Source: a virus. Taken from it: a stretch of DNA of 28,206 bases. The notes under the pieces are model-generated. The model saw nothing but the letters and a program-made list of their open reading frames with translations, did no database searches and had not been told where the DNA came from. The stretch lies in IMG/VR virus record IMGVR_UViG_3300048079_000038, positions 1 to 28,206 of that record; one strand, written 5' to 3'. Below are positions 1 to 28,206 of this stretch, piece after piece. Each line of letters starts with the position of its first letter. The first letter of the stretch is position 1. A program made the translations under genes and the position numbers.

Positions 1-142
1 GGAACTTGTCCTCGTCCCGCCAGAACCTTCGATAGGGGTGGACCACGCCGTCCACGGAAGCCGGGCTCCCGCTGTTGAGGGCGCTCTTGATGAGCGTCCT
101 GATCCTCTCGCGGATCGCGTCCAGTGTCGGGCTCGCCGCCAC
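1..142 (-). CDS. Hypothetical phage neck/tail protein, 3' end outside the window
   Basis: The first 47 codons of a gene that runs off the left edge. The start is a GTG at 140-142, chosen because an AGGAGG lies six bases upstream, and it begins 10 bases after the stop of the 513-residue structural gene. The visible N-terminus is a short amphipathic helix (DAIRERIRTLIKSAL) followed by VDGVVHPYRRF. A sequence of the type VVH-x-Y-x-R early in a small protein occurs in small phage neck/tail proteins as I remember them, but no function can be assigned. The position, directly after head-completion genes, fits a neck or tail-completion role. That is inference from gene order only. Confidence 0.6.
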   Translation of the reverse strand, partial: MAASPTLDAIRERIRTLIKSALNSGSPASVDGVVHPYRRFWRDEDKF

Positions 143-152
143 GCCTGGCCTC

Positions 153-1694
153 CTACGTGATGCTGACCGACGCGGCCAGCGTGTCGTCGATCTCCGTTGT
201 GGCGGCCACACCGAGGGAGGCGTCGGCCACGTTGTCCTCGAACGTCGTCGTCACGTTGTCGTTGATGATGCCGACGAACTTGTGCGCCCCGGTGTTCCCC
301 GCGATCGTCCGGTAAATCTTCCGGGCGGTCGTGCCGACGGGCCCCGTCGGGATCACCGTCAGGTTCACCTTCCCGTTCACGGTCTTGTCGACCACCGTCA
401 GAATGTTCGAGGAGATCGACTTGCCGGAATCCTTCGAGCCTTCAACGAAGGCGATGGCCCACGTATGCGTTCCGTTGTCGACGTTGCCCGCGCCGGCACC
501 GGCCAAGGCCGCAGTCGCCGCGCTCACCGGCTTCGCGGGCCCCGACGGAAGGGCCGCGGGATCGCGACGCGCGATCTTCGTGGCGAACTTCCCGTCCTCC
601 GTGTTCGTGACGGTGAGCGAGAAGCGGTCGCCGATCCGCGGGATCTTGAGGTCGAAGACGATGTCGCTGTCGATGTTCGTGACGAGGGGGAGAGCGGCTG
701 CGGCGTTCACCTTGCTGAAGGTGCTCGTGATCGTCGTGAACTGGCCGGTCATGGCGATGGCCACGGCCCCGGTTTCCCCCGTCACATCGAGCGACGCGAC
801 AAGGTCCGTCGAGAGGAGAGAACCGGACTTGTACCACTTGACGCGGAAGTGCGGGCCGGCGCCTCCGACGGCGATCCGCTCGACGGTGAAGAAGTGTTTT
901 CCTTTCGCGCTGTCGGCCTCGGAGCGGCTGCTGACCACCGTGGCCGAGAAGATGTTCCCGCCATCGCCCGTCTCGACCAGAGCGTCGAGGTCAAGGGCGA
1001 TCGTGAGCCCCGTCTTTCCGTCCCCGTAAGGCTTCCCGATCCTGATCGCCCTGTCGGGGGTCCGGCTCACCACGTTGCCGATGAGCGGATTCGTGAAGTT
1101 GAGGAGCCCCGTGATGTCCTCGGCGCCGACCACGTCCGAGGCGACCTCGAACACGAACTCGCCCGTCAGCGTATGGTCGTCGCCGCCGATCCCCGAAGCC
1201 ACGATGACGCCCCGGTTGTTCGGCTTCGCGGTGAACGTCCCGAACGTCAGCTTGTTCCGGATGATGTTCAAGGCGTCGACCAGCATTTCCCTGCGAAGGG
1301 CCCCCCACCTGCCCACGCGGTCGGCGATCCTCACCTCGCCCAGAGCGAAGAGGGTCTCGTCGTAGAGGTAGCTGATCGCCCCGGCGGCCTTGTCCGCGGC
1401 CGACGGATTGAGGACGAGATCCATGAGGGAGAAGAAGTAGATCTGGAAGGCGCTGTAGCGCGCGGTGTGCTGGCTGGTGAGGCCGCCTTGGATCGAATCC
1501 TTGAGGTCGTCTTTCGAAGAGGTCTCGGCTTCGTCTTCGCGCTGGATCGTGTTGTCGTAGGCCGCGTTCAGCTTGTCCTTGAAGTAGGTCGAGACCAGGC
1601 TCACCCGCGTCATCCACTCCCAGACGGCTTCCAAGCCCCGGAGGGTCTGGAGCTCGGCGCCGAGCTGCGTGAAGAAGGAATTCGGGATGCTCAT
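153..1694 (-). CDS. Phage structural protein with C-terminal Ig/FN3-like domain
   Basis: 513 residues, ATG at 1694 preceded by GGAGG. The ATG overlaps the previous stop by four bases, so translation is probably coupled. Residues 1-150 look helical and charged, and the middle is beta-rich. Residues about 390-500 form an Ig/FN3-like domain recognisable by NGTHTWAIAF, NGKVNLTVIPTGP and KIYRT, followed by an acidic DNVTTTF segment. Such domains are common add-ons of phage virion proteins and often mediate surface contacts. I do not recognise the N-terminal part. The location after the gp10-like gene suggests a neck, tail or fibre component. It could also be a virion decoration protein. No signal peptide or membrane segment is visible. 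Confidence 0.75.
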   Translation of the reverse strand: MSIPNSFFTQLGAELQTLRGLEAVWEWMTRVSLVSTYFKDKLNAAYDNTIQREDEAETSSKDDLKDSIQGGLTSQHTARYSAFQIYFFSLMDLVLNPSAADKAAGAISYLYDETLFALGEVRIADRVGRWGALRREMLVDALNIIRNKLTFGTFTAKPNNRGVIVASGIGGDDHTLTGEFVFEVASDVVGAEDITGLLNFTNPLIGNVVSRTPDRAIRIGKPYGDGKTGLTIALDLDALVETGDGGNIFSATVVSSRSEADSAKGKHFFTVERIAVGGAGPHFRVKWYKSGSLLSTDLVASLDVTGETGAVAIAMTGQFTTITSTFSKVNAAAALPLVTNIDSDIVFDLKIPRIGDRFSLTVTNTEDGKFATKIARRDPAALPSGPAKPVSAATAALAGAGAGNVDNGTHTWAIAFVEGSKDSGKSISSNILTVVDKTVNGKVNLTVIPTGPVGTTARKIYRTIAGNTGAHKFVGIINDNVTTTFEDNVADASLGVAATTEIDDTLAASVSIT

Positions 1695-2197
1695 GGGTGT
1701 CCTCCGCTGATCTGCCGGATCGCCCGGACGAATGCGTCCAGGTGAAACTTCGTCCTCTCCATCTTCTCGGCGGTGCGGCGGAACATGCCGCCCCGCTTGT
1801 CGTGCGTGAGCGGGACCTGTATCCCGCGAGCCTTGATCTTCCCCCGGATCGCCATCGTGGCGCGGGCGGCTTCCTTCCCGGACAGGCCGAGCTTCCCCTC
1901 GACCCACTGGCGGATCGGTTCGAAGGGAGGCATCTTCGTCCACTGGGCCGGCGGGTTCGCCTCCATGACGGCGGCCACGACGCCGGAAGTATAGACCCGC
2001 CCCTCGAGGCCCGTGGGCGAGACCTCCTTCTGGATCGACTCTTGGAGCCCGCCTTTCCACCTGGGGGTGAGGTCGACGACATTCGCGTGGACGACCCCGA
2101 CGACATCCTTCATGGCGCGTCGCGCTGCGGCTTCGACCTCCGAAACGATCCTCCGCACCTGCTCGGACTTCGCCCGGATGATGACTACACGCGCCAT
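1691..2197 (-). CDS. HK97 gp10-like head-tail joining protein
   Basis: 168 residues. The ATG at 2197 was chosen over longer in-frame openings because the family-like sequence begins here (MARVVIIRAKSEQVRR). The pattern of a basic amphipathic helix, an alanine-rich stretch, then VDLTPRWKGGLQESI and a compact C-terminal half matches the HK97 gp10/tail-completion family, whose members usually have 110-170 residues and a P-x-x-x-G-x-L-x-x-S-I signature. Family members sit at the head-tail interface. The gene overlaps the upstream connector gene by 13 bases and the downstream gene by ATGA, as expected for a coupled neck operon. The family call is by motif recognition, not a search. Confidence 0.7.
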   Translation of the reverse strand: MARVVIIRAKSEQVRRIVSEVEAAARRAMKDVVGVVHANVVDLTPRWKGGLQESIQKEVSPTGLEGRVYTSGVVAAVMEANPPAQWTKMPPFEPIRQWVEGKLGLSGKEAARATMAIRGKIKARGIQVPLTHDKRGGMFRRTAEKMERTKFHLDAFVRAIRQISGGHP

Positions 2198-2835
2198 CCG
2201 CGCCTCCCGGTTGCGTTGAGATCCGCGCTCGCGAACTGGCCCCACTCCACGCGGCGCATCTCGCGCTCGAGCTGCTCGCGGAGGGACTTCGCGACGGAGC
2301 GCCATTCCTGTTCCTTGGTGCGATAGTTCACGGCGTCGAGGTTGTTCGAGACGCTCCCGGCGTACCGGGCCCCGAAGTCCTCTGCCGCAAGAATAGCGGC
2401 CTGGAGCCCGACGTAGCGATAGTGCGCGACGTCGATGCTCGCGCCGGCGGCGTCGTGCTGGGTCGTGTAGGTGAGGCGGTAGCTCCCGGAGGGGTTCGGC
2501 GAGAGGTGGTGGAACAGCCCGGCCTCGCGACGCTGGAGGCGCACGCCGCGCTCGTTGTCGAGGTAGCCCGGCGGCACCTGGTCGAGCGGGTACTCGATGG
2601 TGACGACTCGGCTCCACTTCTGCCAGTCGGTGGGGACCGCGTAGAAGCCGGACGCCACAGATGCGATAAGGCTCGTCTTGATCTGCGGCAGGCGATGGGA
2701 GAACTTCTGGATCGCGGAGGCGACGTTCCTGTCGCGAATCTCGTCGGCGGTGAGGGCGGGCGCGTCGGCAAGGAGGTTGCCCTTGTCCTGGAGGGCGATC
2801 GCGTATTCGCGGCGGATCTCGTCGATGGCTGGCAC
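2185..2835 (-). CDS. Probable head-tail adaptor/connector protein
   Basis: 216 residues with a GTG start at 2835. The start is well supported by AGGAGG six bases upstream. The N-terminus is helical (DEIRREYAIALQDKG) and followed by a region rich in aromatic and tyrosine residues (FYAVPTDWQKW, SYRLTYTT) and a long C-terminal basic/acidic helix (REQLEREMRRVEWG). The size, the mixed alpha/beta pattern and the position directly after the major capsid protein and before a gp10-like gene fit a head-completion adaptor of the gp6/gp15 type. I do not recognise a specific family signature, so the role rests on synteny. Confidence 0.65.
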   Translation of the reverse strand: MPAIDEIRREYAIALQDKGNLLADAPALTADEIRDRNVASAIQKFSHRLPQIKTSLIASVASGFYAVPTDWQKWSRVVTIEYPLDQVPPGYLDNERGVRLQRREAGLFHHLSPNPSGSYRLTYTTQHDAAGASIDVAHYRYVGLQAAILAAEDFGARYAGSVSNNLDAVNYRTKEQEWRSVAKSLREQLEREMRRVEWGQFASADLNATGRRGWRV

Positions 2836-2998
2836 GTTACCTCCTCGACCTCCGGCGGACTGCGGCCGCCGACGGGCTCCTTGCGCCCACTCCTGCGGCC
2901 CTCTTGGTTCGCGCCGGGCCGGGCGAACCTTCCGGACCGTCCCCTTTCGAGGACGGCCCGCGAAGGATCGTCAAGCCCTTTACGGGCTGGTAGTCGGT
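2836..2998 (-). other. Non-coding hairpin array downstream of the capsid gene
   Basis: This 163-base gap is one of the longest in the window. Read on the minus strand it contains, in order, a 5-bp hairpin (2974-2988), a 9-bp stem with one G-U pair (2951-2959 with 2934-2942), a 7-bp stem (GGTTCGC 2906-2912 with its complement 2923-2929), and a 5-bp stem (2866-2870 with 2854-2858) just before the ribosome binding site of the next gene. None is followed by a T run, so a classical intrinsic terminator is not supported. Stable stems after a capsid gene could protect the 3' end of its mRNA or reduce read-through. Confidence 0.5.
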
Positions 2999-4474
2999 TT
3001 ACCCCTCCTTGATGTTCTTGATGACCCCGTGGCACGCCGAGAAATACCCCTTGAGGACCTGCTGACCGTAGATGCCGAACGGGTAGCTGCGGTCGGTCAT
3101 CGCGAAGTCGTACTGCGTGTACTCCTGCCGCGTCTCGATCTCCCAGACGTTCGGCACCTGGTTGTTCGGGTACGGGAGCTGCTCGACGATGAAGAGGATC
3201 GTCCCGGGGGGCAGCTTCGGGTGGATCTTGATGGGGATGTCGTTCGGGAAGCCCTCGGCGAACGAGCTGGCGAACTTGTTGAGGTAGCTGCCCACGTAGA
3301 GCGACCCCACGATGTTCCGCTCCCCGTCCTGGAGCATGATCCGGGACACGGGCGTCCCGCTGCCGGAGATGATCTTCTTCGTGACGTCGCGCGCCTGAGC
3401 GGCGTTCACGAGGATCATGGTGGGGCCGAGGTTGAAGTTGTTCCACATGGCCGCGAGGAGATCGTCGAACTCGGTGATGCCGTTGGCTCCGTCGGCCGTG
3501 AGGACCCCGTTGTTCTTCGTGATGTACTGCGCGGCCGGGAGATCGACGTTGCGCTGGATCTGGGGGATGAACCCGTCGAAGGCCAGCGCATCGCCGGTCT
3601 TGTCGGCGACATTGGGGACCGGGACCGTGATGACGTAGGCGGCGTCGTTCGTCCACGAGTTGGTGGTGACGCGCCTCGGGGTCTGCAGCGTCCAGAGGGG
3701 GTCGGCCGCGAGCTTGGCGAACACGTTGTAGCTGACCGCGCCCTTGACGTCGGCCCACGTCACGGTGACCTTTTCGGCCGCGCCGACGATCTGAGCACCG
3801 GAGACCGTCGATTCGAGCGACTCGCCGGCGGAGTCGACGCCCGCGGTGCGTCCGCTGGCCTCGATGATGTGGCCGTCGAGCGTGATGGCCGTGACCTTGA
3901 AGCTGTAGGTGCCCGCGCCGAAGTTGACGGGACCGGCGGAGACGGAGGTCGCGGGCACGCCCGCAGGCGCGCCTATGTTGGTGACGTTCCCGCCCAGGAT
4001 GAGCTGCTCCTCGGCGATCATGACCGCGTAGAGAAGCTGCAGCGCGGACATCGCGCGCACGTCCTCGAAGCCCTTGGAGGCGGCGAGCGCCTCGTGGGTC
4101 ACGAAGTCGTCCAGGCCGAAGCTCTTGAAGGTCGCGCTCCTGTCCTCGGTGAGGGTGGTCACGCTCGCGTTCCGGAGCTTTTCCGCGACCTGCGCGAGGA
4201 CCTTGGTCGAGTTGATCTTCTTGACGGACTTCCAGCTCGTGGCCGTCGCGCCGAACGCGGCCGCCTTGCGGCTGACGCGGTTCCGGAGCGGGGAGTACAC
4301 GGGGAAGAGCTTCTTGGACGGCGCCTCGAGGTTGATGCCGACGAGGTTCTCCGCGAGGTTGATGCCGGCCTTCTGCAGGCCGCCGGGGACGAGCGTCGGG
4401 CCCCTGCCGAACGCCGCTTTCGCGAGTTCGAGGGTCTCCGCCGTGATCGCCCCCATGGGGATCAGGTGTTTCAT
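2999..4474 (-). CDS. Major capsid protein with Ig/FN3-like insertion
   Basis: 491 residues, ATG at 4474. The N-terminal arm (residues 1-60), the segment FPVYSPLRNRVSRK, and the C-terminal part with MWNNFNLGPTMILVNAAQARDV (about 345-365) and a terminal aromatic segment near YPFGIYGQQVLKG fit an HK97-fold major capsid protein encoded just after a protease/scaffold gene. Residues about 170-290 (roughly 3605-3967) are an inserted beta-sandwich: TYSFKVTAITLDG, then KVTVTWADVKGAVSYNVFAK, typical of Ig/FN3 folds. Such inserts are usually displayed on the shell surface. The fold assignment is by pattern and synteny. The spacing to the upstream scaffold gene is 73 bases, and a hairpin-rich gap follows. 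Confidence 0.85.
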   Translation of the reverse strand: MKHLIPMGAITAETLELAKAAFGRGPTLVPGGLQKAGINLAENLVGINLEAPSKKLFPVYSPLRNRVSRKAAAFGATATSWKSVKKINSTKVLAQVAEKLRNASVTTLTEDRSATFKSFGLDDFVTHEALAASKGFEDVRAMSALQLLYAVMIAEEQLILGGNVTNIGAPAGVPATSVSAGPVNFGAGTYSFKVTAITLDGHIIEASGRTAGVDSAGESLESTVSGAQIVGAAEKVTVTWADVKGAVSYNVFAKLAADPLWTLQTPRRVTTNSWTNDAAYVITVPVPNVADKTGDALAFDGFIPQIQRNVDLPAAQYITKNNGVLTADGANGITEFDDLLAAMWNNFNLGPTMILVNAAQARDVTKKIISGSGTPVSRIMLQDGERNIVGSLYVGSYLNKFASSFAEGFPNDIPIKIHPKLPPGTILFIVEQLPYPNNQVPNVWEIETRQEYTQYDFAMTDRSYPFGIYGQQVLKGYFSACHGVIKNIKEG

Positions 4475-4547
4475 GGTCGTTGCTCCTGTCGTTTGTTACC
4501 GCGCCGCGACCCGTTCTTGCGCCGGTCGCCCCGCGCTGGGGGACGGC

Positions 4548-5390
4548 CTACCGGCCGCCTCCGTGCGCCCTCTTCATCTCGAAGAGGGCCGCCATCTTGG
4601 AGAGCTGGTCGACGAGCTGGATGTTGCCCGCCGCCTTCGCCATCTCCAGGGTCGCGAGCACCGCGTGCTCCTCGCCGCCGATGCCGCCCGCCATCGCGCC
4701 GCTTCCCGCGGCCTTCTCGATCGGGCGGATCCCCGCCGGGAGCTCGGTGCGCATGGGCCCGCCCGAGGTGGGCTGGGCCTTGATCTTTTCCAGTTCCGCC
4801 GTGAACTCCTTCCGGAGTCCGGCGAACGCGTTGTTGACGGCGTCGACGAGGGGGGCGACGCCGGCCAGGAACGCCTTCTGGAGGCCTTCCGGCGTGGAGT
4901 CCGCACCTGCGGCGGCTTCCTTGGCCGCGGCATCCGCCGCGGCGGCGCACTCCTTGTGCGCGGGCTCGCTCTCGGCCGCGGCGAACTTCGTCCCGCAGTA
5001 GGCGCAGTAGCCGTAGCGCGGGGGCGGCTGTTGCGGAGGAGGCTGCATCATGGGCGGCTTCGCGGCCGGCGGGAACTGCTGGGGCTGCTGCTGGCCAGGC
5101 ATGGGCGAGGCTCCGTGGGGCTGGCCTCCTCCGCCGTGCTCGGGGCAGCCGTCGGCCGCCTTGCCCTGGCCGTCGGGGACCGCGACCGTCTCGCCGGTGT
5201 CTCCCGGCACGCCGCCGCCCGCCTCCGCCGCCTTCGACGGCTTCGGGGTCTTCTCCTGCTCGGGACTCGCCACGGTCGGGATTTTCGGCGTCTGCTCGCC
5301 GGGGGACTTCCCCTCGGGGCGGTGGACGGGGCCGATGTTCTTGCCCTTCTCGAGCTCGGCGGCGAGTTCTGCGGCGGTCTTGTAGGCCAT
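4548..5390 (-). CDS. Probable nested scaffolding protein, internal in-frame start
   Basis: An ATG at 5390 lies in frame inside the protease gene (codon 259) and is preceded by AAGGAG with a six-base spacer, as good as the sites of separate genes here. Translation from it would give a 280-residue protein made only of the scaffold half: MAYKTAAELAAEL, a Pro/Gln linker, a C-x2-C ... H-x2-C site and C-terminal helices ending HGGGR. In lambda, Nu3 scaffold is made the same way inside gene C. The strong internal site is seen directly. Separate production of scaffold is inferred from that and from the domain boundary falling exactly there. Confidence 0.6.
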   Translation of the reverse strand: MAYKTAAELAAELEKGKNIGPVHRPEGKSPGEQTPKIPTVASPEQEKTPKPSKAAEAGGGVPGDTGETVAVPDGQGKAADGCPEHGGGGQPHGASPMPGQQQPQQFPPAAKPPMMQPPPQQPPPRYGYCAYCGTKFAAAESEPAHKECAAAADAAAKEAAAGADSTPEGLQKAFLAGVAPLVDAVNNAFAGLRKEFTAELEKIKAQPTSGGPMRTELPAGIRPIEKAAGSGAMAGGIGGEEHAVLATLEMAKAAGNIQLVDQLSKMAALFEMKRAHGGGR

Positions 5391-6164
5391 GGCGCTCTCC
5401 TTCTTGTCCTCGAACTTTTCACGCCCCATCGAGTGCGCGGTGGCGACAGCCTGGTCGCGCGGTTTCCCCTCCTCGAGGAGCAGCTTGATCTTCTGGGACA
5501 CCCACTCGCGCTGGTCGGGGGTCTTCGGCTTCCAGACGGCCTGCTTCGTAGTCACGTCCCGGCCGAGGCCTCCGACGTTCTTCCAGACCTCGCCGTTCCC
5601 GTCGACGTAGGCGTTCGGCTCGAGGGCCGGGGACTTCAATACCGGCGCTTCCCCGCGCGGTTCCGGATCCTCCGTGAACGGGGCGAGCACGCCCTGGTTC
5701 GTCATCGTGACCGCATCGAGCGCGCCGCCCTTGGCGAGGGCCAGCACCCCTCCGCTCGCGTCTTTCACGTCGGCGAAGAAGCTGCCGGGGCAGGCGGGAT
5801 TGTCGACGAGCGACAGCTCCGAGAGGTTGTACCCGATGACGCGCATCACCGGCTTGTCGTAGCCGACTTTCGTCTCCATGATCCGCTCGGCCTTCGGGGC
5901 TCCGATCGAGAACCCGGTGAGCACGCGCTCGTTGACCTTGACCCACGCATCCTCGCCGTCGGAGGACTCGCTGATCTTGGCGCCCACCCAGATCCCGCGG
6001 CGCGCGTCGTCGGGCTTGTAGGCGATGAGCTTTCCGACCGCCTTCGGGCCGTGCATCTCCCGGACGTTGCCGAGGGAACTGCCCTGCGTGGCGCGGTTGA
6101 TCTTCTCGGTCCACTCGGCGAAGGCGCGCTTCGAGGCGTCGTAGTCGACGATCTCGTTCTGCAC
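4548..6164 (-). CDS. Prohead maturation protease fused to scaffold (XkdF/S78-like)
   Basis: 538 residues from the first canonical start, a GTG at 6164, but family-like sequence continues in frame to about 6290 (see separate entry), so the N-terminus is uncertain. Residues 1-140 are a serine-protease domain of the phage prohead type: REMHGPKAVGK contains the likely catalytic His38, GFSIGAPK the likely Ser86, and NLSELSLVDNPACPGSF is the usual closing strand. Residues 210-255 carry a helical repeat (KIKLLLEEGKPRDQAVATAHSM) often seen beside such proteases. Residues 259-538 are a Pro/Gln-rich linker, a possible zinc site (YCAYC 387-390, HKEC 403-406) and helices typical of scaffold. The protease is expected to mature the capsid encoded just downstream. 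Confidence 0.82.
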   Translation of the reverse strand: MQNEIVDYDASKRAFAEWTEKINRATQGSSLGNVREMHGPKAVGKLIAYKPDDARRGIWVGAKISESSDGEDAWVKVNERVLTGFSIGAPKAERIMETKVGYDKPVMRVIGYNLSELSLVDNPACPGSFFADVKDASGGVLALAKGGALDAVTMTNQGVLAPFTEDPEPRGEAPVLKSPALEPNAYVDGNGEVWKNVGGLGRDVTTKQAVWKPKTPDQREWVSQKIKLLLEEGKPRDQAVATAHSMGREKFEDKKESAMAYKTAAELAAELEKGKNIGPVHRPEGKSPGEQTPKIPTVASPEQEKTPKPSKAAEAGGGVPGDTGETVAVPDGQGKAADGCPEHGGGGQPHGASPMPGQQQPQQFPPAAKPPMMQPPPQQPPPRYGYCAYCGTKFAAAESEPAHKECAAAADAAAKEAAAGADSTPEGLQKAFLAGVAPLVDAVNNAFAGLRKEFTAELEKIKAQPTSGGPMRTELPAGIRPIEKAAGSGAMAGGIGGEEHAVLATLEMAKAAGNIQLVDQLSKMAALFEMKRAHGGGR

Positions 6165-6290
6165 ATCAAGATCTTCGGTCGTTGCGTACCCCCAGACCTC
6201 GCGGCGGGCCTGGTCGATCTTGACGATGGGGAACGAGAGGATGAGACCGCGGGACGTGTCCTGCTCAAGTGCGGCGGCCGCCGGCGCGAT
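6165..6290 (-). other. In-frame upstream extension of the protease lacking ATG/GTG/TTG
   Basis: The protease frame stays open upstream of its GTG for 59 codons, to a TAG at 6342-6344. The translation includes LILSFPIVKIDQARREVWGY and then ATTEDLDVQNEIVDYDAS. This has the character of the conserved first strands of prohead proteases (IVK-x-D ... V-x-G-x-A-x-x-E-x-x-D), so it is probably translated. No ATG, GTG, TTG or CTG codon is in frame there. An ATC at 6288-6290 has GAGGG seven bases upstream, which would be ideal spacing if it served as a rare start. Alternatives are a frameshift or an assembly indel. Confidence 0.5.
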
Positions 6291-6363
6291 TTCTGTACCC
6301 TCGCTTTCCGCGCCCGCGAGCTTGCGATCCCTGGAGGGTTTCTACCACCGGGAGCGCGCCCTG

Positions 6364-6615
6364 TCAATAGGCGCGTGGATTCCTGCCTCGCGCGCGACCC
6401 ATGATCTTGAGGACCGCTCTCTGGAAGCTGCCGATCGAGACCGTGGCCCCGTAGGTGTTCTCGCGCACGACGGCGCCGGGGGTGTCGGGGTGGACGTACA
6501 CGCGCGTTTCCGCGAGCCACCGGAATCCCATCTCCTCGAGAAGCCAGACGTGGCGCTCGCGGCGCGTCCCGCGGCGGTTCTTGAAGGCGGGGTCCACGGG
6601 GTCTACGCTGGCCAC
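6364..6615 (-). CDS. Small basic protein between Mu F-like protein and protease
   Basis: 83 residues if started at the GTG at 6615, or 77 from the GTG at 6597. Neither has a clear Shine-Dalgarno site, and both lie at the stop of the preceding head gene (6603-6605), so coupling is likely. The sequence is organised like a real protein: RRERHVWLLEEMGFRWLAE, then a short beta-like part (RVYVHPDT, NTYGATVSIGS) and a basic tail (IMGRARGRNPRAY). I do not recognise the family. Position in the head operon suggests a minor head or assembly factor. Confidence 0.55.
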   Translation of the reverse strand: MASVDPVDPAFKNRRGTRRERHVWLLEEMGFRWLAETRVYVHPDTPGAVVRENTYGATVSIGSFQRAVLKIMGRARGRNPRAY

Positions 6616-7238
6616 TGGACCGTGCCGAGCGCGGGCAGCCGGAACTCCTCCGACCTTGCGATGTCGCCTTTCGGGACGAGCACCCAGCCGTGATCGCAGT
6701 TTGGGTGCGGCACCGACGGATAGCCCTCGTTCTCCGCCTGGTCGGACGTGTAGGGCGAGCCCTCCCGGATGGCCTCGCAGATCGGACACTCCTCGTGGCC
6801 TGGCGTCCCGAGTTCGAAGTGCGGAAAGCGCCACTCGTAGGCGACGCCCGTCTCGTCCATGAGGTGGCCTGCGGCGTCGTAGCGGGCCTGCGCGAACTCG
6901 GTCTGAGCGATCAGCTCGGCCTTGTTGTCGGCGAGGCGGCGCGCGTACTCGAGGAGGTCCGCGTAGACTTCTTCCGGCGAGAGACCCTTGACTCGAGATG
7001 CGGCAGCGCGGCTCTCGACGAGTCCGACGTATCGGTCGACGAGCTGCTTCCCGAGGTCGATGCGCACCTCGAGGGCTGAGGGCATCTTCACGCCGGCGAT
7101 CGGCACGAGGCGCTGAATCTCGTACTGGCGGGCCACCTGGGCAAGGCCTTCAGCGTATCCGTCGGCGTAGATGAGCGCGATGAGGTCTACCACGCGCTGC
7201 TTCGCGCGCTTCCGCTCCTCGCGTTCAGGGTCGGCCAT
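6603..7238 (-). CDS. Mu F-like minor head / head morphogenesis protein
   Basis: 211 residues, ATG at 7238. The N-terminal half is helical (DLIALIYADGYAEGLAQVAR). The C-terminal half has the hallmarks of the Mu gpF/SPP1 gp7 family: LIAQTEFAQARY (about 109-120), then HEECPICEAI with C151 and C154, a spacer, and VPHPNCDHGWVL with H178, C181 and H183. The Cys/His set probably binds zinc. Family members associate with the portal inside the procapsid and may be ejected with DNA. The gene starts 6 bases after the adenylyltransferase stop in the transcription direction. The protein is shorter than Mu gpF and keeps essentially the conserved C-terminal module. Confidence 0.78.
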   Translation of the reverse strand: MADPEREERKRAKQRVVDLIALIYADGYAEGLAQVARQYEIQRLVPIAGVKMPSALEVRIDLGKQLVDRYVGLVESRAAASRVKGLSPEEVYADLLEYARRLADNKAELIAQTEFAQARYDAAGHLMDETGVAYEWRFPHFELGTPGHEECPICEAIREGSPYTSDQAENEGYPSVPHPNCDHGWVLVPKGDIARSEEFRLPALGTVQWPA

Positions 7239-7244
7239 GCCGCC

Positions 7245-7787
7245 TTACCACTCCCGCCCGCCCGGGAGCAGGCGCCCGATCGTCCCCGCCACGAGCCTCT
7301 GGATGAGCGAGGGCCGGTGCGTCGTCCTCCACGCCTGCGCGCAGTCCTGGAGCTTGAGCGTGGTCGAGAGACACGGCACGAGCGGCGCGAACATCACGGC
7401 GCCGGCGTATTCCGCGCCGGCCACGAGCTTGTCTTTCCAGTCCTCGCCCTTCACGAGGATGTCGGGCTTGATCTCCCGGATGAGAGCCTCCGGATCGTCC
7501 TCATCGAAGAGACAGGCACGATCGACGCACGCGAGCGCCGCCACGATCGCCACGCGCTCGGCCTGCGGCACGACCGGACGGCCGTTGCCCTTGAGCCTTC
7601 GAACCGAGGGAGAGGAATTGACACCGACCAACAGGACGTCCGCCCGCGCCCTCGCCCACTCGAGCGTCCGGACGTGCCCGAGGTGGAGGATGTCGAAGCA
7701 CCCGTTCGTGAAGGCGATCCGCATCCCGCACGCCCTCTCGATCTGGGCGTAGCCCTTGATGTGCTCCCGCTCGATGATCTGGCCCAT
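7245..7787 (-). CDS. HldE C-terminal-type nucleotidyltransferase (heptose-1-P adenylyltransferase family)
   Basis: 180 residues, ATG at 7787 with AGGAGG in the leader. The sequence is a close match by eye to the C-terminal half of HldE/RfaE: TNGCFDILHLGH (27-38) with the HxGH nucleotide-binding motif at 35-38, VGVNSSPSVRRLKG (54-67), AERVAIVAALACVD, KPDILVKGEDW (107-117) and LSTT (140-143). That family transfers AMP to heptose 1-phosphate to give ADP-heptose. Related enzymes use CTP with glycerol phosphate. All family motifs appear intact, so it is probably active. It sits between the YW miniprotein and the Mu F-like gene, an unexpected place for a sugar-nucleotide enzyme. Its real substrate here is unknown. 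Confidence 0.85.
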   Translation of the reverse strand: MGQIIEREHIKGYAQIERACGMRIAFTNGCFDILHLGHVRTLEWARARADVLLVGVNSSPSVRRLKGNGRPVVPQAERVAIVAALACVDRACLFDEDDPEALIREIKPDILVKGEDWKDKLVAGAEYAGAVMFAPLVPCLSTTLKLQDCAQAWRTTHRPSLIQRLVAGTIGRLLPGGREW

Positions 7788-7799
7788 GCGTTCCTCCTC

Positions 7800-8048
7800 T
7801 CAGAATTTCCCGCTATCGTCATCCTCGTCTCGCGCGCTCAAGGACGCGATCAGGGTCAGGATCGCTTGCTCTTCTTCGCGTCGGCGGAGGCGTTCAATCT
7901 CAAGCTCCTTCTCGCGCTTCTTCCGCCTTGCCGTGCGGATGAATCTTATCACGCCCCCGTCTACGACGCCAGCCTGCACGGGGGCACCCGCCCAGTAGTT
8001 CGCTTGCCAGTAGTTCGCCTTCCAGTAGCTCGCGCCGAAAAAGTTCAT
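7800..8048 (-). CDS. YW-repeat miniprotein with charged helix
   Basis: 82 residues, ATG at 8048 overlapping the fibre stop by ATGA. The N-terminus carries three tandem YW-x-A units (SYWKANYWQANYWAG). A hydrophobic stretch (VQAGVVDGGVIRFI) follows, then a very basic segment and a long charged helix (KREKELEIERLRRREEEQ) ending in an acidic tail. Miniproteins with tandem YW-x-A motifs follow fibre genes in many phages, as I recall, but their role is not known to me. Aromatic repeats could pack against the fibre or bind sugar. That is speculation. Coupling to the fibre gene suggests joint function, perhaps as a fibre chaperone or cap. Confidence 0.65.
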   Translation of the reverse strand: MNFFGASYWKANYWQANYWAGAPVQAGVVDGGVIRFIRTARRKKREKELEIERLRRREEEQAILTLIASLSARDEDDDSGKF

Positions 8049-9358
8049 GGCGAATGCGTCACCGTCGTCCTGTTGCCGCTGGCGTCGGCCACCGACGTGA
8101 TCCTGTCAGCGGAGTCGGGCAGGTTGCGGAAGACCGTGCCGCCCGGCCCGCCGGACGCCTTCCCGGCGACGGCCGCGGCCATGAGCCGGAGGGTCTGCCG
8201 GAGCGTGTAGCCGACTTCCACGCCGTTGGCGAGGTCAAGGAGCACGGATGCGACCGCGTCCCGCTCCCCGGCCGTGAGCGTCATGGCCTCCCCGGGCGCC
8301 GCGCGCGAGGAGACGGCCACATCCAAGGCTGGCGCTTCGGAGACCCCGATGGCAGCCGCCGCGATCGAGGCGGCCGTGATGACGTCCGCGTCGAGCCCCT
8401 CCACCTGCGAGCGCATCTTCCCGCCGGAGAGCGTGACCGGGAGCCGGGTCTGCAGGTCGTCGGTGTCGGCCTGGACTCCCGCCACTGCCGCCGCTGTCGC
8501 AAGACCCGCCTGGATCTCGGCGATGGCGGAAGCCGCGAGCGCGTCGGCGTCAATCGCATCAGTGGCGATGGCCGCCGCGTCGATGGCCCCTGCCGCGAAC
8601 TTGGCGGCCGTGATCGCCGCTGCCGCGATGGCGTCTGCGTCGATCGCTCCCGTACCGATAGCGGCGGCATCAATCGCGCCAGACGCGAACTTCGCCGCGG
8701 TGATGGCCGCCGCCGCGATGGCCGTTGCTGTGACGACCGCGGCCTGCATCTCGCCAACGCTCACGTCCACCCGGCCCGTGATGAGGGCGTTCGGTGTCAC
8801 GTTGAGCCACTGGGCGATGTCCACGCGGCCCGCTCTGATGAGGTGGAAGATCGACGTCGCATCCGGGTTCGTCACCCAGTTGGGGACGACGCTGGCCACC
8901 TTGGTGGAGCCCACGTAGTCGGAGATGAGGCGGACCTGCCCCACGCCGGTCCCGCCCACGATGGCGACGAGCTGGTCAAGGTAGAAGTCGTCCGTCGCGG
9001 ACGCTGAAGCATCGAGCGTGATGGTACCCGCCGCGCCCGCCTGTGCCTTCCGCGTCCTCACGCCCGTCTCCGTGTAGAGCGTGATGACGCGGGTGATCCC
9101 GACGGTTGACTTGGTCTGGATGACAACCGTGTCCGCCTCCATCTCCGTCGCCGTGAGGTCGAGGAAGTAGATACCGGAGGCGACGGCTATCTCCGTCGCT
9201 TCATTCGTGCAGTCCGCGAAAGTCCCGCCATCCTTGCTCACTTCGCTGTCCAGTCCGGCCGCGCCCGTGAGCGGTTGCCCGTTGGCGCCGATGATGGAGT
9301 AGTAGAGCCGATGCGCGACTCCGAAGTAGGCCGTCGCCTTCGCGTCGCTCGCCGCCAT
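8045..9358 (-). CDS. Fibre-like virion protein with alanine-rich repeats
   Basis: 437 residues, ATG at 9358, starting directly after the stop of the portal-side gene block. Residues 1-100 are beta-rich (AHRLYYSIIGANG, IYFLDLTATEMEAD), resembling an attachment domain. Residues about 110-200 include VGGTGVGQVRLISDYVG and WLNVTPN. Residues 219-278 are two copies of a 30-residue unit, ITAAKFA-x-GAIDAAAI followed by AIDADA, of the type found in phage tail and head fibres where it builds long thin shafts. A Gly-rich C-terminus follows (KASGGPGGTVFRNL). The fibre class is recognised by repeat style. Because the gene sits among portal and head genes, it could be a head fibre rather than a tail fibre. 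Confidence 0.72.
   Translation of the reverse strand: MAASDAKATAYFGVAHRLYYSIIGANGQPLTGAAGLDSEVSKDGGTFADCTNEATEIAVASGIYFLDLTATEMEADTVVIQTKSTVGITRVITLYTETGVRTRKAQAGAAGTITLDASASATDDFYLDQLVAIVGGTGVGQVRLISDYVGSTKVASVVPNWVTNPDATSIFHLIRAGRVDIAQWLNVTPNALITGRVDVSVGEMQAAVVTATAIAAAAITAAKFASGAIDAAAIGTGAIDADAIAAAAITAAKFAAGAIDAAAIATDAIDADALAASAIAEIQAGLATAAAVAGVQADTDDLQTRLPVTLSGGKMRSQVEGLDADVITAASIAAAAIGVSEAPALDVAVSSRAAPGEAMTLTAGERDAVASVLLDLANGVEVGYTLRQTLRLMAAAVAGKASGGPGGTVFRNLPDSADRITSVADASGNRTTVTHSP
8525..8704 (-). repeat. Two tandem 90-bp units encoding the fibre shaft repeat
   Basis: Codons 219-248 (8615-8704) and 249-278 (8525-8614) of the fibre gene encode the same 30-residue unit with a few substitutions, such as ASGAID versus AAGAID and AIGTGAID versus AIATDAID. 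The exact 90-base period shows a recent or constrained duplication. Shorter echoes of the A-I-x-A-x-A-I pattern flank the block at about codons 207-218 and 279-290. Confidence 0.8.
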
Positions 9359-10186
9359 CTATGCCGCCTTTCTCTCTGCGAATGTCGGTGCTACCCGGTC
9401 TCTCATGACCATCGTACCCTGTCCCAGCGAAGTCCACGGAACCATGTCGGCACCCTTCAGGCTACCCTCGACGCTTTGGAGGACTGGAAGGTTGAGTTCT
9501 GACTCGTAGAGCGCGAGCATCGCCGAGGCTTGGTCGGAGGCCGACGTGGTCGGGTCCGTGGTCTCGGACGTCGAAGTCACGATCCTGAACTCACCGCGAG
9601 CCGCCATGTTGGCGGCCGCGCCGCCGCCGGTCGTGTTCGCGCCCGTGATGTCGAAGGCTGTGTAATTGACCGAGACGCCGTAAGTCGTGAGCGCCGCCTC
9701 TACCGCACCGCCGCGGATCATGAGGTGTTCCCGCGAGACCATGCCGGAGAGCGTCATCGCACCCGCGTCCACGCCGTCGTTGGCGAGGACGCCGGACGCT
9801 TCCAGAGTCAAGAGCTTCGCATTGTCCATCGTGAAGCGCCAGCCCGTCGCCGCCTTGGCCGCGATGCTGGATGAGAAGGTGATGGTGACGGTTGCTCCCG
9901 ACACCTCCGCCGTCGCGTTCTGCTTGGCCCAGACGGAGACGACCGCGCCCGCATTGGCCCCGCCTTGGCCGTTGCAGAACTCCTTGACCTTGAGGAGCAC
10001 GTTCAACCCGACGCTGATGGACTCGACCTCGCTCGTCTCCCCGTCGGTCGTCGATGCGTTGTCCTTGGCGATGACTAGGATGAGCAAGTCACCGACATTG
10101 ATCGCCGCCTCCGTGGTAGAGAGCCAAGTGAGACCGGCCGTCTTATTGGCCTGACTCATGAACGTTCCCTGAGAGACGAAGGCCAT
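9359..10186 (-). CDS. Beta-rich phage structural protein
   Basis: 275 residues. The ATG at 10186 shares one base with the portal stop (TGATG), with GGAGG upstream in the portal end. The sequence alternates hydrophobic and Ser/Thr/Asn residues throughout: INVGDLLILVIAKDN, VVSVWAKQN, ATVTITFSSSIAAKA and VSREHLMIRGG. This is the signature of a beta-sandwich virion protein, and a start with I-x-V-G-D-L-L-I-L-x-I-x-x-D-N is a style I associate with phage surface or capsid-accessory proteins. There is no catalytic motif. Location between portal and fibre suggests a fibre anchor or capsid decoration. I cannot name the family. Confidence 0.65.
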   Translation of the reverse strand: MAFVSQGTFMSQANKTAGLTWLSTTEAAINVGDLLILVIAKDNASTTDGETSEVESISVGLNVLLKVKEFCNGQGGANAGAVVSVWAKQNATAEVSGATVTITFSSSIAAKAATGWRFTMDNAKLLTLEASGVLANDGVDAGAMTLSGMVSREHLMIRGGAVEAALTTYGVSVNYTAFDITGANTTGGGAAANMAARGEFRIVTSTSETTDPTTSASDQASAMLALYESELNLPVLQSVEGSLKGADMVPWTSLGQGTMVMRDRVAPTFAERKAA

Positions 10187-12387
10187 CAGGCGTCGACCTC
10201 CACGATCTCGTCCATGTTTCCGTACTGGTCGCGCTTGACGATGAACTTCGTCCTCTTCCGCGGTGGACGTGTGGGTTCGAACGCCTTGACCACCGGCGCG
10301 GGGGCGGGCGGCACGACGTTGTGGACTTCCACCTTTGGGACGTCCTGCTTCTCGACGGCGATGTTGACGACGGTGGGCTCCGGCTTCTCCACCTTGATCA
10401 GGTTCTCGATCTGCACGTTCGGCGCCGGGGCCGCTGCGAGGTGGATCTGCGGGCTGAACTTTATCTCCGCAGGCTGGATGTTGATCGTCGGCTCGAGCCT
10501 GATCATCGGGAGCGTCATCGACACCCTGTCCCCCTTCCTCACGTCCGACTCCTGGGAAGCGGCCTTGCCTGCGATCCTCGACGCTTCCGGTTCCAGCACC
10601 TGGCGGAGGGCCCGCGCGAGGTCTCCGGAATGATGGGCCGCGTCGCGCGCCGCAGGGGGCGCGAGCCGAACGGGCTGGCGCTTCCGGCGCCGGCTGTCGA
10701 AGATGAACTGCAGGCGCTCGGCGGTGTCGGCCTTCTCGATCTCGGCGCGGATCTCGCTCGCTTCGGCGTCCGGCAGGAAGTCGCAGGAGAACTTCCCGGC
10801 AGCGGGCTTGCCGATCCTCGTTGTCGCGAACCGCTCCCACTTGTCGAGCTCCTGGACCTGGCAGCGCATGAGCGCGAGCTCGTACGGCGTGCTCTCGTAG
10901 GGGGCAACGCCGCCGGACTCAACACCTCCACCGAATCCGCCGAATCCTCCGCCTGCACCGCCTCCGGCACCCGCGGCCTGCATCGTGAGGCCCTCGCCGT
11001 CCGGCCGCGGATCGAGGCCCTCCTCTTCGCGGATCTCGTTGGCCGTGAAGATGCCCGCCTTCTTGTACTCGACGTTCCGATGCACCCGCTTCTCGGTCAT
11101 CCGCGAGCGGTCGGTGATCCAGTTGAACCGCAGGTGGGGCATCTGGAACTCGTCGCGGACGATCTCGTTGACGATCCGCTCGATGAAGAGCTTCGCCGCG
11201 CCCACGCCGCCCTCAGCCTCGACGTCGCCCATCTCCTGCGCGACGGCCCGGTTGGTGAGCTGGATGAACGCCATCGGGGAGATCCCGAACGTGAAGCAGG
11301 AGATCCGGGCCAGCCACTCGTCCCACTTGTTGAACAGGCCAAAGATCTCCTCGTCGTGCCACTTCGTGAGGTCGAAGCCCTTCGGGAGGAACTTGATCTT
11401 CACCTGGTCCTGCGGGTTCCCTGAGAGCGTCGAGTTGAACCACTGCTCGAAGCCCTTGATGTCTTCCGGGCCCCAGTCCTCCGGCACGCCGGCGAGGCCC
11501 TTCGGGATGTTCGTGTCGCTGAACATGGCGAGGTTGTAGATCTCGCGCCTGATCCCCATGTTGGCGATGATGACCATCTGCTCGACTTCGCCGAACCCGT
11601 AGAACTTGTGGGACCTCCTGTTGTAGGGCCGGTACATGAAGTCCGAGCGGTTGAGGTTGCAGTAAGGGACGCCGAACTGGAACTGCTGGTAGGCGGGGAC
11701 CTCCTCGTAGCCCACGGTCGCGACAGGCTCGAAGCCGCGCTCATCGGAGAGCGGCTTGATCGACGCGCCGTCCACCACCTCGAGCGCCCACAGCCGCCCG
11801 GCCATGTCGCGGTGCTTGTAGATCGAGGCCGCGTCGAGGACGAACCGATCCTCGAGGACCTGGCCGACCCACTCGTCCCACGAGCTGCGCTTGTCCGGCT
11901 TCTCGAGGAAGGTCTTGACGAAGCTGATCTCCTCTTGGTAGACCATCGCGCTCGACCGATCCTCCGGCACGATGTCCCACTCGTGGCCCTTGATCAGCTT
12001 CTTGATGTGCTCGATGATGACCCTGACCAACGTGTAGTCACCGAGCGCACGGAGCTGGGAGAAGGTGATCTCCTCGGTCGAGCGCGGCTGCATCGCGATG
12101 TTGTAGCCGGGCTGGAACTGGAACTTCTTCGGGGGCTCTCCGTCCGCGCGCTTGGGCTGGAGCGGAAGGCCAGGCGAGAACCACGGCTCGCTCCCGAGGA
12201 AGACATCGCTGAACCGGGACATGTCGGAGCTCGAGAGGAAGCCCACTCTCTCGCCGAACTTGGCGAGGCCTCCGATGGCGCGGATGAGGGGGCCCGGCCT
12301 ACGGCCGCTGGTTCCAGACGCTGCGCCACTCTTCGGCGATGGCCTTGTTGATGGCACCAGCGCCTGCGCCTGCTTGTCGTCGACCAT
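10186..12387 (-). CDS. Portal protein with long C-terminal extension
   Basis: 733 residues. The ATG at 12387 follows GGAGGGAGAAC, the best start in the frame, even though it lies 89 bases inside the terminase gene. The central part (about 130-500) is typical of portal proteins: AALEVVDG-type clip segments (RLWALEVVDGASIKPL), RSDFMYRPYNRRSHKFYGFGEVEQM, and FGISPMAFIQLTNRA leading to a long helix. The protein forms the dodecameric DNA channel at the capsid vertex and docks the terminase. After a Gly-rich linker near residue 500, a C-terminal segment of about 100 residues alternates Val, Pro and charged residues (VEKPEPTVVNIAVEKQ), a tail often seen in such portals. The usual portal length is 400-600, so this one is long. 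Confidence 0.88.
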   Translation of the reverse strand: MVDDKQAQALVPSTRPSPKSGAASGTSGRRPGPLIRAIGGLAKFGERVGFLSSSDMSRFSDVFLGSEPWFSPGLPLQPKRADGEPPKKFQFQPGYNIAMQPRSTEEITFSQLRALGDYTLVRVIIEHIKKLIKGHEWDIVPEDRSSAMVYQEEISFVKTFLEKPDKRSSWDEWVGQVLEDRFVLDAASIYKHRDMAGRLWALEVVDGASIKPLSDERGFEPVATVGYEEVPAYQQFQFGVPYCNLNRSDFMYRPYNRRSHKFYGFGEVEQMVIIANMGIRREIYNLAMFSDTNIPKGLAGVPEDWGPEDIKGFEQWFNSTLSGNPQDQVKIKFLPKGFDLTKWHDEEIFGLFNKWDEWLARISCFTFGISPMAFIQLTNRAVAQEMGDVEAEGGVGAAKLFIERIVNEIVRDEFQMPHLRFNWITDRSRMTEKRVHRNVEYKKAGIFTANEIREEEGLDPRPDGEGLTMQAAGAGGGAGGGFGGFGGGVESGGVAPYESTPYELALMRCQVQELDKWERFATTRIGKPAAGKFSCDFLPDAEASEIRAEIEKADTAERLQFIFDSRRRKRQPVRLAPPAARDAAHHSGDLARALRQVLEPEASRIAGKAASQESDVRKGDRVSMTLPMIRLEPTINIQPAEIKFSPQIHLAAAPAPNVQIENLIKVEKPEPTVVNIAVEKQDVPKVEVHNVVPPAPAPVVKAFEPTRPPRKRTKFIVKRDQYGNMDEIVEVDA

Positions 12388-13882
12388 GTTCTCCCTCCAG
12401 AACTTCTGCAGCCCCGGGGATCTCCGTCGCCGCCCGCGCGCCCACCGCGGCCTTGAGCGTCGACTCCGGGATGGCCTTCGCCTTCGAGGCCCGCCGCGCG
12501 AGCTCGAGGAAGCCCCATCCAGGCTTCGATCCGCGGGCGAGTCGTTCGGCGATGTCCGCCGGCAGAGCCGCGAGAGCAAGCGCGTCCGCCCTGTCCGGGC
12601 TGTAGCCGAGCCGGCGCTTCGCCTCTGCCTTCTCCTCGAGCTTGTGCTGGCCCTTCGAAGTCATCTTGTACCGCAGGACCGACAGGTCCCGCAAGAGCTT
12701 TCTGTCGGCGGGGTCGATCGCGATGGTGCCCTCCCGGAAGCGCTCGCGCAGGCTCCAGAAGAGTTCCGTCCTCGCGTTGAGGTGCTTCTCCTCGTCGGTC
12801 GCCGAGGCCCCGAAGTTTATGGCCGAGACCATGTGCCCCTGCTCGCGCAGCCGATCCGTCACGCCACCCCCCAGGCCGGTGTCGTCCACGCGGACGTTCT
12901 TCGGCTCGATGCCGGCGTTGATCGCGGCCTTGGCGTGCCCCGCGGTCTGCATGAGGTCCTGGCCCTGGACGACGCGCTCGACCCTGAAGCGGAGCCCGTC
13001 TCCCCGCACGTCGACCGTCTCATCCGATCCGAAGCGGGCGATGTCAAGGCCCATCGTGTCGGGGCCGGTCCCGCGCTCGCCGGAACGCCAGAGGTCGTAG
13101 GCCCGCTCGATCCACGCGATCGGGATGAGCGTGTCGGCGATCGTGTCCGGCAGGATGCCCTCGACGCGCGCGAGCCAGACAGGCGACTCCTCCCCGTACT
13201 CGGCCCGCATCTCGTCGATCCAGACTTTCGAGCAGTGGGACGACTTCCTGCTGTCCAAGCGGAAGCACTTGAAGCGATCAGCTTTGCGGGTCAGCATCGC
13301 GGCGAACTCGTTGTCCGGCTCGCAGATCGGGTTGCCGAAGACGAAGAGCTTGGCGTTTCCCTCGGCCGTCATGAGGGAGTTGATGGCCTGCCAGAGTCTC
13401 TGCTGCACCCCTTGGGCCTCAGTCACGATGATGAGGATGTTCGGCGCGTGGACGCCCTGGAAGGCGTCGGCGTCGACGGCGGTGTAGCCGATCATGTAGT
13501 GGTGCGGGTGGCCGCTCTTCAGCTTCGGCGCCTCCGGGAGGAGCTCGCCGCCGATCGGATACTTCGCCTTCTTGTACGCCGCCCGGATCTCCCCCCACAC
13601 GATCTGCTCGACTTGGCGCTGGCTCGGGCCGGTGGTGATGACGATCGAGGGGTAGAACGTGACGTGGTACCGCAGGGCGAGGCGCGCGGCTAGGAAGTCC
13701 TTTCCGCTCGAATGGCCCGACGTCACCACGATCGAACGGTGCTGATCGAACTCGTCGACGATGGGCTTCTGCTGCTCGTCCAAGGTCTCGCCGAGAACTT
13801 GCTCGATGAAGAAGCGCGCGCCCTTCCCCGGTTCGGCAACGTTGCGCCAGAGCTCGAGCTCCGCCTCGGTCGGCTCATGCAC
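12299..13882 (-). CDS. terL: Terminase large subunit (ATPase and nuclease)
   Basis: 527 residues, GTG start at 13882, GGAGGG eight bases upstream, overlapping the small subunit by 8 bases. ATPase: Walker A GHSSGKD (56-62), Walker B ILIIVTEAQ (149-157, an unusual TEA where DEA is common), and coupling motif VFGNP (181-185). RNase H-like nuclease: D280 in MGLDIARFGSDET, D333/D334 in RVDDTGLGGGVTDRL, and D430/D433 in SPDRADALALA. It powers DNA packaging through the portal and cuts concatemers. The last 60 residues (Ala/Gly-rich, ending VWNQRP) extend past the nuclease and are encoded on top of the portal start. All key residues appear present. Confidence 0.93.
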   Translation of the reverse strand: MHEPTEAELELWRNVAEPGKGARFFIEQVLGETLDEQQKPIVDEFDQHRSIVVTSGHSSGKDFLAARLALRYHVTFYPSIVITTGPSQRQVEQIVWGEIRAAYKKAKYPIGGELLPEAPKLKSGHPHHYMIGYTAVDADAFQGVHAPNILIIVTEAQGVQQRLWQAINSLMTAEGNAKLFVFGNPICEPDNEFAAMLTRKADRFKCFRLDSRKSSHCSKVWIDEMRAEYGEESPVWLARVEGILPDTIADTLIPIAWIERAYDLWRSGERGTGPDTMGLDIARFGSDETVDVRGDGLRFRVERVVQGQDLMQTAGHAKAAINAGIEPKNVRVDDTGLGGGVTDRLREQGHMVSAINFGASATDEEKHLNARTELFWSLRERFREGTIAIDPADRKLLRDLSVLRYKMTSKGQHKLEEKAEAKRRLGYSPDRADALALAALPADIAERLARGSKPGWGFLELARRASKAKAIPESTLKAAVGARAATEIPGAAEVLEGEHGRRQAGAGAGAINKAIAEEWRSVWNQRP

Positions 13883-14480
13883 CGTTCGTTCCCTCCTCGG
13901 TGATGGACTTCCAGTCCCCGTTCGTGCCGTGGCCGTTGCTGCTGTTGCCCCCGTTCCCGCCGGCGCCGTTCGCAGGCTCCGGCGCAGGCGAGACGGGCGG
14001 GCCGGGCAGAACCTCGATCAGCTTCATGGGCAGCCTGCCGGGCTCGACAGCCTTCCCGTTCAGGATCTGGACGATCATCTGCAGGTTCGATCCTCGGTTG
14101 CGTTCGCCCGCCTCGGCCGGCAGCATGAGGCCTTCGCATCTGGCGAGCCGCTCGAGCTGCCGGCCCGCGGTCTCGATGATGAGGGCTTTCTCGCGCGGCT
14201 CGATGAGCACGTTCTGAATGACCTCAGCCAGCAGCACGAGCGACGCGTTCGCCACCGAGATCAGATTCTTGTACGTCTCGTTCGCGTGGATGTCCCGGTC
14301 GATGACGCTGGCCCGCAGGAGACACTGGACTTTCGGATCACGGAGAAGCCTGCTCCCTGCCTTGTCGGCATACTTCGGGGCGTAGCCCGCCTCGAGCGCC
14401 GCCTTCTTGCCGTTGCCGTAGCGGGCGTAGAGCTCGGCGAAGCGGGCCCGGCGGCTGGTGGTCGCGATCGGCTGGGCCAT
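13875..14480 (-). CDS. terS: Terminase small subunit
   Basis: 201 residues, ATG at 14480. It begins with a helix-turn-helix DNA-recognition region: RFAELYARYGNGKKAALEAGYAPKYADKAGSRLLRDPKV by pieces (residues 13-50), the standard small-terminase pattern of a G-N-x-x-x-A-x-x-A-G-Y core followed by SRLL. A long helical central part (ALIIETAGRQLERLARC) is the likely oligomerisation region, and the C-terminus is disordered, Gly/Asn-rich. It selects the packaging site and regulates TerL, encoded immediately downstream. Unlike its neighbours the gene has no Shine-Dalgarno site. An extended -10-like element lies 9 bases before the ATG, so a leaderless message is possible. Confidence 0.88.
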   Translation of the reverse strand: MAQPIATTSRRARFAELYARYGNGKKAALEAGYAPKYADKAGSRLLRDPKVQCLLRASVIDRDIHANETYKNLISVANASLVLLAEVIQNVLIEPREKALIIETAGRQLERLARCEGLMLPAEAGERNRGSNLQMIVQILNGKAVEPGRLPMKLIEVLPGPPVSPAPEPANGAGGNGGNSSNGHGTNGDWKSITEEGTNGA

Positions 14481-14489
14481 CGTCAGGAA

Positions 14490-14498
14490 ATCATACCA
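14490..14498 (-). promoter_or_regulatory. Extended -10 promoter candidate before the terminase genes
   Basis: Minus-strand TGG followed by TATGAT (hexamer 14490-14495) matches an extended -10 element, TG-n-TATAAT with one mismatch. No good -35 box lies 16-18 bases upstream. Nine bases separate the hexamer from the terS ATG, so initiation seven or so bases downstream would leave a leader of only a few bases. This fits the missing ribosome binding site. It is the only such element at a late-gene boundary here. Confidence 0.4.
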
Positions 14499-14508
14499 CG
14501 CCCGAGGG

Positions 14509-14892
14509 TCATGGGCGCTGCCCGTCTTTCAAGAGTTCAAGCCCTCTCTGCCTGCGGATCTCTCCTCCATCCTCGATGCAGCGGGGGCACACGGCGACGG
14601 TCTCCCCGCGCGCGCCCGGCTTCAGGATGGCGGTGATGATGACCCCCGGCTTCGAGTGGAGCGGGCAAACGAGCAGTACGCGGCCGGACCGCGAGGCCTC
14701 GAAGTCAGGCTTCCTTTGCTGAAGCGCGATCGTCCGCTCGAGGGCGAGGATCTCACGGCGCACAGCGCAGAGCTCGGCCACGCTCCTCCAGTACTCGGCA
14801 CTCCCGTATGTCACTTCCGGCATTCGCTGGTCGAGCCTGGCTTCCCGGAACTGCGCGTCGGCCAGCAGCTTCTCGTTCGCGGTCGTCTTCAC
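14509..14892 (-). CDS. Putative zinc-ribbon protein upstream of terminase
   Basis: 127 residues, GTG at 14892 with GGAG five bases upstream, overlapping the thioredoxin-fold gene stop by GTGA. The N-terminal half is a charged helix pair (EKLLADAQFREARLDQRM, AVRREILALERTIALQQR). The C-terminal half contains CPLH (76-79) and CPRC (102-105) separated by a beta-like stretch (GVIITAILKPG), a probable C-H-C-C zinc ribbon. The family is unknown to me. Zinc-ribbon proteins next to terminases sometimes help packaging or late transcription. Nothing in the sequence decides between these. Confidence 0.68.
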   Translation of the reverse strand: MKTTANEKLLADAQFREARLDQRMPEVTYGSAEYWRSVAELCAVRREILALERTIALQQRKPDFEASRSGRVLLVCPLHSKPGVIITAILKPGARGETVAVCPRCIEDGGEIRRQRGLELLKDGQRP

Positions 14893-15227
14893 GGTTTCTC
14901 CGTCGCCTCGAGGATCGCCTTCGCGAGGCGCTCGCCGAGGGCCTCCCTGGCGTAGGGGCCTATCCAGAACCCGCGGCGTTTCCCGCCCACGAAGAGTTGC
15001 GTCGTCGGCAGATCCTCTACCCCGTGGATGCCCACCGCAGTTGGATTCTCCAGACCGTCGATGGTGAAGAAGCGCGCCATGGCCACCATCTCCTCGGCCA
15101 CCGACTGGAACTCCGGCGCGAAGTGGTCGCATGGCACCGAGAGATGGCTGACGAACGCGACCACTACGGGGCGCTCGGAGTGGAGGAGGACGTGCATAAG
15201 GCCGAGGTCATTCAGCTCGAACGGCAT
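14889..15227 (-). CDS. Thioredoxin-fold protein with a single active-site cysteine
   Basis: 112 residues, ATG at 15227. The order is that of a thioredoxin: a strand RPVVVAFVSHL, then SVPCDHFAPEFQSVAEEM (equivalent to WCGPC-x-x-x-x-P), strand MARFFTIDGLENP, GVEDLPTTQLFVGGKR with the cis-proline region DLPTT, and a final helix REALGERLAKAILEA. The first active-site Cys and the Trp are replaced (S-V-P-C instead of C-x-x-C), leaving one Cys, so a two-cysteine dithiol cycle is not possible. It may be a monothiol enzyme or a structural partner. In phage T7 host thioredoxin is a polymerase processivity factor, but no polymerase partner is visible here. Confidence 0.78.
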   Translation of the reverse strand: MPFELNDLGLMHVLLHSERPVVVAFVSHLSVPCDHFAPEFQSVAEEMVAMARFFTIDGLENPTAVGIHGVEDLPTTQLFVGGKRRGFWIGPYAREALGERLAKAILEATEKP

Positions 15228-15230
15228 GGA

Positions 15231-15467
15231 TCAGGCTCCTTGCTCGGTCTGGACGGGGCACGTCTCCCCCGGCACGACGTTCTTCGCGTAGAGGCCCTTG
15301 TCGCCCCGCACCATCTCGAAATCAACGCGTTGACCGGCGAGGAGCGTGCGCCTGCCCTTCATGACGATCGCGCTGAAATGCACGAACACGTCCTGGTCGA
15401 CCCCGTTCGCCCGGATGAAGCCGAAGCCCTTCACGTTGTCGAAGAACTTCACCTGGCCCGCCTCCAT
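15231..15467 (-). CDS. Cold-shock domain protein
   Basis: 78 residues, ATG at 15467 after GGAGG. A complete cold-shock domain: KFFDNVKGFGFIRANG with RNP1 (KGFGFI), DVFVHFSAI with RNP2, and GQRVDFEMVRGDKGLYAKNV closing the barrel. It binds single-stranded nucleic acid and melts RNA structure. The C-terminal tail TCPVQTEQGA is extra to the usual 66-70 residues. One base separates it from the upstream gene and three from the thioredoxin-like gene, so it is in the same message as the replication genes. In a phage it may favour translation of structured viral mRNA or act at replication forks. The role is inferred. Confidence 0.93.
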   Translation of the reverse strand: MEAGQVKFFDNVKGFGFIRANGVDQDVFVHFSAIVMKGRRTLLAGQRVDFEMVRGDKGLYAKNVVPGETCPVQTEQGA

Positions 15468-15468
15468 C

Positions 15469-15999
15469 TCAATCCTCCTTCTCGCCGGCCGCGCGTCGCT
15501 GGGCGTCCACGCGGTCGGACACGTCTGGACGCGCGGCTACTGTTGGTGACTCGGCCCGCGGTTCTGTAGAGTCCTCTTCATCGCCAGCCCTTAGCACGAG
15601 TGCGCTGAGAACTTCGGGCTCGAACTTCACGCGCCTTTTTTCGACTTCCTGCTCAATGACGTAACGAGCATGGCACGGGCTCATCTCGCGGATCATCACC
15701 AAGGAACGTCCGATGTGCTCTTCTTGGGACATCGGTTCGTACTTCGTAGAGTTCGTGATGATCGGATAGCGCCTTTGCATCTCGGCCACCACCGTTCCTG
15801 GGGTCGGGAGTTTCCTTTCCTTCTGAGTGGCGATGAGGCTGTCGATGACCTGCCTGCATTGGTCGACGTTCAATCGGGCAATCAGTTTGTAGACCTCGTT
15901 CAGCCAGAGGCTGCGGAGATTGGCCTCTACTTCGTCCCAAGGTTTTCCCGTGATGACGGAGAGCCTCTTGGCCTCGGCGTCGAATTCGTGCCGGTACAT
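15469..15999 (-). CDS. Probable replication accessory protein, family unknown
   Basis: 176 residues. The ATG at 15999 was chosen over an upstream TTG because GGAGGTGAAT ends right before it. The protein is mostly helical: EFDAEAKRLSVITGKPWDEVEANL, LWLNEVYKLIARL, RQVIDSLIATQKERKLPTPGTVVAEMQRRYP, then a conserved-looking basic segment (CHARYVIEQEVEKRRVKF) and a disordered acidic tail. A pattern of helices followed by LPTPGTVVAEM is reminiscent of phage helicase loaders and replisome organisers. It follows the initiator-like gene with two bases between them, which supports a replication role. G+C content is visibly lower than in the virion genes. Confidence 0.65.
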   Translation of the reverse strand: MYRHEFDAEAKRLSVITGKPWDEVEANLRSLWLNEVYKLIARLNVDQCRQVIDSLIATQKERKLPTPGTVVAEMQRRYPIITNSTKYEPMSQEEHIGRSLVMIREMSPCHARYVIEQEVEKRRVKFEPEVLSALVLRAGDEEDSTEPRAESPTVAARPDVSDRVDAQRRAAGEKED

Positions 16000-16001
16000 A
16001 T

Positions 16002-16529
16002 TCACCTCCAATCCAGGAGAGGGTTGATCTCGCGCTTCTTGTGTATCCCGTCAGAGGGAGGTGGCCCGTCTTCTTTCCCTTCTTCTCCCTTCTTCCCTTT
16101 CTTGTTTGTGGTTAAGCGTGGGTTGGGCGTGGGTTGCTTGTGGGTTAGTTGTGGGTTGGTTTCCGGGTTGGCCGAGTCGCTGTAATTTCCTAGACGCTGA
16201 TAGAAGTCGTATTTGGGCACGGTATAAAGGGTATAGGTCTTGGTTGATTTACGGGTTAGAAATCCCGATCTCTCAAGGTGAGCGATCGAAGTCCTCATCC
16301 GCTGGACCGACAGCGCACAACTTGTCGCCAGCTCCTCCCTTGAGCGGACGAACTGGCCCCGCATGATGACGATCTCTTTCTTTCCGTCGAACCACTTCCT
16401 CTCCTTCCAGTTGGCCAGCGCGATGCAGGTGATGGCCACCTTGCAGTCGTCCGAGCGCATCATCCAAAGACTCGAGTTGAGAATCGCCCGCGCGACTAGA
16501 ACGGCTCCGTCTGGGATCTCTGCCGCCAC
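16002..16529 (-). CDS. Replication initiator-like protein (winged helix, O-type)
   Basis: 175 residues. The GTG at 16529 has GGAG about seven bases upstream. Longer starts would run into the operator region. Residues 8-40 (VLVARAILNSSLWMM ... VAITCIALANW) and 55-110 (VIMRGQFVRSREELATSCALSVQRMRTSIAHLERSGFLTRKST) form the winged-helix DNA-binding domain of phage O/replisome-organiser proteins, where the phrase G-Q-F-x-x-S-R-E-x-L-A is typical. Residues 120-145 are a low-complexity Asn/Pro/Gln/Thr linker whose DNA contains the iteron-like repeats described separately. A basic, acidic tail ends in INPLLDWR. The gene is first behind a strong promoter and operator candidate. Confidence 0.78.
   Translation of the reverse strand: MAAEIPDGAVLVARAILNSSLWMMRSDDCKVAITCIALANWKERKWFDGKKEIVIMRGQFVRSREELATSCALSVQRMRTSIAHLERSGFLTRKSTKTYTLYTVPKYDFYQRLGNYSDSANPETNPQLTHKQPTPNPRLTTNKKGKKGEEGKEDGPPPSDGIHKKREINPLLDWR
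16069..16170 (-). other. Candidate replication origin: iterons plus pyrimidine tract
   Basis: On the plus strand the 8-mer GTGGGTTG or a near match begins at 16108 (GTGGTTAA), 16118, 16129, 16140 and 16151, with a degenerate copy at 16163. The spacings are 10, 11, 11, 11 and 12 bases, about one helical turn, so the repeats face one side of the helix. Immediately adjacent is an uninterrupted 35-base pyrimidine tract (16069-16103). Both lie inside the initiator-like gene, as in lambda, where the origin iterons sit in gene O. The repeats also encode the protein linker, so coding low complexity is the alternative explanation. Confidence 0.55.
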
Positions 16530-16582
16530 GCTCTCTCTCCTATTCCAGAGCCTCGTGCCCGGCCTCGCCCGTGCCAGACGTG

Positions 16583-16650
16583 TTTGGAGACAGCGCTTGA
16601 CACTGGCGGCGAGGTGGGGCGCGAAGCTCTCATGGGGCGCTGTCTCCAAA
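16583..16650. promoter_or_regulatory. 14-bp perfect inverted repeat, operator candidate
   Basis: TTTGGAGACAGCGC at 16583-16596 is exactly complementary to GCGCTGTCTCCAAA at 16637-16650, with 40 bases between the arms. The right arm covers the predicted transcription start of the promoter at 16655-16683. The left arm lies between it and the initiator start codon. Two identical sites in opposite orientation about five helical turns apart suggest cooperative repressor or regulator binding with looping. An RNA hairpin is possible but the 40-base loop is large. Confidence 0.65.
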
Positions 16651-16654
16651 GGCA

Positions 16655-16683
16655 AGAATACTCCGCAGATTCCCGTTTGTCAA
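16655..16683 (-). promoter_or_regulatory. Sigma70-type promoter for the replication operon
   Basis: On the minus strand TTGACA (16678-16683, a perfect -35 box) is followed by exactly 17 bases and TATTCT (16655-16660, four of six matches to TATAAT). The expected start falls near 16648-16650, in the first arm of the inverted repeat. The -35 box overlaps the ruvC stop codon. It would drive the initiator-like gene and those after it. It is the best promoter seen in the window. Confidence 0.75.
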
Positions 16684-17204
16684 GCGCCCTCCTGTTTGTC
16701 AGCCGAACCAACGTCGCCTCTCCTGTCCATGTGGTAGATCGCGAGCCCCGCGGCGTCTGTCGCGTCGAGCGGGAGGTCCTCGGAGACGGCGGGCCCGAGG
16801 ATCCTGCGGACCATGTCGGCCACGTCCTCTTTCGTCGCGTTCCCGCGACCGGTGAGGCCCTTCTTGATCGAGCTGGCGTGGTATTCGTGTAGTCGTGCCC
16901 CGGCGCGCGCGACGGAGGCCAGAATGACGCCCCTTGCCTCGGCGAGGGCGATGGTCGAGAGGTTGCCCCGCCACACGATGGCCTTTTCCACCACGCAGTC
17001 GAGAGGGCGGCCGTTGAAGCTCTTGAGCAGCTTCTCGACCGCATCGCCGAGCCACATGAGACGGAAGTGGAGGCGGCCCTTCAGGTGGACCGCCCCCACC
17101 TTTCCGTCGAGGACCTCGGGCTGGCCCTTGCTGTTGGTGGTGAGGGCGCAAAACCCAAGATAGACCGTGCCTGGGTCAATCCCCAACACAATCCTATTCC
17201 GCAT
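16680..17204 (-). CDS. ruvC: RuvC-type Holliday junction resolvase
   Basis: 174 residues, ATG at 17204, overlapping the HNH stop by 11 bases. RNase H fold with the catalytic carboxylates of RuvC in order: D10 in VLGIDPGTVYLGF, E73 in CVVEKAIVWRGN, and D147/D150 in PLDATDAAGLAIYH. The basic segment ASSIKKGLTGRGNATKEDV (110-128) is the RuvC helix that contacts the junction. It cuts four-way junctions made during recombination and replication, so packaging meets only linear branches-free DNA. The length is that of bacterial RuvC. The final residues (ADKQEGA) coincide with the -35 box of the next promoter. Confidence 0.93.
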   Translation of the reverse strand: MRNRIVLGIDPGTVYLGFCALTTNSKGQPEVLDGKVGAVHLKGRLHFRLMWLGDAVEKLLKSFNGRPLDCVVEKAIVWRGNLSTIALAEARGVILASVARAGARLHEYHASSIKKGLTGRGNATKEDVADMVRRILGPAVSEDLPLDATDAAGLAIYHMDRRGDVGSADKQEGA

Positions 17205-17721
17205 AGCTGACTCTCTTCAGCAGAAGCGGCTTATATTCCCGCCCTTCCTTTACAGCGAGGCGTTCGTTATATCTCGTCATCGCCTCGCGCTGGCAGTGAC
17301 GGCACGCTCTCCAATCTGCACGGCCTTTCCGTTTCTTCATTCTCAGATTGTTGCCAGAGAGAAGATGGCCACGAATACATCGCGTCTTCAGTCTATTCAG
17401 AGCGATCAAAGATTGCCCGCGAAGCACATTCTCTACGGGGGTAACTTCCTGAAGATGATTCGGACGCACGCACTTCGGATTTCTACAAGTGTGGTCGAGA
17501 TGCTTACCAGGCTCGATTTCCCCTCTCTCAAGGGCAAATGAGAGCCTATGGGCGCCAACCGTAAACGTCAGGTAACCGTAACCACTCCCGTTAATCGGAC
17601 CCGTCCACTCCCAACAGGCATCACCCTTCTTTGTGCGGCGCAGAATCTCATGGGGGTGAATCTCCAGATAGATTCGGCCATCTCTCCTGATAAGTCTGCG
17701 TGGGTTCTTCCGCCGTCTCAT
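17194..17721 (-). CDS. HNH homing-type endonuclease
   Basis: 175 residues. The ATG at 17721 has GGAG six bases upstream, whereas an upstream extension to about 17830 has no family-like sequence. The HNH_3 pattern is clear: CWEWTGPINGSGYGYL (36-51), AHRLSFALERGEI, then LDHTCRNPKCVRPNHLQEV with H77 and H89, C79 and C84. A second C-x-x-C-like part (C115, CRHC 140-143) resembles the zinc and DNA-binding NUMOD-like tail of homing enzymes. DNA of this gene is visibly richer in A+T than its neighbours, consistent with insertion by homing beside ruvC. No intron features were found. Confidence 0.85.
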   Translation of the reverse strand: MRRRKNPRRLIRRDGRIYLEIHPHEILRRTKKGDACWEWTGPINGSGYGYLTFTVGAHRLSFALERGEIEPGKHLDHTCRNPKCVRPNHLQEVTPVENVLRGQSLIALNRLKTRCIRGHLLSGNNLRMKKRKGRADWRACRHCQREAMTRYNERLAVKEGREYKPLLLKRVSYAE

Positions 17722-17878
17722 CGCATGCTCCGCGAAAGAGCGGACGCTCCCCAGGCTTGCCCACGGGTTTAGACGTGGCTGGAGAGCGCCGCCGTTTTCT
17801 CGAAGTACAGTACCGTGAGCAAGCGTCATGAGTCTATCACACCACGCCGAAAATGCAAGCCCCCTCCCCAAGGCCAGG

Positions 17879-18190
17879 CTACTCGGCCGCGGCCTTGCCC
17901 CCGCCGGCGGAGTCGTCCTTGGCCCTGGCCTTCCGCTTGATCTTCCGCACGTAGGCCCGCTCCTTCCTCTCGACCAGGGCCTCGTACTCCTCGTCGATGG
18001 CGTACCGCTTCACGCCGTGCTTCTTCATGATCTCGACGAGCTCGCTCTGGGCCTTCTCCTCCCGCTCGCCGAGCTCCATCCGCTCGGTGCGGACTTCGCG
18101 CAACGCCTCCGCCGCGTCCTGGATCTCCGCGATCTTCTTCGGGACCATGCCGGGGAGCCGGGCCTGCTTTGCCTTTTCCGGGTTGCTCAT
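17879..18190 (-). CDS. Small coiled-coil protein, unknown function
   Basis: 103 residues, ATG at 18190 with GGAGG eight bases upstream. It is almost entirely helical and charged: KKIAEIQDAAEALREVRTERMELGEREEKAQSELVEIMKKHG by pieces (18-60) with a heptad-like pattern, then GVKRYAIDEEYEALVERKE and a Lys/Arg-rich end with an Ala/Gly tail. This design (coiled coil plus a short beta hairpin around KRYAID) recurs in small early phage proteins. I cannot assign a function. It follows the large RNA stem at 18212-18285, and 157 bases without a gene separate it from the HNH start. Confidence 0.7.
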   Translation of the reverse strand: MSNPEKAKQARLPGMVPKKIAEIQDAAEALREVRTERMELGEREEKAQSELVEIMKKHGVKRYAIDEEYEALVERKERAYVRKIKRKARAKDDSAGGGKAAAE

Positions 18191-18211
18191 GCGACGATCC
18201 TCCTATAAAAT

Positions 18212-18285
18212 GCCCTCGCGCCGCGCCGGCCTTCTGCATGTCCCTCGGCTACAGGCCGAGCACACACCCGATGCGGCACGAGGGC
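18212..18285 (-). other. Large potential RNA stem-loop at the end of the coupled operon
   Basis: On the minus strand 18285-18273 and 18224-18212 pair over 13 positions with a single U-G wobble. On the plus strand the same position is an A-C mismatch, so the fold favours minus-strand RNA. Inside, CTCGGC and GCCGAG (18244-18249, 18255-18260) form a 6-bp hairpin with a 5-base loop. The outer stem is followed by ATTTTAT and then, within a few bases, by the AGGAGG of the 103-residue gene. It could be a partial terminator, an attenuator, an RNase-stable 3' end for the coupled genes, or a small RNA. Confidence 0.55.
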
Positions 18286-18291
18286 CAGGTT

Positions 18292-18405
18292 TCATTTTTT
18301 CTCCGGGCGCTCCGACAGCTTCTCGAGGATGACGGCGAGCGGGATGCAGTTTTCGTGCATCCCCATCGTGCAGTCCTCGCAGAGGATGACCTCCTGTCGA
18401 TTCAT
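18292..18405 (-). CDS. 37-residue zinc-knuckle-like miniprotein
   Basis: ATG at 18405, overlapping the upstream stop by ATGA, with GGAGG five bases before it. The sequence has C9, C12, H17 and C20 in the order C-x2-C-x4-H-x2-C, close to a CCHC zinc knuckle, followed by a short helix (LAVILEKLSERPEKK). It is the last gene of the ten-gene coupled chain and directly precedes the large RNA stem. Function unknown. The strong site and the coupling argue that it is translated. Confidence 0.6.
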   Translation of the reverse strand: MNRQEVILCEDCTMGMHENCIPLAVILEKLSERPEKK

Positions 18406-18611
18406 CTTCTCCTCCTCGCCCTCTCCCTGATCCTCCGGACGATGTTGTCGGTGTCGCGAAAGGACTTGTCCTCGGCCGCCATCTTCTCGGCCGCACCGAG
18501 CAGGCTCGCCCACGCGCGCCGGGTCTTCCCGGTCGACGCCGCGATCATGGCCGCCGTCTTTGGGCAGGCGATCTGGACGTCGGGGAGCTTGGCAGCTCGG
18601 GGCTTCTTCAT
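18402..18611 (-). CDS. Small basic protein, unknown function
   Basis: 69 residues. The ATG at 18611 has GGAGG five bases upstream and overlaps the ASCH-like gene stop by ATGA. Longer in-frame openings upstream lie inside that gene and lack a site. The sequence starts MKKPRAAKLPDVQIACPKT, continues with a helix (AAMIAASTGKTRRAWASLLGAAEKM) and ends in a strongly basic run (NIVRRIRERARRRR). The C-terminal charge suggests nucleic-acid binding. No family is recognised. Confidence 0.62.
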   Translation of the reverse strand: MKKPRAAKLPDVQIACPKTAAMIAASTGKTRRAWASLLGAAEKMAAEDKSFRDTDNIVRRIRERARRRR

Positions 18612-19270
18612 GCGAGCCTCCGGAAGTCGACCACCCACACCCACGGGTTCTTGTCCCAGCCGAAGCCGCGCTTGGCGTTGATCGAGTCCCACAGCTTCCC
18701 GTACTCCTCTTGTGGCGAGCGCTGTCCACATTTGCACGGTTGATCGGGGTGGAAGTTTTGGTAATCACAATTCCAGAGGTGCTGCCCGCTCTCGTTGAAG
18801 ATGCCCTCGGCCTCGGCGTCCTCTTCGCTGATCTCCTGCACCCGCTGGACGCGGACGCCCGTGACCTCCAGCGTGATCCGCGACGCCCAGCGAGGCATGA
18901 AGATGCTCGGCATTCCCTTACCGAAGTAGTTCGATGGAGGCCAGTCGATTCCATCGGCGCGGTAGCCCCAGACCCCGCCGCTTTGATCTTTCCAGAAGGT
19001 CTCTCGCACCCAGAGTCGGTTGCCGGGCTGGCCGTAGGGGCAGAAGATCGGCCACTGCACGCGCGGTTCGCCAGTCCAGAGATACTCGCTTGGGGCAAAG
19101 TCGTCATCGTGACAGATGATTTCCAGCGCCTCGGCGTCGTATTTGATGCCGTTCTCGATCGGTTGAGGTTTCATCGCCCGCCGCGTCTGCGTCTTCCGGC
19201 CTTCGAGGATGGCGCGGACCATCGGCCCGGAGAAGAGGATCGGGCGCTCCTTCACCGTCGTTGTCGTCAC
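18608..19270 (-). CDS. ASCH/PUA-like phage protein
   Basis: 220 residues, GTG at 19270 overlapping the winged-helix gene stop by GTGA. The opening KERPILFSGPMVRAILEG followed by RKTQTRR is characteristic of a widespread phage family with an ASCH (PUA-related) fold that probably contacts RNA or modified bases. Other family-style segments are GNRLWVRETFW, PSIFMPRWASRITLEVTGVRVQRVQEIS with EEDAEAEGI, and WDSINAKRGFGWDKNPWVWVVDFRR at the end. A short Cys pair (CKCGQ) sits in the middle. The biochemical role is not established to my knowledge. Here it sits with two DNA methyltransferases, which would suit a reader or processor of modified nucleic acid, as inference. Confidence 0.78.
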   Translation of the reverse strand: MTTTTVKERPILFSGPMVRAILEGRKTQTRRAMKPQPIENGIKYDAEALEIICHDDDFAPSEYLWTGEPRVQWPIFCPYGQPGNRLWVRETFWKDQSGGVWGYRADGIDWPPSNYFGKGMPSIFMPRWASRITLEVTGVRVQRVQEISEEDAEAEGIFNESGQHLWNCDYQNFHPDQPCKCGQRSPQEEYGKLWDSINAKRGFGWDKNPWVWVVDFRRLA

Positions 19271-19539
19271 CCGAACAGCTCCCCCTGCCTCGCGCTCTCC
19301 AGGACCAGCGTGTAACGGTAAACCCTGCCGCCTTGCCCCGTCGTGCGCTCGTACCCGCACGCGATCTTGAGCCCATGCTCTCGCAGTTCGTCCACGATGC
19401 TGTTGACCGCGCAGTATCCGGTCTTGGCGATGAGGTCCCGCGTGGTGAGCCCCCGCGCGCCCGCTTCACGGAGCGCCCCGAGGACCGCTTGGAGGCGGGG
19501 AGAGTCGAGCCCTGCGGCGTGGATGCGGCCGGTTTTCAT
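19267..19539 (-). CDS. Winged-helix DNA-binding protein
   Basis: 90 residues, ATG at 19539, ATGA overlap with the Cys-rich miniprotein. A single winged-helix domain: LDSPRLQAVLGALREAGARGLTTRDLIAKTGYCAVNSIVDELREHGLKIACGYE by pieces (11-65), where the helix-turn-helix is LTTRDLIAKTG-x-x-x-V-N-S-I-V-D-E-L, and the wing GQGGRVYRYTLV. Such domains in phages act as small regulators or as adaptors that recruit enzymes to DNA. It is a candidate binder for the operator-like repeats in this window, but nothing directly links it to them. Confidence 0.75.
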   Translation of the reverse strand: MKTGRIHAAGLDSPRLQAVLGALREAGARGLTTRDLIAKTGYCAVNSIVDELREHGLKIACGYERTTGQGGRVYRYTLVLESARQGELFG

Positions 19540-19712
19540 GCTTCTTCCTCAAGCATCTCGTCGTCGCCACACTCCTCGGGGCTTGGTCCGGCTTCGTCGC
19601 TCTCGCTCGGCTGGATGTAGCGCTCCCATTCGTCGCCGCAGCCGGAGCACTCGCACTTACAATCGGGAACGCCCTTGCATCCGGTCTCGGTCTTTTTGCA
19701 GCAGACGAACAT
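19536..19712 (-). CDS. 58-residue Cys-rich acidic miniprotein
   Basis: ATG at 19712, sharing one base with the PolX stop (TGATG), stop overlapping the next start by ATGA. Eight cysteines lie in 58 residues (4, 5, 12, 18, 20, 22, 25, 48), seven of them in the first 25, followed by WERYIQP and a strongly acidic tail (DDEMLEEEA). The arrangement suggests a zinc or metal-binding knot or a disulfide cluster, with a DNA-mimic-like acidic end. No known family is recognised. The coupling on both sides supports expression with PolX and the winged-helix protein. Confidence 0.6.
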   Translation of the reverse strand: MFVCCKKTETGCKGVPDCKCECSGCGDEWERYIQPSESDEAGPSPEECGDDEMLEEEA

Positions 19713-20251
19713 CAGAGGCTCCTCTTCTCCGGCTCGACATAGAGCATCCCCGCAAGGCGGAACACTTCGCCTTCCTCGGGCGTGCTGATCGGGTCGCCGA
19801 CTGGCTGGCCGTCGGCGAGCCGATAGCACTTCCCGCCATCCGAGCAGTAGCCTTGCGTGCGGAGCTGGGTCACGACGTGCCGCGAGAAGTCGGCCGAGCC
19901 GGTCCGGATGAGATGGATCAGCCCGAAGTTCTCTGCCGTGGCCGTGAAGAGGTCCGCTGTCACCCCGTCGATGAGCGCCTGCCTGTACTTCTCGCCGCGC
20001 TTGACGTACTGCGGCTCCATGGCGTCGAGCGTCTCCCAAAGCGCGTTTCGCTTACTCGTCTGACCGACAAACAGCTCTGGCACGGGAAGCATTCGCGGGA
20101 TGGCGACGATCTCGATGTCGCCCACCATCGCGCACCGCCGCCGGATGCTGCCCGCAACCTCGATCCTTTCGCAGCTTGAGCGGAGGCTCTCGATGAGCGC
20201 GAGGGCCTTCGCCTCCATCTCGGCGAGCGGGCGTTTCGGGGAGGTGCTCAT
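19712..20251 (-). CDS. Stand-alone DNA polymerase X palm / nucleotidyltransferase
   Basis: 179 residues, ATG at 20251 overlapping the C5 methyltransferase stop by ATGA. It is the catalytic module of family X polymerases: VAGSIRRRCAMVGDIEIV (32-49) holds GSIRR and metal ligands D45 and E47, TADLFTATAENFG (98-110) gives the third, D100, and RTGSADFSRHVVTQLRTQGY with STPEEGEVFRLAGMLYVEP (157-174) is the thumb-side end usual in PolX. The N-terminal 8-kDa HhH domain and the C-terminal PHP exonuclease of bacterial PolX are absent, so DNA must be gripped another way. All three carboxylates are kept, so it is likely active for gap filling, end addition or nucleotide transfer. Confidence 0.85.
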   Translation of the reverse strand: MSTSPKRPLAEMEAKALALIESLRSSCERIEVAGSIRRRCAMVGDIEIVAIPRMLPVPELFVGQTSKRNALWETLDAMEPQYVKRGEKYRQALIDGVTADLFTATAENFGLIHLIRTGSADFSRHVVTQLRTQGYCSDGGKCYRLADGQPVGDPISTPEEGEVFRLAGMLYVEPEKRSL

Positions 20252-21984
20252 GGGTTCTCCAGGATCGCCTTCACGAGCGCCTTCGCCGTGTTCACCTCGA
20301 CGGCGTTCCCGATCATCTTCACGCGGTCCTTCTTCGTCCCTTTGAACTCGTAGCCCTCAAAGCCCATCGCGCGGGCGAGTTCGTGGGGCTCGAGCATCCG
20401 GAAGAGGATGTCGATCAGGACCTGCTGCGGAGCGACGTTCGCCTGCGGTTCGACGAGACCGAGTCGTTCTACGGACGTAACCGTGGGCAAGGGCTTGTCG
20501 ATCGCGGCTGCCTTGGCCGTGCCGTTGTACTTGACGAGGAATGGCTCGACGAGAGCGTGGGAACGCTCTGTGGTGATCGTGCCCAGCGGCTCGCGGACGC
20601 TGTGCACTCGGCCGCTGTTGTTGCGCTTCCTGCTCGTGCCGTGGTTCACCTGCGTGATGAAGGGTTCGACGAGATGACCTCCGCCCCTGCTCGCCAGGAT
20701 CGTCGGCATCGGTTGATCCACCGAACGGGGCGCGTTCCCGCGGCCGATGCCGAGAGGCGCGAGAATGAACGGCTGCACGATGGCCTGCGCGCCCTTGCTG
20801 GCGATCGAGGGGAGCGGCTCTTTCGTGGAACGCGGAGCGCCGCCGCTCTGTTGCTGGAGGATGAACGGCTCCACCACGGCAAAGCGTTCGTGGCAGAGCA
20901 CGGTCGGGAGTGGCTCCTTGACGGAGCGCCCCTTCCCCATGTCGGCCCCGCCGGGGGTGATGATGAACGGCTCCACGAGAGCGATGCTCGGTTGCGTGAT
21001 GATCGTGGCGACTGGATCGTTTACCGATCTCGCTCCTCCTGGACCGCGCGACTTCTGGTCGATGGGCACCATGAAGGGCTCGACAAGGCCCGCATGGATG
21101 CCGCCAGCCGTCACCGTAGGAAGCGGTTCTTTGACCGAGTGGGCGCTCCCATTCACCTGCGACGCCTGCGTTCCGCGGAGCAGCACAAGGAAGGGCTCTG
21201 CCGCCGCGCCGCCGAACTTCCGCAACCCCGCTTCGATGCGTGCGAGCGTGTTCCGCGCGAGCGGCTTCTTCCGGTTGAAGATGCTTTTGCCCCTCCGCGA
21301 CCAGTCGATGATCTCGCGCGCCCCGCGCCAGGGCTTGAGGCCCCTGAAAAGGTCGCCCGTCTTTTCCGCTTCCTTGGAGTGGCTCGGCTCCGGCCAGGTG
21401 ACTCTATGGTTGCCGCGCCGCGCGATGAGGAAGAACCTCTGCCGCGTCGTGGCGCCTCCGAAGTCGGCGGCGTTCAGGATGCGGTGCTCCAGGCGATACC
21501 CGCACTTCCTGATCGCATCCGTCCACGCGCGGAAGATCTCGCCCTTCTTAGACTTGAGCGGGCAGCCATCGGCACCCAGCGGCCCCCACTCCATGATCTC
21601 CCGGACGTTCTCGACGAGGATGGTTTCGATGTAGAGTTCCTGGGCCCACTTGACCACGTCCCATCCGGTGGCGCGCGACTGATCGTTCATCGGACGGCCG
21701 CCGCGCGCGTTGGCGTGGTTCGTGCATTCAGGCGAGGCAATCAGGATCTTCATCCTGCCTTCTGGCACGAGCTTTCGCGGATCGAGTTGATCGACACGCG
21801 AGCAGTGATGCTCGGCCCACGGGTGATTCACGCGGTGGACGTCGACCGCAGCCTTCCAGTGGTTGATCGCGATGAGGCGGATGTTCCTGATCCCGAGGTC
21901 CTCGCACGCGAGCGCGAAGCCTTTCGAGAAGCCGCCCCCGCCGCAGAAGAGATCAGCGGCGACCAATTTCCGCGCGGCGCCCAT
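20248..21984 (-). CDS. C5 cytosine DNA methyltransferase with seven-fold repeat insert
   Basis: 578 residues. The ATG at 21984 is preferred to the GTG just before it because GGAG then lies at usable distance and the stop/start share one base. Motif I DLFCGGGGFSKGF (11-23), motif IV SPECTNH with catalytic C87 (SPEC rather than the usual PC-Q), motif VI VENV (124-127), motif VIII RQRFFLIARR (181-190), and the C-terminal MIGNAVEVNTAKAL (557-570) as motif X. Between VIII and X, residues about 262-513 hold seven diverged copies of a 32-41-residue unit, S-V-x-x-P-L-P-T followed by LVEPF, in the target-recognition region. It likely protects phage DNA from restriction. Confidence 0.9.
   Translation of the reverse strand: MGAARKLVAADLFCGGGGFSKGFALACEDLGIRNIRLIAINHWKAAVDVHRVNHPWAEHHCSRVDQLDPRKLVPEGRMKILIASPECTNHANARGGRPMNDQSRATGWDVVKWAQELYIETILVENVREIMEWGPLGADGCPLKSKKGEIFRAWTDAIRKCGYRLEHRILNAADFGGATTRQRFFLIARRGNHRVTWPEPSHSKEAEKTGDLFRGLKPWRGAREIIDWSRRGKSIFNRKKPLARNTLARIEAGLRKFGGAAAEPFLVLLRGTQASQVNGSAHSVKEPLPTVTAGGIHAGLVEPFMVPIDQKSRGPGGARSVNDPVATIITQPSIALVEPFIITPGGADMGKGRSVKEPLPTVLCHERFAVVEPFILQQQSGGAPRSTKEPLPSIASKGAQAIVQPFILAPLGIGRGNAPRSVDQPMPTILASRGGGHLVEPFITQVNHGTSRKRNNSGRVHSVREPLGTITTERSHALVEPFLVKYNGTAKAAAIDKPLPTVTSVERLGLVEPQANVAPQQVLIDILFRMLEPHELARAMGFEGYEFKGTKKDRVKMIGNAVEVNTAKALVKAILENP
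20446..21201 (-). repeat. Seven tandem degenerate repeats in the methyltransferase TRD
   Basis: The unit is (H/R)S-V-x-x-P-L-P-T-(V/I)-T, about ten variable residues, then (L/V)VEPF and a variable linker. The first six P-L-P-T-type segments start at about residues 283, 320, 354, 386, 421 and 462, and the seventh (AIDKPLPT) at 494. The variable linkers between units differ in length (32-41 residue period) and in charge. The nucleotide sequences have diverged far more than the protein core, so the repeats are old and under selection. Confidence 0.85.
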
Positions 21985-22196
21985 CACTCTCCAGCCTCTT
22001 TCGCGTCGTGGCGCATCGCCTCGTTCCTGAAGCGCCGCAGACTCCAGAGCAGAGTCCTCATGCTCTCCTCCGTGTCGAAATACCTGGCGAGACGGCGGAT
22101 CACCGCGCGGTACATCGGCACGGTGAAGCCGGGGTCATGGCTGTTCAGGGCACTCCTGATCGCCCACAGCTCCTTCGCCACATCGAAGCGTCCCAT
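21984..22196 (-). CDS. Small helical protein between the two methyltransferases
   Basis: 70 residues, ATG at 22196 sharing one base with the upstream methyltransferase stop (TGATG), and its own stop sharing one with the next start. Predicted to be all helical: FDVAKELWAIRSALNSHD, PMYRAVIRRLARYFDTEESM, and TLLWSLRRFRNEAMRHDAKE. Basic and aromatic residues alternate as in small helical-bundle nucleic-acid or protein adaptors. Not recognised. Its constant coupling to both methyltransferases suggests an accessory role. Confidence 0.62.
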   Translation of the reverse strand: MGRFDVAKELWAIRSALNSHDPGFTVPMYRAVIRRLARYFDTEESMRTLLWSLRRFRNEAMRHDAKEAGE

Positions 22197-23668
22197 CAGA
22201 CGAGCCTCCCCTGCTGGAGTTCGGGGGCGATCCTCTTCATGGCCATGTCAGCGTACTCGCCGTTGATCTCGATGCCGATGAAGTGGCGCCCGGCCTTGAG
22301 CCCAACGAGGGCGGTCGTGCCGGCGCCCATGAACGGATCGAGCACTACCGCGGGCGTGGGGGGGGGCGAGTCCTTGTTGGCGCAGGCGCGGTCAAAGCCC
22401 TTGTCGATCGACGGGTTGGCGTCCTTCCAATCCTGCCACGCTTGGCCCGCGAGACCTGCGGTCCTGTCGCCGAGCCCGTCCCGCGCCTTGCCGTTCACGC
22501 GCCGGGGCCCGTGCGGACAGGAGGCCTCGAATCCGCGGCTCTCATAATCGGCCGCCACCCGTGGGTGCTCCTGCATCGCCGAGCCATATCTGCCGCTCAA
22601 GGTCTCGTCCAGTTCTCCGGAGTGGTTGCGGCCCTCGTTCTCCTTGAGCAGCTTGGCGTAGGCCGAGCTCGGCTGGACGATGCGAACGAACGGCGCCCCG
22701 CAGGTCCCGCAGCAGCCGCGCTCGCTCGTGCCAGCGAGGATGCAACGCTCGACGAGTTCCTGCGGGAAGGTGGCGAAGTGCGTCAGCCATCGGTCCTTCG
22801 CACCGCAGGGGCAGGCCTCCGGACGTCGATCGAAGTACCGCCGGCAGGCCCGGCAGTAATCGGAGGTGAACTGCTCGGTCGGCATCCACCAGACGCTCCG
22901 GGCGTTCCGGGTGCCCTTGAGGGCGAGGGCCTGGCGCGCGGCCGCCGATCTGACGGCGCCGGATGCCCCCGGAGGCGCGTCACCAGGTGGCGCACCGTGC
23001 TCTCGATCGCGGTGGAGGTTGTAGGTCGCCCGCGCCCCGGCCGTCTGATCCAGGAGGCGCCGGGTGCGCTCCTGCTCCTCCTGGGGCTCCGCGATCGCCC
23101 AGTGGTCGTAGAAGTACCGTTCGTCTTTTGCGAACTGGAAGATATACTCGTGGGCTTTCGTGGGTCTGTCCCGGACGCTCTCCGGCATCACGTTCTTCTT
23201 CGCCCAGATGACATCCATGCGGAGGATCCAGCCGTCCTCCTGGAGGGCGAAGGCGACGCGCCACGGCATCCCCATGAGGTTCTTCGGGCGGAGGCCCGTC
23301 TTCGCCGACTCGCGCACGCGGACCTGCCGGCACTCCGCTTGGTTGTAGCGCGTGCCCTCAAGGGTGGACTTGAGGTCCTGTCCGCGGCCGCCGTCGACGT
23401 AGGAGTCTCCGAGGTTGATCCAGCAGGTGCCGTCGCTCCGGAGGACGCGCCGGACCTCGCGGAAGACCTGGACGAGGCGGTCGACGTACTCGCCCACCGA
23501 GGCCTCGAGGCCGATCTGCTTCGCCTCGTCGGGGTGGCCGGCGTCGAGGTAGCGCCGGAGCCCCCAGTATGGAGGACTCGTTACGCAGCAGTGGACCGAC
23601 TCGTCGGGCAGCTCCCGGAGCCGCTCGAGCGCGTCGCCCACGAGGATCTCGTTGATGGGGATGTTCAC
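22196..23668 (-). CDS. Beta-class N4-cytosine/N6-adenine DNA methyltransferase
   Basis: 490 residues, GTG at 23668 overlapping the SMC-like stop by GTGA. Motif IV TSPPYWGLR (30-38) comes first and the AdoMet motif DPFMGAGTTALVGLKAGRHFIGIEIN (about 444-469) last, the order of the beta class. SPPY is commonest in N4-cytosine enzymes but also found in N6-adenine ones. Near residues 285-345 an insert carries CRAC, CPCG and CCGTCG, likely a zinc module in the recognition domain, which makes this protein larger than the usual 270-350. GLRPKNLMGMPWRVAFAL and WAKKNVMPESVRDRPTKAHEYIF are conserved segments of such phage enzymes. It presumably protects phage DNA. Confidence 0.9.
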   Translation of the reverse strand: MNIPINEILVGDALERLRELPDESVHCCVTSPPYWGLRRYLDAGHPDEAKQIGLEASVGEYVDRLVQVFREVRRVLRSDGTCWINLGDSYVDGGRGQDLKSTLEGTRYNQAECRQVRVRESAKTGLRPKNLMGMPWRVAFALQEDGWILRMDVIWAKKNVMPESVRDRPTKAHEYIFQFAKDERYFYDHWAIAEPQEEQERTRRLLDQTAGARATYNLHRDREHGAPPGDAPPGASGAVRSAAARQALALKGTRNARSVWWMPTEQFTSDYCRACRRYFDRRPEACPCGAKDRWLTHFATFPQELVERCILAGTSERGCCGTCGAPFVRIVQPSSAYAKLLKENEGRNHSGELDETLSGRYGSAMQEHPRVAADYESRGFEASCPHGPRRVNGKARDGLGDRTAGLAGQAWQDWKDANPSIDKGFDRACANKDSPPPTPAVVLDPFMGAGTTALVGLKAGRHFIGIEINGEYADMAMKRIAPELQQGRLV

Positions 23669-25941
23669 GCCTTCGCAGTCTCTCTCGCCTCGGCCATCTC
23701 GACCACCTTCCAGCCTGCGGTTGCAGCGCGCGGGGCTCTGGGCGTCATGACGATCGCGGCGGTCAACCCTTCCGCGAGCGATCCCACCCCGGCGAGGATC
23801 TGGGCGAGCGTCGTGTCGTCCGTCTCGCCAGCCTCAACGAGGAGGATCTTGAGAACGCTCCTGCGGATCAGGACCACTGCAGCCGTGAGCCCCGCCGCGA
23901 AGAGCGCCCACTCGCCCCCCGAGAGCGCCTGGACCGAGACTTCGGCGCCGGCGGGGGTGGCCCACCCGATCTCGCAGGCGCCGGCGCCCGCCCGGATGTA
24001 GGGCCGCTCGCTCCTCCCGGCCGCCTTCAGGTAGTCGCCGAGCGTCCGCATGAGGGGGCCGCCCGCGTCGCTGATCTCGCGGTCGCGCTGGCGTTGTAGT
24101 GCCCACTCGATCGCGGCGTTGACGTCCCGCTCGGCCTTGCAGTCGTCGATCGCCTTCAGGATGCGTTCGAGCTCCCGGCGGGCCGCCTGGGCGGAGAGTT
24201 CCCGCGCCAGCAGCTCCGTGATGTCGGCGAGCTTGGTCCGCAGGGCATCGGCGGCGGGGGGCGGCTCCCCGAGGGGTCCCATCCCGGAGAGGGCCCCTGC
24301 CAGTCCGGCAGCAGCCTTGCCCGTGCGGGTTGCCCCATCCTCCGCACTGGCGATGGTGCCCTTGATGGCCTTCAGGGCGTCTTCCGCCGCCCGGAAGCGG
24401 TGCATGAGGTCGTCGTGCGCGGTCCGGTGGCGCTCGACGGCTTCCCGCCAAGTGGCCGCCAGCGCCCCCCTGATCTCTGCCGCCCTTCGCCTCTTGGCCG
24501 CGGCCTGGGCGCGCAGGGCGTCCTTCTGGCGCTCTGCGGCGGCGAGCGCGGCTTCTGCCTCGTCCCTTCGCAGCATGGCCTTCTGGAGGGCATCCTTGGC
24601 CTTGCCGAGCGCCTCCCCGATCTGCTCAGGATCTGTGGACTGCGATCTGGCCAGCTTGGCGATTCGGGTCGCTACGTGGTCGATGAAGTCCCTGTCCGCG
24701 GCCGTCAGCTTCCGTTCGGTGTCGGTCACGTAGACGTGGATCTCGGTGGCCGCTTGGATGATCGGGGCCCACGGGGAAGCCTTCGCCTCTTGGAGATCCG
24801 CCTCGAGGCCCTGGACGGCGTACTGCTCCTGGTGCGTGGACGGCACCTCCGGGAGCGTGATCTCATCCGCCTCCGCCGCGAGGCGGTCGCACTCGACCTC
24901 GGCTGCTCTCGCCTCGGAATCGTCCGGCTCCGTGGGCTGCTTCCGGTTGGCGAGCCCCGCCGTGGCCTCGGCCGACTCCTTCTCGAGTCGGGAGGTCTCC
25001 GCGTCCTGGACCCGCCTGGCTTCCGTGAGGGCCGCCATGGCGCTGTCGGCCGCCTTCTGGGTCTGCTGGCACTCGGACTTCGCCCGCTCAATCCGCGCCG
25101 CCTTGTCCCAGTAGATCCGCTCCCGCTCGGAGGCGGCACCGGCTTCGCGCTCCAGGCCGCCCCTCAGCATCTCGAGGCGGCCGATCTCCGCGGGGTCCGA
25201 CTTCGTGATGTCGGCGAGCCGCGTCCGGAGTTCCTTCTCGGCTTGCTCCTTCTGGCGGAGGCCCGTGGCCGCCTCGCGCTTGGCTTCATTCGCCCACGCG
25301 ATCGCGCCAGCCGTGCCCGCGTCCCGGACCTTGGCTTCCAGCATGGGGGCCACGATCTTGAGCACGGTCATCTGGCTCTCGGCCACCATCGGGAGGGCCT
25401 TCGCGTAGTCGGCAGGCATCCGCTCGTCGGGGAGGTCGAGGAGGCGCTGGACGGTGAGGCGCGCGACGGCTTTCGCCTTCTCGGCGGGGGGCATGGCCCC
25501 GGCGGCGAGGAGCTGCTCGATCCGCGCGGCCCGCTGGTTCGGGGTCGCCGCGAGGAGCTGGCGGATGTCGAGGCACTCGGCGGCGTCCTGCTCCTCGTCG
25601 CCGAAGAGCCCGACGATCTCCTTGCCAGCTTCGGACGGCTTGCAGTTGCGGAGCCACGAGGCCTCCGCGCCGGCGACGTAGCCTTTCTCCCGGCGGTCGA
25701 TCGAGCGGCGGAACGCCTTGCCGCCCTCGAGCGAGACGTCGACGGAGAGCGAGTCCCCCGCCATGAGCGCCGCGGTGTCGACCGGGCGCTTGCCGAACGC
25801 GGGCACGTAGCCGAGCGCGGCGAAGCGCAGGGCGTCCGACACCGTGCTCTTGCCAGATCCATTCGGTCCCACGAGCACCGTGAGCCGCCCGAGCTCGAGC
25901 TCGTGGTCGCGCGCCTTCAGGCCTTTCGTGACGATCCTCAT
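23665..25941 (-). CDS. SMC/RecF-like coiled-coil ATPase
   Basis: 758 residues, ATG at 25941 with GGAGG five bases upstream. Walker A GPNGSGKST (25-33) opens a RecF/SbcC-type ABC head. Long Ala/Glu/Lys/Arg-rich coiled coils fill about 190-400 and 430-620. The signature LSGGEWALF (from 673) and a degenerate Walker B ILLVEAGETDD (about 700-709, E-A where D-E is standard) complete the head. Related enzymes hold DNA ends for recombination or replication repair. The phage-family style of Walker B suggests reduced or different ATPase control. It follows the nuclease and annealing-type genes and begins the ten-gene coupled chain, so a recombination or DNA-end function is likely. Confidence 0.85.
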   Translation of the reverse strand: MRIVTKGLKARDHELELGRLTVLVGPNGSGKSTVSDALRFAALGYVPAFGKRPVDTAALMAGDSLSVDVSLEGGKAFRRSIDRREKGYVAGAEASWLRNCKPSEAGKEIVGLFGDEEQDAAECLDIRQLLAATPNQRAARIEQLLAAGAMPPAEKAKAVARLTVQRLLDLPDERMPADYAKALPMVAESQMTVLKIVAPMLEAKVRDAGTAGAIAWANEAKREAATGLRQKEQAEKELRTRLADITKSDPAEIGRLEMLRGGLEREAGAASERERIYWDKAARIERAKSECQQTQKAADSAMAALTEARRVQDAETSRLEKESAEATAGLANRKQPTEPDDSEARAAEVECDRLAAEADEITLPEVPSTHQEQYAVQGLEADLQEAKASPWAPIIQAATEIHVYVTDTERKLTAADRDFIDHVATRIAKLARSQSTDPEQIGEALGKAKDALQKAMLRRDEAEAALAAAERQKDALRAQAAAKRRRAAEIRGALAATWREAVERHRTAHDDLMHRFRAAEDALKAIKGTIASAEDGATRTGKAAAGLAGALSGMGPLGEPPPAADALRTKLADITELLARELSAQAARRELERILKAIDDCKAERDVNAAIEWALQRQRDREISDAGGPLMRTLGDYLKAAGRSERPYIRAGAGACEIGWATPAGAEVSVQALSGGEWALFAAGLTAAVVLIRRSVLKILLVEAGETDDTTLAQILAGVGSLAEGLTAAIVMTPRAPRAATAGWKVVEMAEARETAKA

Positions 25942-25984
25942 TCGATCCTCCTTCCGCAGGTCCCCACACCGGGCCGTTCGCCCG

Positions 25985-26016
25985 CACGTTCAGGCGACGA
26001 GCGGCCCACGTTCAGG
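25985..26016. repeat. 10-bp direct repeat, two copies 22 bases apart
   Basis: CACGTTCAGG occurs at 25985-25994 and again at 26007-26016. The start-to-start distance of 22 bases is two helical turns. Both lie in the 96-base gap before the SMC-like gene, next to the palindromic GCGCTT-GG-AAGCGC (about 26021-26034). They may be a regulator site. No good promoter is visible in the same gap. Confidence 0.4.
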
Positions 26017-26037
26017 GACGCGCTTGGAAGCGCTACC

Positions 26038-27045
26038 CTACCCGAAGAGTCCGCCGGCCCCGGTTGCGGACGGCGGGGTCTGCGATTTCGATGGGCGTTC
26101 CACTGTGCCGCTGCCGTGGACGCCCGCCTGGTGGTCGGCCATCGCCTGGGAGTCGTCGGTGCTGAAGGCGCAGTTCGGCCGGACGCATTTCAGCGCGCCC
26201 GCCTTCGGGGTCGTCTCCTGCACCGCCTTCGCCGCGAGCGCGTCGTCCAGCTTGACGGGCCCGGAGGGTGCCATGGGCTCAAGCGGCGGGAAGAGTTCGG
26301 AGATCGTAATCTCGCCGTTCTGCAGCGCCTTGATGTCACCGCGGAACTCGGCGATGTCGCGCGTGGTCCACTCGGCGAGAGGGCGCTTGGACCGCTCGAC
26401 GAGGCGCTCCTGGCTCACGCCGTAGCCCTTGAACGTGGCGACGATCTCGCTCTTGAGCTCGCCGAGCTTCTTGGGGTCGATGCCCTTCACGACGGCGGCC
26501 TTGGCCTTATCGATCGCCCGCTCGACGAGCCACCGCGGGACGGCGTTCACGATGACGTTCCTGATCGCCTTTGACTGGCCGATCTGGAGGGCCATGTCGA
26601 GCTTGCGGTCCGGATCGAAGTTCCCCGCCACCACGTTCTTCCGCTGGCGGTAGACCCGCTCGCTCTGGAAGCCCTTCTCGATGTCGATGAACCGGGGCGT
26701 GATGATGAAGGTCTCGTCGGTCTCCTGGAAGTCGACCGTGAGCGCGCAGTTCGTCCACTCGCGGGCGAGGCTGTTGGCGAGACCGATTGAAGCGCCTTCG
26801 ATCAAGTTTCCCTTCTTGTCGACCCAGTGGTAGTAGAAGGAATCCCCGGCGTATTCCGCCTCGCGATCCATCGCCTTGACGATCTTGTCGAGGTCGCGCG
26901 GCTTCTGGACGCTGATCGCCGTGACAAACGGCGTACCCGCCCTCTGAAGCGCCTTGCCCTGCGCGAGGATCTCCCCCGGTACCGAGGGCATGTCCTGGCT
27001 GTCGGGGAGCGGGGTTGCGACGCTGGTGCCTTTGCCGTTGGCCAT
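26038..27045 (-). CDS. Putative recombination/annealing protein with C2H2 zinc finger
   Basis: 335 residues. The ATG at 27045 has AAGGAG six to seven bases upstream and is preferred to a TTG further up. Core segments are SFYYHWVDKKGNLIEGASIGLANSLAREWTNC by pieces (69-100), FIDIEKGFQSERVYRQRK (119-136), and LDMALQIGQSKAIRNVIVNAVPRWLVERA (149-177). The latter is a style I associate with a phage family found beside Cas4/RecB-like nucleases and ATPases and thought to be single-strand-annealing related. This is an informed inference, not a motif proof. The C-terminus has C287, C292, H305, H310 in the order C-x4-C-x12-H-x4-H, a C2H2 finger. Located between the nuclease and the SMC-like ATPase. Confidence 0.68.
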   Translation of the reverse strand: MANGKGTSVATPLPDSQDMPSVPGEILAQGKALQRAGTPFVTAISVQKPRDLDKIVKAMDREAEYAGDSFYYHWVDKKGNLIEGASIGLANSLAREWTNCALTVDFQETDETFIITPRFIDIEKGFQSERVYRQRKNVVAGNFDPDRKLDMALQIGQSKAIRNVIVNAVPRWLVERAIDKAKAAVVKGIDPKKLGELKSEIVATFKGYGVSQERLVERSKRPLAEWTTRDIAEFRGDIKALQNGEITISELFPPLEPMAPSGPVKLDDALAAKAVQETTPKAGALKCVRPNCAFSTDDSQAMADHQAGVHGSGTVERPSKSQTPPSATGAGGLFG

Positions 27046-27059
27046 CCGATTCTCCTTTC

Positions 27060-27887
27060 TCAATCCTCGAGCTTGGCGGAAGCCGCCATGCGCTCACTGT
27101 TAACGAATGGGCATGTACTCCAAAAATTGCACCACTTCGCGCAGCAATTCCAAGACCCCACCGCGGCCGGCGCGAAGAGCCCCGCCTGCACTGATCGGAG
27201 CATGATGTTCGCGCGGTTGACGAGCACCTCCATGTCGCGGCGCGTGCGCGTCGACGCGAGCGTCTGGACCTTCGGTGTCTTGAGATCGACCAGCACTTCG
27301 AGGTCGAAGCCGCTCGGATCCTTTCCCTTGAGGGCGCGGTAGAGGGCGTAGTATTGAGTGCCCTGAAGGGACTCGTCGACTTCCTTCTGGCTCTTGGAGC
27401 GACCTGCGGTTTTCACATCCTTGATTCGCCCGTCCTTCGTGGAGAGGTCGAGCCGCCCAGAGAACTTGATTCCGCTGGGAAGCGTGAAGGAGATGTGTTC
27501 CTCCACCAGGTCCGGGTCCATCCTCGGGGCGACCTGATCGGCGTAGAGGCCAGTGAGGGTCGTCACGGATTCGATCGTGCGCGCGAGCGTGGGCTTGACG
27601 CCGACGCCCATCTCCTCCGGCGTGAGACGGAAACCTTCCCGCGCCTTCTTTTCCTCGAATCCGGCGACCGCGATGTCGATGATGTCCTTCTTCGGGAGGT
27701 CCCGCCCGGAGCCGACCTTCTGCTCGTGGTTCTTCTGAGCCCCGACGTGGACAGCCCCGCCACGGAGCGCGGCCGTTCCAGGCAGAGCGGGCTCCTTCTC
27801 GATGTGCTTCCGACGGAACATCTCGGCGCACAACTCGAAGTCGTTGAGCGTGGACTGGCGCACTTCGATGATCGGGGCGTCGCTCAT
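27060..27887 (-). CDS. Cas4/RecB-like PD-(D/E)XK nuclease with Fe-S cysteines
   Basis: 275 residues, ATG at 27887, ATGA overlap with the zinc-ribbon gene and AAGGAG upstream. STLNDFELC (12-20) is the family N-terminus with the first Fe-S cysteine, C20. GGAVHVG (43-49) gives the conserved His. GRLDLSTKDGRIKDVKTAG (144-162) holds D147 and the D157-V-K159 variant of E-x-K, and ESLQGTQYY (172-180) the Gln motif. C248/C249, C253 and C259 in NCCAKWCNFWSTC complete a four-cysteine set typical of Cas4, AddB and Fe-S RecB nucleases. It is expected to resect DNA ends for the annealing protein encoded 14 bases downstream. There is no CRISPR array near by. Confidence 0.88.
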   Translation of the reverse strand: MSDAPIIEVRQSTLNDFELCAEMFRRKHIEKEPALPGTAALRGGAVHVGAQKNHEQKVGSGRDLPKKDIIDIAVAGFEEKKAREGFRLTPEEMGVGVKPTLARTIESVTTLTGLYADQVAPRMDPDLVEEHISFTLPSGIKFSGRLDLSTKDGRIKDVKTAGRSKSQKEVDESLQGTQYYALYRALKGKDPSGFDLEVLVDLKTPKVQTLASTRTRRDMEVLVNRANIMLRSVQAGLFAPAAVGSWNCCAKWCNFWSTCPFVNSERMAASAKLED

Positions 27888-28144
27888 CCCTGCTCCTTCA
27901 CGATCACTCTGGACGGGCTCGCGGGGCCTGTCGCAGGCCCAGGCCCCGCATGTCCACCCAAAAGATTCCCCACCCCAGCCGGTGGGAGTATGTAAGGGCG
28001 TGTTTGCTTGACCCCGAGGAGCGCATCCAGCTTGTCGGGGCTCCACCGTCCGAAGCACGCGCCGCAGAGCGGCTTCGGCTTCTCGGGGTCGACCGCGTAG
28101 ACCATGTCGCGCGGCTTGCCGCAGAGGGCGCAGAAATCGCTCAT
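27884..28144 (-). CDS. Small zinc-ribbon protein
   Basis: 86 residues. The ATG at 28144 follows GGGGAG. The start of the sequence, MSDFCALCGKPRD, and LCGACFG give C5, C8, C27 and C30 in the C-x2-C-x18-C-x2-C layout of a zinc ribbon, joined by VYAVDPEKPKP. The remainder is a helix (SPDKLDALLGVK) and a Pro/Gly-rich tail that ends VIVKEQG. Its stop overlaps the nuclease start by ATGA. Function unknown. It could be a nucleic-acid or partner adaptor for the nuclease. Confidence 0.7.
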   Translation of the reverse strand: MSDFCALCGKPRDMVYAVDPEKPKPLCGACFGRWSPDKLDALLGVKQTRPYILPPAGVGNLLGGHAGPGPATGPASPSRVIVKEQG

Positions 28145-28153
28145 CAATCTCCC

Positions 28154-28206
28154 CTATCGCGTCTCGCACATCTTCTTGATGAGGTCGATACAGGCGGGCA
28201 TCGCCT
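28154..28206 (-). CDS. 3' end of an upstream gene, partial
   Basis: The last 16 or so residues before a TAG at 28154-28156, ending MPACIDLIKKMCETR. The frame is open to the window edge. The stop is 10 bases before the ATG of the zinc-ribbon gene, which fits the tight operon spacing elsewhere. Too little is visible to name the product. Confidence 0.45.
   Translation of the reverse strand, partial: AMPACIDLIKKMCETR

Follow-up and report, generated by a model that had tools for sequence, protein, structure and literature searches.

A probable replication origin of 11-bp iterons within the gene of its own winged-helix initiator

Origins that lie inside the initiator gene have been described in the phages TP901-1, Tuc2009, SPP1 and lambda (PMC8965321, PMC5499656, PMC3985674, PMC7466680). 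The replisome organizers of TP901-1 (ORF13) and Tuc2009 (Rep2009) bind direct repeats in their own genes, and it has been demonstrated that these repeats form the phage origin (PMC8965321). For SPP1 (G38P/oriL) an origin embedded in the initiator gene has likewise been shown, and for ORF20 of the staphylococcal phage 80alpha, which carries an annotated rep_origin, one has been proposed (PMC5499656). In lambda the iterons are 19 bp long, each is an inverted repeat, and they are bound by O dimers (PMC3985674, PMC7466680). Few environmental phages have a known origin.

Here we analyse a 28,206-base stretch of a virus record (the window; G+C about 65%), in which terminase, protease/capsid and replication genes are recognised, all of them on one strand. 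Within it we see a segment that we take, with good confidence, for an iteron-type replication origin lying inside the gene that encodes its initiator. A sequence-only reading of this DNA had likened the layout to the lambda origin in gene O, and in part the likeness stands: as in lambda and the lambdoid Stx phages, the iterons are placed midway along the initiator gene and flanked on one side by an asymmetric stretch, here a proposed unwinding element. However, the iterons of the window are 11 bp, direct and one per helical turn in place of the 19-bp lambda type, no P-like loader is recognised in the window, and a C-terminal domain is missing from the initiator. The lambda origin proper is ruled out by the length and type of the iterons, which are not inverted repeats of 18–19 bp. 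TP901-1, Tuc2009 and 80alpha were also tried as controls for the 11-bp period and rejected, as their top lags are 15 (TP901-1), 5, 10 and 15 (Tuc2009) and 30 and 15 (80alpha), unlike the 11 of the window, and the 11-bp rule is thus not general to such origins. The DnaD-like/O-like initiators of Listeria LP040, Bacillus Palmer, Enterococcus EH-TP1 and Pseudoalteromonas HS2 (PHROG 2514) have a homologous winged helix and an array of 11-bp period at the same position, but differ in iteron sequence and in a longer C-terminal part that is missing from the window protein.

The initiator gene and the repeats in its linker codons

The initiator gene (16002–16529, minus strand; 175 aa) begins at a GTG codon preceded by a GGAG-type ribosome site and encodes a winged helix followed by a disordered linker. 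The DNA-binding domain spans residues 8–112 (16194–16508, minus strand) in an AlphaFold2 model that has the element order of a winged helix-turn-helix (wHTH), with block means of about 94–98 over residues 21–110 and a disordered tail. The protein matches phrog_2514, a DnaD-like helicase loader, with E 9.4e-20 over profile positions 4–147 of 270, and the O-like phrog_345 with E 9e-6, so that profile and model together uphold the description of the gene as initiator-like. The phrog_2514 match covers the N-terminal winged helix; the C-terminal DnaD-like part is absent, the protein stopping 64 residues past the winged helix, all of them predicted to be disordered, and neither a DnaD-type nor an O-type C-terminal domain is present. 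Where structural matches in the viral library carry a name, it is most often 'replisome organizer', and a fold search of the PDB returned generic winged-helix matches only (best E 2.7e-3).

The next gene (15469–15999, minus strand), whose Shine-Dalgarno sequence overlaps the initiator stop, is by its position a candidate helicase loader. No homologue of its product was detected in the PHROG profiles and collections searched, and its model is helical but of low confidence, a poor and unreliable prediction. No helicase was found in the window with the DnaB of a relative as query, and a recognisable loader is likewise absent there.

The repeats lie in the codons of the disordered linker that follows the winged helix, where the sequence-only reading had placed them. 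On the plus strand GTGGGTT occurs at 16118, 16129, 16140 and 16151; three of these four copies belong to a full GTGGGTTG, and the copy at 16140 reads GTGGGTTA. On the coding strand the tail codons run ...AACCCGGAAACC AACCCAC AACT AACCCAC AAGC AACCCAC GCCC AACCCAC GCTT AACCACA AACAAG..., giving four exact AACCCAC iterons on the minus strand (copies 1 to 4 at 16151–16157, 16140–16146, 16129–16135 and 16118–16124) and a fifth, variant copy, AACCACA (TGTGGTT on the plus strand, one change; 16107–16113), which keeps the 11-bp register and lies at the edge of the purine tract described below. A degenerate outer iteron, AACCCGG (CCGGGTT on the plus strand; 16163–16169, minus strand), stands 12 bp from its neighbour. 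The proposed count of at least five repeats is therefore reached only when variants are included, and the spacing of 10–11 bases given for them needs correction, since the step between the four exact units and the variant fifth is exactly 11 bp.

This step carries the five units through frames 0, 2, 1, 0 and 2, where they contribute to the peptides NPQ, LTH, KQPT, NPR and LTT, and because it crosses all three frames the repeat is one of DNA and not of peptide. For a three-unit pattern allowing at most 3 mismatches, chance predicts 0.01 occurrences per window; three were found, all within the array. Over lags of 5–60 the strongest repeat signal of the whole window is the lag-11 identity peak of 0.82 over 33 nt at this position; the next lag-11 site in the window reaches 0.55, and 60 Markov-simulated windows of 28 kb reached 0.70 at most. 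The nine next-best periodicities of the window are all multiples of 3, as expected of peptide repeats, whereas the period of the array is not.

Next to the array is a purine tract (16069–16103, minus strand; pyrimidine on the plus strand), the proposed unwinding or strand-asymmetric element. Its length is exactly the 35 nt first reported for it, and it is the sole purine/pyrimidine run of at least 20 nt in the 28-kb window. Its G+C content of 50%, against about 65% for the window, sets it apart from the classic AT-rich type of unwinding element. The corresponding stretch in relatives is AT- and purine-rich, the coding strand past the array having an AT fraction of 0.75 against 0.62 gene-wide and a purine fraction of 0.73 against 0.60. 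A turn in cumulative GC skew, suggested as a check on an origin near 16.1 kb, was not observed; the skew falls through this position, which, with the recognised genes of the fragment on one strand, says little for or against an origin.

Conservation of the period and covariation with the winged helix

A pattern search of viral contigs with the single protein gave no close relatives. Relatives were collected by an alignment-based scan of viral contigs, by more scans with fetched relatives and by one genome scan, which yielded 278 initiator genes with a linker, or 176 when made non-redundant; this set includes the reference phages and five contigs found by DNA pattern, and nearly all of its members were found by protein and not by their repeats. 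Downstream of the YQ motif at the end of the winged helix, the best repeat period is lag 11 in 126 of the 176 genes and lag 22 in 15 more, in a set where similar linkers were possibly favoured, as the patterns include the winged-helix end and the tblastn scores reach into the linker. Lag-11 identity exceeds that of protein-keeping codon shuffles at p<0.05 in 155/176, a null that meets this bias at the DNA level only, and its mean is 0.77 against 0.56 for synonymous-codon permutation within the gene and 0.39 for the winged-helix region. The arrays start a median of 23 nt past the winged-helix end. The window has the same arrangement, with its array 3' of the YQ motif, a period of 11 and, after it, a tract that is purine-rich and not AT-rich. 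Per-array copy counts were rejected; they gave spurious spacings of 7–8 bp, probably sub-repeats inside AACAAAC units.

The unit itself varies among phages (AACAAACAACT, AACAAAGAGCT, GACAAGCAAAC, GGCAAACAAAG and AACCCACNNNN), and the closest relative (L034), with a protein about 60% identical, has a different unit of AACAGG type and keeps the 11-bp layout. It had been argued that the origin proposal would fail if relatives kept the protein linker and lost the DNA repeats; we see the opposite, in that the peptide of these Asn/Gln/Thr-rich linkers changes while the 11-bp array stays.

To relate the unit to the protein, 139 arrays picked for clear repeats were used, their consensus units aligned by rotation without regard to the protein, and mutual information was computed against every column of the winged helix. 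The highest-ranking pair joined residue 76 and iteron position 0 (Z 13.7). In the window protein this residue is Gln76 (codon 16302–16304, minus strand), the second residue of the recognition helix (75–88). As the rotation alignment had misplaced several arrays (those of the window, L016, L021 and L030), the analysis was redone with a register-free test, in which AAC occurs in the unit of 76/76 Gln76 genes, GAC in 27/28 Arg76 genes against 9/76 with Gln76 (p 4e-16), and GGC in 9/11 Lys76 genes against 2/76 with Gln76 (p 6e-9). For GAC residue 76 is the best column of all, with Z 19.6 and the next at 4.9. The codes for Met, Asn, Ser, Asp and Gly at this position rest on few genes, and one relative with AACCCAC units (L013) is an exception in having Glu there.

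When this part of the recognition helix was left out in building a tree, the class of residue 76 changed at least 26 times along it. Well-supported branches alone provide 6 independent pairs, too few for significance, and for this reason 37 disjoint pairs of nearest relatives differing at residue 76, mostly 46–70% identical elsewhere, were used together with within-cluster shuffles. The iteron switches in the concordant direction in 31 of these pairs, in the opposite direction in none, and not at all in 6. The residue-76 rule is correct for 100/115 genes, compared with 74/115 for the nearest relative and a maximum of 76 in the within-cluster shuffles.

A second residue goes with the base that follows. 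Among Gln76 genes, AACC is present in 23/24 with Arg64 and in 10/52 without it (p 1e-10); helix 2 of the HTH begins with Arg64 (codon 16338–16340, minus strand). The window protein has both Gln76 and Arg64, and its units begin with AACC, as predicted by 22/23 other Gln76/Arg64 genes. The initiator also has a weak profile match to GntR/FadR, in which Gln76 aligns with FadR Thr46, a specific base contact (PMC4494728 Table 1), and the pairings of Gln with A, Arg with G and Lys with G are listed among typical ones in the same source (PMC4494728), although sites of the FadR family are palindromic and those of the window are direct repeats.

In a protein-blind scan of viral contigs, the pattern AACCCAC-N4-AACCCAC-N4-AACCCAC was found in 21 contigs, with the array inside an initiator gene in 12, of which 5 belong to the family of the window initiator and 7 encode a different protein; in the other 9 it falls in short or unrelated frames. 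The seven (L014, L015, L018, L019, L020, L025 and L032) carry the AACCCAC 11-bp array in a linker as well (L014:1605-1633), and the examples tested match phrog_9474 (replication initiation) weakly, which makes them a candidate second initiator family with the 11-bp layout, or else a case of convergent iterons. Four related contigs (L017:521-549, L022, L024 and L027) have three AACCCACCAAT-type units in 11-bp steps at the end of an 86-aa frame, which, as tested for L017, matches no PHROG.

Function of the array

The presence of the array at the DNA level, the conservation of its 11-bp period and its covariation with DNA-contact residues are directly supported by these data. The expectation that the initiator binds the repeats gains from the last of these, in that the bases of the repeats go with the residues by which the protein contacts DNA, and on this comparative evidence the product of the gene very probably binds the array that the gene contains. 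Such binding might instead serve an intragenic operator, with the initiator limiting its own expression by roadblock or looping and the origin situated elsewhere. Covariation of protein and iteron alone cannot tell an origin from an operator, and self-regulation is common among the Rep proteins of iteron plasmids. We nevertheless regard an operator as unlikely, since about 490 bp separate the array from the only promoter-like site, which is upstream of it, the window has no second lag-11 array, and in the initiator family an asymmetric AT/purine-rich stretch comes after the array. Furthermore, phage arrays at such a position that were tested experimentally are origins (PMC8965321). The promoter-like site, TTGACA-17-TATTCT (16655–16683, minus strand), has 10 of 12 matches where 0.6 such sites are expected, and is thus a consensus match only; it points, from 16683 to 16655, through the initiator gene and the array, and if it is used transcription would cross the array, as in lambda.

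That the array is instead a partition or incompatibility (centromere-like) site of the winged-helix protein seems very improbable to us. Winged-helix centromere binders do exist, and two of them, AspA and the pNOB8 centromere protein, are among the weak structural matches of the initiator, but the search next to the gene turned up no partition ATPase, annotations of the family read helicase loader or replisome organizer, and its members adjoin DnaB, DnaC, P or annealing genes. We attach hardly any credence to repeats that have no DNA function and are a by-product, through protein-level selection or slippage, of a low-complexity Asn/Thr/Pro/Gln linker: disorder of the linker in the model and the composition of the relatives' linkers would suit it, but 11 bp is not a multiple of 3, peptide-keeping codon shuffles lose the period, the period is constant across differing peptides, and the iteron bases track residues of the recognition helix. 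As a peptide repeat the array is statistically refuted by the period and the shuffles.

From binding site to origin the step rests on the precedent of TP901-1, Tuc2009, SPP1 and lambda, together with the conserved asymmetric stretch beside the array, and from these we infer that the array is used as an origin. In the origin that we propose, winged-helix initiator molecules would sit on the 11-bp units, one per helical turn and nearly on the same face of the DNA, with helix 3 (Gln76) reading AAC and helix 2 (Arg64) going with the following C. The packed array may then help to open the adjacent purine/pyrimidine tract, at which the replicative helicase would be loaded, probably through a partner protein since the initiator is without a C-terminal domain. 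Protein binding, the site of unwinding and helicase recruitment are steps that we infer.

We also think it likely, with somewhat less assurance than for the origin of the window, that these genes represent a large and widespread class of phage origins with one-turn 11-bp iterons carried by the codons for the linker of a winged-helix initiator. As part of this proposal a two-residue code would partly give the origin sequence, Gln, Arg or Lys at residue 76 specifying AAC, GAC or GGC and Arg at residue 64 the following C, and, as protein and binding site are inherited or exchanged together, new replication specificities would arise within a single gene. An earlier description of the 11-bp array or of the two-residue code was not found in the open-access papers searched. 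If the proposal holds, sequence alone would suffice to find the origin of any phage with an initiator of this family, and two residues to predict part of its iteron; the locus would also offer a clean case of one DNA stretch under two codes, peptide linker and binding array, and of co-evolution between a protein and a site that its own gene contains.

Other features of the window may be mentioned. A perfect 14-nt inverted repeat, TTTGGAGACAGCGC, with arms at 16583–16596 and 16637–16650 (40 nt apart), lies upstream of the initiator start and just downstream of the promoter-like site, and may act as paired repressor sites or as a hairpin in the leader. Thioredoxin-like and cold-shock-domain genes (14889–15227 and 15231–15467) are found in the replication cluster, just past the initiator operon. 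Two DNA methyltransferases, of C5 and N4/N6 type (20248–21987 and 22196–23668), far exceed the length of their profiles, with internal extra segments of about 250–290 residues between the conserved parts.
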